Under the pieces are notes generated by a model. That model was not told the DNA's origin. It searched no databases and saw only the letters and a list, made by a program, of their open reading frames with translations. From NCBI RefSeq assembly GCF_002368395.1, contig NZ_AP018254.1, forward strand, positions 4,836,001 to 4,900,000: 64,000 bases of DNA, written 5' to 3'. The position numbers were made by a program, and so were the translations under genes. The DNA is from Calothrix sp. NIES-3974 (GTDB lineage Bacteria > Cyanobacteriota > Cyanobacteriia > Cyanobacteriales > Nostocaceae). Position 1 is the first letter of the stretch; the number at the start of each line of letters is the position of its first letter. Of this stretch, positions 1 to 64,000 are shown one piece after another.

Positions 1-600
1 CTGGATATTGAGCGAGTAAGGCATTGATTTTCTTGCTACTCCCTACTCAGAAGCAAGTTGTAGGGATTTGGTAGATGGGATGACCCTGTGAATGTAGGTT
101 AGGATGAGCATCCTATTCAGGATTTTTTCAAAGTTTAATATAAATTGCTGCTAATTAGTTCACTATTAACAATACCTGTAACAATTCCTCCTTTATCGTG
201 TTCTTAAGTATCTAAAAATACATCCAAGTATAATATTTGATTATGGATAATTATCAAATCATGAATATTTTATTCCTGTGGTAGAATATCATAGACATGA
301 CCCATCTCTAGCTGGAATCAGAATTGGATTTATTGCTGCTCAATGATTTTCACTTGAGATAAAAAAGCTAAAACTATTCCACCCAATTTTGATACATATT
401 CTTTCCCTACTTCCCGTCCGGTATCAACTCCAAAGTAAAACGGTATAAAAACTAAATTTTGCCTGGGATGAGAAGTCGGATTTTTCTCCAGAGTTTGGGT
501 CGCTGCAAGAAAGCCGACTTCTAGCAAGATATCTATATCGAAAAAGCCGAATTATGGGATATCGATAGTCATTTAATGATATCAAAGGTGTAAAATCCCT
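1..600. other. Window start, no supported gene
   Basis: No convincing gene is seen. A 65-codon open frame on the minus strand (330-527) has no family resemblance and looks like non-coding repeat DNA. Part of it, about 380-450, resembles 56305-56390: both carry 'tttgatacat' followed by 'ttctttccct' and then a 'gtatcaact' block. This suggests a weak dispersed repeat rather than a protein. Confidence 0.5.
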
Positions 601-1902
601 TCATTCTAATTCCAACCCAAAGGGAGGGATATCAAAAGTAAATTGTTGATCAGCAGTGACTTTGACCCAAAAATTTTCACCGATATTTCCAATTACTTGG
701 GCAAACAAAACTCCTCTACTTGTATCAAATAAAGACTCATTAAACAAAGATTGATTTTCATCTTTAATTTCTAATTGTAATGTTTTTGGCATGGGTGTAC
801 CTGGTTGTCCACCCAAAGCCACTAATAATAACCATTCTGGATTTTCATCGGTTTCCGAAATAATCCAGGTAATAGCATAGAAGCGAATACAACCAGACTC
901 GCATTCTAAATCCCGAAATGCACCCCTTGCATGAGCAGGAATATGCACCCCTTCCGTTTCTAAGCTGGAACGGATTTGGTCAAAATTATCGTTAATCAGT
1001 CTTAAGGAACGCATTGGTGCGGGAGATAAACTGGGTGTATTCATCAACATCCAACCTAACTCTTGAGTCGCCATATCAATGCGATCGCGTAACCACAATC
1101 CCACATTAATTAAGGGTTGATTGTTGGCATTTTTTGCTGTATCAAGCCAATATTTTAAGAGTTCTGGCTGACTGAAAAATACTTTCGCGTCAGCGATACT
1201 CAAAATTTGCCAGGGATTTTTTTTGGCTAATAAGGACTTGTTCTCAGTAATTTTTTGCCGTACACTTCTGACCTCGGCTTCCGAAACAGATGTTAATTGG
1301 GGTAGGGAAATGGCATCTGGTTGTAAGCAGCGTAGATTTAATAATAAAGCATTTGCATCCCCATTAAACCAACTTTGATCAATCCGATAATTCCAATCAG
1401 TTTCAATTTTTAAATCTTCCCTTTTTCGCTGCAAACAAAACTGCTCATAGGTCATAAAACCAGCAAATGCAACTTGGGAACTTTCCTCTTCCACCTGCAT
1501 TAAAATATAAAAATGGGCTGCCAAATCCGGAATATCAAAAACCGCAAAAGGTAGACTATGCTGACTACTAAAATTGCTAGCATTTAGCACACAAACCCGG
1601 AAATCACCAACTTGAATATGGCATCCAGCTGCCAAAATATTCCCATAGATAGGTTGCCAAATCGTTGCGTGATTGATATTAATTGTTAAGTCGGGAGCGC
1701 GTTCTGCCAACCAATCAGCAAAACCCAGTACAGCTAAACCATTGACATACACTTGCCAACGTTGTTGGAGATGGATCACATCTTTGCTATTATTTGCTGC
1801 GAGCTGACATCGTTCTGGGGATAACTCGGTGTAAGCTGGATTGAGAGCGTACCAGTCGAGTAATTCCGTGACATCTAAGTTAGTTAAAGGTTGGTCAATC
1901 AT
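601..1902 (-). CDS. DUF1822 family protein
   Basis: A protein of 433 residues that I recognise as a cyanobacterial DUF1822 protein; its biochemical role is unknown. It has no signal peptide or membrane span and looks cytoplasmic. The N-terminal part has many Trp and Gln residues, and the middle has a charged helical stretch with an SVSEAEVRSVRQKI segment. The C-terminal part (about 330-433) is a beta-rich block ending in FDIPPFGLELE. It lies 147 bases downstream of the sigma-like gene on the same strand, so the two are probably co-transcribed. Such pairs occur in other filamentous cyanobacteria as far as I recall, which hints at a shared regulatory task (inference). ATG start. Confidence 0.8.
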   Translation of the reverse strand: MIDQPLTNLDVTELLDWYALNPAYTELSPERCQLAANNSKDVIHLQQRWQVYVNGLAVLGFADWLAERAPDLTININHATIWQPIYGNILAAGCHIQVGDFRVCVLNASNFSSQHSLPFAVFDIPDLAAHFYILMQVEEESSQVAFAGFMTYEQFCLQRKREDLKIETDWNYRIDQSWFNGDANALLLNLRCLQPDAISLPQLTSVSEAEVRSVRQKITENKSLLAKKNPWQILSIADAKVFFSQPELLKYWLDTAKNANNQPLINVGLWLRDRIDMATQELGWMLMNTPSLSPAPMRSLRLINDNFDQIRSSLETEGVHIPAHARGAFRDLECESGCIRFYAITWIISETDENPEWLLLVALGGQPGTPMPKTLQLEIKDENQSLFNESLFDTSRGVLFAQVIGNIGENFWVKVTADQQFTFDIPPFGLELE

Positions 1903-2049
1903 ATTAAGTTAGTTAAATCAGTTAGTCGTTGTTTGTCAGAGAATTTTTTTTGGTACACCACATTCAGGACAGGAATCAGATGAGGGGATGGGTGTTTAAC
2001 GGGGAATTATATAATAAATTATTAATCGGAATTAATAGTGCTTTCCCAG

Positions 2050-3510
2050 TTATTTTGACCCTTTCCGTTCCTGGGACTGCAAATAATGACAGATTCGACG
2101 TGCAAGTAAACTGCGTAAGGGTTGGTTGCGAATGGGGTTTTTCACTTCCGATTCAACTTCTTGAATTAAAGAGGAAATTTGCTCATCGAGGATTCCTTCT
2201 AGTTTTTGGTCTAATGCTTGTAAACGGGATGAATCGGTGAAATTTTCAGCTAGTTCTAAAATCCGCGATCGCAAGCTTAATAATAAATTTTGCCGGATAT
2301 CAGCTCTTAAGTCATTTAATTTTAATAACCTGGTGACTTCATACTGTTTTTTTAAACCGATTAGGGGTGCAATTTGACTCATGGATTGACCTTGACAATG
2401 GAATAAATGCAAAGCCGTAGTAAATTGCTGTTCCACCGTACCCCGTTTACGTTGAATTTTCGCTTGTACATCAGCTAAAACCTGAGCGATCGCCTCATCC
2501 AATGCTTGGGAAAATTGAGCTTGGTATAAGCGGATGAATTCTACCTGTTCATCATCTTCCGTAGTCACCTGGGTTGCTTCCACCATTGGACGAATCTCTT
2601 CCCGGTCGAAGGAAACAGATGTGACTGTTCCTCCCTGTGCAGCAATGCGGTACTGGCGTAATTTTAACGCAATTAACTGTAATTGTTTAAACACAGTATC
2701 TGGTGTAATCGATTTTCCCAAACGGGATTGGAAATCATTAGCAATACGCGCTAACTGGTGGGTTGTCGGAGGTTGACACTTAAGCATTCCTCCAGCCATC
2801 CTTTGCTGTAAGCGGTCTTGACGATATACACCGTGGTAACTCACCAATAATTCGCAAGCTTGTTCAATTTCCACCTGACTCAAACCAAATATTGTCGTCA
2901 AAATCCGCTGCAATTCCTTGGGATTAGTATCATTTAACAAAGCCCAATCACTGACCAAGAACACACCATGTTGCAACAGAAACCGCTTCAGTTCCGTATG
3001 CTGTTTCACATAACGACTTACCCAAGCACTCAAGGAACCCTTAGTCGGGTCAAAAGTTTTGAGAATATTGGTAGCCAAAGATTGATAAGATGAATTACCC
3101 AAACCAGGGAAACCTTGTTGACTTCTGTGGGTATTCAACCAAGCACTCAGCTGTTGCGGTTGACGTACTGCTATCTCTAAAACCTCATCATCCAACACAT
3201 ACGGTAACAAGTCTTGATAAGTAAAACCATTTTTGCTGCCAAACTTCATCCCTAAATCCAAGCAAACCTGGTAAATCTGGTGTGAAATATAACAACGTAG
3301 ACATAGTTCAGCCAAAAACTTGTCTTCCCGTTCTCCATTTGCGTCATGTTGAATCTGCCAAAGGTGACGTTGTACCGTCACATCAGCAACATCATGTAAG
3401 TCTGGAAAATGCCTTTGAAAATAGGTTTTGGCAACAGCAATCATCTCAACTCGGCGCTTACTTGTGGTATCTAATTTGACAAATTCCCAATATTTGGATG
3501 CAGAAGTCAC
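2050..3510 (-). CDS. Sigma-70-like regulatory protein, upstream of DUF1822
   Basis: A 486-residue cytoplasmic protein with a GTG start. Around residues 165-185 the segment FDPTKGSLSAWVSRYVKQH resembles the region-2 core of sigma-70 factors (compare 'FDPxKGxFxTWxxxxIRQ'). Around 365-400 a helix-turn-helix-like stretch (FHCQGQSMSQIAPLIG) resembles sigma region 4. The rest is unusually long for a group 3 or ECF sigma factor. It probably acts in transcription control, but the match is by pattern only, and it could be a sigma-derived protein that no longer binds promoters. It is followed on the same strand by the DUF1822 gene. Confidence 0.6.
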   Translation of the reverse strand: MTSASKYWEFVKLDTTSKRRVEMIAVAKTYFQRHFPDLHDVADVTVQRHLWQIQHDANGEREDKFLAELCLRCYISHQIYQVCLDLGMKFGSKNGFTYQDLLPYVLDDEVLEIAVRQPQQLSAWLNTHRSQQGFPGLGNSSYQSLATNILKTFDPTKGSLSAWVSRYVKQHTELKRFLLQHGVFLVSDWALLNDTNPKELQRILTTIFGLSQVEIEQACELLVSYHGVYRQDRLQQRMAGGMLKCQPPTTHQLARIANDFQSRLGKSITPDTVFKQLQLIALKLRQYRIAAQGGTVTSVSFDREEIRPMVEATQVTTEDDEQVEFIRLYQAQFSQALDEAIAQVLADVQAKIQRKRGTVEQQFTTALHLFHCQGQSMSQIAPLIGLKKQYEVTRLLKLNDLRADIRQNLLLSLRSRILELAENFTDSSRLQALDQKLEGILDEQISSLIQEVESEVKNPIRNQPLRSLLARRICHYLQSQERKGSK

Positions 3511-4076
3511 GGAACTATCACCTAATCAACGCCATTATTACCTCAATTTTTCCACCTCCTCTGGATAAATGCAATTTGTAATTACTTCACACCCTCTTGG
3601 GGTGCTATATACCTATATTTCCGAGGTTTGCTAACTCATGCACAAATCAGAAAATAAATTTCCCTACATTGGAAATAGAGAGTGGAGAGTAGAAATGAAC
3701 TATTTAGGGTCTGCGGAAAAGTATTTTAGTGAGGGAAGGGAGTAGGGAGTGGGTACAGACGACCCGTCTGGTCGTCTGTACAGGGAGTAGTTTTAACCCA
3801 AAAATTCCTTTTTTTTATTGAACTATTAGCTTTGCTGATTCAGGGGATGATTTTGCTGAATATTGAACGAAATACTAAATACTTTTAGCCTTCAGTTCAT
3901 CCCGCATTTATGCAACGCCTAAATATTTTCTTGATTGCTAATATCAACATTGGACAGATGCTGCAAACCTTCGGAATTTGCGATCGCGGTTATTTCACTG
4001 CTGTCTTTCGGAAAAATTGAGTGTGAATCCCAGTATTTATAATTTATCTATGAATTGAAGTCAAAACAGCATCATC
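3511..4076. other. Intergenic region with palindrome
   Basis: No gene is seen. It holds a heptamer-like run around 3740-3750 and the palindrome at 3753-3781. An AT-rich segment follows. Confidence 0.5.
3753..3781. repeat. Dispersed palindrome (GACC/GGTC arm)
   Basis: Perfect inverted repeat: 12-base arms GTACAGACGACC and GGTCGTCTGTAC around a 5-base loop (CGTCT). It belongs to the AGACG...CGTCT palindrome family seen many times in the window. Unlike most members it is about 300 bases from the nearest upstream stop codon. Confidence 0.85.
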
Positions 4077-5000
4077 TCATCGAGAATTATCACCCAATCC
4101 AGCCAACCAAGCATCTAAATCAGCCATGCTAGTAAAATCAAGCAATGCTTCAGCGAGATTTTCTAATTCCTCCAGGGAAAGGGATTCAACTTGCGATCGC
4201 ACTGGTTGTGGTAGTTCTCCTACCCGTCGGGTTAGTAGACGCGTAATTAGCTGACACGCTTCCGCTTTCCGTCCTCGCTGTTCTCCTCGTTGCTCTCCTC
4301 GTTGCTCTCCTCGTTGTTCTCCTTCTTTTATTCCTTCTTTCCGTCCTTCTTCCTTAATTTCCCGATAAACCTGTGTTTCTTTGAGTGTAATTCCCAACAT
4401 TTCCTCGACCTCCCTTTGGCTCTTACCTTCAAACTTGTACACCATGATTGTGGTAATTAGCTCTATGATGGCACGATTTTCTGCTGGAGGTACTTCCTGT
4501 TGACTCCTTGTTAATAAATTCCTTGCTTCTTCTGTTGCTTGTTCTTCATCAATTGTAGTCAACACCATTAATCCTACCCATACGGGTAACGAACGAATAT
4601 CTCCGAGTTCATCCAGATATATCCGATGTACCTGGGGACTGTTGAGTTGACTCTGGTAAGGACTAATATCTGTTTGTTCTAAGCTACGGGATGGGTAAAT
4701 GATGACGATTTGCAAATTGCTGAATCTGCCACGGTTGCGATAAAAGTAGAGATAGGATTCGGCAAATACCCTTTCGTATAGTCTTTCGTCCTTCTGAAAT
4801 TGCACCTCACAGAAATACACCACACCTGGATTTTCGGTTTGCGGTGGTAGAAATACACCATCGATTTCAAATTTTGCTTCTTTAACTGCTACCGAATCAA
4901 ATATGTACTCGTCTGCATTCGCAGGTGGATTTGTTAACAGGGCGAATAATAAACTGGGAGATTGCTGAAATAATTTGTAAAATATCGAATCTCGACGCAT
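4077..5000 (-). CDS. DUF2887 (Rpn-like) PD-(D/E)XK family protein
   Basis: A 307-residue member of the DUF2887 group of Rpn/PD-(D/E)XK nuclease-like proteins, which are abundant in filamentous cyanobacteria and often treated as putative transposase-associated proteins. The N-terminal domain (1-150) shows the fold's expected acidic pattern: EIDG near 47, then CEVQFQ near 65, with E-x-Q in place of E-x-K. The C-terminal DUF4351 helical tail (about 240-300) contains LDAWLAGL. Between them is a charged linker with four GEQR repeats. A truncated second copy of the 3' part lies directly upstream on the same strand. Nuclease activity is inference from the fold. Confidence 0.8.
   Translation of the reverse strand: MRRDSIFYKLFQQSPSLLFALLTNPPANADEYIFDSVAVKEAKFEIDGVFLPPQTENPGVVYFCEVQFQKDERLYERVFAESYLYFYRNRGRFSNLQIVIIYPSRSLEQTDISPYQSQLNSPQVHRIYLDELGDIRSLPVWVGLMVLTTIDEEQATEEARNLLTRSQQEVPPAENRAIIELITTIMVYKFEGKSQREVEEMLGITLKETQVYREIKEEGRKEGIKEGEQRGEQRGEQRGEQRGRKAEACQLITRLLTRRVGELPQPVRSQVESLSLEELENLAEALLDFTSMADLDAWLAGLGDNSR
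4278..4325. repeat. In-frame 12-bp tandem repeat (GEQR)
   Basis: About four copies of a 12-base unit (CTCCTCGTTGCT and close variants on the plus strand) encode GEQRGEQRGEQRGEQR in the linker of the DUF2887 protein. The neighbouring truncated copy goes straight from EEGRK to AEACQ with no such repeat, so the array is an expansion by whole codons. Confidence 0.85.
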
Positions 5001-5029
5001 TCAGGTTGGAAAATAGCAGCTTCACCATT

Positions 5030-5380
5030 TTAAGGGTTAAGTGCTGCTAACCATGCGTCTAAATCAGCCATGCTAGTAAAATCAAGCAATGCTTCACCGA
5101 GATTTTCTAATTGTTCTAGGGAAAGGGATTCAACTTGCGATCGCACTGGTTGTGGTAGTTCTCCTACCCGTCGGGTTAATTGACGCGTAATGAGTTGACA
5201 CGCTTCTGCTTTCCGTCCTTCTTCCTTAATTTCCCGATAAACCTGTGTTTCTTTGAGTGTAATTCCCAACATTTGTTCTACCTCCCTTTGACTCTTACCT
5301 TCAAACTTGTACACCATGATTGTGGTAATTAGCTCTATGATGGCACGATTTTCTGCTGGAGGTATTTCCTGTTGACTCCT
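5030..5380 (-). pseudogene. Truncated DUF2887 copy (3' part only)
   Basis: This is a partial tandem duplicate of the gene at 4077-5000. It keeps the C-terminal helical region: SQQEIPPAENR, MVYKFEGKSQREVEQMLG and DUF4351 ending in LDAWLAALNP. The nuclease-like N-terminal domain is missing. Homology stops abruptly at about 5380; one codon further upstream the frame meets a TGA. An ATG at 5317 would give a 95-residue protein, so expression of a stand-alone DUF4351 peptide is possible. Divergence from the intact copy is modest, which suggests a fairly recent duplication and deletion. Confidence 0.75.
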
Positions 5381-5463
5381 CTGTAGTCAAAAGTCGCACC
5401 CAAATCTTTTTATTCACTACTTCCCCCTCCCTACTTTTCTTCGACTCCAGGAGGTAGGGGAAG

Positions 5464-6273
5464 TTATCGATGTGCGATGGCAATATTTGAGTCTCGAAAT
5501 ACGGGTATTCTTTCCACTTGGGTTTTCCAAGTTCCGTCTGGATAGAGTTGCAGTAAACGAAAACCGGGGAATCGATGGTCAAGTTTGAATGTAGAACTTT
5601 GGGGTTGAAATTGGACGCAGGTAGAAGGCGTACCTAAATAATCTACACCTTGACGATGGCGGTGATATTCTTGGTGTATATGTCCAAATAATACCAGTTT
5701 GACATGGTGATGACGGTCTAAAACCGCCAAAAATTCCTCGGAGTTTTGTAAACAACTTGTATCTAACCAATCCGAACCGATGGGAAAGGGGGGATGGTGG
5801 AGAGCTATTAAAGTGGGTTTGGGGGTTGCTTGGATTAGATGTTGCTCTAACCAATCTAGGGTTTGTGCTGATAAAAATCCGTAGCTGGAACCTACTACGC
5901 AAGAATTGAGCAAAATAAAATGCCAACCTCCCCGCTCAAATACTTTGCGCTGGGAAAACATACCCGTATTTAAACAGTCTTCCATTATGCGATCGCGATC
6001 GCAATCTCCTACTAGCCAATAGGTCGGTATTTTTAATGGCGTAATTAAATTATTTACCGTTTCATAGGAGGCATAACTCCCATCCCCAGAGATATTCCCC
6101 GTCAATAGCAACAAGTCAAGCTCGGATTTTATCCGGATGCGCTCAATTGCTTCCCATAAAGACCTTTGTGTCTCCATCCCCAGCAATCTTTGTGTCTGGT
6201 TGGCAAATATGTGCATATCTGTCACCTGCGCAATTGACAATGGGACAGCTTGATTTGTCCTTACCGATAACAA
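5464..6273 (-). CDS. Calcineurin-like metallophosphoesterase, CpdA-like, altered metal motifs
   Basis: A 269-residue cytoplasmic protein of the class III cyclic nucleotide phosphodiesterase/metallophosphoesterase family. Visible motifs are D19-M-H21, LTGN60 where GD is usual, VGD90-C91-D92 where GNHD/E is usual, HH159-160 PPFP, and GH198IH200. The DxH, HH and GHxH motifs are intact. Motif II has Asp to Asn, and the Asn-His pair of motif III is Asp-Cys. These residues normally bind the two metals or the phosphate, so activity may be reduced or changed. The motif III codons overlap a double HIP1 sequence at 5989-6002. The start is TTG at 6273; no better start is seen upstream of the DxH motif. 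Confidence 0.8.
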   Translation of the reverse strand: MLSVRTNQAVPLSIAQVTDMHIFANQTQRLLGMETQRSLWEAIERIRIKSELDLLLLTGNISGDGSYASYETVNNLITPLKIPTYWLVGDCDRDRIMEDCLNTGMFSQRKVFERGGWHFILLNSCVVGSSYGFLSAQTLDWLEQHLIQATPKPTLIALHHPPFPIGSDWLDTSCLQNSEEFLAVLDRHHHVKLVLFGHIHQEYHRHRQGVDYLGTPSTCVQFQPQSSTFKLDHRFPGFRLLQLYPDGTWKTQVERIPVFRDSNIAIAHR

Positions 6274-6576
6274 TCTATACGTATTAATACTTATTGTCTC
6301 CTTGTAATTTTTTTTGATGAAATAAAATTATTTGAATATTGATTTTAATCGCTGAGTTCATTTACTGGCAAGTTTTTTATTATTTGCACCATGAACTTTA
6401 TGCCCCTCTAGTTACGTGATATCCGAAATATATAAAAACATATATAGTCTAAATTTGAGAGTTTTACAAGTTGTTTCATCTATCTTCGGACAGATATTAA
6501 AATATTTTTAGTGTTTTTATTAACATAATGATAAGAGTATTTATACTAGGTTATAAATTACACGTCAATACCAGCA

Positions 6577-6605
6577 AAAAACCGCGTTCCTATTCTGAAC
6601 GCGGC
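6577..6605 (-). terminator. Rho-independent terminator, minus strand
   Basis: Arms CCGCGTTC (6583-6590) and GAACGCGG (6598-6605) enclose a 7-base loop. Read on the minus strand the hairpin is followed by a run of T (the plus strand has AAAAAA just before it). The nearest minus-strand gene, the DUF1565-SLH gene, ends at 7060, about 455 bases upstream, so it may end that transcript or an unannotated small RNA. Confidence 0.7.
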
Positions 6606-6962
6606 AAAATCATGATGCTTTAGAAATATAAATTCTGGCGAATCGCTTACCATATGGTTAAAAGCAGACATCACCAGTGGGAAAGTGCTTTACCCCCCAG
6701 GGTTGTCGTAGACTAGTACTCGACCACACGATACCAATTTTTAGATGAAACTGCATATAATTTTTGGCGTATAATTGTGTAGCTTGCTGATTGCTCTCGC
6801 AGTGCGGAAAGAATTAGAGGGTGGCAATCTCAGTAACTCGTTAACATTGAAGGTTAGGAGATTGCTTTGTCGTTCCTCCTCGCTGCGGACAACTTGTTAT
6901 GTGCAACTTCACATTCAAACGGTATGAGTCCTGAAGGGTTTGTAGTAGTGCCTTGAGTTCCG

Positions 6963-7040
6963 AAAAAGCTTTATGATAAAGGCGCTACACCCGCAGGGTT
7001 GTCGTGGACTAGCGCGACTACGCGCCTTTTTCACCCATCT
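6963..7040 (+). repeat. 75-bp dispersed repeat, copy 1
   Basis: It matches 9495-9571 over most of its length: an AAAAAGCTTTA start, the core ACCCGCAGGGTTGTCGT and GACTAGCGC, then a T-rich tail ending in CACCCATC. A third, reverse copy is at 50497-50560. The ends can pair imperfectly (GGCGC with GCGCC), giving a possible stem-loop. Confidence 0.75.
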
Positions 7041-7059
7041 AAGTTAATTTAGTAGACTG

Positions 7060-8787
7060 CTACTGGGAAACATTAACAATAAAGGGAGAAGAAATTGCAG
7101 GTGCAGAACCAGCATTTACCATTGCTTGATAAACAAAAGCAGCAACTTCTGCACGGGTCGCAGGACGACGGGGATTCAGTTGTCTGACGGAGGGGAAATT
7201 AACGACAATAGAGCGAGAAGTGGCTGCCGCGATCGCATTGCGAGCATAATCAGGGATACTATTGGCATCACTGTAGAATGATAGCACATTTGTTCCGGTT
7301 GTGGTTAATCCTAATCCGTTAGCGAGGGAAACTAAAGCTTGTACCCGCTCAATTTGTTGCTGGGGTTGGAAAGTCCCATTGGGATATCCGGATAAAAAGC
7401 CACCGCGAGAAGCTGTTTGAATTGCTTGGAATCCCCAGAAACTGGTGGGGACATCACGGAAATTGATTGCTTCCCGTCTTGCTGGGGGATTGAAGGCTTT
7501 ATTGATGATGGCTGCAAATTGAGCGCGGGTGACAGGTTCATTGGGACGGTATTCATTACCGGGGAATCCAGCAATAATATCACGGGCAGCAAGGGCATCG
7601 ATATAACTTTTGGCCCAGAAATTCGCTGGAACATCTCGAAAGGCTGTTGTACCTCCTCCCCCTGGTGGTGGTGGTGGTTCAACTTTGGCGACAACTAACT
7701 CCACCTTCCCGGAAATCCGACTCGGATCAACATCATTACCAACTGCAATAATCGTGCGATCGCGTGTTGCATTTAAAATATCAAAATATTTTTTCGGGTC
7801 TTGTCTCCCATTATTGCGAATTAGGTTATTTCCCGGACTGGCTTCGGTTCCTAAATCTGGTTCTCCATTGGTAATTGCCACAACTCCGTGGTCACGGCTA
7901 TCCTGGATCACGTTGTTGCGCAACACCGGTTTCCCAGCACCAGTAATTACCACACCACCATTGTTACCAATAATTTGGTTATTACTAATCAAAGGAGCAG
8001 CATTTTCACTGACTGCAATTCCAAATCCAGTATTTTGGAATACGTTATTCCGAACTTCTCCCCTGGCTTCCTTGGCAATGGAAATACCGTTACCTTGATT
8101 CAAGGTAAACAAGTTATTTTCTACCCTGGGATTACCTGTCCCCGTTACAAACACCCCATCCCGCACACTATTAGTAAAAGTGTTATTGGTAATAGTGGGA
8201 TTAGTTGATTCCACCCAAACCGCAGTTCCCCGTTGATTGGGATTAGTTACAGTTACTCCTGTAATGGTGACACCGTTGTTTGCGAGAATGGTAATATTTT
8301 GAGCGGCAAAGGTACGGCTAGTATAACCTCCACCCCCGGTAATTTGAATTCCCTGACCCTTACTACTTTCATCACCCCGTAAAGTGACATTTGCAGGTAT
8401 GTTCAACGGAAACTGTTCTCCATTACTGCTATCGTAGTTACCAGGTGCAAGTTGAATAATGCTACCAGCTCTTGCCTGTCTGAGGGCAAAACTAATAGTT
8501 TTATAGGGTGCGGCTTCGCTACCATTCGTGGCTGCATCATTTCCCGTACTGGGATTGACAAAAATTACCGTCCCAGTTGCAGGTGCTTGTGCTAATAATA
8601 AATTAGCAGATGATTTAACTGGGGTAGAAATTCCTGCATTCACAGAAATCGGTAATAATAGGGATACATTTGATGTCAGAAACAATGCAGCCAGTAAGCG
8701 CGAAAATGCACTTGATTGTCTGTAGCGTCGTTGTAAAAATAACGATTTTTGTCCGTGGGGAATGAAATTAAAACCCTGATTTTTCAT
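7060..8787 (-). CDS. DUF1565 / SLH-domain exported protein
   Basis: A 575-residue exported protein. Residues 1-65 form a basic and then hydrophobic signal region ending near LLLAQAP. Residues 75-350 are a DUF1565-type right-handed beta-helix, with repeated short turns such as ITNNTFTNS, VENNLFTLNQ and ISNNQIIGNN. A PPPPPGGGG linker follows, then three SLH domains (about 380-570: FRDVPANFWA, FRDVPTSFWG, FYSDANSIPDYA). SLH domains in cyanobacteria anchor proteins to the cell wall or outer-membrane interface; the beta-helix probably binds or processes polysaccharide (inference). ATG start. The gene stands alone between two direct copies of the 75-base repeat. Confidence 0.88.
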   Translation of the reverse strand: MKNQGFNFIPHGQKSLFLQRRYRQSSAFSRLLAALFLTSNVSLLLPISVNAGISTPVKSSANLLLAQAPATGTVIFVNPSTGNDAATNGSEAAPYKTISFALRQARAGSIIQLAPGNYDSSNGEQFPLNIPANVTLRGDESSKGQGIQITGGGGYTSRTFAAQNITILANNGVTITGVTVTNPNQRGTAVWVESTNPTITNNTFTNSVRDGVFVTGTGNPRVENNLFTLNQGNGISIAKEARGEVRNNVFQNTGFGIAVSENAAPLISNNQIIGNNGGVVITGAGKPVLRNNVIQDSRDHGVVAITNGEPDLGTEASPGNNLIRNNGRQDPKKYFDILNATRDRTIIAVGNDVDPSRISGKVELVVAKVEPPPPPGGGGTTAFRDVPANFWAKSYIDALAARDIIAGFPGNEYRPNEPVTRAQFAAIINKAFNPPARREAINFRDVPTSFWGFQAIQTASRGGFLSGYPNGTFQPQQQIERVQALVSLANGLGLTTTGTNVLSFYSDANSIPDYARNAIAAATSRSIVVNFPSVRQLNPRRPATRAEVAAFVYQAMVNAGSAPAISSPFIVNVSQ

Positions 8788-9068
8788 CGTGGTTTGCTTT
8801 GATATATGTGCTGTTCAGTAAATATTAATTAATACCAAATCCCGGCAATTGTAGCTAGGTAGAGAATCATGCTTGCACTGTGTTCACAAAAACCTCAAAT
8901 GCCTTCAGCTAGCACTTTCTGCCAACCTATGTACATCCATAGCCAGATTTTCGGGAAATAGGTATAAGGGCAAACAACAGCTTATTTGCTGTTGAGCTTA
9001 TGCAAAACTATACCGGAAGACTTACACTTTATCAGCACAGTTCCCTAAATTTTTTCCTATTTAATCTG

Positions 9069-9093
9069 AAGGAAGTAGGGAGTAGGGAGTAGT
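9069..9093. repeat. Short tandem heptamer repeat (GGGAGTA)
   Basis: Runs of AGTAGGG-type heptamers, the STRR type common in Nostoc and Anabaena intergenic DNA. Confidence 0.6.
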
Positions 9094-9390
9094 GGTCTAT
9101 CAATTTTTAAATGATGGATTGGGAAAGGAGGAGGGGGAAATACCCCTCAAATCAAGGTCTAGAGCTACTACTACTCCACCACGTAAGTTATATCGTTTAC
9201 GCTAATGCTTGCTACATATCCGGGGCTATAACCGTTGATTACTCTAGTTTCATTTATTGCCAAGTACAAGATAATCGATATCAGAGGGCTTTGTAAAAAA
9301 TTATTGCTCTAGCCTAGGGTGTGTACGTTGTTGAAATTGACCCATACTTACTTCATACAAATTCTGTGCTGAACTCCTTCTCTCGTCTCT

Positions 9391-9436
9391 CGTTCCCACC
9401 CTCTGTGTGGGAACGCGTTTCACGAGGCTCTGCCTC
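9391..9436. repeat. Double hairpin repeat
   Basis: The first hairpin is CGTTCCCAC (9391-9399) with GTGGGAACG (9407-9415). The second is GAGGC (9424-9428) with GCCTC (9432-9436). The same kind of text (CTCCGCGTGGGAGC followed by GAGGCTC) occurs near 55145-55190, so this is a dispersed family. Confidence 0.75.
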
Positions 9437-9494
9437 GATTTTGTCTAAATTTTTACGTGATTAGAAGGCACAAAATACACAAGCTCTAGCCCCA

Positions 9495-9571
9495 AAAAAG
9501 CTTTAAAATAAGGAATTGTACCCGCAGGGTTGTCGTAGACTAGCGCAACTACGTACCTTTCTTTACCCATC
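9495..9571 (+). repeat. 75-bp dispersed repeat, copy 2
   Basis: Direct copy of the element at 6963-7040, with core CCCGCAGGGTTGTCGTAGAC and a TTTACCCATC end. Together the two copies bracket the DUF1565-SLH gene. Confidence 0.75.
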
Positions 9572-9882
9572 AAACATGAATGCGGTGGAGTCGTAATATT
9601 TGACCACATAAGTTCTGAGGGGTTGGGTTAGGTAGGGAAACTGAGGGAGAAAATATTTTGGTACTGTTGAATTTACACAGAAATTATAGAGTAGCTGAGT
9701 GATTTTTACGACACCTAATCCCTACTCCCCATTCCCAACTCCCTATTCCCCATATTTATATGCGTCCAACGGAAGTTTCTCAACTGAATGTGTTCATAGG
9801 AGAATAATTATAAACTGGCTATTTTTCCGGTTGTCAGTCAGAAAGTGGCACAAAATCATGTGCTGGTTACGAAGGAGGACTT

Positions 9883-12414
9883 ATGCGTGCAGTATTAATG
9901 GCAGGTGGTTCGGGAACGCGTTTGCGTCCTCTGACATGCGACTTGCCAAAGCCGATGGTACCGATTTTAAATCGACCAATCGCAGAACATATTATTAATC
10001 TGCTCAAACGCCATCATATCAATGAGGTGATTGCCACGCTGCATTATTTACCTGATGCCATGCGGGATTATTTCCAAGATGGTAGTGATTTTGGCGTACA
10101 AATGACCTATGCGGTAGAGGAGGATCAACCTCTCGGTACGGCTGGTTGTGTGAAAAATATTGCCGAATTACTGGATGAAACTTTTGTGGTAATTAGTGGT
10201 GATAGTATCACAGATTTTGATTTAACCGCAGCAATTGAATTTCACAAACGCAATCGATCTAAAGCAACTCTAATTTTAACTCGCGTTCCTAACCCCATTG
10301 AATTTGGGGTCGTGATCACCGATAAACAGGGACGAATTCGTCGATTTTTAGAAAAACCTTCAACAAGCGAAATTTTTTCTGATACCGTCAATACGGGTAC
10401 ATACATTTTAGAACCAGAAGTTTTAGAATACCTACCGGAAAATACTGAATGTGATTTTTCCAAAGACCTATTTCCTTTGCTCCTAGCCAAAGATGAGCCG
10501 ATGTTTGGGTATGTGGCCGATGGGTATTGGTGTGATGTTGGACACTTGGATGCCTATCGGGAAGCCCAGTATGATGGATTAGCTGGGAAGGTCATCCTCG
10601 ATTTTGCCTACAAGGAAGAGTCTCCTGGTATTTGGGTGGGACAAAATACTTATATTGATCCATCCGCCAAGATTGAACCACCTGTGGTTATTGGTGCGAA
10701 TTGTCGGATTGGGGCTAGGGTACAAATTGAAGCTGGTACGGTGATTGGTGATAATGTCACCATTGGTGCGGATGCCATATTGAAGCGACCAATTATCTGG
10801 AATGGGGGAATTGTCGGCGAAGAAGCTAATTTGACAGCCTGTGTCATTGCCAGGGGAACTAGGGTTGATCGGCGAGCTCATGTTTTGGAGGGAGCGGTAG
10901 TTGGTTCCCTTTCGACAGTGGGAGAGGAAGCACAAATAAGTCCCTTTGTCCGGGTTTGGCCGAGTAAGAAGGTGGAATCAGGGGCTATTTTGAATATTAA
11001 CCTTATTTGGGGAAATACGGCCCAACGGAATCTATTTGGACAACGGGGTGTGCAGGGATTAGCGAATATCGACATTACGCCGGAATTTGCGGTCAAATTG
11101 GGTGCAGCCTATGGTTCCACCCTCAAACCCCGTTCTAAAGTCACCGTTTCCCGTGACCAACGTAATATTTCCCGCATGGTGACTCGTTCCTTGATTGCTG
11201 GGTTAATGTCGGTAGGTGTGGATATTCAAAACTTGGATGCGACAGCCCTACCGATTGCTAGAACCGTGATTCGTAGTTCCGAGGTGGAAGGTGGTATCCA
11301 TGTGCGAGTTCACCCTGACCGTCCCGATTATATTTTAATCGAATTTATGGATAGCAAGGGAATTAATATCTCCAAAGCCAAAGAAAAGAAAATCGAAGGG
11401 GCATTTTTCAAAGAGGATATGCGGCGATCGCAAATTCATGAAATTGGTGATGTGGCCTATCCGAGTCAGGTGCTTGACCGCTACTGCACAGCTTTTGAAA
11501 AATTCCTCCATATTGAAACTATTCGTAATAGTCGAGCCAAAATTGTCATTGATTACGTGTATGCGGTATCCGGTGCGGTTCTACCGCAAATGCTGGATCA
11601 ATTTGGTGTGGATGCGGTTGTCCTCAATGCCAGTTTAAATAAAACCGCCATGTCCACCACCAACCGGGAAGCCCTATTAACCCAATTAGGACATGTAGTG
11701 GAAGCCCTCAAAGCCAACTTTGGTGTCCAGGTTTCCGCCAACGGCGAACAATTAATCCTGGTGGATGAATCCGGTATCCCCATTCGCGGGGAAACTTTAA
11801 CTGCTTTGATGGTAGATATGGTGCTGACAGCCAATCCCAGAGGTAGTGTTGTCGTTCCCGTCCACACCACCAGCGCAGTTGAACAAATAGCCCGTCGTCA
11901 CGATGCTAACGTCATCCGCACCAAAGCCAACCCCACCGCATTGATGGAAGCATCCCAGAAAAACCCCAATGTTGTTCTGGGGGGAAGCGGTGACATGGGC
12001 TTTATTTTCCCGGAATTACACCCCGGTTTCGATGCCATGTTCTGCATCGCCAAACTAATCGAAATGTTAACCATTCAAGAGCGATCGCTAGCTGCGGTGC
12101 GTTCCGAATTACCCCGTGTCATCCACAAAACCTACACTGTTCGCTGTCCCTGGACAGTTAAAGGGGCATTGATGCGCTATTTAGTCGAAACCCACCCCGC
12201 TCAAAATCTCGAACTCATCGACGGTGTGAAGATTTGTCAACCCTACGATGATAGCTGGGTGTTGGTATTACCCGATGCCAGTGAGCCGCTAGTACATTTA
12301 TATGTAAATAGTAACGATCGCGAATGGGTAGATGAGAGTCTGCGTGATTACAGAGCTAGGGTACAGGCTTTTGTGGAACGGGAATCGGAAGCTGTGGCTT
12401 CGGAGGTGATGTAG
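9883..12414 (+). CDS. Mannose-1-phosphate guanylyltransferase-like / degenerate phosphomannomutase fusion
   Basis: An 843-residue three-part protein typical of cyanobacteria. Residues 1-235 are an NDP-sugar pyrophosphorylase domain with an intact nucleotide loop ([13 protein letters not shown], then KPM) and [12 protein letters not shown]. Residues 245-360 are a left-handed beta-helix of hexapeptide repeats ([21 protein letters not shown]). Residues 375-830 have the shape of a phosphohexomutase. In that part the TASHNP phosphoserine loop reads [12 protein letters not shown], and the DGD(A/G)DR metal loop reads GGSGDMGF, so mutase activity is doubtful. It probably makes an NDP-sugar for cell-surface polysaccharide; the exact sugar cannot be told. 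Strong RBS AAGGAGG six bases before the ATG. Confidence 0.88.
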
Positions 12415-12747
12415 AGATAAGCAGGGAGTAGGAGCAACACGGTTCGGCTCAGAAAATTCGTAAACCCAAAATAATTGTGGAGACGCGTTAGCAAAGCTCC
12501 TCTGAAAGAGGCTAGATCGCGTCTCTCGAAATCACCACGAAAAATCATTAACCGAACTGTATTTGAAGTATAAGAGGAGAGACGACCCCTTCTCCTCTCC
12601 AGGTGAGTGAAAATTCTGAAAATTAAAGTCATAATAATTACAAAATCAAGAGTATAAAAATATCATTATTCAGGGTTGATTGTTTTTCATCCCTCTTATA
12701 CTATTGCTGTGTGCGTGAGCAAACTATTAAAATCAATGCATTAATTA
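12415..12747. other. Intergenic region before scpA
   Basis: No gene. It contains the AGACGCG inverted repeat at 12480-12525, 66 bases after the preceding stop codon. The leader of scpA is AT-rich; no clear promoter can be named. Confidence 0.5.
12480..12525. repeat. Long-loop palindrome (GAGACGCG/CGCGTCTC)
   Basis: Arms GAGACGCG and CGCGTCTC are separated by 30 bases that hold an inner pairing (GCTCCTCT with AGAGGC-like). It is the AGACG family with an extended loop, and lies just downstream of the nucleotidylyltransferase gene. Confidence 0.7.
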
Positions 12748-13560
12748 ATGGATGCAGTCGAACTACTTGAAACCATTACCCAGCTAATTCATCAAGCCGA
12801 ACAGGGAGATATCGATCCCTGGGATGTGAAGGTGATTGAGGTGATTGACCGTTTTCTGGAATTTATGTCACCAGAAACAAACAAACGCAGTTACGAAACA
12901 GACCTGTCCCATTCCGGACAAGCATTTTTATCGGCATCAATGCTGGTGTTATTCAAAGCGAATACCTTGATGCAAATGCAAGCTGCGGAAGATGAAGTCG
13001 ATGAATTATTAGAGGAACTGTTACCCGGTAGCGGTGATGATGATTTCTTCAAGGCAATTCGCGTACCTTTAGAACAAACATTACGTCGTCGTCCTGCGGC
13101 TATTCCTCCCCCTAAACGTCGTGTCACCCTGCATGAATTAATCGAACAATTGCAGATTATGGCTGAACAATTAAAAACCATTCAGCCAAAATCAGAAAAT
13201 AAACCACCACGTGATCGCTCGAATGTTCGTAAATTTCGTACAGCTCTTGTACTTGCACACCAAGAAAACCTCAGCGAAATCGCGGGTGAGTTAGAACAGG
13301 TTTTATTTCGAGCGAGGGAGGAACTATTAATCGATCAAGAATGGATCGAATTACCTCAACTTGTCCAACTTTGGTCACAAACCAAACAAGTTATCCCCAA
13401 TCAGCATCAACCAGGGAATAGTGATTTAGTTGGGGTATTTTGGGCATTATTGTTACTTTCTGCCCAATCAAAAGTGGAAATGTACCAGGAAGAATTTTAC
13501 GGGGATTTAAAAATTCGTCTGATTCATGCCAATACTTCCTTAGATGCGGAAGCTGGTTAA
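12748..13560 (+). CDS. scpA: Segregation and condensation protein A
   Basis: A 270-residue ScpA, the kleisin subunit that bridges the SMC dimer together with ScpB during chromosome condensation. The N-terminal signature (LLETITQLIHQAEQGDIDPWDVKVIEVID) and a following helical SMC-binding region are clear. A Glu-rich stretch (EDEVDELLEELLPG, about 76-89) follows, then a variable middle with PPPKRRVTLHELIEQL. The C-terminal winged-helix part is about 195-260. No scpB or smc gene is in the window. Start ATG with only a weak upstream Shine-Dalgarno. Confidence 0.9.
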   Translation: MDAVELLETITQLIHQAEQGDIDPWDVKVIEVIDRFLEFMSPETNKRSYETDLSHSGQAFLSASMLVLFKANTLMQMQAAEDEVDELLEELLPGSGDDDFFKAIRVPLEQTLRRRPAAIPPPKRRVTLHELIEQLQIMAEQLKTIQPKSENKPPRDRSNVRKFRTALVLAHQENLSEIAGELEQVLFRAREELLIDQEWIELPQLVQLWSQTKQVIPNQHQPGNSDLVGVFWALLLLSAQSKVEMYQEEFYGDLKIRLIHANTSLDAEAG

Positions 13561-13784
13561 TTGAGATTTTGCATCAGCATCAGAGGCTGTTTGTCAAGTG
13601 TCAATAAATACTTTATCAACCACTTATTGAAGAGAGTAAATAGGCTCAAACGGTATATTTGTCGTTAGAAACAGACGCGACATGTCGGGTCTCCCCCGAT
13701 ATTCTACTTTTCTATGGGGTATTGTCGAAATGTTGATGATTAATTTAAGATTCCCATGTCACCACCAAACATAGTTCACCTCCC
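13561..13784. other. Intergenic region, MITE end and palindrome
   Basis: At 13585-13600 the text GAGGCTGTTTGTCAAGT matches one end of the MITE family seen around mlaE; no second end is found. The palindrome AGACGCGACATGTCGGGTCT lies at 13673-13692, with one mismatch. The remainder is the leader of gdhA. Confidence 0.55.
13673..13692. repeat. Dispersed palindrome (GCGACATGTCGC core)
   Basis: AGACGCGACATGTCGGGTCT, a 20-base palindrome with one mismatched position, 113 bases after the scpA stop. Confidence 0.8.
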
Positions 13785-15074
13785 ATGACAGCACCTTCCC
13801 TCCAACCCTTAGAAGTCCCTTCACCCGCTTATATTTGCCCCTTCGATCAAGCCTGTAGTTACCTAGAAGCCGCAGCCAAACAACTGAAACTAGATGGGGG
13901 GACTATTTCCATCCTCAGTAATCCTCGCAAGGTGATTACGGTCTCAATACCAGTGAAACGGGATAACGGGGAAATTGAAGTATTAGCCGGACATCGCGTC
14001 CAACATTGTGATATTCTTGGTCCCTATAAGGGCGGTACCCGTTACCACCCCGCCGTGACACTGCGGGAAGTGTCTGCCTTGGCCATGTTAATGACCTGGA
14101 AATGTGCATTGCTAGGAATTCCCTATGGTGGTGCAAAGGGGGGAATTGCCATTGACCCGAAGCGTTACAGTGTGGGAGAATTGGAACGGATTACCCGAAG
14201 GTATACAAGTGAATTGATTAAAAACATTGGTCCATCGGTGGATATTCCGGCTCCAGATATGGGAACTTCCCCACGGGAAATGGCTTGGATGATGGATACC
14301 TATTCGGTGAATATGGGTCATGCAGTACCCGGAGTTGTCACCGGCAAACCCCTATCCATTGGGGGTTCTAGGGGTCGGGATATGGCTACGGGACGGGGGG
14401 TAATGATTTGTGTGCGGGAAGCCTTAGCAGACCGGGGTAAATCCTTGCAGGGAACACGGGTCGTCATTCAGGGATTTGGTAATGTGGGTAGTGCGATCGC
14501 AATTTTACTTGCGGAAGCGGGAGCCAAGGTAATTGCAGTTTCCTCCGGTGCTGGGGGGGTGTATGCTGAGTCGGGTTTGGATATTTCTGCCCTCAAAGCC
14601 TATGCAGCAGACAATCGTCGTAGCGTGGTGGGTTTTCCCCAAGGCACACCGATTAGTAATGCCCAGTTATTAACTTTACCCTGTGATGTGTTGATTCCCG
14701 CAGCTTTAGAAAATCAAATCACAGAAGATAACGTCAATCAAATTCAAGCCCAATTGGTCGTGGAAGCAGCTAATGCACCTGTGACATTATCCGCAGATCA
14801 GTCCCTTACTAAAAGAGGTGTCACTGTTTTACCCGATATTTTGGCTAATGCGGGGGGAGTTGTAGTTAGTTATTTAGAATGGGTGCAGGGTCTATCCTAC
14901 GTATTTTGGGATGAAAAACGCGTCAACCAAGAAATGGAACACCTGATGGTACAAGCTTACCGACAAGTGATGACCCAAAGCCAACAACAACAAATTTCTC
15001 CCCGATTAGCAGCCTATAGTATTGGTGTCGGTCGAGTGGCGATCGCACTCCAAGACCGGGGTTTGTATCCGTAA
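13785..15074 (+). CDS. gdhA: Glutamate dehydrogenase (Glu/Leu/Phe/Val family)
   Basis: A 429-residue, full-length cytoplasmic dehydrogenase interconverting glutamate and 2-oxoglutarate plus ammonium. It keeps the substrate motif PYGGAKGGIAIDP with the catalytic lysine, KGGTRYHP upstream of it, and PAPDMGT. The dinucleotide-binding fold is at about 225-255 (GFGNVGSAIAILLAEAGAKV). The C-terminal VLPDILANAGGVVVSYLEWVQ is typical of the NAD-type subgroup, but cofactor choice cannot be read with certainty. ATG start at 13785. The gene stands alone; a family palindrome lies 80 bases after its stop. Confidence 0.9.
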   Translation: MTAPSLQPLEVPSPAYICPFDQACSYLEAAAKQLKLDGGTISILSNPRKVITVSIPVKRDNGEIEVLAGHRVQHCDILGPYKGGTRYHPAVTLREVSALAMLMTWKCALLGIPYGGAKGGIAIDPKRYSVGELERITRRYTSELIKNIGPSVDIPAPDMGTSPREMAWMMDTYSVNMGHAVPGVVTGKPLSIGGSRGRDMATGRGVMICVREALADRGKSLQGTRVVIQGFGNVGSAIAILLAEAGAKVIAVSSGAGGVYAESGLDISALKAYAADNRRSVVGFPQGTPISNAQLLTLPCDVLIPAALENQITEDNVNQIQAQLVVEAANAPVTLSADQSLTKRGVTVLPDILANAGGVVVSYLEWVQGLSYVFWDEKRVNQEMEHLMVQAYRQVMTQSQQQQISPRLAAYSIGVGRVAIALQDRGLYP

Positions 15075-15489
15075 CCTGAAGATATCCATTTCTAATCTCC
15101 TACCTAGGGCTTGCAGAAATTATAGAGACTTGGCTTAAAACTATTCCCTGTACAGACGCGACATGTCGCGTCTCTCCCTGTTCCCTAACCTCACAAAAAT
15201 ACTCTTACAGCTAGCGCGCTTGCACGCGAACAGCAGACCCTACTTAGAAGCATGTTTTTTGAGGGCAAACACCCCATTTGTGCTTACCTGAATAGATTAA
15301 TCTTTGCCCACTGAATAAAAGGTGGGATGCTCCCCTCCCTATTCCCTAGTTGTAGGAATTTATAATCAATGCAGGTCAATAAATATTTATTAACAAGTGA
15401 TTGTGTTGAAGGGGTAGATACTGATAAGTATAAAACTCAGAATAAAATACTTTCTCAAAAAATAATTATTAAACCCAATTAAAATAAAC
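15075..15489. other. Intergenic region before exoprotein
   Basis: No gene. It holds the perfect palindrome at 15154-15173 and an AT-rich leader before the exoprotein. A GCGCGCTTGCACGCG-like inverted stretch lies near 15214-15228. Confidence 0.5.
15154..15173. repeat. Dispersed palindrome (perfect)
   Basis: AGACGCGACATGTCGCGTCT, a perfect 20-base palindrome, 80 bases downstream of gdhA. Confidence 0.88.
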
Positions 15490-18400
15490 ATGTTAAAATC
15501 CACCCCTTGGCTGATGTTTCCCAGCCTTATTTTGTGCATCAATCCATCCAGTTTAGCCCAGATTACCCCCGACAATACCCTAGGAACAGAAGCATCCCAA
15601 ATCACACCGAATGTAATTATAAATGGGGGAATTGCTGACAGGATTGAAGGTGGTGCAACCAGAGGAATTAATCATTTCCATAGCTTTCGAGAATTTAACA
15701 TCGGGAATGGACAAAGGGTGTATTTTGCCAATCCCTCCGGAGTAGAAAATATTTTGACTAGAGTTACAGGTGGAAATGGGTCGAATATATTCGGAACCTT
15801 GGGAGTGGATGGAAATGCCAATTTATTCTTGATTAATCCGAATGGGATTGTTTTTGGTGAAAATGCGGTTTTAGATATACGTGGTAGTTTTGTCGGGACA
15901 ACTGCGAATGCAGTACAGTTTAGCAATCAGGGGTTGTTTGATGCAACTAATCCCCAAGCAGTACCCCTATTGACGGTCAATCCCAGTGCATTGTTTTACA
16001 ACCAGTTGAATCCAGGGGGAATTACTGTCCGTAGTCGGCAAATTTCTGCACCGGGAAGTTTTTACCTGATTGGTGGAGATGTTGTGTTTGATGGAGGTGT
16101 GGTTGGTTCCCTGGGAGGTAGTTTCGGGTTGGGTGCTGTTGGGGGAACTGGAAGTATTGAATTAATTGGTAGTGGAAAGCAAATGCAGTTGCGATTTCCT
16201 GAAAATCTTTTGCAGGGGAATATAGCTTTGCAAAAAAATGCCTTTGCTTTGACAACAGGAGGGGGTGCAATTTCCATCCATACCAAAAATTTGAGGTTGG
16301 GGGAAAATAGTTTTATTAGTACCACCCTTGCTCCTGGAGAGGGTGAATCGGGTGTTGCAGCAGCAGATTTAGTTATTAATGCAACTGGTGAAGTAATTTT
16401 GGACGACCGCAGTAATATTTTAAATTTAGGTTTACCAGACTCCCTGGGTGATACGGGGAATATAATCATCAAAGCCGATTCTGTGAGTTTAACCAACCAA
16501 AGTCAAATTAACAGTAATGGTACTAGAAGTCAGGGAAGCATTATCCTAAATGTGAACAATGATGTTAACCTTGTCAGTGGGAGTGCGATCGCAACTACTG
16601 GTAATCCCTCCCCTGTTGCGGGAAAAACTGGTGATATAAGTATTACTGCTAGGAATATTAATCTTAATGCTGCTAAAATCAATTCCGGCAACTTTGCAGT
16701 CGGAGCAAGTGGTAAAATCAACCTACAGGTGCAGGATAAACTATCCTTATCTAATGGAGCAAATATTTCCAGCGCTTCGAGTGCATCAATTTTTGGACGG
16801 ACTAATTCCTTCCCGAGTGCAGATATCGAAATTAAAGCCAAAACACTTTCCATTGATGGAGAAGGTACTAACATCAATTCCTCCAACCTAGATGAAGGTA
16901 GGGGGGGTAATATCCAAATCACCGTTGATGACTCCATCGATATCAATACTGGATATATAGATTCTCTGACTCTTGGAAAAGGAGATGGAGGAAATATTCA
17001 ACTACAAACCCAAAGATTAACCCTGACCAATGGGGGGTACATCAGAACCAGAGCAACTGGAGCAGGTAATAGTGGTGACTTGTTCATTAATGCTTCCGAG
17101 CTTGTCAGTTTAAGCGGTAATAAAATAATCAACCTAGATGGAGTAAATACCGCCATCGGAAGCAGTCTGGGGACTAATGCTTCCGGTTCTGGAAACGGTG
17201 GAAAACTAACCATTAATACGGGTGTGTTCACCGTCAAAGAGGGAGCGCAAGTTGGAGCTGGAACCTTCGGCAGTGGAAAAGGTGGTAATTTAACAGTAAA
17301 TGCCCGTCAAGTGGAAGTAAATGGTAGAAGTGAAGCTGGTTCGATTAGCGTTTTGTTTGCATCTGCCGCTCCTCGCTCCACAGGAGATGCGGGTAACTTA
17401 AATATTAATACAGAAAATCTCTTCATATCCGCCGGCGGAGAAATTAGTGTTTCTACATCTGCTGCCGGAAAAGGTGGTAATTTAACAGTAAATGCTTCCG
17501 AAACCGTGCGTGTTACTGGTAGTAGTAACTTCTCCACTGGTTTGTTTGCGATCGCTGATACCGGTTCCACAGGTGATGCAGGAGATTTAACCATCATCAG
17601 CAAAAACCTTATTTTAGAACAGGGAGGACAAGCGAGTACCTCCACCTACGGAGCAGGAAGAGGAGGAAATTTAACTATCAAAGCATCTGAAAATGTCCAA
17701 CTAATTGGCGCTCCTACGAATAGTCGATTTCCCACAGGTTTGTTTGCTGCTGCTGAACCTGGTTCCACAAAAGATGCAGGAGATTTAGTGATTAATACCC
17801 AAAATCTCTCCATTACCAATGGAGCAAAAGCTAGTACTACCACCTTTGGTAAAGGAAAAGCAGGAAATTTACAAGTTAATGCATCCACACAGGTCAATCT
17901 AATTGGTACTTCCCCTAACGGTCGTTCTCTAAGTGGTTTATTCGCTTCCACTGAAAGACAAGCAACCGGAGACGCTGGTAGTATAATTATTAACACACCG
18001 CTTCTAGCTATCAGAGATGGTGCTCAAGTGACTGCTGCCACCTTTACCTCCGGTCGAGGGGGCAATTTAGATATCAATTCACAGCAAATAGAATTAATCG
18101 GCACATCTCCCCTTGATACACGCTTTGTCAGTGGTTTACTGGTTTCTACGGAAAGAGGAGCCAGTGGGGATGGGGGGAATATCAATGTCAATACTGAAAG
18201 ATTGGTGGTGAGGGATGGAGCGCAAATCGTCGCTGCGACCTCCAGTTCTGGTCAAGCAGGTAATTTAGATATCAAAGCCTCACAGCAAATAGAATTAATT
18301 GGTACATCTCCCACTAATACACGCTTTGTCAGTGGTTTAATTGCTTCCAGTGAACCAGGTGCAAAAGGAGATGCGGGAAGTATTAATGTCACCACTCCCA

Positions 18401-19440
18401 ACCTGATTTTACGGAATGGGGGTCATATTGTTGCCGCTACATTTACAACAGGGAAAGGGGGAGATTTGAATGTAAATGCTAGCGATCAGGTCATATTGAG
18501 CGGTCGTTCTGGGGATAAGCGCTATCCTAGTAGTCTATTAACTTCCACTGAACCTGCTTCTCAAGGAGATGCAGGAGATTTATTTGTTAACACGAAGCAT
18601 CTATTCATCAACGATGGTGCTGGTATCGGTGTCAACAGTCAAGGGACAGGAAATGCAGGTATTCTCACCCTGAAAGCAGACACAATCCGTCTAGACAACA
18701 AAGCCTTCCTCAACGCTAACACCCGCAGTCCGAACAAAGACCCTAACCGCGAACAAGCCACTATTAACCTCAATACTAACGCTTTAATCCTGCGTCGCAA
18801 TAGCAATATTACCACTAACGCTACAGGTGAAAACGTCATCGGTGGTAATATTAACATCAACGCCCGTGTTTTAGCTGCCTTGGAAAACAGTGATATCAGT
18901 GCCAACTCTGCTGATTTTCGCGGTGGTCGGGTAAGTATCACTTCCCAAGGTATTTTTGGCACCCAACCCCGTCAATTCCCCACCCCAGAAAGTGATATAA
19001 CAGCCACTGGAGCAACACCAGAATTAAGTGGGACTACGGAAATTAACAAGCCAGACCTAGACCCCACCCAGGGATTAATCGAACTACCCAGACAAATTCG
19101 CGACCATAGCAATGAAGTTGGTAAACTTTGCCCCAGGACTTTTGAAGAAGCTCAAAAGATTGCCAGATTTGTTGTCATTGGTCGTGGTGGAAGTATACCA
19201 CTGAATACCTTAGACCCCTTTCCTGGTACTATTGAAAATTATAACCTCGTAGGTTTAGATGAAAGTTTACAGGCATTAATCCCCTCTGCACAACAAATTC
19301 AACCCAGGGAAAAGAAAACAGTAGAATCACTGCTGGAAGCACAGGGTTGGGTGAAAAGTCCAGATGGTAAGATTCTGTTGGTGGCACAAGCACCGGAAGC
19401 AGCAGCGAGTTCCCACTTTCAAGCATCGAGTTGTCCTTAA
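15490..19440 (+). CDS. Two-partner-secretion exoprotein, filamentous hemagglutinin type
   Basis: A 1316-residue exported protein. Signal peptide about 1-23 (MLKSTPWLMFPSLILCINPSSLAQ). Residues 25-150 form the TPS secretion domain, with FREFNIGNGQRVYFANP, NIFGTLGV and LINPNGIVFG. A long beta-helix follows, with about eight repeats of 70-100 residues. Each has the pattern 'GDAG-x-NINTxxLxIxxGAxxxxxTxGxGxGGNLxVNAS' and then 'GLFASTE'. The C-terminal part has paired Cys residues (KLCPRTF and a final SSCP). Such proteins are exported by a TpsB pore and act as adhesins or surface proteins. No TpsB gene is in the window, so the partner must be encoded elsewhere. ATG start. Confidence 0.88.
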   Translation: MLKSTPWLMFPSLILCINPSSLAQITPDNTLGTEASQITPNVIINGGIADRIEGGATRGINHFHSFREFNIGNGQRVYFANPSGVENILTRVTGGNGSNIFGTLGVDGNANLFLINPNGIVFGENAVLDIRGSFVGTTANAVQFSNQGLFDATNPQAVPLLTVNPSALFYNQLNPGGITVRSRQISAPGSFYLIGGDVVFDGGVVGSLGGSFGLGAVGGTGSIELIGSGKQMQLRFPENLLQGNIALQKNAFALTTGGGAISIHTKNLRLGENSFISTTLAPGEGESGVAAADLVINATGEVILDDRSNILNLGLPDSLGDTGNIIIKADSVSLTNQSQINSNGTRSQGSIILNVNNDVNLVSGSAIATTGNPSPVAGKTGDISITARNINLNAAKINSGNFAVGASGKINLQVQDKLSLSNGANISSASSASIFGRTNSFPSADIEIKAKTLSIDGEGTNINSSNLDEGRGGNIQITVDDSIDINTGYIDSLTLGKGDGGNIQLQTQRLTLTNGGYIRTRATGAGNSGDLFINASELVSLSGNKIINLDGVNTAIGSSLGTNASGSGNGGKLTINTGVFTVKEGAQVGAGTFGSGKGGNLTVNARQVEVNGRSEAGSISVLFASAAPRSTGDAGNLNINTENLFISAGGEISVSTSAAGKGGNLTVNASETVRVTGSSNFSTGLFAIADTGSTGDAGDLTIISKNLILEQGGQASTSTYGAGRGGNLTIKASENVQLIGAPTNSRFPTGLFAAAEPGSTKDAGDLVINTQNLSITNGAKASTTTFGKGKAGNLQVNASTQVNLIGTSPNGRSLSGLFASTERQATGDAGSIIINTPLLAIRDGAQVTAATFTSGRGGNLDINSQQIELIGTSPLDTRFVSGLLVSTERGASGDGGNINVNTERLVVRDGAQIVAATSSSGQAGNLDIKASQQIELIGTSPTNTRFVSGLIASSEPGAKGDAGSINVTTPNLILRNGGHIVAATFTTGKGGDLNVNASDQVILSGRSGDKRYPSSLLTSTEPASQGDAGDLFVNTKHLFINDGAGIGVNSQGTGNAGILTLKADTIRLDNKAFLNANTRSPNKDPNREQATINLNTNALILRRNSNITTNATGENVIGGNININARVLAALENSDISANSADFRGGRVSITSQGIFGTQPRQFPTPESDITATGATPELSGTTEINKPDLDPTQGLIELPRQIRDHSNEVGKLCPRTFEEAQKIARFVVIGRGGSIPLNTLDPFPGTIENYNLVGLDESLQALIPSAQQIQPREKKTVESLLEAQGWVKSPDGKILLVAQAPEAAASSHFQASSCP

Positions 19441-19979
19441 TTGAACAAAATGGTAGATAAGCCTAAAAGCACTGTTATAAGGGGTTTTGAGATACAAGTG
19501 TGTAGTGTTGACATGGGCATAAACAACGCTGCGACAGCATCCATTGTCGGTAAAAACGCTACTGTAAAAGCAAGGAAACTCTGGAAACGTTGAGAAATCT
19601 TCAAGTTTCTTAGCCCATGAATCCCTAACGGGACTCAAACATTTTTGAAGTCGAAATAAGCCTCAAACCCATACAGGGGAAGGAAAATAAACTACAGGTT
19701 CCAAAATGCTTGAAACCCAGATATAGCAAGAAGCGATTCAAAACGATGTCCAAGTCTTGCTATATCTACATTTGAGTAGTTTTTCTGGCGACTTTTTGTC
19801 TAAGTACCACTAATTATCATCGAAGATGCTTACTGAAAATGTCAAAATATAGTAAAGCTGATATTGTTTGTAGTTGCACTTTAGTCCTATAGGCGTGGCA
19901 TTCTCTAAGAGTAGCGCAACTACAAGCTTTTTCTTTACTTACAGCAGACCCTATTTAATTTTACACAAGCATTTATAAA
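19441..19979. other. Intergenic region
   Basis: I see no gene in this 540-base stretch between convergent genes. Around 19885-19940 there is a fragment (TAGCGCAACTAC followed by a T-rich tail) related to the end of the 75-base repeat. Confidence 0.45.
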
Positions 19980-21725
19980 TCAATGATTTCCCAAGCTAGT
20001 CAATACTTCCCGAATTTGTGATATGCTGTCAAGTTGAGTATGACTACCAGCTTGAACTTGTTCACAGATTTCACTGGTTACTTGTAAAGATTGACGCAAT
20101 CGATCCAAGGCATCCTGAACTGGTTGCAGAAGTTCTTCGTAAACAGAAATACGAACTTGCTTTTGATGAAGCATGGATTGAAGTTGATGAAACTCTTCTT
20201 GCAAATCTTGCAATTCTTGCTGTTTAGTCGCTTGAGCTTGCATTTGATTTTCCATTAACCCTTGAGCAAGTTCCACACTGCTACGCAGACTTTCTAGTTC
20301 CCGTTCTAATTCCTCTAAATCCTCAACCTGTTGTTGGCGGAATGTATCAATTTGTGTCAACAAGGGACGCAAATCTATTTGATTTTCCCTCTGATTTTCC
20401 AGGGTTTTCCCTTGCCTTCTCCACAAAATCGCTTGATACTGATTTAACTCCTCCTGACGTTGCATCAAACTACGACGTTGACCAACCAATGTTTCATTCA
20501 GCATTTGATAATGGTCTTTTTCGTCCGCTAATTCTGATTCTAAGGAAGGTTTTTCTGCATCCGCAGCTTGATTCAGCTTTTGTTGAATTTCCTCTATCGT
20601 CGCTTGTTTATAGGTTAACTCCGTTTCCTGTTCATCCACAAAACTGGAATCGATAGTTAATTTTTCTTGCAAATCTTTGACTTTTTGCTCAAGCTCATCT
20701 ATTGGCATGGATTCTAATGCCGCCAAGATTTCCCCATCGAGAAGAATTGCTTGACCAGAACTTGCAGCCAATGAACTCATTTGCTGATACAAATCCTCTT
20801 GATGATAAATTTGCTCCTTCAACATCCGAGCTTGGGCTTCCCGACTGATTAATGTGGCATGATTAGCTTTAAACTCGGCAATTTGCGCATCGAGCAAGGC
20901 TTGAGCTTGCTGCACTTCATTTTGGCGATCGCGCAATTCCTTTTCCCGTAATTCCACATCCGCTTGTTGCTGTTCAACTTCCGAACGGATTACTGCTAAC
21001 ATTTCCCAGTGGGGATTTAAACAGGATTGCTGGTGTTCGACAACTTCCAAACCGTAGTTAAGTTGTTCGCGCATCCCCGCAATCGATGTCAAACCACCCG
21101 CTACAGATTCAACTAACTCACCTAATTTTTGAGCCTGTTCTGGGTCTAAACCGCTACCTTGACCCTTAGCCTGAAGTTCCTCTAAACGCCGTTGTTCACC
21201 CCGTAAATGTTCCCAAGCACCCTCCAATTCCTGACGGTTACGCTCAATTTCCTGTCGGAGAGCCTCAATTTCAGCCTGGGAAGACTCGATTTGTTGTTTG
21301 TGGGCTTCAAACTCCTGCATTTCCTGTTCCATTGCCTGGAACCTCGCCATCTGTTCCTCCATTTCTTCCTGACGGCGATTAAATTCCTGAGCTTGGAAAG
21401 TTAAGGATTGCTTCCAACCCTCAATTTCTTCCTCTGCGGCTTTGAATTTTTCCATTTGTCGGGAAAAATTCTGTAAAATTGTCACCAGGGGACGACCTGC
21501 TTCCTGAATGCGTTGAATTTGTCGCTGGGGTGTCAGTTCCACCATCACTAAAGCCCCATCGCTCAACTTGCTAGCATCGTCTGCGGCAATCACTTCCTCT
21601 GATACCGAACTCCATGATTGATCGCTCCGTTGACAGGCTAACAGTTTTAAATCTGCTTTGTTCCCACCACCGAGCAAACCACCTTTTTGTTTTTGTACTT
21701 CAGCTAAATACAGCACACCGTTCAT
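19980..21725 (-). CDS. hmpF: Pilus motility protein HmpF
   Basis: A 581-residue protein that I recognise as HmpF, which in Nostoc is needed for type IV pilus motility of hormogonia. The N-terminal 75 residues form a small globular domain (MNGVLYLAEVQKQKGGLLGG, later DGALVMVELTP). The rest is almost entirely coiled coil with heptads rich in Glu, Gln and Leu (about 85-580), broken near 175-215. There is no membrane span. It is not next to other hmp genes here, but the same window holds a phototaxis operon whose output should be pilus motility. ATG start. Confidence 0.88.
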   Translation of the reverse strand: MNGVLYLAEVQKQKGGLLGGGNKADLKLLACQRSDQSWSSVSEEVIAADDASKLSDGALVMVELTPQRQIQRIQEAGRPLVTILQNFSRQMEKFKAAEEEIEGWKQSLTFQAQEFNRRQEEMEEQMARFQAMEQEMQEFEAHKQQIESSQAEIEALRQEIERNRQELEGAWEHLRGEQRRLEELQAKGQGSGLDPEQAQKLGELVESVAGGLTSIAGMREQLNYGLEVVEHQQSCLNPHWEMLAVIRSEVEQQQADVELREKELRDRQNEVQQAQALLDAQIAEFKANHATLISREAQARMLKEQIYHQEDLYQQMSSLAASSGQAILLDGEILAALESMPIDELEQKVKDLQEKLTIDSSFVDEQETELTYKQATIEEIQQKLNQAADAEKPSLESELADEKDHYQMLNETLVGQRRSLMQRQEELNQYQAILWRRQGKTLENQRENQIDLRPLLTQIDTFRQQQVEDLEELERELESLRSSVELAQGLMENQMQAQATKQQELQDLQEEFHQLQSMLHQKQVRISVYEELLQPVQDALDRLRQSLQVTSEICEQVQAGSHTQLDSISQIREVLTSLGNH

Positions 21726-21782
21726 CCCTCTTGATGCACTTCAAAATCAAGTTAGTAAAGTTATAAATTATACGTTTTTTGA

Positions 21783-21875
21783 TTGGACTTATGCACTTAC
21801 AACTAAGGGAGCAAGTTTTAAGATTGCTTCTTGAGTAAGCAGCAACGCAGATAGGTAGTCCGTGGACAAGTCCTA
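21783..21875. mobile_element. Degraded MITE, GGACTTATGCA family
   Basis: The left end TTGGACTTATGCACT and right end GGACAAGTCCTA resemble the termini of the 120-base element at 29041-29160. The interiors share an AGATTGCT block and a GCAACGC-like block. No target duplication is seen. Confidence 0.55.
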
Positions 21876-22223
21876 ATTTATATATAATTACACCCGCAAC
21901 GAGTAATTAACTTTACTTCAAGGCAGGTGCAACATACATAGTGTGGTTGGCGTAAGCATCTGTAAGAAATATCTCTGAAGATAATCAATTTATAATAAAC
22001 TTAAAAACTAGATACTTAACTTCACCGGCTTTTGACATTCCGACATCCAGTAATATTGAAATTGGAACTGTCAACTGTGGTTCAGGAACGGATTTTCCCG
22101 ACAACAGGAGGCAAAATACCAAGAAAACAAGGCATTTCATTCCTCTACATTTTCTCTTTCCCTTGATATAACTGGCTACCGTGTTATTACTGCCTTTCTC
22201 AAAGTTGATGAAAAAAGAATAAG

Positions 22224-22274
22224 AGACGCGATATATCGCGTTTGTACTGGGGAGAGATGCGATATATCGCGTCT
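22224..22274. repeat. Pair of palindromes (GATATATC core)
   Basis: AGACGCGATATATCGCGTTT at 22224-22243 and AGATGCGATATATCGCGTCT at 22255-22274, in tandem. They lie 25-75 bases beyond the methyltransferase stop codon. The core is the AGACG family with ATAT replacing ACATGT. Confidence 0.85.
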
Positions 22275-22298
22275 GTCTCCCCCCTCAGTTCTCCACGA

Positions 22299-22943
22299 CT
22301 AATTTTCTCGATAGGCAATCACAGCATAAAATGGGTCTCCCCCTCCCCCTAACCATTGTAGGAAGTTAGGGGTTTGCGATGCACGGACAATTACTTCTGG
22401 TGTGCTAAAACCTGGAACCGATGTAAAGTAACTTTTGACTAGTTGAACCCGATGTTGTTCAGAACTGTCACGCCAAGCTTGAATTGCCTTTTGATAAAAC
22501 ATGCGATTGGAGAAACTGATAATGGCGATTCCTCCGGGTTTTAAGATGCGATGAATTTCCGAAAATACAGCTTCTGGGTACTGTAAATATTGGACAGACA
22601 CACAGTTTAAAACCGCATCAAATTCGCGATCGCTGTAGGGGAGTTGGGGGTTTTCGTTTAAATTTTGGACAAAGTATTTATCTAAGCGGGGATTTCGTGC
22701 TAGTTCCTCGGAGTTTAACCCATGTCCCTCAACCCGACTGAATACCATTTCTTCCGGTAGATGGGATACCCAACTACTCATCATGTCAAAGATGTGCATT
22801 TTCGGTTGCAGTCGTTGTCGATATAGTTCAGTCAATTGTTGCAGGAAACCATCATCGACATGGGTGACAAAGCGAGGAAACGAGTAAAATAATTTATCGT
22901 CGGTGCTATCTAGTTTGGCACGTTCATCTGGTCTGAGCAGCAT
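22299..22943 (-). CDS. Class I SAM-dependent methyltransferase
   Basis: A 214-residue cytoplasmic protein with a methyltransferase-11 type fold. Visible are motif I as IFDMMSSWVSHLP, where the usual glycine-rich loop is replaced, the acidic loop VEGHGLNSEEL, and FDAVLNCVSVQYLQYPEAVFSEIHRILKPGGIAIISFSN (motifs IV to VI, about 108-146). The loss of GxGxG is shared by a group of cyanobacterial homologues as far as I recall. The substrate is unknown. ATG start; stands alone on the minus strand. Confidence 0.78.
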   Translation of the reverse strand: MLLRPDERAKLDSTDDKLFYSFPRFVTHVDDGFLQQLTELYRQRLQPKMHIFDMMSSWVSHLPEEMVFSRVEGHGLNSEELARNPRLDKYFVQNLNENPQLPYSDREFDAVLNCVSVQYLQYPEAVFSEIHRILKPGGIAIISFSNRMFYQKAIQAWRDSSEQHRVQLVKSYFTSVPGFSTPEVIVRASQTPNFLQWLGGGGDPFYAVIAYREN

Positions 22944-23384
22944 AAAAATAGAGTCAGAGTAAATTATCAGTCGAAAAATATGTTAATTTTCCATCATTAG
23001 TTGGGAATTGATTGGCTATTGTCCAAATTCAGACAAATTTCCATCATTTATTTATCCCGAATGAAGGTTCAATTTAAACCCTCAAAACCTAGGATTTGCC
23101 AACCTCACCAGACCTCAAAGGGGGTCGCTAGTCGCGGGAAAAGTCAATCCCCAATCCGATTTATTAATGGGTATTCAAGGGGTGAGAAATTCCGATGAAG
23201 TCTGTTTCCACGGACTTAAATCAGTGAGTTGGGGGTTATAAGGGTGTAAAATATTTCATAGATTAATCAACAACATTATTTATTTGTCAGCACTAATTGT
23301 GAATTGTATCGGCCAACCCACAATATTTTAATTGAAATTATCAACAAACTGCTGAAATCAAGAAATCTTCCTCGGTGCATACAT
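22944..23384. other. Divergent intergenic region
   Basis: Region between the divergent methyltransferase and GT39 genes; presumably holds both promoters. A 65-codon open frame at 23001 has no recognisable features and I do not support it. Nothing else is seen. Confidence 0.45.
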
Positions 23385-25028
23385 ATGTTTCCCATTAGGC
23401 AAGAATATGTCGAAGGTGATGGACACAAAATCCCCGCCAGGTCTGTATCTATCTACGGAATTTTGTGTTTGTTTATACTGCCCTTATTATTATTTAGTTC
23501 TGACCAAAGTAGTTTAATGGCCCATGATGAGGGTTTGTATGCATGGCGAGGGAAAATGATGATTGATGCAGGTGATTGGATTCACCCTTGGTCAACTCCC
23601 CATCATAAGACTCCTGGCTTTTATTGGTTAATGGCGATGATGTATACCATTGGGGGTATTAATGAAACCAGTGTCAGATTTCCCAGTTTAGTTTTGGGTT
23701 TTCTGAGTATGGTTTTGGTGTATGAAATTGGGCGAATTATTTTGAATCAAAGTTTGGCTTTTTGGGCAACAATAATTTTAAGTTTAGAATTTTTATGGTT
23801 ACAATATTGTCGGTTGGGAACCCCGGATGTACCGATGGTATTTCTGAGTTTGTTGGCAATTTATTTATTATTAAAAGCCGAATTCATTCCCCAGGAACGT
23901 CACTTTTTAATATTTGGTGCTGGATTTGCTTTAGGATTAGGCTTTTTGGTACGCAGTTTGATGATGGTTTTACCAATTATTGCCCTTTTACCCTATTTAC
24001 TTAGTAGTAAAAAGCGTCAATATTTTCTTGCCCATCCCTACATTTATTTAGGTTTTGTGTCAGGGTTGATTCCCACTTTTATTTGGCTGTATTTGACTTT
24101 TCAGGATTACGGAATTGCCAGTTTGCAGGAATTATTCGGGTTTGCCATTCGCTTAGGAAGTAACGAACGAGGGGGGAACGGGATTCTTTTTTACCTTTGG
24201 AATGTACCCTTGAAATCTTTCCCTTGGGGATTATTTGCCATCCTCGGAGGTGTTATTTGCGTTCGCACCTCCGTTTCCAACTATAAATCAATTTTACTTG
24301 GCTTTCCCCTTGTTCTTTTGATTCAACTGAGCCTGGTTTCCACCCGCTTATCCCACTATAGTTTACTGTTATATCCCTTTATTGCCTTCCTTGCTGCCAT
24401 CGGTTTGGATAAATTAAGCCATATCTGGTTCACACACAAAGGAAAATCCCCCATGACTGTAATTACATACATTAGTTATGGTCTGGGAGGATTGGGAATA
24501 ATTTGTTTTTTAGCCGGAATTATTCTGATGGTGATGGGAATACCAGAAATCCGTCCCTACGCAACAATTGCGATCGCCTTTGGATTTGCTGCAAGTATTG
24601 TACCGATAGTTTACAAAATAGGCGTTTGCTCTGAGGATAAATTCACCTTGTCGCGAATTTGGTTGGCAAGTTTATTAATCCCCTTTTGGTTGGGATTAGC
24701 TGCAACTGGTCTCAATGGGTTTTTCAACGATTACAATCCCCAAATTAAACAACTTGTCACCCAACCCCCTGTTGTACAAATTTTAAAACGTCATCCGATC
24801 CACTTCGTCAATATTGAAGGCAAAACCGCAGTCTTACTCAATTTTTATACCCCCCGTCATGGCCAACGTAGTCATGATATTACCGATTTACCCCACAATA
24901 GTTATGCTTGGGTCAAGCAAACAGCGATCGCCGATGCCATCCCACCCCATAGAATTATCGGTCAATCCCAGGAATACTGTCTAATTCAAGTTAATCGTCC
25001 TGTTATGATTGGCAAGGATTTACTTTAG
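23385..25028 (+). CDS. Glycosyltransferase family 39 / ArnT-like membrane protein
   Basis: About 547 residues, or 574 if a TTG at 23304 is the start. I prefer the ATG at 23385 because it lies shortly before the first membrane span (GILCLFILPLLLF). The first loop has the family's acidic motif (AHDEGLYAWRGKMM), followed by HHKTPGFYWLMAMMY and RFPSLVLG. About 11 hydrophobic spans follow. Such enzymes move a sugar from a lipid-phosphate carrier to a lipid or protein on the outer side of the membrane; acceptor and sugar are unknown here. The KDPG aldolase gene follows closely on the same strand. Confidence 0.82.
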   Translation: MFPIRQEYVEGDGHKIPARSVSIYGILCLFILPLLLFSSDQSSLMAHDEGLYAWRGKMMIDAGDWIHPWSTPHHKTPGFYWLMAMMYTIGGINETSVRFPSLVLGFLSMVLVYEIGRIILNQSLAFWATIILSLEFLWLQYCRLGTPDVPMVFLSLLAIYLLLKAEFIPQERHFLIFGAGFALGLGFLVRSLMMVLPIIALLPYLLSSKKRQYFLAHPYIYLGFVSGLIPTFIWLYLTFQDYGIASLQELFGFAIRLGSNERGGNGILFYLWNVPLKSFPWGLFAILGGVICVRTSVSNYKSILLGFPLVLLIQLSLVSTRLSHYSLLLYPFIAFLAAIGLDKLSHIWFTHKGKSPMTVITYISYGLGGLGIICFLAGIILMVMGIPEIRPYATIAIAFGFAASIVPIVYKIGVCSEDKFTLSRIWLASLLIPFWLGLAATGLNGFFNDYNPQIKQLVTQPPVVQILKRHPIHFVNIEGKTAVLLNFYTPRHGQRSHDITDLPHNSYAWVKQTAIADAIPPHRIIGQSQEYCLIQVNRPVMIGKDLL

Positions 25029-25068
25029 ATAACCCTACATGTACATATACAGTCCCATAAACCCAACC

Positions 25069-25713
25069 ATGATTAACGCTGATTGGTTGTCCCTCCTCCA
25101 TCAACATCGAGCGATCGCCATTATCCGGGTCTCCAATTTTGACACTGGATTGGCAATGGCTCATGCTGTGGCAGAAGCAGGTATGGGATTGATTGAAATT
25201 ACCTGGAATAGCGATCGCGCTGGTGATTTAATCGCTAAGTTGGTGTCGGACTTACCCAATTGTCAAATCGGTGTCGGTACCATCCTCAATTGTCAAGACC
25301 TGGAAAATGCGATCGCAGCTGGTGCTAAATTCGCTTTTACACCCCATGTGGATGGCAAAATTATTCAAGCTGCTATTTCCCAGGATGTTCCCATTGTTTC
25401 GGGAGCGCTAACCCCTACGGAAATTATGAATGCATACAGCTATGGTGCTTCCAGTGTAAAGGTTTTTCCCGTTCAATCTGTTGGTGGTATTCAGTATATT
25501 CAAGCCATCCGTCCTCCTTTGGGGGGAGTACCTCTTATCCCCACCGGTGGTGTCACCATCAATAACGCTAAAGCCTATCTCGAAGCAGGAGCTGTCGCAA
25601 TCGGGATTAGCGGTGAGTTGTTTCCCAAGGATTGTATCACTAATCAAAATTGGTCGGGAATCACCCAACAAGCTCAACGATTACTACAAGTTATCAGTGA
25701 TTTTAGATTTTAG
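25069..25713 (+). CDS. eda: KDPG/KHG aldolase
   Basis: A class I aldolase that cleaves 2-keto-3-deoxy-6-phosphogluconate to pyruvate and glyceraldehyde 3-phosphate (Entner-Doudoroff pathway). From the ATG at 25069 it has 214 residues, with Glu43 in LIEITWNS and the Schiff-base Lys131 in SSVKVFPV, close to the Escherichia coli numbering (45 and 133). This favours that start over the ATG at 25039. Also present are IGVGTI, FTPHVD and PTGGV (phosphate binding). It lies 40 bases after the GT39 gene and is probably co-transcribed. Confidence 0.88.
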   Translation: MINADWLSLLHQHRAIAIIRVSNFDTGLAMAHAVAEAGMGLIEITWNSDRAGDLIAKLVSDLPNCQIGVGTILNCQDLENAIAAGAKFAFTPHVDGKIIQAAISQDVPIVSGALTPTEIMNAYSYGASSVKVFPVQSVGGIQYIQAIRPPLGGVPLIPTGGVTINNAKAYLEAGAVAIGISGELFPKDCITNQNWSGITQQAQRLLQVISDFRF

Positions 25714-25730
25714 ATTTTGGATTTCCGTAG

Positions 25731-25775
25731 AGACGACCCGGTGGGTCGTCTTCCCTAGACCCGATGGGTCGTTTT
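25731..25775. repeat. Dispersed palindrome (GACC/GGTC arm)
   Basis: AGACGACCC (25731-25739) pairs with GGGTCGTCT (25743-25751), followed by a second right-half copy (CCGATGGGTCGT). It lies 18 bases after the eda stop, between the convergent eda and Thg1-like genes. Confidence 0.85.
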
Positions 25776-25829
25776 TAGATATTTGATGAATTGAGTCGCT
25801 ACAATTCTCCTTAAATGAACCGTATTGAC

Positions 25830-26615
25830 TTATCGTGTAGATAATTTTTTACCAATATCTTGATTTTGTTTAATCAAATTCACTAAAAAACTCGTATAAG
25901 CATCAAGCATCGGTAAATCAAAATCCCGTCTAATTCTCCGCGTTTTCAAAGGTGTATTTTCCCCTTGATAGTTCGTCAGCTTATGGTAAGTCTGCCAGTA
26001 TAAACCAACACCCTGTTTTTGCCAAGTTGGCACATAATAAAAATTCAAACCCTTTTCTAACAAAAGTTTTTTCCGCTCGGAAAATCCTAAGCCTTCTAAA
26101 ATCCGATTGGCTTGTACACTAGTTTTACCTTCCCGTTGTAAAGCTAACAAACAATGGGCATATAAAGCTTGACGTTGGCTATATTCACTACGCCATTGAA
26201 AATAATTAACTACCTCATTTAAATTAGGAAGTTGGGAGATACGACCTTCAAAGCAGGCTATTTCATTCAACAGAAAAGATAATTTCACACTAGCTTCACT
26301 CACTAAAGTTGAAATTATGGGAATTGTTTGTCGTGCAAAACCGTATTCTTCAAAAGCTAAAAGTAAAGAAATTTCGTCCGTTTGATAATGGGCATAGGTA
26401 ATATTTAAACCACAGTTCATCAAATGCTCAGTGGTGGTCAGCATTATGTCGCATAGTGCTTCATCATAGACCGTTTTAAATTTACCGTTTTTCCTCAGTA
26501 AGTTGGTGAGGTTTTTTACTTTTAAACGTGCAACAATATAAATACCTGGAAGTACACAATAATCATTTGCTGTTTCAAAAACATGCATTCTCGCATCGAG
26601 AGCTTCAAATCGCAT
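25830..26615 (-). CDS. Thg1-like protein lacking a metal-binding aspartate
   Basis: A 261-residue protein resembling the tRNA-His guanylyltransferase family (Thg1 and Thg1-like 3'-5' polymerases). Supporting motifs are IYIVAR30 at the position of the palm start, TD80E81ISLLL (the second metal motif, usually SDE), FEGRISQLPNLNEVVNYFQWR, and a long C-terminal part. The first metal motif, usually R-x-DGR, reads RLKVKNL: the aspartate is Lys32. True polymerases use both, so this may be non-catalytic or use another mechanism. No tRNA gene or tRNA-modifying gene is nearby. ATG start. Confidence 0.7.
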   Translation of the reverse strand: MRFEALDARMHVFETANDYCVLPGIYIVARLKVKNLTNLLRKNGKFKTVYDEALCDIMLTTTEHLMNCGLNITYAHYQTDEISLLLAFEEYGFARQTIPIISTLVSEASVKLSFLLNEIACFEGRISQLPNLNEVVNYFQWRSEYSQRQALYAHCLLALQREGKTSVQANRILEGLGFSERKKLLLEKGLNFYYVPTWQKQGVGLYWQTYHKLTNYQGENTPLKTRRIRRDFDLPMLDAYTSFLVNLIKQNQDIGKKLSTR

Positions 26616-27295
26616 AGATACAACCTCGACAACCGAAACGTAAGGGAGTAAACGGGTAAATTAGATTGCTGATTGAGTATATTGCTTTATGAAAAATACC
26701 ACATAATTCCACACAATAATTCACCTAGTTACTGTTCCCTATTTTCTCGCTTGTAAATGGGGAGTAGGGAGTGGAGAGTAGTGAGTAGGAAAAACCACTT
26801 TTTCACATTTTGTACTACGTAGGATTTAAAAATAAATTGAACTCCGTATTATCCCATACAGTTCAGTGAAGGATGATTATCGTTAATAATAATTGTCGCT
26901 TGCAGAGACACTACGTTGCGCGGCTTCCCCGCGTTAAATTCAGTGGCGTTACAACGCAGTTTAACCCAACAATTCCTCACGAATTTTTATACCATTATTT
27001 ACGGCAGATGGGGATTGTTCAGAGGTAGATTGTTTTCGTATTAAAAGCTTGTGGAAAAAGGTTTTAGCAAACAAGTTCAGAGGAGGTTTGAAAAGTTGAT
27101 TTTAATACTTGAATTATCGTTTTTGGGAATAGGAAGAGAAGGCGACATGTCGCGTCTGTACTCTCGAAGGAAAAATCAGCTTTATAACCCCATCTCCAGA
27201 GTCAGGACGATAGTCAAAATAGTGATAATTAATACTTGACAAACAACCTTTCAAAGGCAAAATTTACAAGGAGTTCATATTTTTTAAGCAATCTA
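26616..27295. other. Intergenic region with MITE
   Basis: No supported gene. It holds heptamer-like text around 26758-26790, short inverted text near 26905-26960, and the MITE copy at 27080-27252. Confidence 0.5.
27080..27252. mobile_element. MITE-like element, GAGG..GTTT family, copy A
   Basis: The left end GAGGAGGTTTGAAAAGT and right end (reverse complement) AAAGGTTGTTTGTCAAGT form imperfect inverted repeats. The interior shares TTGAATTATCGTTTTTGGGA, the CGACATGTCG palindrome and AGTGATAATTAATACTTGAC with copy B at 28241-28355. This copy has about 55 extra bases after the palindrome. Confidence 0.7.
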
Positions 27296-28138
27296 CTACA
27301 ATTTAAGACTGCTACCCACACCTTGAAACATAATCGCCGACAGAAAAAAGTTAATAATAAATATCATCAGCAAGGAAGTCACAACCGCAGTTGTAGTTGA
27401 TTGTCCTACACCTTTTGCACCCCCCGTCGTAGTTAATCCCCAATTGCAACCGATGACAGCAATCAGTAGACCAAAAACCACCGCTTTAATCATTGCACTA
27501 TAAATATCCCAGCTATTGAGGAAATTACGGATTGAATCTAAAAAAATTGCTTGAGGTAAGCTGTAATTAGTCGTTGCGATAATTAATCCGCCAATGACAC
27601 CCGTAATTAAAGACAGAATGGTCAAAATTGGTAGCATTGCCATACAAGCAATCACACGGGGAATTACTAAATAATCAATTGGGTCAGTCCGCAACATCAA
27701 CAACGCGTCAATTTGCTCCGTGACCCGCATTGTGCCAATTTCCGCAGCAAAAGCCGAACCAACACGTCCAGCAATAATTACCGCCGTTAGTACAGGTGTT
27801 AATTCCCGCGTTAATGCCAATGCGAGGACTCCACCAACAGCATTTCCAGCACCAAAGTGGATAAACTCCCGTGCAACTTGAATTGTGAAGACAGCACCAA
27901 CAAAGATTGCAGTAATCAGGGCTATAAACAGGGAGTCGGAACCAACTACAGCCATTTGTTCGAGGGTATTGCGACGATGAAATTTACCTCGAAACAGATG
28001 CAGCAACACCTGTCCACAAAGAAAAGTTGCTGCTAATAACCTTTGAAACCACACATTTAGACCCATTTTTGTCAGAGTTTTCTTCACTGTCGCCATCATA
28101 CCCAATTTGTTCGGGGAAACATATAGTTTGGACGACAA
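27296..28138 (-). CDS. mlaE: MlaE-type lipid ABC transporter permease
   Basis: A 280-residue MlaE/DUF140 permease for lipid transport between inner and outer membrane. The family signature is clear: VGSDSLFIALITAIFVGAVFTIQVA, then ALTRELTPVLTAVIIAGRVGSAFAAEIGTMRVTEQIDAL. About five to six membrane spans are visible. The partner ATPase and MCE protein are not in the window, which is common in cyanobacteria. ATG start, with a possible internal ATG at residue 14 or 15. Copies of the same MITE lie on both sides of the gene. Confidence 0.88.
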   Translation of the reverse strand: MSSKLYVSPNKLGMMATVKKTLTKMGLNVWFQRLLAATFLCGQVLLHLFRGKFHRRNTLEQMAVVGSDSLFIALITAIFVGAVFTIQVAREFIHFGAGNAVGGVLALALTRELTPVLTAVIIAGRVGSAFAAEIGTMRVTEQIDALLMLRTDPIDYLVIPRVIACMAMLPILTILSLITGVIGGLIIATTNYSLPQAIFLDSIRNFLNSWDIYSAMIKAVVFGLLIAVIGCNWGLTTTGGAKGVGQSTTTAVVTSLLMIFIINFFLSAIMFQGVGSSLKL

Positions 28139-28481
28139 TACCCTAATGGGATTTTGGATTTTCTGTCAGAATATATTTCTATTTTGGTTGGTTGACGGTT
28201 GACAGGTGACAGAAAAGAGCTTCAAGTATTAAACATTTTAGAGGATGTTTTAAAAGTCATTTTGAATACTTGAATTATCGTTTTTGGGAGCAGGGAGAGA
28301 CGCAACATGTCGCGTCTGTCAAAATAGTGATAATTAATACTTGACAAACAACCTCTTAATGAAAATGAAAAGTTAATTAATAGACTGTGGAAATTATAAA
28401 TCATCCAAATGCGGGTTTTTTGACCCGCAATACCATACTTCGACAAACTTCAAAGCTAGTTGACAGGCTACTGGAGATTTT
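28139..28481. other. Intergenic region with MITE
   Basis: No gene. It contains MITE copy B and, at 28410-28450, a weak GCGGGT/ACCCGC hairpin that could act as a terminator for the next minus-strand gene. Confidence 0.45.
28241..28355. mobile_element. MITE-like element, GAGG..GTTT family, copy B
   Basis: 115 bases. Left end GAGGATGTTTTAAAAGT, right end (reverse complement) GAGGTTGTTTGTCAAGT. It carries the AGACGCAACATGTCGCGTCT palindrome at 28298-28317. It has the same orientation as copy A, 1.15 kb away across mlaE. Confidence 0.75.
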
Positions 28482-28976
28482 CTAGAATCTTAAGCCGACA
28501 CCGCCTTGAACAGACAAAGCTGTACCACCGCGATCGCGATAAGCATCAAAGGCTATAATCGCATTCCCAAAGATGACCGTATTACTGTTAGGGACAACGT
28601 AATCCACACCCGGTTGTAGGGCAAAGCTAATTTTGTTACCAACTGGGGAGGATTCATCACCACTAGCTAATACTAATCCTGCACCTAAGTAGGCATCAGT
28701 TTGCCAATTCAATGGTAAATCATAGGAAACGGTGGGGACAACGGCTGTATTTCTACCAACTAAAGCCTGGGCGCGAAATGATACAGGAGCTTTCAGTAAT
28801 CGATAGCGTGCTGCAACTACACCTCCCACCTGTACACCATCGGTAACACCTACGGTTGGACCCACACCGACGTAACTACCATAGGCAACTTGGGCTGCGG
28901 CAGGTTGGGTAGTCATTGTTAAACTTGATACAAATCCGGCGCAAATCGTCGCGGTCAAAAAGTTTTGGTATTTCAT
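28482..28976 (-). CDS. Small outer-membrane beta-barrel-like protein
   Basis: A 164-residue exported protein. The signal peptide is about 1-28 (LTMTTQPAAAQ then VAYG). The mature part alternates polar and hydrophobic residues in strands and ends in GVGLRF, the terminal Phe typical of outer-membrane barrels. No known catalytic motif; function not recognised. ATG start. The EndoU gene lies upstream on the same strand with a MITE in between. Confidence 0.7.
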   Translation of the reverse strand: MKYQNFLTATICAGFVSSLTMTTQPAAAQVAYGSYVGVGPTVGVTDGVQVGGVVAARYRLLKAPVSFRAQALVGRNTAVVPTVSYDLPLNWQTDAYLGAGLVLASGDESSPVGNKISFALQPGVDYVVPNSNTVIFGNAIIAFDAYRDRGGTALSVQGGVGLRF

Positions 28977-29040
28977 ATCCTAACTCCTCACTGACTTATT
29001 ATAAGTTATTCGCTCAAGGTTGACGGGTTTGTCTCATCAA

Positions 29041-29160
29041 TAGGACTTATGCACTGATTACGATCAAACAAGACTTTGAGATTGCTACTTTGGAAGAAGT
29101 TGCTGCGCGTCTACCTAACGTTGCAATGATGTAACTGCTCCCGTGATTGCGTAAGTCCTA
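29041..29160. mobile_element. MITE with 5-bp target duplication (TAGGACTTATGCA family)
   Basis: Exactly 120 bases. Left end TAGGACTTATGCACTGATTA, right end (reverse complement) TAGGACTTACGCAATCACGG. The flanks are the same five bases ATCAA at 29036-29040 and 29161-29165, which fits a target-site duplication. No coding capacity; presumably moved by a transposase elsewhere. Confidence 0.85.
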
Positions 29161-29196
29161 ATCAATACTAACTGATCCACAATTAGCATGGAGAGT

Positions 29197-30030
29197 TCAA
29201 CGAGAACCGATACATTTTTTCCCGCGAGGTGTTGCATCGGGATAAAAGGTGATAATTGCTTGATTGCGACGGACAAAAACCGATGGAAAAGTCTTTCCAG
29301 TTTCAGCATCTTTGATATTAAAAATACAAGCACCTTCATTATTTCTTTGGAGTTTAAATATACGGGTTGCATCGATTAATAATTCTTCCGCATTACTCAA
29401 ATACCCATATCCCTTCAGGGTATCTACTGCTCGAACTTTGCCATCATTAATGGATATCCCCATAGTGTAGATTACTCCTGGAACCACTTCCTGTTTACTA
29501 TCATTATTGGGAAGACGACCAGCGATTCCTTGATTTTGTAACTGTAGGTAGCGACCGTAGAAGTGTAAACCACCGATTTTTGTCGGACTGTTGATTTCTC
29601 CGCAAAAGACATGTTCAAAACCTTTACCACGAAACCAGATATTGGTTAAATCCTGGATAAAATCAGATTTTCCCCTCCTTCCTGGACGTAGTTCTCCCCC
29701 CGTAACTGCTTGTAATTTTTCCAGGACTTCTGGATGCGATCGCATTAATTGCTTGAATTTTTCGGGGTTGACTTTGGTTCCGATTGCTCCACATGCATTT
29801 AAAACTTCTTGATCAAATTTATTTAATTGGGGGGGAAGGGGAGAAATATCAAGTTGTTGACCTTGGGGAAATCCCACAGGAACGGGGTTATCTTCATTGT
29901 CAAAAAACGGTAAAAATTCGCTTTTCACTTGCGCTGTAGCTGAAATATCATTAATGCCAAATATACAGACAAACAGTAAAAAAACAAATTTTCCAGTCAA
30001 GAACCTAATTTGCTTATTATCTAAATTCAT
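29197..30030 (-). CDS. Secreted EndoU-domain protein
   Basis: A 277-residue protein with a signal peptide (about 1-34, FVFLLFVCIFGINDISATAQ region) and a bacterial EndoU RNase-like domain (about 125-270). Key motifs are FEH140VFCGEI, GGLH156FYGRY, and the C-terminal strand QAIITFYPDATP. A lysine candidate (K206 in TLKGYG) would complete the usual His-His-Lys set. EndoU domains are metal-dependent or metal-independent RNases, and in bacteria are often the toxin tips of contact-inhibition systems. This one is stand-alone with no visible immunity gene beside it. ATG start. Confidence 0.78.
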   Translation of the reverse strand: MNLDNKQIRFLTGKFVFLLFVCIFGINDISATAQVKSEFLPFFDNEDNPVPVGFPQGQQLDISPLPPQLNKFDQEVLNACGAIGTKVNPEKFKQLMRSHPEVLEKLQAVTGGELRPGRRGKSDFIQDLTNIWFRGKGFEHVFCGEINSPTKIGGLHFYGRYLQLQNQGIAGRLPNNDSKQEVVPGVIYTMGISINDGKVRAVDTLKGYGYLSNAEELLIDATRIFKLQRNNEGACIFNIKDAETGKTFPSVFVRRNQAIITFYPDATPRGKKCIGSR

Positions 30031-30458
30031 TTTCCATCTCCTATGGTGAAAAAGTTAATACCAAGCAATTTCTTTTGAAATTATTTATATGTTTAAATTT
30101 CCAGTTTGGCAAATCCTTCATATCCTGAGAGCAGTATCATTGATTAATACAATGTTTATTTAGTTTATTTAGTAGGTGACCAAAGCGCAGCTAGATGAGA
30201 AAGTGTAAATCGCTTAAAACCTTATTTTTAAAACTTGTCAAAGCCTTACCGTACAGATGCGAAATATTGCGCCTCTCCCTAATCTCAACGACAATTTTTA
30301 CCACCCACCTACTTACCAAAAACAAGTAATTTTTACTAGCATCCTTTTATACTCGTTTTTGTAGATAGTGTCAATATCAAGAGTTTTCCCATCAGGTTAA
30401 GTAAAAGCTTTTTTCTATTTCTTTCACAATATTCAATTTTCCCTATCCCTTGATTAAT
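30031..30458. other. Divergent intergenic region
   Basis: No gene. It presumably holds promoters for the divergent EndoU and small membrane protein genes. A degraded family palindrome (AGATGCGAAATATTGCGCCT) lies near 30256-30275. Confidence 0.45.
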
Positions 30459-30689
30459 ATGATACACAAAGTTAATTTGACAATTACTATTATTGCTGTA
30501 CTCATCTTTATTGGCTTTGGAGACAGCTTTTTGCCAAAACCATTCAGCACCTACAGCTTACAAACTCGCAATACAATTAATCAATTAGTCATTGGATTAT
30601 TTCCTGTTTGGAGACCGAGAATTAACCCCCATCAAAGAACAGAGAAACAACTAGATGATATCCAAAATAATAGACCTAATCAAAAATAA
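30459..30689 (+). CDS. Small conserved membrane protein
   Basis: 76 residues from the ATG at 30459. One hydrophobic span near the N-terminus (ITIIAVLIFIGFGDSFLP), then a polar tail with TRNTINQLVIGLFPVWRPRINP and a charged end. I recall similar small proteins in other filamentous cyanobacteria, with no known function. A TTG at 30450 would add three residues. Confidence 0.6.
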   Translation: MIHKVNLTITIIAVLIFIGFGDSFLPKPFSTYSLQTRNTINQLVIGLFPVWRPRINPHQRTEKQLDDIQNNRPNQK

Positions 30690-30832
30690 TTTCTCTATTC
30701 CCTAATCCCTCCTCACAACTTCCCGCTCCCTTGCATTTCCAGAAAGAATCATTAATTATTTATGAAAATAATTTCCTATTCCTAATAATCGTTGATATGA
30801 TTTGGAGTGAATTTTACTATACGCAAAAAGAA

Positions 30833-31042
30833 ATGAAACTGAGCGCTCGTAATACCATCAAAGGCAAAGTCAAGAAAATTATGCCTGGAGTTGTGAGTAC
30901 AGAAGTTGTGTTAGAACTAACACCAGGAATCGAACTTACTGCCGTGATTACTAAAGATTCAGCCCAATCACTAGGTTTAACAGTTGGAAAAGAAGCCTAT
31001 GCAGTCATAAAGTCCACCGATGTCATGGTTGGTGTAGATTAA
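30833..31042 (+). CDS. Molybdopterin-binding Mop-domain protein
   Basis: 69 residues. A single Mop/TOBE domain (MKLSARNTIKGKVKKIMPGV, then TDVMVGVD at the end), as in small molybdate-binding storage proteins. An upstream in-frame ATG at 30731 would give 103 residues, but the added part is not like the family, so I choose 30833. No modABC genes are in the window. Confidence 0.85.
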   Translation: MKLSARNTIKGKVKKIMPGVVSTEVVLELTPGIELTAVITKDSAQSLGLTVGKEAYAVIKSTDVMVGVD

Positions 31043-31108
31043 ATTACTTGTTGTCAGACTGTCTACAGGTGATAATGTACCCCATCAACAAGAGTGAAAA
31101 TCATAATG

Positions 31109-32308
31109 ATGGGGTACGAATTCTCTGAATTAGCGCGACTGTACAAAAATACCCTGCTGGATAACGTTATTCCTTTCTGGGAGAATTACTCAGTAGATTG
31201 GGAACAAGGGGGATATTTTACCTGTCTCGACCGCACAGGTAAAGTGTATGATACAGACAAATTTATTTGGTTACAAAATCGTCAATTGTGGACATTTTCC
31301 AGTTTTTACCAGCAAATTGAACCCCAGGAAAATTGGTTGCAAATAGCACAACAGGGAGCAGAGTTTTTGGCGGAAAATGGACGCGATCGCGAAGGTAATT
31401 GGTATTTCGCCCTCAATCGCAACGGACAACCATTGGTACAACCCTACAATATTTTTTCCGATTGTTTTGCGGCAATGGCATTTAGTCGGTATGCCCAAAT
31501 TAGTGGTTTAGAATGGGCAAAAGAAGTTGCGCTTCAAGCCTATCATAATGTTTTGCGTCGTCAGGATAATCCGAAAGGAAAATACACAAAAGCCTATCCT
31601 GGTACGCGTCCGATGAAGTCATTAGCAGTACCAATGATATTAGCTAATTTGACTTTAGAAATGGAATGGTTGCTAGCAAGGGAGACCTTAGAACAGGTAT
31701 TAGCAGCAACTGTTCAAGAAGTAATGGGCGATTTTCTGGATCAAGAAAGGGGTTTAATGCGGGAAAATGTTGCACCCGATGGTTCCCCGATAGATTGTTT
31801 TGATGGCAGATTAATTAATCCCGGACATGGAATTGAAGCGATGTGGTTTATTATGGATATTGCCCATCGTCGCGGCAATTTACAGATAATTAATCAAGCG
31901 GTGGATGTGGTTTTAAATACTCTAAATTTTGCTTGGGACCAAGAATATGGTGGTTTATATTATTTTCTCGATGTTCAAGGATACCCACCTCAGCAATTAG
32001 AATGGGATCAAAAATTATGGTGGGTACATTTAGAGACTTTGGTGGCTTTAGCAATGGGATATCGACTTACCCAGAGAGAAGCTTGTTGGGAATGGTACAA
32101 AAAAGTTCATGAATATACCTGGTCACACTTTGCTGATCAGCAATATGGGGAGTGGTTTGGTTATTTGAATCGACGGGGAGAGGTATTATTAAACCTCAAG
32201 GGTGGAAAATGGAAAGGCTGCTTTCATGTTCCCAGAGCAATGTATCTTTGTTGGCAACAATTTGCGGCTATGGGTTATACCAATTTGCAAAAAGAAGGCG
32301 AAGGATAA
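31109..32308 (+). CDS. N-acylglucosamine 2-epimerase
   Basis: About 399 residues of the AGE family (renin-binding-protein like), which interconverts N-acetylglucosamine and N-acetylmannosamine. It is very like the Anabaena enzyme as far as I recall: [45 protein letters not shown]. Two histidines expected in the active site are seen in [11 protein letters not shown] and [10 protein letters not shown]. It is a cytoplasmic alpha/alpha barrel. Start: the ATG at 31109 gives the usual family N-terminus; an ATG at 31094 adds five residues. Confidence 0.9.
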
Positions 32309-32323
32309 ATTTTGTCGATGCAG

Positions 32324-32344
32324 AGACGTAGTAATGCTACGTCT
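32324..32344. repeat. Dispersed palindrome (GTAG core)
   Basis: AGACGTAG, a 5-base loop and CTACGTCT, 16 bases after the epimerase stop, between convergent genes. It is the same outer arm as the rest of the family with a different inner arm. Confidence 0.85.
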
Positions 32345-32424
32345 TATATTCTGGACATATTGCAAACATTTTAAGGTGGGAGCTACGTCGAACCGTTTTT
32401 AGAATCGGTATAAAAAAAGACGAA

Positions 32425-32991
32425 TTAATTTGGATAATGGGGATTAATTAAACTAGTTAAAATATGGTCTTCCCATTTGCCATTAATTAATAAATAATCT
32501 CGAGCATAGCCCTCCACTACAAACCCTAATTTTTTTAATAAATTACCACTGCGCTGATTATGGGGCATATAACAGGCCATAATTCGGTGCATTTTTAGTT
32601 GCTGAAATACATAATTCACCGCCAAACTTAAACCCTCAAGCATATATCCTTGACCTTGCCATGTTTGCGCTAAACTATATCCCACATGACAGTATTGGGC
32701 TGCACCCCTGACAAAATTATTAAAATTAATTGTACCAATAATAATATCTAAATTTTCCTTGGGAAACATGAATAGTCGTAGGGAACGGTCATTTACCAGT
32801 TCATGTAAATTAGTTTCCACCTGTAACCGCCAATATTCTTCAGAAAAAAAACCATCCTCCCACAATGGATAATAGGGAGTCAGATAGGTTTTATTATGAC
32901 TAAAATAGCTAATAATGCGTTGAATATCTTCATGATTTGCCATCCTTAAAATCAAACGATGGCTAGATAGAAGTGGCAATTGCGATCGCAT
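32425..32991 (-). CDS. GNAT N-acetyltransferase, RimJ-like
   Basis: 188 residues of the RimJ/RimL type GNAT family (N-terminal or ribosomal protein acetylation, acetyl-CoA dependent). Motifs are SHRLILR at the start, the acetyl-CoA loop QTWQGQGYMLEGL, and NQRSGNLLKKLGFVVEGYAR near the end. Substrate unknown. ATG start. Convergent with the epimerase gene. Confidence 0.82.
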   Translation of the reverse strand: MRSQLPLLSSHRLILRMANHEDIQRIISYFSHNKTYLTPYYPLWEDGFFSEEYWRLQVETNLHELVNDRSLRLFMFPKENLDIIIGTINFNNFVRGAAQYCHVGYSLAQTWQGQGYMLEGLSLAVNYVFQQLKMHRIMACYMPHNQRSGNLLKKLGFVVEGYARDYLLINGKWEDHILTSLINPHYPN

Positions 32992-33077
32992 ACGGTCAGT
33001 TCAGGGAAACATTAAAGAAGTCGGGAACACGAGACTAACTCTAGAGGATTGCTCCCAAATTAGGTATACTGAGATTA

Positions 33078-34187
33078 TCAACTACGGGGACGACGAATTT
33101 GCTTCGATGTAATCGGACTTAAAATTTGGTTTAAATTCCGCAATTGTTCCGCAGTTCCCATACAAATCAGGATATCTCCCGCCATTAACAGCGTATCGCC
33201 AGTTGGTGCGCCAATCAATGTGCCATCAGCGCGACGAATTGCCAAAACCAAAGCTCCAGTCTGCGATCGCAATTCCGCTTTTTGTAAAGTCTCCCCCACA
33301 AAAGCACAGGTTCCCGGTTCAATTAGCAACTCTTCCATATACAGCTGACGGTCATTCCCGGAAATAATCCCATCCACAAAATCCATCACCTGGGGACGTA
33401 AAGCCGCAGCAGCCATCCGTTTTCCCCCTGTAATATAGGGTGAAATTACCACATCCGCACCCCCACGCTGCAACTTTTGCAAACCCTCCTCCGTACTCGC
33501 ACGGGCAATGACGCGAATCTGGGGATTCAGGGTTTTTGCGGAAATAATAATGTATAAATTTTCTGCATCCGAAGGTAAAGCCGCCACAATACAATTCGCC
33601 CGTTCAACCCCAACCTCCAGCAAACTTTCATCCAAAGTTGCATCACCCAAATACACATTATACCCCTCCATCTGGGCCATCCGTACCGACTCAACTTCCG
33701 CATCAATAATTACAAATGGCACACCTTCAGCCCAAAACTCCTTGGCAATCTGTCGCCCGGTGCGACTAAAGCCACAAATGATATAATGTCCAATAAGGGA
33801 GTCCATTAGTCGCCGTAATTGTCGTAGTTTAATACCTTCTTGAAAATACCCTTGAATAATGGCTTCGGTAAAACGATTCACAATGTAACCAATACTAACC
33901 AAACCCATCAAAATTAAAGCAATGGTAAATAACCTCCCCCGATTTTCCAACGGTCGAGTTTCCCCATATCCCACCGTTGCCAGGGTAATAATTGTCATAT
34001 AGGCCGCATCTTGCCAAGACCAGCCCTCAACTAGGCTATACCACAACGTCCCAATGATAAATACCACCGCTAATGCGATCGCACCCGCCATCAGTTCTGT
34101 CTGAATTCTATAGTACTTTTGTTCGAGAATAGAATAGGTATTACGCCGTCTTCGGGTAGGTCGTCGTCGTCGAAACAATCTACGCAT
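33078..34187 (-). CDS. Potassium channel with RCK/TrkA-N domain
   Basis: A 369-residue channel subunit. Basic N-terminus (about 1-18), two membrane spans, and between them a pore loop TLATVGYGET. Then an RCK Rossmann domain (YIICGFSRTGRQIAKEF, DAEVESVRMAQ, GDATLDESLLEVG, about 130-270), and a TrkA-C domain (290-360, GTLIGAPTGDTLLMAGDIL). It resembles MthK-type channels gated by ligands on the RCK ring. The filter ends in Glu where most channels have Asp. ATG start; divergent from argD. Confidence 0.86.
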   Translation of the reverse strand: MRRLFRRRRPTRRRRNTYSILEQKYYRIQTELMAGAIALAVVFIIGTLWYSLVEGWSWQDAAYMTIITLATVGYGETRPLENRGRLFTIALILMGLVSIGYIVNRFTEAIIQGYFQEGIKLRQLRRLMDSLIGHYIICGFSRTGRQIAKEFWAEGVPFVIIDAEVESVRMAQMEGYNVYLGDATLDESLLEVGVERANCIVAALPSDAENLYIIISAKTLNPQIRVIARASTEEGLQKLQRGGADVVISPYITGGKRMAAAALRPQVMDFVDGIISGNDRQLYMEELLIEPGTCAFVGETLQKAELRSQTGALVLAIRRADGTLIGAPTGDTLLMAGDILICMGTAEQLRNLNQILSPITSKQIRRPRS

Positions 34188-34351
34188 TAGGATTACATTT
34201 TATAACCAGGATGAGGATGACAAAAAGATAATGCTATTTCCGAGACATGCAGGAACAAAGTATCATAACAAACAAATAGCCAAGTTATGTTTGATGGGTG
34301 ACATACAGCTAAAAACCACAGTAAGATCAAAACATCTTTAGGAGTTAGGCA

Positions 34352-35629
34352 GTGAGCATCGAAACGCTAACAACCACCAATGGACAATTAGGGAGCAACA
34401 CATCACATCAATTTGACCAGAATCAATTTGATGCTGCCGTGATGTCAACCTATGCCCGATTTCCAATCGCCCTCGAAAAAGGTCTAGGTTGCCGAGTTTG
34501 GGATACACAAGGGCGAGAATATCTCGATTTTGTCGCTGGGATTGCCACCTGTACCCTTGGTCATGCCCATCCAGCGATGATTGAGAGTGTCACCCAACAA
34601 ATTCAGAAACTGCATCACGTTTCTAATTTGTACTACATTCCCGAACAAGGAGAACTGGCTAATTGGCTAGTTTCCCACTCCTGTGCAGACCGGGTGTTTT
34701 TCTGTAATTCCGGTGCAGAAGCTAACGAAGCAGCCATCAAACTCGCCCGTAAATATGCCCATACAGTCCTGGAAATCGAACACCCAATTATTCTAACAGC
34801 CCATGCCAGTTTTCACGGACGAACTTTAGCCACAATTACCGCCACAGCCCAACCAAAATACCAAAAATATTTTGATCCCCTAGTTCCTGGTTTCCACTAC
34901 GTACCCTACAACGATATCAATGCCGTGGAAGCAGCCGTCAGCGAACTGGATGAAGGAAATTATCGCGTCGGTGCAATTTTATTGGAACCCCTACAAGGAG
35001 AAGGAGGGGTGAGACCGGGGGACATTGCATATTTCCAAAAACTGCGGCAAATTTGTGATGAAACGGGAATTTTGTTGATATTTGACGAAGTACAAGTGGG
35101 AATGGGACGCACAGGAAAACTATGGGGATACGAAACTTTAGGAGTAGAACCTGATATTTTCACTAGCGCCAAAGGGTTGGGAGGAGGAATTCCCATCGGT
35201 GCAATGCTAGCCAAAAAATTCTGTGATGTATTCCAGCCAGGGGAACATGCTAGCACCTTTGGGGGCAATCCCTTCGCCTGTGGTGTGGCTTTAAGTGTTT
35301 GCCAAACCCTAGAACGGGAAGATATTCTCACAAACGTGGTCAATCGGGGAGAACAGCTACGTCAGGGACTGCGACTACTTGCAGCCAAATACCCCCACAT
35401 CGTTATAGATGTACGGGGTTGGGGATTAATTAACGGAATGGAACTTAGTCCTGATATTCCCTATACCGCCGCAGATGTCGCCAAAGCCGCAATGGAGCAA
35501 GGATTACTCCTAGTTCCCGCAGGACCGAAAGTCGTTCGCTTTGTCCCCCCCCTAGTAGTTACTGCTGCCGATATTAATGAAGGTTTAGCAAGATTGGAAC
35601 AGGCATTAGTTAATATTATTAATCATTAA
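34352..35629 (+). CDS. argD: Acetylornithine aminotransferase
   Basis: 425 residues, PLP-dependent transaminase of arginine synthesis (N-acetylornithine to N-acetylglutamate semialdehyde). Motifs are NSGAEANEAAIKLARK, HASFHGRTLATI, EPLQGEGGVRP, FDEVQVGMGRTG, and the PLP lysine in TSAKGLGGGIPIGAM. GTG start preceded by TAGGAG. Divergent from the K+ channel gene. Confidence 0.92.
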   Translation: MSIETLTTTNGQLGSNTSHQFDQNQFDAAVMSTYARFPIALEKGLGCRVWDTQGREYLDFVAGIATCTLGHAHPAMIESVTQQIQKLHHVSNLYYIPEQGELANWLVSHSCADRVFFCNSGAEANEAAIKLARKYAHTVLEIEHPIILTAHASFHGRTLATITATAQPKYQKYFDPLVPGFHYVPYNDINAVEAAVSELDEGNYRVGAILLEPLQGEGGVRPGDIAYFQKLRQICDETGILLIFDEVQVGMGRTGKLWGYETLGVEPDIFTSAKGLGGGIPIGAMLAKKFCDVFQPGEHASTFGGNPFACGVALSVCQTLEREDILTNVVNRGEQLRQGLRLLAAKYPHIVIDVRGWGLINGMELSPDIPYTAADVAKAAMEQGLLLVPAGPKVVRFVPPLVVTAADINEGLARLEQALVNIINH

Positions 35630-35660
35630 ATTGAGAAATGGGGATTTTTGGCGGTTGACA

Positions 35661-35729
35661 GTAGAGACGACCCGACGGGTCGTCTCTACATCCCACGGGT
35701 CGTCTCTACATCCCACGGGTCGTCTTTAC
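35661..35729. repeat. Palindrome plus two tandem half-copies, bidirectional terminator position
   Basis: A perfect 14-base-arm palindrome at 35661-35689 (GTAGAGACGACCCG, one-base loop, CGGGTCGTCTCTAC). Two 20-base direct units follow at 35690-35709 and 35710-35729 (ATCCCACGGGTCGTCTCTAC and a one-base variant). It lies between convergent argD and the deacetylase gene and could end both transcripts. The last residues of the deacetylase protein are encoded inside it. Confidence 0.85.
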
Positions 35730-37451
35730 CTGATTCGGAAATAAAGCCACTGCATGGGGAACAGGACGAGGACGATACCTAGACATACTTTTACCTTGAT
35801 AAACCAGGGATGTACTATCACCGGAATCTAACATCACAGCTTCGACAAAGCCTTCCTCGGCTAAGATTTTACCCAATTGAATCGAATCAACATTATCTCG
35901 GCTAATACCGATTTCTGGTTGTCCATCCTGATTAATCCCCCAAAAAGCCCGATAACGTTTCGCATCAAAACCATATAAGTTATTAAAAGATTTCGCTGGT
36001 TGGGGTTGACCATCCCGAACTAACCACGCTGCGGCCACAAAAATATCATTGACCGGATTCATTTCTGCCTGAATTCCCGTCAGGGTATTATGTTTATCCG
36101 GATCAAAGGGTACAAATTTCACTGTCTTGTCGTTGATTAAGACTAGAGGACGACCTTTGAGTTTGGGAATTTCCCCCCGATAACCGGGAATAAAACCGTG
36201 ACCAATCTTGCTTAGAACTGGTCCAATCATAATATTAGAATTGAGGCTTTTAAGGGAGAAAAAAGTCCCATCCACCGCCGCAACTGCACCTGTCCCTTTA
36301 ACAATATCTTCTATTTGGTAGCGACTATCGGCGTGAATTGTGACTGGTTTCCCACCGGAGACAAACACAAAGGAAATACCCTCAATTTTCTTTTCTTCCT
36401 TACGAATATCGGCTTGAAAATCCAGTCCACACAAGGGTAAATTTGCACCACCGTTGGCTTGGGGCAGAACTTTTTGAATTTGGGACTGACCAAACCTACC
36501 AATGGCAAATAAATCTACCGACTCCCCAGCAAATATTTCCTTGGCATCATCCATTGATAGGGCTGCAATATAACCAGCATTTTGCACCAATTCCTTAACC
36601 TTATCATTATGTTTTCCGGCTGGATAGGTGAAATAGTGAATGGGTATACCTAATTTAGACTCCAGTACCCGCTTTGATTCAATAATTTCCGTAGTTAAAT
36701 CTTGCTCAGATAACTTTGTTAAATCCGCAGGATGGTTGACACTGTGGGATGCTATCGTCACCAAGGGGTCAGCAGCCATTATTTTTAAGTCTTCCCAACT
36801 GACATGGGTACGTCCAGTGTTGTCACCGACATAGCGAGTTGCAATCGAAAATACTGCCGGATAATTATATTTTTTTAGGAGGGGGTAGACGTACTCATAA
36901 TGACCACCATAACCATCATCAAAGGAAAGTAAAATCGGCTTTTTCGGTAGGGGAATACCTGTGCGTAGGTGGATAATTAATTGGTTCAAGCTAATGGGTG
37001 TAGCTTGCTGAGATTTAATTAGTTCAAAGTGATTCTCTAGTTCAGTGGGTGTGACATCAAAAAAGACTTCCTTTTTGGAAAGGATATCATGATACATCAA
37101 AATCGGTACTTTTGCTTTACTCGCAGCTTCACTAATTAACGGAAAAGTTTGAGTATTCAGGGTAAATTTTTCCGGAAATTGGGAGCTAGTAAATACTAGG
37201 GGGGAAGCTGCTAAAGATTGATTATTGGCGATGGTTATATTTTTATCAAGGCTTTGATATTTGTCACAAATTTCTGCTAAACTCAATACTGGTTCAGGGG
37301 TCTGCCAAGGAAATATATTACTTGGAGATGTTTGGGATGTATTAATCGGTGAAAACCAAAAAAAATCAGCAGCCCAAAGACCAGTAATAAATAACAATGT
37401 ACCGAAGAAGACAAATAAAAAATTCTTGACTCTAGATTTTTGATTAGGCAT
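35706..37451 (-). CDS. Polysaccharide deacetylase / phosphodiester glycosidase fusion
   Basis: 581 residues with an N-terminal membrane anchor (NFLFVFFGTLLFITGLWAADF, about 10-30). Residues 115-300 are a NodB-type polysaccharide deacetylase (LMYHD, LLSFDDGYGGH, HSVNHP, FTYPAGKHND). Residues 345-575 are a NAGPA-like phosphodiester glycosidase domain (VDGTFFS, MLDSGDSTSLVYQG). The pair probably trims an N-acetylated exopolysaccharide or wall glycan outside the membrane (inference). The last codons (about VKTTRGM) lie inside the palindromic repeat, so the natural C-terminus may have been changed by the repeat. ATG start. Confidence 0.85.
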   Translation of the reverse strand: MPNQKSRVKNFLFVFFGTLLFITGLWAADFFWFSPINTSQTSPSNIFPWQTPEPVLSLAEICDKYQSLDKNITIANNQSLAASPLVFTSSQFPEKFTLNTQTFPLISEAASKAKVPILMYHDILSKKEVFFDVTPTELENHFELIKSQQATPISLNQLIIHLRTGIPLPKKPILLSFDDGYGGHYEYVYPLLKKYNYPAVFSIATRYVGDNTGRTHVSWEDLKIMAADPLVTIASHSVNHPADLTKLSEQDLTTEIIESKRVLESKLGIPIHYFTYPAGKHNDKVKELVQNAGYIAALSMDDAKEIFAGESVDLFAIGRFGQSQIQKVLPQANGGANLPLCGLDFQADIRKEEKKIEGISFVFVSGGKPVTIHADSRYQIEDIVKGTGAVAAVDGTFFSLKSLNSNIMIGPVLSKIGHGFIPGYRGEIPKLKGRPLVLINDKTVKFVPFDPDKHNTLTGIQAEMNPVNDIFVAAAWLVRDGQPQPAKSFNNLYGFDAKRYRAFWGINQDGQPEIGISRDNVDSIQLGKILAEEGFVEAVMLDSGDSTSLVYQGKSMSRYRPRPVPHAVALFPNQVKTTRGM

Positions 37452-38154
37452 GTTACGATTACCATCAGAATGGACATTCAGGCTCGGAACAGCGAAATAG
37501 AAACAAAACTTTACAAAAAATCTAAACTCAAGATAACCGCACTAGGCTAAGGATTTATAATTAGTTGATTAAACAAATCCGAAAGTAATATTAAAATTTA
37601 GGAGATAGCGATCGCAAACACTAAATACATGCGATGTTGATAGATATTGGCGAGGTCAAAGCCTTGATTGAGGTGAGTCAAAAGTAAAAAAAATACCTTT
37701 GATATTAAGGCATAGATTACCAAATCAACTCTAAAGCTTCTGTGAAATCAAAATCAGGATTTTCACGGATTGAGTTAAAACCCTGAAAACGTAATACTGG
37801 ATATAAATATAAGTAACTCTCATTCTACATAAACACCAGCCATACATTGAGGTGATGTTTAAAAGTTAAGTTAAATAGCTTTGGATCAGGAAGTATGCGC
37901 TACTTCCCTATTTGAGGTGATTGACCGAGTTTGGAGGAGTAATAGCAAGCTGATTTCCCGTGATTGCTATTTTGAATCATTGCTAAAAATGTATCTTATT
38001 GCGAGATATAAACAGAATTCATTCCCTCAAAACTAAATCCGGATGGATTCTCATTAGATATACATCATTGTACAGGGACTACTCACACACAAATCACACC
38101 TGAATTTCACCAGGCAAAAACACTGACTTTTTATTCAACATAAGGATACGAGGA
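37452..38154. other. Intergenic region upstream of phototaxis operon
   Basis: 703 bases with no gene. It presumably carries the promoter of the phototaxis operon; no specific site can be named. A HIP1 octamer lies near 37608. Confidence 0.45.
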
Positions 38155-39357
38155 ATGATCCATCCAGACTTGATGGTATCAAATAATTTAATAGAGGAGT
38201 TTAAAGTCTGTACCCGGCTACAGTACAGTGGCAAACTGGATATTAGAACTGCTAAAGGCGATAGATGGGCTTTTTATTACCGATTGGGTAGAATTGTCTG
38301 GGCTACTGGTGGAAAGCACCCCTTTCGACGATGGCGCAGAAATATGGCACAATTTTGTCCAGATATTGACGTGGAAAAAATCCAGTTACAACCCTCCGAT
38401 GCGGAAATTGACTATTGGGATTATCGATTGCTGGAAACATTGCATGATCGGCAAAAGGTTCGTCGCGAACAAATTAACTCAATTGTCGAGAGTACAATTA
38501 CTGAACTATTATTTGACCTAGCCCAAAGCACTAACTTTAATCCCATCACCTGCGATCGCAATCAAGATGTTATCCTCGAAACTCCGATGAGTTTCACCAG
38601 CGCGGATATGTCGCTGAAGTATATGCAGGATACTTGGAAAAACTGGTCAGAAGCAGGTTTAGCTAATTTTTTGCCTGACTCAGCACCAATTTTACGCCGT
38701 CCTGAACAACTTCAACAGCAAGTTAGTCCAGCTGTATATAAAAATTTCGTTGTTTTGATGAATGGGAAATATACCCTGCGGGATTTAGCTTTTCGGATGA
38801 AGCAGGGTATTCTACCCGTTACCCGTTCCTTGCTTCCCTATATCCTCAAGGGAATTATTGAACTGATTGAAGTTCCGGATATTCCTTTACGTATTAGTGA
38901 AGTCAAGAAAAACTCAGCCACACCTATCAAATCCACTCCATCAGGTCCCTTGATTGCTTGTGTTGATGATAGTCCCCAAGTGACCCAAATGCTAGAGCAA
39001 ATTCTTGCTCCTAACGGGTTTCGATTCATCAAAATTCAAGACCCCCTACAGGCTTTACCCATTCTCATTGAACATAAGCCTGATTTAATTTTCCTTGATT
39101 TAGTCATGCCCGTTGCCAGTGGTTACGAAATTTGCGCCCAGTTGCGTCGAGTTTCCGTATTTACCCATACACCAATCATTATTTTAACTGGTAGCGATGG
39201 TCTGTTAGACCGAGTGAGGGCTAAAGTAGTTGGTTCAACTGATTTTATTAGCAAACCAGTTGCTGCGGATAAGGTCATGGGGGTAGTTCGTAAGTATATT
39301 ACTGTACCTGCATCTGGCTTAAATCGTACTAACCAACAAGCAACTGCAATGGGATGA
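38155..39357 (+). CDS. pixG: PATAN-REC response regulator (PixG-type)
   Basis: 400 residues. The N-terminal PATAN/DUF4388 domain (about 1-245, with QYSGKLDIRTAKGDRWAFYYRLGRIVWATGG) is followed by a receiver domain (about 268-390). Its phosphoacceptor is Asp315 in IFLDLVMPVASGYE, with an acidic pair in CVDDSPQ and Lys in DFISKPV. PATAN-REC proteins (PixG, PatA, HmpA) set type IV pilus behaviour downstream of CheA-like kinases. First gene of the operon; ATG preceded by GAGGA. Confidence 0.87.
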   Translation: MIHPDLMVSNNLIEEFKVCTRLQYSGKLDIRTAKGDRWAFYYRLGRIVWATGGKHPFRRWRRNMAQFCPDIDVEKIQLQPSDAEIDYWDYRLLETLHDRQKVRREQINSIVESTITELLFDLAQSTNFNPITCDRNQDVILETPMSFTSADMSLKYMQDTWKNWSEAGLANFLPDSAPILRRPEQLQQQVSPAVYKNFVVLMNGKYTLRDLAFRMKQGILPVTRSLLPYILKGIIELIEVPDIPLRISEVKKNSATPIKSTPSGPLIACVDDSPQVTQMLEQILAPNGFRFIKIQDPLQALPILIEHKPDLIFLDLVMPVASGYEICAQLRRVSVFTHTPIIILTGSDGLLDRVRAKVVGSTDFISKPVAADKVMGVVRKYITVPASGLNRTNQQATAMG

Positions 39358-39530
39358 AATCATAATTTTATTCATAAAGTTAGTAAATTTTTTATTGAGT
39401 ATCCAAGTATTTTCACTGAGCCTATTCTCGATTGAATGCATCAAAATGAGATAAACAGAATTTTGTTTGCATGGATGGAACAGGTTAATGAAGTTTGATT
39501 TAATTTTGCAGAATTAAAAAGGTGATTCCT

Positions 39531-39893
39531 ATGAGTACTGTATTAGTTGTTGAAGACGGCTTAACAGATATGGAAATTCTCTGTCGTTATTTACAACAAG
39601 CAGGACATTCTGTCATTAGTGCTAAAAGTAGTGAAGAAGCACAGGAGCAGTTAGTTCAAAAAACACCGGATTTAATTTTTTTGGATGTGATTTTACCTGG
39701 TAAAAGTGGCTATGAGATTTGTCGAGAACTCAAAAATAATCCCAGTACCAGTAATATTCCGATAATTTTTTGTTCCACAAAAAATAGTGATGTGGATAAA
39801 ATGTGGGGAACAATGCTAGGTGCTGATGGCTACATATCTAAACCAATTGACCCAGAGGAGTTAGCGGGTACTTTGAAGCAATTAATTAAGTAG
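39531..39893 (+). CDS. pixH: CheY-like response regulator (PixH-type)
   Basis: 120 residues, a single receiver domain. Asp52 in IFLDVILPGKSGYE is the phosphoacceptor; VVEDG provides the acidic site and ISKPID the conserved Lys. ATG at 39531 with AAGGTG upstream; a GTG at 39522 is possible. It sits 173 bases after pixG. The stop codon directly abuts a family palindrome (39894-39913). Confidence 0.88.
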   Translation: MSTVLVVEDGLTDMEILCRYLQQAGHSVISAKSSEEAQEQLVQKTPDLIFLDVILPGKSGYEICRELKNNPSTSNIPIIFCSTKNSDVDKMWGTMLGADGYISKPIDPEELAGTLKQLIK

Positions 39894-39913
39894 AGGCGTA
39901 ATATGTTACGTCT
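39894..39913. repeat. Palindrome directly after pixH stop
   Basis: AGGCGTAATATGTTACGTCT, a near-perfect 20-base palindrome starting on the base after the pixH stop codon. It may lower transcription of the receptor and kinase relative to the regulators, or simply stabilise the upstream mRNA (inference). Confidence 0.8.
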
Positions 39914-40144
39914 GTAGTAGGAAAATTAATCTATTATGAGAGCGCTTATCCCCTACTTGCTCAAAATGTATTCATAATCTACTCAACATTGATGGGATAT
40001 CTTATCGAAAAAAAATAAATTTTTTTCACCACTACTGAGTTCGATATCCACTGTTAGTTGAAATAAAAACTTGGTTTTGGATTTTTTTATCGGCTGTTAG
40101 CATCAGACTAATAGCTGAATATTTGTGCTTTTGTCATCAGATAA

Positions 40145-40645
40145 TTGTGTTATTGTTGTGAAATTACAGTGATAGAAACAGAAGAGAAAGTTTTGAGCTT
40201 TTGCCTGGGAAATCAAGATACAGCAGTGATACCTTTAGCTAATATTACTGAAGTTTTTCAAGTTTCCTTAAATGATGTATGTGGCGTTCCCGAAATGCCC
40301 AACTGTATCCAAGGGATTTATAATTGGCGGGGGGAGATGTTATGGTTAATTGATTTGGAGTTGATGTTGGGTTATGCTTCCCTGAGTTATAGAAGCAATA
40401 TCACTGCAAAAATGATGGTCATAGTGATTCAATATGAGGGTAAATATTTAGGCCTATTAGTGCGTCAGTTAATGGATATTGAACGGCTGAACTCTGGTGC
40501 AATTAAACTAGCTAACTCCCAGTTATTTCCCCATGAGGTGCTGCCATTTCTGCGAGGATATTTTATTAATGAGTCGGAGAAAATGATTATTGCCATTAAT
40601 CCTGAATCTATTTTTAATGCCCCATATTGGCAAATTCATAATTGA
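40145..40645 (+). CDS. pixI: CheW-like adaptor (PixI-type)
   Basis: 166 residues from a TTG start, or about 158 from the GTG at 40169; neither has a clear ribosome binding site, so the start is uncertain. One CheW domain: IPLANITEVFQ, MPNCIQGIYNWRGEMLWLIDLELMLG, VIQYEGKYLGLLVRQLMDIERL. It should link the receptor to the CheA kinase. It lies between pixH and the receptor gene. Confidence 0.86.
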   Translation: MCYCCEITVIETEEKVLSFCLGNQDTAVIPLANITEVFQVSLNDVCGVPEMPNCIQGIYNWRGEMLWLIDLELMLGYASLSYRSNITAKMMVIVIQYEGKYLGLLVRQLMDIERLNSGAIKLANSQLFPHEVLPFLRGYFINESEKMIIAINPESIFNAPYWQIHN

Positions 40646-41131
40646 TAATTTGGAGGTTTTGACCCGAATTAATTCCAAATCTCTACAGTTTTTAGGGAAT
40701 AGGAAGAGAATTAAGTCGTTATTCAAGACTTATCATTTACACGTGAGAAATACGGGTTTGAGATTTCGTCTACTTAATGGGATTATCTCTAAATAGATAT
40801 AGGCTTGATTTTTACTATCCTCGATTATTTATCTTGCTTACAAATAGTTAGTAGGAAGTAGTAAGAATATTAATCCGTGACTCAACCCTTATTACTCACC
40901 TGTGAGACATACAGGTTTAAATAGGGAAAATAACAAATGCACGATGCAACATTTACTGGATTCAGAGTGCTAGGTGATTAATTGATGCTTGATGATGAAT
41001 AGTTCCTGATGGAAACCATTAACTATAAATTCTAAGGATTTTTTAATCATCCGTAGATTTTTTGCTCAGTAGGCAAAATAATCAGTACATATAAATATTT
41101 GTTCACTAATATTGAAGATTGAGGAATAGAC
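40646..41131. other. Intergenic region before photoreceptor gene
   Basis: 486 bases, no gene. AT-rich; could hold an internal promoter for the receptor and kinase genes. Around 40735-40760 and 40905-40920 a related CACGTGAGAAATACGGGTTTGA / CACCTGTGAGACATACAGGT text occurs twice, a possible short repeat of unknown use. Confidence 0.4.
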
Positions 41132-44100
41132 ATGACGAGCATTTATGAAAATAATAATGGATTTACAGTCGAAAGTATTGAAAGCGGAATGGTGGAAAAT
41201 AAACCTGTGGAGACTTCTTTAGCAGCGACTTTAATAGAACAAGGTGTAGAGAGTGAAGTTAATCAAAGGTTTTTAAAAACTTGGCGGAAGCTGTTTGCTA
41301 GCATCAAGACAGAAATGGGACGCTCCCGTGACCGAGAAACCTTACTAACTACTACAGTTAAGCAAATACATGAAAAAATAGCCAGCGATCGCACTCTGGT
41401 TTACCGGTTTGTGAATTCAGAAACGGGTGTAATTGCAAGTGAATATCTGAACCGGGGGTGGACTCCAGCAATGGGGGAAAATTTACCAGCAATTGTATTT
41501 GGTGGTTTTCAAAGTTGCGATTATCAAGATGCGATCGCTATCAACCAAATTGCAGAAATTGATGCGACTCCCTACCAAAGACAGTTATTAGAGAAATTCC
41601 AAGTTCAGTCCAGTTTAGCAGTTCCCGTTTATTTGCAAGGACAAACTTGGGGATTGCTAGTGGTTCATCAGTGTCAAAAAACACGGGTTTGGAGTGAATC
41701 GGAAATTTCCCTACTAACACTAGTTGCAGATGAACTCGGTGATTGCTTGCAAATCCTGGAACTTCACCAACAACAGCAATTACAAGCACAGGAATATAAA
41801 TCCTTGACAAAAGTCATTGATAAAATTCAACGTGCATCTAGTTTAGAGCAAATTTTGCAAACAACAACCCAAGCAGCAAGACAATTAATTAACTGCGATC
41901 GCGTTTCGGTTTATCAATTTCATCCCGACTGGAGTGGTGAATATGTCTGTGAATCGGTTGCTCCTGGTTGGACTCCTTTGGTGGGTGGGGGAATTAAAAC
42001 AGTCTGGGAAGACACCTACCTCCAGGAAACCCAGGGAGGACGTTACCGTCACCACGAAAGCATGATTGTCCATGACATCTATACAATGGGTTTTTCACCC
42101 TGTCATGTTGATTTGTTGGAACAATTTCAAGTCCGTGCTTACATCACAGTTCCCGTCTTTTCGGGTCAAAAGCTCTGGGGAATATTAGCAGGTTATCAAA
42201 ACTCGGAAACTCGCACCTGGAAAGAGTCGGAAATTGAGTTATTTAAACACTTTGCTAGCAGTTTAGGGGTTGCGGTATCCCAACAGGAATCCCTGCAACA
42301 AATGCAAATTCAAGCTCAACAGCAAGCTAAAATTGCTACCCAGGAAAAAGCGATCGCGAAATTAATTTCTCGAATTCGCCAATCTGTAGATATTAAAGAT
42401 ATCCTTACTGCTACCACCCAGGAAATTCGCCAACTACTCAGTACCCAACGGGTGGGTGTGTATCGATTTAATCCCGATTGGAGTGGGGATTTTGTGGCCG
42501 AATCTGCTGCTCCAGGTTTAGTTCCCCTGATGGACAAGGGATTAGAAAAGGAGGTTTTGCAAGAAAACGGTCACTGTCAAACCCTGCAAGGACTAGCGAC
42601 AATTTATAAATCCCACGATAATTATCTGCAAAATACCCAGGGAGGTCGCTACCAGCAAAAAACAGCCTTTGTGGTCAATGATGTGGAAAAAGCAGGTTTT
42701 CCAGACTGTTACATGCACTTGCTAGAGCAGTTAGAAGCCAAAGCTTACATGACCGCTCCCATTTTTAATGGTGAAAAACTCTGGGGACTCCTAACAGTTT
42801 ACCATAGTGAAGGAGCCAGGGATTGGCAAGAATCGGAAATTAACCTGATCAAACAAGTAGCTGTACAATTTGGCACAGCCATTTCCCAAGCCGAATATAT
42901 TCAACAAACCCAAGCACAAGCGGAAAAACTGGCCAACACAGCCAAACGTCAACAGGATTTAATCGCCCTCACCCGTAAAATTGGTGAAGCCCTAGTTGAA
43001 AAAGTGACAAATACTTCCCAACTAGAAGCCATTCTCCAGACAACAGTAGCAGAAGTCCGACGACTCCTACAAACCGACCGAACAGTTATATATCGGTTTA
43101 ATCCCGACTGGAGTGGTGATTTTATCGCTGAATCCGTAGCACCTGGTTGGCTACCCTTCCAGGAAAAACTGCAAAACCAACAAATTAACCAGGATTTACT
43201 CAAAGAAAACGGTCACTGCGATAGCATCCGCAGTTTAACTTCCATCTACAAACAGAAAGATTCCTACCTTCAAGAGAATCAAGGTGGTCGTTACCAGCAA
43301 AAAACCACCTTCGTCGTTAACGATGTTACTCAGGAAAACTTCCCCGCTTGTTACACCGAATTACTCGACCAATTTGAAGCCAAAGCCTATTTAACCGTTC
43401 CCATTTTCAAAGGGGATCAACTTTGGGGACTGCTTGCAAGTTACCAACATGACCGCACCCGTGAATGGCAAGAAGCAGAAATCAACATCATGCAGCAGAT
43501 TGCCGTATTAGTCGCAGTCGCAATACAACAAGCTCAAAGTTTCGAGAAATTAGAACAACAATCTCAACAAGCAACTAAAGCCGCAGAAATTGATCAAGCT
43601 GTGGGTAAAGTCATTGATAAAATCCGTAAATCCTCGGATATTGACTCAATTTTTCATACTACCACCAAGGAAGTTCGTAATTTACTTCAAGCTGACCGGG
43701 TAGTAGTGTTCAAATTCAATCCTGACTGGAGTGGTAATTTTGTCGCTGAGTCGGTGGGAGCAAATTGGGTACGATTAGTAGATGGTAATCACCAAACCTA
43801 TTGGGCTGATAGTTATTTACAAGAAACCCAAGGAGGACGCTACCGCAACCGTGAATACTTTGTTGCCAATGATATGTATACAGCAGGACACGCGGAATGT
43901 CACTTAGAAATTTTAGAACAATACCAAGCTCGTGCCTACGTAATTGTACCTATTTTTCAAGGTGAAAATCTCTGGGGACTATTGGCTGCTTACCAGAATT
44001 CGGGGACACGGGAATGGCAGCAATTAGAAATTAACCTACTGATGCGAATTGGTGATCAGTTTGGTGTCGCACTACAACAGGTAGAGTATTTGCAACAACT

Positions 44101-45775
44101 GGAACGAAAAACCCAGGAAGTGCAAAGAGTAGCCGAACGCGATCGCGCTGCAACTAAAGTCATTGATAAAATCCGTCAGTCCATTGATATTAACGAGATT
44201 TTCTCCATCACCACCAAAGAGGTACGGGGATTATTAAATACAGACCGGGTAGCCATTTACCGTTTTAATCCCGATTGGGGTGGTGTCTTTGTTGCTGAAT
44301 CCGTAGCTCCCGGTTGGGTATCGCTGGTGGAAAAACAAAATCAAATACCCCAATTACAGGAAAATATCAGTAATTGCCTTGGCGCAGGTGGTTTACTGAC
44401 GGCAAGCGATAAAGCCCAAGGGAAACAAGTTAAAGACACCTACCTACAAGCCACCCAAGCTCAAGAACTGCGCGATCGCACTGCGTTTGTCCGTAGTGAT
44501 ATCCACAATTCCGGGTTTTCCCAGTGCTACGTGGATGTTCTCGATGAATACCAAGCCAAAGCCTACGCGATTGTACCGATTTTCCAGGGCGAAAAACTCT
44601 GGGGAATGCTTGCAGCCTTTGAAAATAAAGGTACAAGGGAATGGGCAGAATTGGAAGTATCTTTACTTACCCGTATTGCCAACCAGCTAGGGACAACCCT
44701 ACAACAAACTGAGTACCTGGAAACCCTCAAACAGCAATCAGCCCAATTAAAGGCAGCCGCAGAGCGGGAAAAACAAAACACTGAACAATTCCAAAAGCAA
44801 GCAATGCAACTGTTAGCGGCCGTACGTCCGGCTCTCGATGGGGATTTAACGGTGCGCGCTCCCATTACGGAAGATGTTCTCGGTACAATTGCGGATGCCT
44901 ATAACAATACCCTGCAAGCATTGCGACAAATTGTCAGTCAGGTATTAGGAGCAGCTGAACAGGTGGCAGCTAGATCGAATGAAAGTAACGCTTCCCTAGG
45001 TAGTTTAACAGGTTTAGCCCGTCAACAATCCAAAGAAATCAACGAAGCCTTGATGGAAATTCAACAAATGGTTGATTCCACCCAAGCCGTGGTTGACAAT
45101 GCGGAAATAGTGCAAACCACCGTCAAACAAGCAAGCCAAACCGTGGAAAAAGGCGATGCAGCCATGAACAAAACCGTGGAAGCGATTCAAGCCATCCGCG
45201 AAACCGTTGCTCAAACCAGTAAAAAAATCAAACGTCTAAGTGAATCATCCCAGAAAATTTCCAAAGTCGTCAACCTGATTAGTAACTTTGCTACTCAAAC
45301 AAACGTACTAGCACTCAACGCCGCCATTGAAGCCACCCGCGCAGGGGAGTACGGGAAAGGATTTGCAGTAGTTGCGGATGAAGTGCGTTCTCTGTCTCGT
45401 CAATCAGCCGCAGCAACCATCGAAATTGAGAAATTAGTCCAGGAAATTCAGGAAGAGACAGGGGAAGTTGCAGTGGCCATGGAAACAGGTATTCAGCAGG
45501 TAGTAGAGGGAACAAATCTAGTCAGTGAAACCCGTCAAAGCTTGAATGAAATTGTTACAGCCACCGAGGAAATTAGCGAGCTACTAAATAAAATTACGGA
45601 GGCGACCCAAGGACAAATGATGCAATCAGTATCCGTAACTGCATCGATGAAAGATGTTGCGCAAATTGCGAACAAAACCTCATCGGAAACCAATAATATT
45701 GCGGTTGTCTTCCAACAATTATCAGAAATGGCAGAGGAGTTGTTAAACAGTATGAGCAAGTTTAAAGTCAACTGA
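41132..45775 (+). CDS. pixJ: Six-GAF methyl-accepting photoreceptor (PixJ/PtxD-like)
   Basis: 1547 residues, no membrane span visible, so probably soluble. Six GAF domains (about 68-210, 238-383, 423-586, 630-800, 837-986, 1017-1193), HAMP (about 1228-1277), then an MCP signalling domain with tip [18 protein letters not shown] near 1402. Canonical bilin Cys: 324 (PCH), 526 (DCY), 740 (ACY), 923 (ECH), 1132 (QCY). GAF1 has Tyr there and probably binds no bilin. GAF2 and GAF5 also have a WxD pair (W292/D294, W891/D893), as in red/green cyanobacteriochromes. GAF3, 4 and 6 have an extra Cys (482, 696, 1082) in an inserted loop, as in insert-Cys violet/blue sensors. ATG start. Confidence 0.9.
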
Positions 45776-45798
45776 TTTTGGATTTTGGATTTTGGATT
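45776..45798. repeat. Heptamer tandem repeat (TTTTGGA)
   Basis: Repeats of GATTTTGGATTTTGGATT immediately after the receptor stop. Similar text lies near 25705-25730 and 46731-46750. Confidence 0.6.
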
Positions 45799-45886
45799 GT
45801 TTTCCCAGATATAATCTGGGAATGATGCATCGAGAACAAGTAAGCGGATTGGATACAGAAAGTTTAGAAAAACTGAATTTTTAGTT

Positions 45887-46279
45887 ATGAATGAGGAAGA
45901 GTTTAAACGACGGACAAAATTATTTGCATTAAGAGTGTTTCGTTTAGTTGAAGCTCTTCCCCATAATTCGATTGTTAATGTTATCGGTAAACAATTAATT
46001 CGTTCGGCGACATCAGTCGGTGCAAATTACCGCTCGGCTTGTCGGGGTCGCTCTATTGCTGATGTTATTGCTAAATTAAGTTTAGTGGCAGAGGAAGCTG
46101 ATGAGAGTCTTTACTGAATGGAGATAATTATTGAAGCTAACTTATTACCGGCTCAAAAGTTAAGTGACTTGATGATGGAAACCAATGAAATTATTGCCAT
46201 GACTGTAGCATCGATCAAAACATTGAAAAACAAGTCTGCTGACGTGAATGGAAAATCACACAAAAAATTATCAAATTAA
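45887..46279 (+). pseudogene. Four-helix-bundle protein with in-frame TGA
   Basis: Up to the first stop it encodes 76 residues of a four-helix-bundle (S23/IVP-like) protein: KLFALRVFRLVEALP, SATSVGANYRSACRG, KLSLVAEEADESLY. After TGA at 46115-46117 the same frame continues as MEIIIEANLLPAQKLSDLMMETNEIIAMTVASIK and ends at TAA 46277-46279. Family members have Trp at the place of the TGA (ESLYWLE), so one TGG to TGA change explains it. Full length would be about 130 residues. It lies between pixJ and pixL and is not a usual member of Pix operons. Readthrough or sequencing error remain possible. Confidence 0.85.
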
Positions 46280-46756
46280 ATTTTGTAATAGTGACTTAGC
46301 TAAAGACTTGTTGATTATTAAACTACAAATTATATATGCTTTATTATTCTATGACAAAGACAAGTTATATACAAATAGTTGAAATAAAAAAAATGGCTGA
46401 TTTGCATATAATTTATGTTTGATTTTATAACACAATACAGTTCAGTTTAGACTTAAAAGCCTGATTATTGGGTAGGTTGGGTTGAAGAATGTAGAGGCAG
46501 TAGCCCTCGTGGAATGCCTACCCACGCGGAGCATCGGGACGAGATAATAATAAAAACTGTGTGAACTTATGGGTAAATTTCCACAAAATCAACAGTCTAT
46601 GCAAAGCCTCAACCCAACCAACCTACAGTTATCTTTAACACCAAGCGTATTGATTTATAACATATGATTTGAATTGAATGTATTTTTACGTAAATACAGA
46701 AAAAACAACCTAAAACTTGAAATCATTTAATCCAAAATCTAAAATCTAAAATTATT
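46280..46756. other. Intergenic region with MITE before pixL
   Basis: No gene. It contains the 220-base MITE at 46433-46652, then the pixL leader with AAAATCTAAAATCTAAAATT just before the ATG. Confidence 0.5.
46433..46652. mobile_element. MITE, CAATAC..GTATTG family, copy 1 (220 bp)
   Basis: Ends are CAATACAGTT and (reverse complement) CAATACGCTT. It is flanked by a nearly perfect 10-base duplication, TTTTATAACA at 46423-46432 and ATTTATAACA at 46653-46662. It is homologous in reverse orientation to the element at 55914-56261. Non-coding. It sits between the receptor side and the kinase side of the phototaxis operon. Confidence 0.88.
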
Positions 46757-49700
46757 ATGATTACCGATTCTTCTATTCGCGAACAAGGTTATATTTACTT
46801 TCTGGAAGAAGCTCCGGAATTATTACAAACAATTGAAGCGGATTTATTTTCCTTAGCAGGGGATTTTAGTACTGCGAAGGTTCACAATTTGATGCGTGCT
46901 ACCCATACAATTAAAGGGGGTGCAGCAAATGTGGGTTTGGAGGTAATTAATAAAATTGCCCACTCCTTAGAAGATATTTTTAAAGCATTATATAATCCGG
47001 ATGTGGAATTAGATGGGGAGTTGCAAACCCTGTTATTTCAAGCTTTTGAGTGTTTGCAATTACCTGTGACTGCGGAAATTAGTGGTACTAGTATTGATGC
47101 TGATGAAATTTTACAACGTGCAGCTGGTGTTTTTGCCCAATTGCAAGAAAAATTAGGTGATGCTTTTGGTGCAGATACCTATATCCCGACTTCTGAGGAG
47201 TTGGGGTTTGATATTGTCCTGTCAATTTTTGAAACTGGTGTTTCCCAACGAATTGATAGTATTGCGGAGATTCTCGAAAATCCACCGGGAAATGACGAAT
47301 TGGTAGATTTTTTACAGACCCAAGGGGAAGTGTTTTTGGGTTTGGCGGAGTCATTAAATTTACCAGGTTTTGCCGCGATCGCCAAGGCAATGGTTGATGC
47401 TTTGTCACGGAATTCCCACCGTGCTGTGGAGGTTGGGAATGCGGTTTTAGCTGATTTGTTAGCAGCACGAGCTGCCGTTCAGGGGGGGGATCGAGTTCGG
47501 GGGGGAGAGGTTTCTCCGCGATTATTAGAGTTAGCCCAGGGAGTTGATTCTTCAGGTTCGGATGTAGATAGTTTACCCTTGAGTGCAACGACAGTAATTA
47601 ATACTGATTATCATCAAAATCAAGATAATCAAGATATTAATATTGCTACTGGGGAACAGGAGTTAATTGCACCCAGGCAAAATTCCTTACGGGATGAGAT
47701 TGAAGCATTTTATCGATTTTTAACTCAAGGTAATCACAAAAATTACAAACCAATTAAGCCGACATCAGCGAAGTTTTATTTAAAGGTAATTCGTTATATT
47801 TTAGGCTGGTTTAACCATGAATTAGAGATTCCCGAATCCGAATTAAAATTACAATTACTTATCCCCATTCGGGGAATAGAATCAACCCTGGATTATCTCG
47901 AAAATTGGTTACGTGAGTTTTTTGTCTTTCTCGATGAGTTTGGTGAGGGAGAGAGTTTACGTCTATATCGTCAAGGTGTTATTTATACTATTATTTTAGC
48001 TCTAGCCCAATTCCTAGATGGGGAACCACAATTAATTAGGGTTTTACAAGAACGTATCCAGACATTAGCAAACGAATATAAAACCTATCCACCCATCACC
48101 AACCAAGAAAAAAACTGGTTAGATTCACCAAAATTACAAGCATTATTAGAAGTGAAAAAATACCCCGCTTCCAGTCATTCTCCATTTTCCAGTAGTGAAA
48201 ACAGAGAAGAAATGATGGAAGCGATTTGGGGGGAAAATCTTCCCGCAAATAGCAATTCTTTTCCAAATAATTTAGTAGAAGATTTAGTTCCAGAAAATCA
48301 ACCAATTGAATCAGATTCCGCTTCCCAGCAAGAAAATACCATCATTGAAAGCACATCCATCCCCCCATCCCCAGCGATTAATCACCCCCACCCAGCAGAT
48401 TCAACCTCGGAGGAAAAACCAACTACTCCCCGTCACCGTTCATTTGTCCGGGTTGATGTGGAAGGTTTACACAAACTCAACTACCTTGCGGGTGAACTAT
48501 TAATTTATCAAAAACGTCGCAGTCTGTTAGATGAACAACTCCATCAAGTCATCGAAAAACTATTTAGCCAACTATCCCGTCATCAAAATACCTTAAACGA
48601 ACTACGGGAAATCCCCCTCCAAGGACAAAGCTTCACCTCCCATCAAACCCGAAATGTGGCATCGGTTAACTTTGATGCTTTGGAAATGGATGAATATACG
48701 GAATACCAACTGACACTACATTCAGCTTTAGAGGAAAGCTTGCAACTACAGGAAACAGCCGAATCCCTAGACCTAATTCTCCGTAACTCGATCCAGGTTC
48801 ACGATAAAAAACAAATCCTCGCCCTTAATATTATTGATAATCTAGTGGAAGCACGGATGTCTCCCCTGGGAAATATTTTAAACCGCTTCCCCCAAATGAT
48901 TCAAAATTTAGCAAATCTGTACAAAAAACAAGTAGAAATGAAACTTGTTGGTACACAGGTATTAGTTGATAAAGCGATCGCAGAAAAACTTTACGACCCA
49001 TTGTTACATATTGTCCGTAACGCTTTTGACCACGGAATTGAAACACCAGAGGAGCGACTTAGCAAGGGGAAACCGGAAACAGGTACAATCGAAATCCGTG
49101 CTTATCACCAGGGAAGTCAAACTATTATCGAAGTTCGTGATGATGGAAAAGGTTTAAACTTCGAGAAAATTCGTCAAAAAGGTTTAGAACTAGGATTACT
49201 TACCAATCCCCAATCCAGCGAAGATGAATTAGTGGATTTATTGTTCTCACCGGGATTTTCCACTGCTGGTAAAGTCACCGATATTTCCGGAAGGGGAATC
49301 GGTTTAGATATTGTCAAAACTCAACTTCGCGCTTTGAACGGGGATATTACCCTCTATTCCCGTCCCCATCAAGGTACTACTTTTATTCTCAAGATACCCT
49401 TTTCTATGACAACAGAACAGTTAATGCTCGTACAAGCAGGAGGTGCGACCTACGCATTACTGCTTGATAGTATCGAAAAAATCCTACTTCCCTCGGTGAC
49501 GCAAATCAGAGAATTGGAAGGAAGGAGGGTTTTATATTGGCAAAATGGAGACGATGAGCAAATAATTGCCATCCGTAATCTCGCAGAATTAATGCACTAC
49601 AATAGCTCCTTTGTTAGTGGTGCAAGTTTAACTCATGGAACCACCACCCTTGATACCCAAGATATCGATAATCCGATTTTGATACTACAAAATGGTTCCG

Positions 49701-50467
49701 AATTACTGGGATTGCAGGTAGATCAAATTATTGGGGAACAGGAACTAGTGATCCGTCCCCTAGGTAATGCGATCGCACCTCCGAAATATATCTATGGGTG
49801 TACTAGTTTAGCCAATGGTAATTTAATTTTGGTGGTGGATGGAGCCTTAATTTTGACCTCCCATCAGATGTATCCACCCTTTGAGACCTATCATCAACCA
49901 GTCCTATCCCCCAGCAAACCAACAGCACTCCCCATTTCTCGTAACGAAACAACTACCGCATATCTGGAATCAGATAATTTAGATAGTTTTGCTGGTATGG
50001 AAGATGCAGGGATAAAACTACCCTCATTACCAGCATCGGAAATTCCCCTGACTGTACCCCGATGGGTATTAGTAGTTGATGATGCAATTAGTTTACGACA
50101 AACAATTTCCCTAACCCTGCAAAAGTATGGGTATCAAGTAATACAAGCAGAAAATGGCATTGAAGCCCTGGAAAAATTACAACACCACCCCGAAATATCC
50201 CTAGTAATTTCCGACCTAGAAATGCCCCGGATGAATGGATTTGAACTACTTTCCCACGTGCGTCAAAACCCCAGCATCAAAGACAAACCCATCGTGATTT
50301 TGACATCCAGGAGTGCGGAAAAACATCGACAACTAGCCTCCGCATTAGGTGCAACCGCTTACCTCACCAAACCCTATTTAGAACACGAATTCCTCGCAAC
50401 AGTAGAAGGTATTTTTCGCGAAAATTCCCCATCTCCCAGTCAAAAATTGCTTGGTTCTGCAACCTAG
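46757..50467 (+). CDS. pixL: CheA-like hybrid histidine kinase (PixL-type)
   Basis: 1236 residues. HPt domain 1-110 with phosphoryl His50 in HTIKGGA. A long variable region (about 110-570) includes a second helical domain and a Pro/Ser-rich linker. CheA dimerisation and ATPase region (about 580-880): VRNAFDHGIETPEERL, VRDDGKGLNFEKIR, ISGRGIGLDIVK. CheW-like domain (about 885-1040), then a receiver (1100-1225) with Asp1153 in ISDLEMPRMNG and Lys in YLTKPY. It should receive light signals from the GAF receptor through PixI and phosphorylate PixG and PixH. ATG start. Confidence 0.9.
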   Translation: MITDSSIREQGYIYFLEEAPELLQTIEADLFSLAGDFSTAKVHNLMRATHTIKGGAANVGLEVINKIAHSLEDIFKALYNPDVELDGELQTLLFQAFECLQLPVTAEISGTSIDADEILQRAAGVFAQLQEKLGDAFGADTYIPTSEELGFDIVLSIFETGVSQRIDSIAEILENPPGNDELVDFLQTQGEVFLGLAESLNLPGFAAIAKAMVDALSRNSHRAVEVGNAVLADLLAARAAVQGGDRVRGGEVSPRLLELAQGVDSSGSDVDSLPLSATTVINTDYHQNQDNQDINIATGEQELIAPRQNSLRDEIEAFYRFLTQGNHKNYKPIKPTSAKFYLKVIRYILGWFNHELEIPESELKLQLLIPIRGIESTLDYLENWLREFFVFLDEFGEGESLRLYRQGVIYTIILALAQFLDGEPQLIRVLQERIQTLANEYKTYPPITNQEKNWLDSPKLQALLEVKKYPASSHSPFSSSENREEMMEAIWGENLPANSNSFPNNLVEDLVPENQPIESDSASQQENTIIESTSIPPSPAINHPHPADSTSEEKPTTPRHRSFVRVDVEGLHKLNYLAGELLIYQKRRSLLDEQLHQVIEKLFSQLSRHQNTLNELREIPLQGQSFTSHQTRNVASVNFDALEMDEYTEYQLTLHSALEESLQLQETAESLDLILRNSIQVHDKKQILALNIIDNLVEARMSPLGNILNRFPQMIQNLANLYKKQVEMKLVGTQVLVDKAIAEKLYDPLLHIVRNAFDHGIETPEERLSKGKPETGTIEIRAYHQGSQTIIEVRDDGKGLNFEKIRQKGLELGLLTNPQSSEDELVDLLFSPGFSTAGKVTDISGRGIGLDIVKTQLRALNGDITLYSRPHQGTTFILKIPFSMTTEQLMLVQAGGATYALLLDSIEKILLPSVTQIRELEGRRVLYWQNGDDEQIIAIRNLAELMHYNSSFVSGASLTHGTTTLDTQDIDNPILILQNGSELLGLQVDQIIGEQELVIRPLGNAIAPPKYIYGCTSLANGNLILVVDGALILTSHQMYPPFETYHQPVLSPSKPTALPISRNETTTAYLESDNLDSFAGMEDAGIKLPSLPASEIPLTVPRWVLVVDDAISLRQTISLTLQKYGYQVIQAENGIEALEKLQHHPEISLVISDLEMPRMNGFELLSHVRQNPSIKDKPIVILTSRSAEKHRQLASALGATAYLTKPYLEHEFLATVEGIFRENSPSPSQKLLGSAT

Positions 50468-50496
50468 TGGTCTATTCCATTAATTTTGATCAACGA

Positions 50497-50560
50497 AGAA
50501 AGGTAGGTAGTTGCGTTAGTCTACGATAACCCTGCGGGTATAGCACCTTATATTAACGCT
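50497..50560 (-). repeat. 75-bp dispersed repeat, copy 3 (reverse)
   Basis: Reverse complement of the elements at 6963 and 9495 (core ACCCGCAGGGTTATCGTAGAC), lying between convergent pixL and the Rieske gene. Confidence 0.7.
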
Positions 50561-50614
50561 TTTTTGAGGCTACAGCCACTACTACGAACCACCCCTCACA
50601 CACCAAAATCCTGA

Positions 50615-52015
50615 TTATTTGTCGATATTTCGGGGTGGTATTTCTCGACCTTCGTAAAATCCTTTGGCTAATTTACCCAGTCCGAACCATCCTGCTGCGA
50701 GTAGGAGACTTAAGCTGGTGGTGATAATGGTGATGAATTGCGATCGCTCATCCCAAATAGTTGATAGTAAAGGGGTGATGGTGACAAGTAGGAAAATTGC
50801 GATCGCGATTTTTTCCCTAATATTCTGAATCCAGGTAAGTGCTTCTCGACAACTGCGACAATGTTTGGTGTGGGAATGGTATCGGTCGAGTAGTTGGTTG
50901 GTGGGTAGGGGAGGAGGTAGGGTTTGTCCGGGGAAGGGGTCTGCTTGAAATTGGGACAACCAATTGCGATATTCAAAGACAAATAAATCGGCTTTTGTCG
51001 GTAAATAAAAGGCTTTGGCTACCTTTGCGCTACCTCCTTTAGCTTCTAAATACCGCTCCTGATAATGTAAGAAAATTTGGTCGTCCTCCAAAATCCCGTT
51101 TTGTCCCAGGTGGGAATACCATTTTGGTGTTAATTTAATCAAAAATCCGGGGAGTTTGGAGGCAAATTTGAAGGGAAAGCGGGCAAATAATCGACATTCT
51201 CCTTTGCGAATTGGTGTAGCATAAACTACTGTCATTGTCCGTCCATACTGTTTCGATGTTAAATCATGCCACATCAAACAGGGAGCAATAAATTTAGTAT
51301 CTTGCCGTCCTAATTGCCCTTTACGGGGTCCTTCTGCCCACGTACCAACAAAGCCATGTTTCCCAGATTCTAGCACTTCTAGCTCCACTGGCCCGGCATT
51401 ACTGCGTTTACCAACCGTGTTATGGTGGGTAAAGGGAACATGGCTCGCATCTAGGACATTTTCCAGCAGGGTGAGGGCATCGTAGGGTAAATCACGAAAA
51501 GTATTAATGACAACCCAATCATCCCCATTTTCCTCCAGGGGTTCAATAATGGGGACTCTTGTTTTCGCCGCATTTTCCGGATTACCCGCATAAACAAACA
51601 GTAAACCCTGTTTCACAGTTGTCGGTAAACTCGCCACACAAGCGCGCTGGGATGTTTGCGCTTGACCCCCCTCTGGTTGTTGGGGAATTCGTACACATGT
51701 ACCCTCACCTGTAAAAGCCCAACCATGATAGGGACATTCAATCAATCCATCTTCGGCAATTCTTCCCTGGGAAAGGGGTGCTAACCGATGGGGACATTGG
51801 TCATCTATTACCCGCCAACAATCTCCATTTCTGTCCCACCAAATGACGATATCCCGACCTAATAGGGTAAATGGTGTCGGTTTACTTCGGTCTAAATCCT
51901 CAACATAATGGACTGGATACCAAGCTTCTGCACAATCAAATCGATGCGGATCGTCCCCACCACCCAGTAATTGCGGGGATTGGCTACGCTCAACTACGGA
52001 TGATACTGTTTGCAT
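50615..52015 (-). CDS. Rieske oxygenase, pheophorbide-a-oxygenase/Tic55-like
   Basis: 466 residues. Rieske cluster ligands C74-P-H76 and C94-x2-H97 (CPYHGWAF). Mononuclear iron motif ENVLDASHVPFTHHNT, with N186, D189, H192 and H197. Then the PaO domain (about 220-340). Near 385-392 a HCRSC pair, typical of plant PaO and Tic55. Two membrane spans at the C-terminus (IAIFLLVTITPLL, FITIITTSLSLLLAAG) would anchor it. Probably oxidises a chlorophyll-derived or similar hydrophobic substrate; true substrate unknown. ATG start. Confidence 0.86.
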   Translation of the reverse strand: MQTVSSVVERSQSPQLLGGGDDPHRFDCAEAWYPVHYVEDLDRSKPTPFTLLGRDIVIWWDRNGDCWRVIDDQCPHRLAPLSQGRIAEDGLIECPYHGWAFTGEGTCVRIPQQPEGGQAQTSQRACVASLPTTVKQGLLFVYAGNPENAAKTRVPIIEPLEENGDDWVVINTFRDLPYDALTLLENVLDASHVPFTHHNTVGKRSNAGPVELEVLESGKHGFVGTWAEGPRKGQLGRQDTKFIAPCLMWHDLTSKQYGRTMTVVYATPIRKGECRLFARFPFKFASKLPGFLIKLTPKWYSHLGQNGILEDDQIFLHYQERYLEAKGGSAKVAKAFYLPTKADLFVFEYRNWLSQFQADPFPGQTLPPPLPTNQLLDRYHSHTKHCRSCREALTWIQNIREKIAIAIFLLVTITPLLSTIWDERSQFITIITTSLSLLLAAGWFGLGKLAKGFYEGREIPPRNIDK

Positions 52016-52189
52016 GGGATTACTATTTACATTCTGTTACATCTTGATGGTAATCCGAGAGACAAAATTTGCCTAGGGAATTGGATTTGCCGAAAAGGTA
52101 TGGATTTACCAAGACTATTCATCTAAAATTTGATTGTTTCAGAGTTTTCACAGAGAAAGCTTAAAAAATTTTCATATAATCAAAAACAG

Positions 52190-54913
52190 ATGACATATCC
52201 TCGCTTCAAATCAAGTTTACATCGATGGGGTAGAAGCTATCGCCGTTGGCAAAGATTATTTTTGCCCCTAATTACGGCAGTGGCGGTATCCGTTGCTTCA
52301 CCAGCTTGGACGCAAATATCATCAGTCCCAGGGAATAATCTAAATGCAAATGTGAATGCGATCGCGCAAAATCGATCCACTACCGAAACCGAAGCCAGAC
52401 GACTGTACCAAGCAGGTAAGTATCAAGATGCAGCCAAATTCTTCCGTAAGGCGGCCAATGAATATCAAGCGGCAAAAGACCCCATCCGTCAGGCTTTAAG
52501 TTTAAGCAATTTATCCCTGTGTCATCAACAATTGGGAGCTTGGCCAGAAGCAGACCAGGTAATTACGGAAGCTGTGAATCTAATTTCCAGCATTAAAAAT
52601 AACCAGCCAGCAACGGAACTTGCTAGAGCGCAGATTTTGGACATCCAAGCGACCCTGTTGTTAGCTAGGGGACGGGGTGAGGCGGCTGTACCGATTTGGG
52701 AAAAGGTAGCAAAAATTTATACTCAACAAAAACAACCCCAACAAGCATTAATTAGCCAAGTAAACCAAGCCCAAGCCCTGCAAAACATCGGTCTATATCG
52801 ACGGGCTGTCAAGGTGTTAGAAACAGCCTTGAATTTATCAGATGTGAGATTTACCGAACCGGAAAAATTAAAACCAGCCCTGGAAAAACTTGCCGCCAAC
52901 CGGGAAAACCTGATGGCTTTGCGTTCCTTGGGGGATTGCCTACGGGTGACAGGCAACGTTAACCAATCCCAAGTAATTTTAGAGCGGAGTTTAGCGATCG
53001 CTCAAGCCCTAAACTCACCGGAATTGATTGCCCTGGTAAATTTAACCCTGGGAAACACAGCCCGTGCGAAATTAGTTATCGATCAACCCATCGATGCAAC
53101 CATCCAACCCGCATCCACCCAAACAGCCATTCAATACTACCAACAAGCCGCCACCTTACCAGGTAGTTTACGTATCCAAGCCCTAGCTAATCACCTCAGC
53201 CTACTGGTAGATAGTAGACAAATTAGTGCCGCCAAAAACCTGCTCCCCACCCTAAAACAGGAACTCGCAGGTATTGTCACCGGGCGAACCGCCATCGATG
53301 GACGCATTAATCTCGCCTTTAACATGATGCGGATGCGACAACAGGACCCCACCTCCGTCCCCATCAAAGAAGTAGCCGACACCCTAGCAGTGGCAATCCA
53401 ACAGGCCAAAAAGTTAGGTAATCCCCGCATCTATGCAGATGCATTAGGTACTTTAGGTAATGTTTACGAACAAAATCAACAATGGGCAGAAGCTCAAAAA
53501 GTCACCCAGGAAGCCGTACAAGTAGCCCAACAAAGCCGCGCCGATGATATTGCCTACCGTTGGCAATGGCAACTGGGGCGGGTACTGGCAGCCCAGAAAA
53601 AAAACGAGCAAGCGATCGCATCCTATCAAGAAGCTGTCAATACCATTAAATCCCTACGGGCAGATTTAGCAGCCGCTAGCCCCAACGTCCAATTTTCCTT
53701 CCGGGATGCCGTTGAACCCATCCATCGCCAACTCGTCAGCCTACTGCTAAAATCCACCCAAGACAACAGTTTAAAAAGCGCCCGCGACATTATTGAAGGT
53801 TTGCAGTTAGTCGAATTAGATAACTTTTTCCGGGAAGCCTGTTTGAACGCCAAACCGGAACAGGTCGATCAAGTGGATGAAAAAGCCGCCGTGGTTTATC
53901 CCATTATTCTCGACAAGGAACTGGCCATTGTTACCAGCTTACCAAATCTGGGACAGGCAGAAAAGAGCCAGGAAAAACGCCTATTTCGCTACTACAAAAC
54001 CGATATTCCACGGGATGAGGTGGAAAAATTAGCTATCCGATTGCGGGAAAGCTTCAACCAGGACACCACCTCCGACTTAGCCAGACCGCAGCTACAAAGA
54101 ATGTATGACCTCATGCTGCGTCCAGCCATGAAGGATATCGATAACAGTAAGGTGGAAACACTGGTATTCGTCCTTGATGGAGTGTTACGAAGTGTACCAG
54201 TGGCAGCCCTAGATGATGGTAAGCAATTTTTAATTGAAAAATATAGCATTGCCCTCACCCCTGGATTACAACTCCTTACCCCCAAAGCACTCAAACAAGA
54301 AAGTTTAAGGGCTTTAGTCGCCGGTATCAGCGAACCACGTTCCAATTTTTCCGCCCTACCCTTTGTCAAAAGTGAAATTCGCAAAATCGAATCGGAAATA
54401 CCCAGCCAAGTCCTGCTGAACGAAACCTTCACCAACCGCGAATTTCAAGCCCGAATTTCTAACGCTCCTTTCCCCATCGTCCATTTGGCCACCCATGGTC
54501 AATTTGGTTCTACTTTAGACACCACCTTTATTCTCACCTGGGACGGTCAAATCAAAGTTAACCAACTTAGCGGTCTACTGCAAACCGTTGAACTCTCCCA
54601 AGATAAATCCCTGGAAATGTTGATTCTCAGCGCCTGCGAAACGGCGGCCGGAGATGCTCGTTCCGCCCTGGGATTAGCAGGGGTTGCCGTCCGTTCGGGA
54701 GCTCGTAGTACCATTGCCACCCTGTGGCGTGTTAATGATGAAGCCTCCGCCGATTTGATGAGCATATTTTACGAAGAACTCAGGCAAATTAATCAAAGCG
54801 GTATTTCTAAAGCTGAAGCCCTACGTCGTGCCCAAGTCAAAATCCTCAAAACCCCCCAATACAATTCTCCCTACTACTGGGCTGCCTATGTTTTACTCGG
54901 CAACTGGACGTAG
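52190..54913 (+). CDS. TPR-CHAT protease-like protein, exported
   Basis: About 907 residues from the ATG at 52190 (a TTG at 52130 adds 20). Signal or anchor region near the start (LFLPLITAVAVSVASPAWTQ). TPR units cover about 60-540. A CHAT domain forms the C-terminal third, with the caspase-type dyad His769 (HLATHGQF) and Cys816 (LSACETAAGD), followed by LGLAGVAVRSGARSTIATLW. CHAT domains are separase/caspase-like peptidases; the target is unknown. Location outside the inner membrane is inferred from the signal. A family palindrome follows 40 bases after the stop. Confidence 0.87.
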   Translation: MTYPRFKSSLHRWGRSYRRWQRLFLPLITAVAVSVASPAWTQISSVPGNNLNANVNAIAQNRSTTETEARRLYQAGKYQDAAKFFRKAANEYQAAKDPIRQALSLSNLSLCHQQLGAWPEADQVITEAVNLISSIKNNQPATELARAQILDIQATLLLARGRGEAAVPIWEKVAKIYTQQKQPQQALISQVNQAQALQNIGLYRRAVKVLETALNLSDVRFTEPEKLKPALEKLAANRENLMALRSLGDCLRVTGNVNQSQVILERSLAIAQALNSPELIALVNLTLGNTARAKLVIDQPIDATIQPASTQTAIQYYQQAATLPGSLRIQALANHLSLLVDSRQISAAKNLLPTLKQELAGIVTGRTAIDGRINLAFNMMRMRQQDPTSVPIKEVADTLAVAIQQAKKLGNPRIYADALGTLGNVYEQNQQWAEAQKVTQEAVQVAQQSRADDIAYRWQWQLGRVLAAQKKNEQAIASYQEAVNTIKSLRADLAAASPNVQFSFRDAVEPIHRQLVSLLLKSTQDNSLKSARDIIEGLQLVELDNFFREACLNAKPEQVDQVDEKAAVVYPIILDKELAIVTSLPNLGQAEKSQEKRLFRYYKTDIPRDEVEKLAIRLRESFNQDTTSDLARPQLQRMYDLMLRPAMKDIDNSKVETLVFVLDGVLRSVPVAALDDGKQFLIEKYSIALTPGLQLLTPKALKQESLRALVAGISEPRSNFSALPFVKSEIRKIESEIPSQVLLNETFTNREFQARISNAPFPIVHLATHGQFGSTLDTTFILTWDGQIKVNQLSGLLQTVELSQDKSLEMLILSACETAAGDARSALGLAGVAVRSGARSTIATLWRVNDEASADLMSIFYEELRQINQSGISKAEALRRAQVKILKTPQYNSPYYWAAYVLLGNWT

Positions 54914-54952
54914 TAATATCTAAATTTTGTGAGGGTAGGGAATAGGGAGTCG

Positions 54953-54980
54953 GTACAGACACGACATGTCGCGTCTGTAC
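54953..54980. repeat. Dispersed palindrome (GCGACATGTCGC core)
   Basis: 28 bases with one mismatch: GTACAGACACGACATGTC followed by GCGTCTGTAC, 40 bases after the CHAT gene stop. Confidence 0.85.
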
Positions 54981-55022
54981 AAGAATAGTTTTTTTCTTGC
55001 TACTTTCCCTCTCACCTCTGTT

Positions 55023-55245
55023 TCGCGTGGGTGCAGAATCCTACTGTCTTGTGAATGAAGACAGAAGCCCTCGCTGACTGAGTAACCACCCAGAGCATAG
55101 TCACTTGTACCGCGCGGCGTAAATACACCTACCTTTCCCCTCGCTCCCATGCTCCGCGTGGGAGCAGAATCTGCGAGGCTCCTGCTTCGTGAATGAAGGC
55201 AGAGCCTTCAACTCACTAAGCGACTACGCGGAGCATGGTCACTAG
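55023..55245. repeat. Duplicated GCGTGGGAGCAGAATC block
   Basis: Two similar blocks, each with GCGTGGGxGCAGAATC, GTGAATGAAG(A/G)CAGAGCC or AGAAGCC, and AGCATGGTCACT or AGCATAGTCACT. Hairpins CTCCCATGCTCCGCGTGGGAG occur in the second. Related text is inside the CAATAC MITEs. Confidence 0.65.
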
Positions 55246-55336
55246 ATAAAAAGTTAATACTCGGTTTATTTCAGCCAACCTGTACTAGATAAAAGTTCTG
55301 ACTAATTAATACTCGGTGTATTTCCGCCAACCTGTA

Positions 55337-55747
55337 CTAGAAATTTAATTGCAGTTCTACCGCAGCTCGTTGTAAGGGTAAAACTTCCTCCAAAGTTAAC
55401 TCATGGTCGGAAGTTAAATGACTATTGCAGCAGATAGTGCTAAAAAATACAGGTTGACCAACAACTTGGGAAAAATGCCGTTCTAGTAACAAACGGGAAG
55501 TAATATCACCTAACAAATCTCCCAGGTCTTTAGTTAATTGGTCACGGTCATCCCGATGAACCATCCGGTATTTAAAGGGCGTTTCACCCACCAGATTTTT
55601 GATGGCGGTGTCAAATTTATCTGTTTTTGCCTGTGCGTAAGCCCAAGAAACCTCTTCCAGAAATTGCCATGCTTGGGGAAAAATTTCGCGAATTTTTTCG
55701 AGGTGATTTTCGCTCTGATAGACTAAGGTAGCTGTTTGACAATCCAT
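55337..55747 (-). CDS. Hypothetical protein
   Basis: 136 residues, cytoplasmic, no family recognised. Mostly helical, with FPQAWQFLEEVSWAYAQAKTDKFD and RLLLERHFSQVVGQPVFFSTICCNSHL; contains one CC pair near 106. ATG start. No close neighbours in an operon. Confidence 0.55.
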   Translation of the reverse strand: MDCQTATLVYQSENHLEKIREIFPQAWQFLEEVSWAYAQAKTDKFDTAIKNLVGETPFKYRMVHRDDRDQLTKDLGDLLGDITSRLLLERHFSQVVGQPVFFSTICCNSHLTSDHELTLEEVLPLQRAAVELQLNF

Positions 55748-55872
55748 AAACTACTGATAACTCTGATATTGAAATATAGGGAAGGCTAGAGATAATTTGG
55801 TTCAATGTTAACCTCAGCTATGGTAGCGTTGTTGGATTGACAACAATAGCAAAATTTATACATTTTTAAAGA

Positions 55873-55898
55873 ATTGGGAGTTGGGAGTTGGGAGTTGG
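55873..55898. repeat. Heptamer tandem repeat (TTGGGAG)
   Basis: Three to four perfect copies of TTGGGAG, STRR type, just before the MITE. Confidence 0.75.
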
Positions 55899-55913
55899 CA
55901 GTCGGGTATAGTG

Positions 55914-56261
55914 CAATACGCTTGGTGTTAAAGATAACTGTAGGTTGGGTTGAGGCTTTGCGTAGACTGTTGATTTTGTGGAAATTTACCCATAAGTTCA
56001 CACAGTTTTTGTGATGATCTCGTCCCGATGCTTCGCGTGGGGACGCATTCTAAGAGGGGTACTCTACTGCCTCAAATCAGGAAGCAGAGTTTCCCTATAT
56101 GTATCAACAGCCGGAGTATTGGAACAAGTTTGTGGTCACGGTTTATGCATGAATTTGCGACCCCAAAAAAGGCACAAAGTACACAGCCTAGGCTCTGCCT
56201 CTACATTATTCAACCTAACCTACCCAATAATCTAGCTTTTAAGTCTAACTGAACTGTATTG
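55914..56261. mobile_element. MITE, CAATAC..GTATTG family, copy 2 (348 bp)
   Basis: Reverse-oriented relative of copy 1, with ends CAATACGCTT and (reverse complement) CAATACAGTT. Perfect 10-base target duplication GGGTATAGTG at 55904-55913 and 56262-56271. About 125 extra bases are present in the middle, bounded by CTGCCTC direct repeats. Confidence 0.92.
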
Positions 56262-56507
56262 GGGTATAGTGGTGCATCAACCCAGAAAGAATGGGGTAAT
56301 ACCATTTCACTCAAATTTTGATACATTTTCTTTCCCTGCATTCCCTGCTCTCCTAACAATGTATCAACTTCAAACTAAAACCGTATCAGGGGAACTTCAG
56401 CTTGGGCAAAATTCTCAATTTAATGGTCGGACTTGACGCGATCGCCTGCGAAGATTTTAATGATTGAAACGGATACGCGTAACTATCAGGATATATAAGC
56501 AAATATA

Positions 56508-57344
56508 ATGACTGCACAAGTACTAGAATTAACCATTGGTTGGTTATACCCAAAATTAATGAGTACCTACGGCGACAGGGGTAATGTAATTACGATTGAG
56601 CGTCGTTGTCAATGGCGTGGATTTGGGGTGAAGGTTGTACCTCTGGATCAGGATGCGACTCCCGCAGATATTCGCTCGGTGGATATTATTGTCGGGGGTG
56701 GAGCGCAGGACAGACAGCAGGAATTGGTGATGCGGGATTTGCAAGGTGCGAAGGCTGAGGCCATGCGTGAGAAAATAGAAGCAGGAACACCGGGGGTATT
56801 TACCTGTGGTTCTCCCCAATTGTTGGGACATTATTATGAACCCAGTGTGGGACAAAGAATTGAAGGTTTGGGGATATTGGATTTAGTCTCAGTTCATCCT
56901 GGTGAAAATACCCAGCGTTGTATTGGTAATTTGGTCATTGAAGTTACCGCCACCAAGTTAGCTAGTGACCTGAAGGAGATGACGGGAATGACACCCTATC
57001 TAATCGGGTTTGAAAATCACGGTGGACGCACACGGTTAGGAAATGTGGAAGCTTTGGGACGGGTGGTATACGGATTAGGTAATAATGGTGAGGATGGTAG
57101 CGAAGGAGCCTTTTACCAAAATGCGATCGCCACCTATTCCCACGGACCATTATTACCGAAAAATCCATTTGTCGCCGATTGGTTGATTCAAACTGGATTA
57201 CGTTTAAAGTATCAACAACCGATTCAGCTATCACCCTTAGATGACGAGTTAGCTGTTTATGCACGTCAAGCTATGTTAAAACGCTTGAATGTCCAAATTA
57301 CCGCAGTAGATAATCAACCTGTTGCTGTTAAATCCGCATCATAG
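56508..57344 (+). CDS. gatD: Class I glutamine amidotransferase, GatD-type
   Basis: 278 residues of the CobQ-like GATase group. Catalytic Cys100 in GVFTCGSPQLLGHYY and His212 in YSHGPLLPKNP; also LIGFENHGGRT and VDIIVGGGAQDRQQ. GatD supplies ammonia to MurT to amidate the Glu residue of lipid II. No MurT (Mur ligase, DUF1727) gene is next to it here, although these are often adjacent. The CGS in place of CGG after the nucleophile is a minor change. ATG start. Confidence 0.84.
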   Translation: MTAQVLELTIGWLYPKLMSTYGDRGNVITIERRCQWRGFGVKVVPLDQDATPADIRSVDIIVGGGAQDRQQELVMRDLQGAKAEAMREKIEAGTPGVFTCGSPQLLGHYYEPSVGQRIEGLGILDLVSVHPGENTQRCIGNLVIEVTATKLASDLKEMTGMTPYLIGFENHGGRTRLGNVEALGRVVYGLGNNGEDGSEGAFYQNAIATYSHGPLLPKNPFVADWLIQTGLRLKYQQPIQLSPLDDELAVYARQAMLKRLNVQITAVDNQPVAVKSAS

Positions 57345-57410
57345 GTGGGTAGGCAAAATTATTTGTGTCATGGTGCGGCAAAGCACGCTTCGCTGCACAT
57401 TTCATGATAA

Positions 57411-57480
57411 ATGGGTTTGTAGTAGTGGCTTTAGCCATGAAAAAGTTTGAATATAAAGCGAAAGCGCTACTACGAACCTT
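57411..57480. repeat. Imperfect inverted repeat (GTAGTAG / CTACTAC)
   Basis: GGTTTGTAGTAGTGGCTTTAGCC pairs imperfectly with GCGAAAGCGCTACTACGAACC across a roughly 25-base loop. Related ends occur near 6940-6950 and 50568-50588. It lies in the short gap after gatD and could act as a terminator. Confidence 0.6.
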
Positions 57481-57489
57481 TATTCACCC

Positions 57490-58161
57490 CTACTCCCTAT
57501 TCCCTACTCCCTCCGATTCAAAGTTGGCTTTGGGGACTATGGGGGTTTCCGGTTGGGGTTGGTTGCGTTCCCGGTAAGCATTAAGTAATAATGCCATATC
57601 TCCCCTGGTCATGGGTTGGAGGGGTTGTAAATATTTATTTTGTTCGGGATTGATAAAACCTTCCGCAACAACTGTGGCGATCGCACGACGGGCCCAAGTT
57701 GGTATACTATTCTGGTCGGGAAATTTACTCAGGAATTCGTTGACGGTTTGGTCAGGAAATTGGAACACTCCGTAGGCTTGGGCAAAAATTGCGATCGCTT
57801 CTGCACGGGTTATTTGTTGATTAGGGAAAAACAGGTTATTCCGATATCCCTGCATAATATTTGTTTTTAATACTGTTTGGATACTGCGATAATGGGGGTG
57901 TTGGGGTGGTACATCCACAACCCTAATGTCCTGGGGATTTAAATCTTGACGCAGGTCTAATCGAAATACTCGCACCATAATTGATGCTAATTCACCCCGA
58001 CTAATAAATCTTTCTGGATAAAATTTACCATCCCCCAAGTTATCCATCCATTTGAGTGCAACAATTTGGTTAATTGGATCGGATGGTTGAGCCAATGCCA
58101 TACTTGGTAAGAATTGTAATAGCAGAATCAAATATATGCTGCGAAGTAATTTGAATTTCAT
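57490..58161 (-). CDS. SLH-domain exported protein
   Basis: 223 residues from the ATG at 58161, which places a signal peptide (KLLRSIYLILLLQFLPSMALAQ) at the start; a longer frame to 58263 adds 34 unlikely residues. Three SLH domains: ISRGELASIMVRVF, ITRAEAIAIFAQA and MTRGDMALLLNA near 45-205. A wall- or outer-membrane-associated structural protein. The C-terminal residues FESEGVGNRE run into heptamer-repeat DNA. Confidence 0.82.
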   Translation of the reverse strand: MKFKLLRSIYLILLLQFLPSMALAQPSDPINQIVALKWMDNLGDGKFYPERFISRGELASIMVRVFRLDLRQDLNPQDIRVVDVPPQHPHYRSIQTVLKTNIMQGYRNNLFFPNQQITRAEAIAIFAQAYGVFQFPDQTVNEFLSKFPDQNSIPTWARRAIATVVAEGFINPEQNKYLQPLQPMTRGDMALLLNAYRERNQPQPETPIVPKANFESEGVGNRE

Positions 58162-58263
58162 TGGTAGATAGGAAATAGATGGATATAAATCGTTTTGTTC
58201 AAAGGAATTATTTGGTGATAATTCGTAGACAAAAATGTCAATCCTAGCACTCAAAATCGGCAA

Positions 58264-58683
58264 TACAGGAGGTTTTTTTGATTCTCACCCTGATTTATCT
58301 GTATTCACAATTCGCAGTCGGGAGTGGGGTAGAGATGCGACGTGTCCCGTCTGTACGCTAAGTAGTGATTAGTGAAAAATTTAGGATTATTCTCCCCCAC
58401 CCCTGACTTTGAGATTGATTGAGTACTAGTTTTCAGACTGTTTGTATCGGTGCTGCGTTCCCATTTCAGTATAAATATAAAAAACCCGCACTCCCTAGTA
58501 CGGGTTTTTTTATATTGTATGTGAATAATAACGGTAATCTTCTGGTAATAGGGATTATGGGTGATATAAATCACTTGTTTGTGCAAAGAAGGTCAACACC
58601 CCCTTTTTCTCCATAGCCTACATGTAAAGAACTGTGTACAACAGAACTGGTTTTTCCTCATCCCTACACACCGGAAAATGGTC
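58264..58683. other. Intergenic region with terminator and palindrome
   Basis: No gene. It holds a degraded family palindrome (58333-58352) and a strong terminator hairpin at 58479-58510. Confidence 0.6.
58479..58510 (-). terminator. Rho-independent terminator
   Basis: Arms AAAAAACCCG and CGGGTTTTTT around a 12-base loop, so it can work in both directions. It lies about 170 bases after the stop of the small membrane protein gene on the minus strand. Confidence 0.85.
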
Positions 58684-58911
58684 TTATTTTGCAGATTCAA
58701 CTACAATCAATAAACCAAGAACCGACATGAGGATAAGTCCGGTGGTGATAATCAACTGGGTGACGCTGGGAAAAGCGCTGACGGCTAAAGCCGATAGACC
58801 AAATAAATGAGATAATAAATAGGCGATCGCAAACCCAGCAATCATCAGTAAAAAGTATTTAATTAGACGAACGACTAAGCGGAACATTGGGTTGTAGCGA
58901 TTGGTAGTCAT
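58684..58911 (-). CDS. Small conserved membrane protein
   Basis: 75 residues from the ATG at 58911 (an ATG at 58935 would add eight). Two hydrophobic spans: YFLLMIAGFAIAYLLSHLFGL and LIITTGLILMSVLGLLIVV. Function not recognised. Its transcript probably ends at the hairpin at 58479-58510. Confidence 0.65.
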   Translation of the reverse strand: MTTNRYNPMFRLVVRLIKYFLLMIAGFAIAYLLSHLFGLSALAVSAFPSVTQLIITTGLILMSVLGLLIVVESAK

Positions 58912-59229
58912 GGTTCCCCATCCTGAGATTTGCAAATAATTTATGTGCTGAGATTTTCGTTGCTAGTATGTTTTGACTCCTCACTCCGCAGGAACGACCA
59001 CAGAACCTTTTCTTTGAACGCGAAATCTAATTAACCAGTAGCACCAAGTTGATTTGCTTTCCTGTGATACTACAACTGTAATTAAAACCTCAGTGCTTGT
59101 AAATACTGTAATGTAGGGATTTGACTAATCTAATTTGTAGGATATTGTAGGATGGGTGTAAAAAACTTACTTTATCAAAGTGTTCAATTATCGCTAGACT
59201 AGTATTATAAAAGACATATCTGGTTGCGA

Positions 59230-61623
59230 ATGGGTGCAGAAGAAGCCTTAAATTTTATCGACCAATTAGTTTTCAACAGCCGAGGAAGACACCTAGACAT
59301 TCCGCAACGCCTGTTATTGCGTGAGTTGTGGCAAGATTGTAAGCGCAGGTACGAAGACATTGCTCAACAATCAGGATACTCTAGTATTTACCTGCGGGAA
59401 GTGGGTGCAGAACTATGGCGAGTGCTTTCCGATGTGTTGCAGGAAAAGGTCAGTAAGACTTCTTTTTCTGGTGCTGTCAAACGATTATGGCATCAACAGC
59501 ATCCATCTGAGCATAGCATGATTTCTACCCAATTGGTTAACCCTGTGATTAATTCTGGGATAAATAAAAATAATGACAGTAATCCCAATATTAATCACCA
59601 AACCAATATTAACACAAATTTTTTAGGGCGCGATCGCGAATTACAGGATTTAGATGCTGCGGTTGGCAATGGCGCAAAAATCATTCTGATTCAAGGACGG
59701 GGTGGTGTTGGCAAAACCACCCTTGCGCGGAAATTCTTTAAAACTCGTTATTTTGATGTCATCCTGGAATTGTGGATGGCTACGGAACGACAAAATTTAA
59801 CTCCTGCGGAAACGGTGATTGAGGAGTGGTTACGACGGGATTTTAATGAGGAACCGGGACGGGATTTTGGAATTAATTTAGAACGATTACGACGAAAATT
59901 ACGGGATTCTGGGTACAAAATCGGTGTTTTAATTGATAATTTGGATACTGCTCTTGACCGGGATGGTAAGTTGATTGATACCCGTCGTCCCTATGTGGAA
60001 TTGTTGCGAGTTTTGGCTGACCCTGGAGTGAATTCAACAACCATAATTACCAGTCGAGAAAGGTTGTGTGAAGCTGCGATTGAGGTCTATTCCTATCCTT
60101 TGAAGGGATTAAATGCAGATGCATGGCGACATTTCTTCCGCAGTCGTGAATTAGATTCCCAATCCGATATTATCACCGAAATGTGTCACGCCTATGGTGG
60201 GAATCCCAAGGCGATGCAGATTATTTGTAGTGCCATTATTACGGATTATAATCGGGAAATTGACCCCTATTGGCAGGAAAATCGCAATAATTTGTTAAGC
60301 GAACGTCAATTAAATGATTTGGTGACCAGTCAATTTAATCGACTGGAACAAACTAACCAGGAAGCCTATAATTTATTGTTACGTTTGGGGTGTTATCGTT
60401 ATCAAGATATTACTTCTGTCCCCCTTGCGGGGGTATTATGTTTATTATGGGATGTGCCAGAATTGCAACGTCGGCGTGCGGTGAAGATTTTACAGGATTT
60501 TTCTCTTTTAGAGGTGAAAAAGGGACAGTATTGGTTACATCCAGTGATTCGTGATGAGGCGATCGCTCGGCTGAAGTTTACATCGGAATGGGAGCAGGTT
60601 AACCGCATTGCGGCTCAGTTTTGGACTGATTATGTTCAGATTATCACCGAGATTGATGATGCTTTAATGGCTTTAGAAGCCTATTATCATTATTTAGAAA
60701 TTGGTGATTATGCGGAAGCGGGTAATGTTATTTTATTGCGACGAGGTAGTTTAGAAAAAATTCCCTTACCTCTGGGTTGCTCCCTGTATCATTTGGGATT
60801 ACTGCAAAAAATTATTTCTGCGATCGCGCCAATTATTCATAATATCAAAAATAATGAATCGCGAGTGCAACTGTATAATATTCTGGGTTATAGTTACCGC
60901 ATTATTGGCAATTTAAAAGAGGCACTCAAATGTCATCAAGCTGCTCAACGGATAGTTGATACCAGCTATTTATCTCGTCATCGCATGTCTACTTTGCTCA
61001 ACCTCGGTTTATGTCGCATGGAATTAGGGGAATTAGAAGATGCCAGGTATTTTTTTGAAACTGTGATTCAGTTAGTGATGGAGGCTAATACTCGTTTTGA
61101 ATACATGGCTTTTTGTCAAGTTAATCTGGCTTGTATTGATTCCTTGCTCGGTGATAATGACGAAATTCACACATTAGTGAAAAATGCCGAAGAGAGTGTT
61201 TATAATACCCGTCTAACCACCTGGGGTTATGCCTATTGTTTATTATTTCTTGCTTTTACCTATAAAAATTTAGGTGATTTAGATAGGTCTTTGCAATTGT
61301 GTCAGCAAGTAATTAGCTATTCAGAAGAAAATAATTTTACCCAAGTTCAAGGCAAGGCAATTAGTTGTCTTGCAGAAATTAAGCGGGAGCAAAATCTATT
61401 AACAGAAGCCTGTATCGAGCATCAAAAAGCAATTGAAATTTTAAAGAAAATGGGAGCTAAATGTGATTTAGCTGAAGCATACTATCAATGTGCTATTACT
61501 CAACGAAAATGTGGTCAATGGAATCTGAGTAATGATAATTTTGTTCAGGCGATGAATATTTTTACAGAGATTGATGCACCGAAGCAGTTTGAAAAGGTAA
61601 AATCAAGGATGAATCTTGATTAA
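59230..61623 (+). CDS. STAND ATPase: NB-ARC with TPR repeats
   Basis: About 797 residues. N-terminal helical domain (1-95), resembling the vMAP-type N-terminal domain found with cyanobacterial NB-ARC proteins (LNFIDQLVFNSRGRHLDIPQ). Then FLGRDREL, a P-loop near 156 (GRGGVGKTTLA), Walker B IGVLIDNLD near 232, and ITSRER. A winged-helix region at about 370-450 (HPVIRDEAIARLKF), and TPR repeats at about 540-790. STAND proteins act as switches in signalling or anti-phage immunity; target and effector are unknown. Start ATG at 59230; a TTG at 59224 is possible. No partner gene is evident. Confidence 0.84.
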   Translation: MGAEEALNFIDQLVFNSRGRHLDIPQRLLLRELWQDCKRRYEDIAQQSGYSSIYLREVGAELWRVLSDVLQEKVSKTSFSGAVKRLWHQQHPSEHSMISTQLVNPVINSGINKNNDSNPNINHQTNINTNFLGRDRELQDLDAAVGNGAKIILIQGRGGVGKTTLARKFFKTRYFDVILELWMATERQNLTPAETVIEEWLRRDFNEEPGRDFGINLERLRRKLRDSGYKIGVLIDNLDTALDRDGKLIDTRRPYVELLRVLADPGVNSTTIITSRERLCEAAIEVYSYPLKGLNADAWRHFFRSRELDSQSDIITEMCHAYGGNPKAMQIICSAIITDYNREIDPYWQENRNNLLSERQLNDLVTSQFNRLEQTNQEAYNLLLRLGCYRYQDITSVPLAGVLCLLWDVPELQRRRAVKILQDFSLLEVKKGQYWLHPVIRDEAIARLKFTSEWEQVNRIAAQFWTDYVQIITEIDDALMALEAYYHYLEIGDYAEAGNVILLRRGSLEKIPLPLGCSLYHLGLLQKIISAIAPIIHNIKNNESRVQLYNILGYSYRIIGNLKEALKCHQAAQRIVDTSYLSRHRMSTLLNLGLCRMELGELEDARYFFETVIQLVMEANTRFEYMAFCQVNLACIDSLLGDNDEIHTLVKNAEESVYNTRLTTWGYAYCLLFLAFTYKNLGDLDRSLQLCQQVISYSEENNFTQVQGKAISCLAEIKREQNLLTEACIEHQKAIEILKKMGAKCDLAEAYYQCAITQRKCGQWNLSNDNFVQAMNIFTEIDAPKQFEKVKSRMNLD

Positions 61624-61893
61624 TACCTGTATTTCTCACAAATTCCCCAAACCTACCAAGTAAATCCTCAACAATTACAAATCTGAAAGTTAATTAAAAT
61701 CACCTAATTACTCATTCCACAAAAAATTTTTTATTAGGTGAAGGAACAAAAGATAAATCATGTCGCTGCATATTGATTTACATGCCTTCGGTTTGCGGTT
61801 CTAATTCAACCCTATTGGACAATATCTGCCAAACCAAAATCTAATTGCTATAGTTGAATAATCATCACCAAATCCGTTATTTACAGTGCGACT

Positions 61894-64000
61894 ATGTGGA
61901 TAATTGCCGTATTGATATGTCTAGGGTGGATAGTATCTCTGTGTTTACACGAATTTGGACACGCAATTACCGCATATTGGGGTGGTGATAAATCTGTCAA
62001 GGAGAAAGGTTATTTAACCCTCAATCCCCTCAAATATACCGACCCCGGAGTCAGTTTACTGATGCCATTATTAATTCTCATGATTGGTGGTATTGCTTTA
62101 CCGGGGGGTGCGGTGTACATTGACCATCAAAGTTTACGCGATCGCAAATGGGAAAGTGCGGTTTCTGTTGCTGGTCCGTTTGCAGATATGGTGATTGCTG
62201 TTGTGTTATCGATTCCCTTCATTTTTGGTTGGCACAATGCAATCCTGGACGGTTCCGGTGGTGATAGCTGGTGGATGTATATTTATCCCGCGATCGCCTA
62301 TGTAATTAACTTGAATATTTTTGTCGTTTTGATTAATTTATTACCCATACCGGGTTTAGATGGATTTGGGATAATTGCACCTTGGCTACCTCGTCAAATT
62401 AAACCGCGAATTAACTGGTTATATCGCTATGGTATTTGGATTTTGATGGGGTTATTATGGTTTGTACCACCCTTGAGTCGAGGGTTGTGGGAAATAACTT
62501 TTATGTTGGGAAATGTACTTCAGGTTCCCCGTGAATTAATTTTTGTGGGTAGTGAGGGATTTCGCCAATATTCGGTGTTCCTTGTCTTGGGTTTAATTGG
62601 TTTTCTATGGATATTTCGGGATAAAAATAAAGACCAATACCGTCGTGGTAGTCAATTAGTTTCCCAAGGAAAGTATGACCAAGCCTTAATTAAATTTGAC
62701 GCGCTAGTACAACGTCAACCAGACAACCCTGACGCTTTATTTATGCAGGGATATACCCTCTATTGTCTTGGTCGCTACGATGACGCACTGACAGCCTATG
62801 CAAGGGCTTTAGAATTTCAACCGAACTCTGCCCAAATTTACTACTATCAAGGTATATTATACCAAGAAGTCGCCGATGCCGCCGCAGCCATCGCATCATT
62901 TACACGAGCAATCCAGGAAAATCCAGAGGACACAAAAAGCTGGCAAAAAATTGCTGAATTACAATTTGCGCAACAAGCAAACACCGAAGCCTTAACAGCT
63001 ATAAATCAAGCCTTAGAACTAGAACCAAATCAAGCCGCAGCATGGGAACTCAAAGCAGATATACTCAAAAATTTACATCAAACTACAGAAGCGATCGCGG
63101 CCTATCACCAAGCCTTTAATCTCAACCCGAATTCCACCGCCTGGATCAAGCTAGTTAAATTATACGAGCAAATCCACACTCCAGCACAAGACCAAACCGA
63201 AAATCTATTGGCAATTTACACCCGCAAACTGCGTTTACAACCCCACAACCCCGAAATTTGGTACCGACAGGGAATTAGCTACAACAAACTTCAACGTCCC
63301 CAGGAAGCAGCAACATCCTACCAACAGGGATTAGCGTATTTAACCCATCAAACCAAACGTCATCCCCGCAATCCCCAAGCTTGGTTAGAACAAGCCAAAT
63401 ACCTGGAAAAAATCCACCGTCACCCGGAAGCAGAAACAGCCTATCAACAAGCTGCAACCCTCCTAGAAAGGAAACTGCAACGTCAACAGCAACAATCCAC
63501 AGCCGAAGACTGGTATGAATACGGATTAATTCTGGAGAAAATTCAACAACCCACCCCAGCGATCACAGCATACACCCAAGCGATCGCCCTTGACCCCAAG
63601 TTGGAGCAAGCAGCTTACCAAATTACCCTCATCCACATCCATAACCAAGCATACCACCAAGCCCTCACAAGTTGCGATCAAGTGCTGGAAAATCGTCCCA
63701 CAGATAGTAGTATGTGGTGGTTACGGGGTGATATCCTCATCAAACTCGAAAAATATGAACAAGCAATAGCAGCTTGCGATCGCGCAATTAAACTCTTTCC
63801 GGAATTCTACGGTTTTTGGCTTTCCCGTGGTACTGCTTTGTATTATCTACATCAGTATACCGACGCACACGCAGCCTACGACACCGCCACCCAAACCCAA
63901 CCTGAATCAGCAAAAGCCTGGAATTATAAAGCTTTGGCATTAATAAAATTAGCTCAGAGTGCCACAGATTTACCCGTATCCCCAGTCTTCGATAACACCA
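61894..64000 (+). CDS. Site-2 protease (M50) fused to TPR repeats, partial
   Basis: Runs off the window end without a stop (702 codons seen). N-terminal membrane part (about 1-245) has the zinc motif H19-EFGH-23 in LCLHEFGHAITAYWGG and the second motif NLLPIPGLDGFG. About five spans follow, then a soluble TPR array (about 250-700) of ten or more units such as ALFMQGYTLYCLGRYDDALTAYARALEFQP. The protease would cut within or near the membrane, and the TPRs could select substrates (inference). ATG at 61894; upstream has no better start. Confidence 0.87.
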   Translation, partial: MWIIAVLICLGWIVSLCLHEFGHAITAYWGGDKSVKEKGYLTLNPLKYTDPGVSLLMPLLILMIGGIALPGGAVYIDHQSLRDRKWESAVSVAGPFADMVIAVVLSIPFIFGWHNAILDGSGGDSWWMYIYPAIAYVINLNIFVVLINLLPIPGLDGFGIIAPWLPRQIKPRINWLYRYGIWILMGLLWFVPPLSRGLWEITFMLGNVLQVPRELIFVGSEGFRQYSVFLVLGLIGFLWIFRDKNKDQYRRGSQLVSQGKYDQALIKFDALVQRQPDNPDALFMQGYTLYCLGRYDDALTAYARALEFQPNSAQIYYYQGILYQEVADAAAAIASFTRAIQENPEDTKSWQKIAELQFAQQANTEALTAINQALELEPNQAAAWELKADILKNLHQTTEAIAAYHQAFNLNPNSTAWIKLVKLYEQIHTPAQDQTENLLAIYTRKLRLQPHNPEIWYRQGISYNKLQRPQEAATSYQQGLAYLTHQTKRHPRNPQAWLEQAKYLEKIHRHPEAETAYQQAATLLERKLQRQQQQSTAEDWYEYGLILEKIQQPTPAITAYTQAIALDPKLEQAAYQITLIHIHNQAYHQALTSCDQVLENRPTDSSMWWLRGDILIKLEKYEQAIAACDRAIKLFPEFYGFWLSRGTALYYLHQYTDAHAAYDTATQTQPESAKAWNYKALALIKLAQSATDLPVSPVFDNT

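Follow-up and report, generated by a model that had tools for sequence, protein, structure and literature searches.

A putative PixJ-type phototaxis receptor of Calothrix sp. NIES-3974 with red/green-type and insert-Cys-type GAF domains

A single open reading frame of 1547 residues (positions 41132-45775, forward strand, start ATG) lies in the window, the 64,000-nucleotide stretch analysed here, on contig NZ_AP018254.1 of the filamentous cyanobacterium Calothrix sp. NIES-3974. In Pfam, its product matches GAF six times and MCPsignal once. To which photoreceptor family does this protein belong, and which colours might its GAF domains sense?

Domain plan, gene neighbourhood and placement

The GAF domains, all on the forward strand, comprise GAF1 (residues 60-211; 41309-41764), GAF2 (230-387; 41819-42292), GAF3 (413-589; 42368-42898), GAF4 (623-803; 42998-43540), GAF5 (829-986; 43616-44089) and GAF6 (1012-1195; 44165-44716), followed by the MCP signalling domain (PF00015, E 2.6e-40) at residues 1353-1512 (45188-45667). 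The highest mean Kyte-Doolittle value over 19-residue stretches of the whole protein is 1.24, with none reaching 1.6, which agrees with a soluble receptor that has no obvious membrane span.

The gene is preceded by a PixG-like response regulator whose N-terminus is PATAN-like (38155-39357; Response_reg domain, orthologues at the same place), a CheY-like receiver (PixH-like, 39522-39893) and a CheW-like protein (PixI-like, 40145-40645), and is followed by a hybrid CheA with Hpt, HATPase, CheW and receiver domains (PixL-like, 46757-50467), all on the forward strand; the last three were assigned by Pfam and orthologous loci. The N-terminus of the response regulator matched DUF4388 at 23.1 bits, under the cut-off of 25, and its presumptive PATAN domain is read from the cluster type. 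The genome also contains pcyA.

The order PATAN-REC, CheY, CheW, MCP, CheA is shared by the window, its nearest relative (L031) and 13 of 14 in-family loci; the fourteenth (L051) is truncated where its contig ends. In an MCP tree built on 29 chosen loci, 19 PixJ-type rows, including the window, form one clade (100/99) and four PtxD rows form another (100/100). Leaving L031 aside, C-terminal identity to PixJ-type loci is 69-84%, versus 55-56% to PtxD-type loci. The link to AnPixJ and NpR6012 as orthologues is drawn from their GAF sequences: GAF5 matches NpR6012g4 at E 6.5e-73 and AnPixJg2 at E 6.9e-72, and the NpR6012g4 PDB sequence is 95% identical to GAF4 of the orthologue L103. We thus regard the protein as probably an AnPixJ/NpR6012 orthologue that serves as PixJ-type receptor in a phototaxis cluster of the pix/tax1 kind, with its colours and its role in phototaxis putative.

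The sequence-only reading had chosen PtxD as its comparator and predicted a form with six GAFs rather than seven. PtxD does share the broad plan of a non-binding GAF1, insert-Cys and red/green GAFs, an MCP and che neighbours, and PtxD-type loci likewise combine two insert-Cys GAFs (GAF2 and GAF3) with red/green ones. It is nevertheless highly improbable that the receptor is an orthologue of PtxD cut from seven GAFs to six, given the MCP clades and the C-terminal identities; the PATAN-REC protein has no full-length match in six 10.5-kb PtxD-type stretches, and the insert-Cys GAFs of the window stand apart from PtxD GAF2 and GAF3 in a GAF tree (148 GAFs of 29 loci plus three PDB sequences; quick method, SH-aLRT support alone). 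PtxD orthology was rejected on the MCP tree, where the receptor lies outside the PtxD clade. The receptor carries six GAFs, not seven, and no PtxD orthologue was found in the genome of the window. Because the receptor is of AnPixJ/NpR6012 type and PtxD is separate, six versus seven is a comparison between paralogues. Nor is the number six remarkable, since PixJ-type orthologues carry 3 to 7 GAFs, except for two in L051.

Chromophore pockets and predicted colours

GAF1 has Tyr in place of the canonical Cys. Its Cys129 lies in FQSCDYQD, a stretch close to the DxYL region in the alignment, and is not counted here as a bilin Cys because the canonical one is missing from all 75 GAF1 rows of PixJ-type and PtxD-type loci (Tyr in 71, His in 4). 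The canonical Cys of the other domains are 324 and 923, followed by His, in GAF2 and GAF5, and 526, 740 and 1132, followed by Tyr, in GAF3, GAF4 and GAF6. WxD is confined to positions 292 (GAF2) and 891 (GAF5). Together with W292/W891 and C324H/C923H, aromatic residues at the beta2/alpha4 positions (Y/F in GAF2, F/Y in GAF5) complete the marks of red/green cyanobacteriochromes (CBCRs), and GAF2 falls in the GAF2 group with AnPixJg2 in the GAF tree. The other three domains have the Cys pairs of insert-Cys CBCRs (482/526, 696/740 and 1082/1132), the insert Cys being encoded at 42575-42577 (Cys482, GAF3), 43217-43219 (Cys696, GAF4) and 44375-44377 (Cys1082, GAF6). DxYL is kept across GAF2-GAF6, as DNYL, DSYL and DTYL in GAF3, GAF4 and GAF6. 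By these residues, GAF2 and GAF5 are of red/green type and GAF3, GAF4 and GAF6 of insert-Cys type.

In the GAF tree, GAF3 and GAF4 belong to one insert-Cys group, type A, and GAF6 to another, type B. GAF3 is the deepest branch within type A, on a long branch, so we rejected the idea that it is a recent copy of GAF4. QGGR occurs in GAF2-GAF5 and is replaced by TQAQELR in GAF6. The change of RY to EL is usual in the type B subgroup, where the stretch reads xGGEL, and was therefore rejected as a mark of lost function; the change of GG to AQ or AR is particular to this genus within the set compared. The CXXR/K motif does not occur in the three insert-Cys GAFs, which have CDSIR (CXXXR) in GAF4, CQTLQ in GAF3 and CLGAG in GAF6. 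The insert-Cys paper that names this motif calls it poorly conserved (PMC5240096), and we therefore do not take its absence as excluding the class.

The sequence-only reading thus holds for the canonical and insert Cys, the restriction of Trp to GAF2 and GAF5, the CH and CY pairs and the Cys-less GAF1. Its view of two bilin-GAF classes in one soluble MCP agrees with the residues, the hydropathy and the che-type cluster; the violet/blue colour that it gave to GAF3, GAF4 and GAF6 is not the likeliest. TQAQELR is present as it described, with only the GG change specific to GAF6 of this genus within the set compared. At the two tuning positions, GAF3, GAF4 and GAF6 have the residue pairs F/L, F/F and F/Y, which resemble those of the near-UV/green sensors UG1 (F/Y) and UG2 (Y/L) (PMC5240096). 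Because their pocket residues are nearer to UG1 and UG2 than to the violet/orange sensor, we predict near-UV-violet/green rather than violet/blue photocycles for these three domains. With such GAFs in a PixJ gene, the receptor may read near-UV or violet light too.

The models that AF2 gives for GAF4 and GAF6 match solved structures of CBCR GAFs. The insert loops are of low confidence in both, with pLDDT below 50 at model positions 83-96 (GAF4) and 81-101 (GAF6), and the loop Cys, at model positions 82 and 79 respectively, are in or adjoin these stretches.

Two other readings of the insert-Cys GAFs bear on this prediction. That they are violet/orange or violet/blue sensors is possible but, in our judgement, unlikely. 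The spacing from the beta2 residue to the loop Cys and on to the Asp is 32/14 in GAF4, identical to that of PtxD-type GAF3, a domain that in N. punctiforme is violet/orange (PMC5240096); the numbering published there for UG2 (Y537, C569, D583) gives 32/14 as well. Against violet/orange, position III is Phe in GAF3, GAF4 and GAF6 versus Val in four of six PtxD-type GAF3, and a Phe-to-Val change at position III of UG1, combined with a change at position X, moved photoproducts from 560 nm to 583-591 nm (PMC5240096). The beta2 position is not a clean colour rule, as it is Phe in L109 and Ile in L112 among the six PtxD-type GAF3 rows. Degeneration of the insert-Cys GAFs, at a minimum of GAF6 and perhaps also of GAF3, is more unlikely still; they would then hold bilin on one Cys only or not at all, and the protein would work as a plain red/green sensor. 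The lost GG of GAF6, an Arg at +4 lost in GAF3 and GAF6, and the long branch of GAF3 would fit such decay, and other orthologues have lost canonical Cys in other GAFs (GAF2 of L068 and L101, GAF5 of L039). Yet GAF3, GAF4 and GAF6 all keep both Cys, DxYL and the beta2 Phe, and the window and L031 retain these residues at 96%, 90% and 95% identity over GAF3, GAF4 and GAF6, respectively; moreover, PtxD-type GAF2, which probably binds bilin, departs from QGGRY too, five of its six rows having QGKNF.

Under the preferred near-UV-violet/green assignment, GAF2-GAF6 would each attach phycocyanobilin through the canonical Cys, and GAF1 would be a structural GAF without bilin. GAF2 and GAF5 would switch between red and green. 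In GAF3, GAF4 and GAF6, a second thioether, labile in light, would link the loop Cys to C10, so that the dark state absorbs in the near-UV or violet and the photoproduct in the green rather than the orange. The combined photostate of the linked GAFs could then pass to the MCP tip and set the activity of the hybrid CheA, which would phosphorylate the regulators of type IV pili, CheY and PATAN-REC.

Variation across the family

We surveyed 150 PixJ-type family loci with 649 long GAF hits, among the matches listed (181 genomes counted); hits shorter than 120 aa were dropped (e.g. in L034, L038, L051, L070 and L099), so counts refer to long hits only. Among these loci, which carry 2-7 long GAF hits each, every loop of more than 20 residues contains a Cys (53/53 GAFs) and none of the 443 canonical-Cys GAFs with a short loop does. 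This association exceeds chance. Among more distant loci (same order, other families), five long-loop rows of L036 and L038 are exceptions without a loop Cys. In a set of 71 loci, which includes L052 (same order, other family, 69.9%), left out of the 70- and 150-locus sets, all 43 long-loop GAFs have CY and 37 have DxY. Insert-Cys GAFs occur in the window gene and in 27 of the 149 other PixJ-type loci among the matches listed. A scan of genome contigs gave two loci only. Among plasmids, a protein query turned up one record with a match spanning 80% or more of the query, at 32% identity.

The nearest relative differs in GAF number. L031 is 94.9% identical over 1364 aligned residues and lacks window residues 816-998, an in-frame difference of 183 aa that removes GAF5 and is to be read with the metagenome-assembly origin of L031; the two DNA matches overlap by 71 bases at the join. 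GAF number and order in the PixJ gene may thus change by in-frame gain or loss of GAF-plus-linker units. With 3-7 GAFs joined to the same conserved output, the gene forms a natural series, and the window/L031 pair, one red/green-type GAF apart, allows the number of linked sensors that feed an MCP to be tested directly.

The distribution of PtxD could be taken to mean a division of labour, in which PixJ keeps or gains short-wavelength channels (insert-Cys or DXCF GAFs) where PtxD is missing and is restricted to red/green where PtxD is present. Among the 150 loci, PtxD occurs in none of 49 genomes whose PixJ has either GAF class versus 23 of 101 with neither (plain Fisher test, 5.6e-5), a count that supersedes an earlier one on 70 hand-picked loci; this set lacks a PixJ locus for 10 of the 33 genomes with PtxD. 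On the MCP tree, however, the short-wavelength label changes only four times and the insert label twice, and supported branches yield three independent pairs for short-wavelength PixJ and six for PtxD (sign test, median p 1). With so few changes and pairs, common descent is enough for the pattern; the phylogeny-aware test gives no support beyond it, and we rejected the exclusion as firm evidence. We consider the division of labour very doubtful. If it were true, one receptor in the window would cover what Nostoc divides between two.

Comparison with known systems

Red/green GAFs are what AnPixJ and NpR6012 are known for. AnPixJ of Anabaena/Nostoc PCC 7120 and NpR6012 of N. punctiforme share the locus type and MCP clade of the window, as judged through loci matching their GAFs, as well as a Cys-less GAF1 and a red/green GAF2, and AnPixJg2 and NpR6012g4 are the closest matches of the WxD GAFs of the window. 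In our set, the loci nearest to AnPixJ and NpR6012 (L096 and L102-L106) have no insert-Cys GAF, whereas the window gene has three. In the literature searched, mostly at the level of title listings, we found no description of insert-Cys GAFs in PixJ, which is not a claim that none is published.

PtxD (NpF2164 of N. punctiforme) likewise joins GAFs of both classes, insert-Cys and red/green, to a single MCP and senses many colours (PMC5812497). It differs in its MCP clade, its seven GAFs and the C-x-x-R/K of its insert GAFs, and was not found in the genome searched here. The sensors VO1 (NpF2164g3), UB1 (NpR1597g2) and UG1/UG2 (Microcoleus B353) resemble the window GAFs in their second Cys in a loop and in the Asp and Tyr of DxYL, and GAF4 has UG2-like spacing (PMC5240096). 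Unlike them, GAF4 has C-x-x-x-R, and GAF3 and GAF6 have no Arg/Lys. Synechocystis PixJ1 has two GAFs, one of them blue/green, and two membrane spans (PMC5812497), whereas the window receptor has six GAFs, and none of its 19-residue stretches reaches the hydrophobicity of a membrane span; the tax1/pix cluster of Synechocystis (PixG, H, I, J and L) nonetheless places the same gene set around its GAF-MCP protein (PMC5812497).

Gene neighbourhood and receptor family

The receptor gene (41132-45775, + strand) encodes a 1547-aa protein with one MCP signalling domain and six GAF stretches by Pfam, and in this translation every residue position cited in the sequence-only reading proved correct. The upstream neighbours include a response regulator (38155), in which a weak DUF4388-type match precedes the receiver, and CheY-like (39522) and CheW-like (40145) proteins; a hybrid CheA (46757) is encoded downstream. 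This gene set is that of the Synechocystis tax1/pix cluster, whose PixG carries a PATAN domain, as described in the available excerpt of PMC5812497. The source genome is a single contig of 5,985,875 bases; the nearest named relative found is a contig of an uncultured Calothrix MAG (locus L031), which its contig number and coordinates indicate is probably the sister genome G001.

Orthologous loci were taken from within the family and, more widely, from its order. The C-terminal part was matched at E <= 1e-110 in 181 of 217 family genomes, some of these matches being paralogues. The order PATAN-REC, CheY, CheW, MCP, CheA is kept in 13 of 14 in-family loci, the fourteenth (L051) being cut by a contig end; PATAN-REC identity across these loci is 51-74%, and it is 97% in L031, where gene order is likewise kept. 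Six further 10.5-kb stretches, whose receptors have 1745-1748 aa and seven GAFs, matched PATAN-REC over 122-147 residues only. We call them PtxD-type because their sixth GAF ends at 1203-1206 and their GAF3 insert Cys lies at 546-549, in agreement with the NpF2164g6 construct (residues 1052-1206) and with C546 of NpF2164g3, as given in the excerpts of PMC12856669 and PMC5240096, respectively. A tree built on the MCP part of 29 selected loci separated a PixJ-type clade of 19 rows (support 100/99) from a PtxD clade of four rows (100/100). Furthermore, GAF4 of the PixJ-type locus L103 is 95% identical to the NpR6012g4 PDB sequence, and AnPixJg2 falls among the GAF2 domains of PixJ-type loci in the GAF tree. 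On synteny, MCP clade and these two GAF matches, the window gene is PixJ-type; PtxD, earlier taken as its comparator, is not its closest relative.

Of the 217 family genomes, 33 have a PtxD orthologue (at least 86% identity across the C-terminal query), and a match of 58-59% is the only one in 7 more; direct search and the family survey found none in the two genomes of the genus. PtxD is present in 0 of 49 genomes with an insert-Cys (28) or DXCF (21) PixJ GAF versus 23 of 101 others, an exclusion that involves few changes on the tree and is not significant in a tree-based test. Elsewhere in the same genome, an open frame of 1913 aa (G000:C1:849606-852689) has a GAF 49% identical to the PtxD insert-Cys GAF3 region, making it a candidate second multi-GAF bilin sensor. 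In the sister genome, a 1054-aa frame (G001:C135:14727-16958) matches PtxD GAF4-GAF6 (42%), with no equally good counterpart among the matches listed for the window's genome.

Two classes of bilin-type GAF

The proposal that one receptor combines two bilin-GAF classes is supported by its sequence. In the GAF tree, which covers 148 GAFs and was built by a quick method with loop columns removed, GAF2 joins a GAF2 group with AnPixJg2 (96), GAF3 and GAF4 share one insert group, type A (96), and GAF6 lies in a second, type B (87 for the whole group). GAF5 joins the red/green GAF located between types A and B in loci L053 and L063 (91, branch not starred). PtxD GAF2 and GAF3 form separate groups. 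Among GAF1 domains, that of the genus (window 41309-41764) forms a long branch by itself (0.77).

The typical type B loop reads RLQESISxCxxMRSLF; that of type A is a 14-letter pattern. Across 649 long GAF hits from 150 PixJ-type loci, a loop Cys is found in 53 of 53 long loops versus 0 of 443 short ones; the distant loci L036 and L038 have five long-loop rows without it. The first 71 PixJ-type loci yielded 43 long-loop GAFs (from 23 loci), all with CY and carrying DxY (37), DxH (3), DxE (1), ExY (1) or a gap (1); the residue four after the loop Cys is Arg in 27 and Lys in one. All 12 PtxD-type long-loop GAFs have Arg or Lys three after it. Some GAFs have a Cys at the DXCF position (DPCL, CY), namely L040 GAF6, L077 GAF7 and their like in L074-L080 and L083-L088. 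The first two, the only ones in the tree, are nested in the red/green group (forks 83-93) apart from the DXCF group, and their second Cys probably arose separately inside the red/green line. The canonical Cys is replaced in three otherwise bilin-type orthologue GAFs (Phe in L068 GAF2, Ser in L101 GAF2, Ala in L039 GAF5).

AF2 models of GAF4 and GAF6 (mean pLDDT 77.8 and 77.3), from input alignments that included red/green GAFs, have the CBCR GAF fold, with AnPixJg2 and Slr1393 GAF3 as top solved matches for GAF4 and AnPixJg2 for GAF6. The modelled loop Cys (position 82 in GAF4, 79 in GAF6) borders a stretch with pLDDT below 50 (83-96 and 81-101), so that the models place it with low confidence.

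The genome holds three bilin reductases, named by NCBIfam as PCB:ferredoxin, PEB:ferredoxin and 15,16-dihydrobiliverdin:ferredoxin oxidoreductases (pcyA, pebB and pebA), so that the strain can probably make phycocyanobilin. The pebB- and pebA-like genes are adjacent (G000:C1:3015145-3017001), and with this pair present phycoerythrobilin is probably made as well.

GAF number and the TQGGRY place of GAF6

Long GAF hits per PixJ-type locus range from 2 to 7 over 150 loci (2: 1, 3: 15, 4: 94, 5: 21, 6: 12, 7: 7); the two-GAF locus is the contig-end-cut L051, and the three-GAF loci L070 and L099 also have short hits. L031 is 94.9% identical to the window receptor over 1364 aligned residues and lacks residues 816-998 (43577-44125), a single in-frame gap of 183 aa covering GAF5 and one linker. 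The two DNA matches share 71 bases where they meet, an overlap expected from recombination between similar linkers. Because L053 and L063 also have the order A-red/green-B, loss of this unit from L031 is likelier than its gain by the window; L031 being a MAG locus, an assembly fault could also have produced the gap. Insert-Cys GAFs in PixJ and a changeable GAF number should be useful to specialists.

At the TQGGRY place, where GAF6 had been noted to read TQAQELR, type B GAFs mostly have xGGEL or a near variant, with a larger departure in L057 and L060-L062. The window has AQEL and L031 AREL, so that GG to AQ/AR is the only change at this place that is specific to the genus within the loci examined. 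PtxD-type GAF2 has QGKNF there (QGKTF in one row). Two PtxD domains carry bilin on a second Cys according to the excerpt of PMC5812497; we infer that these are GAF2 and GAF3.

Predicted colours of GAF3, GAF4 and GAF6

The DxYL Asp lies 38 residues from position X in GAF3, GAF4 and GAF6, and the β2-Cys-Asp distances are 28/14, 32/14 and 29/20, respectively; PtxD-type rows have 32/14 in GAF3 and 29/22 in GAF2. With columns III and X located by F634 and F695 of NpR6012g4, which we take to be the reference residues, the pairs are F/L in GAF3, F/F in GAF4 and F/Y in GAF6; Phe is also found at the β2 place in one of six PtxD-type GAF3 domains. From pairs and spacings, and with few characterised proteins as a guide, we predict near-UV or violet dark states and green photoproducts for all three. 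In the excerpt of PMC5240096, positions III (β2) and X (α4) are the tuning residues of insert-Cys GAFs, with F684/Y777 in UG1 (384/560 nm), Y537/L622 in UG2 (381/556 nm) and a dark state at 398 nm in UG1 Y777F. By the residue numbers published there, the Asp-X distance of 38 recurs in UG1 and is 39 in UG2, and the β2-Cys-Asp distances are 29/26 in UG1 and 32/14 in UG2. The GAF6 pair is thus that of UG1, and the GAF4 pair that of its Y777F variant.
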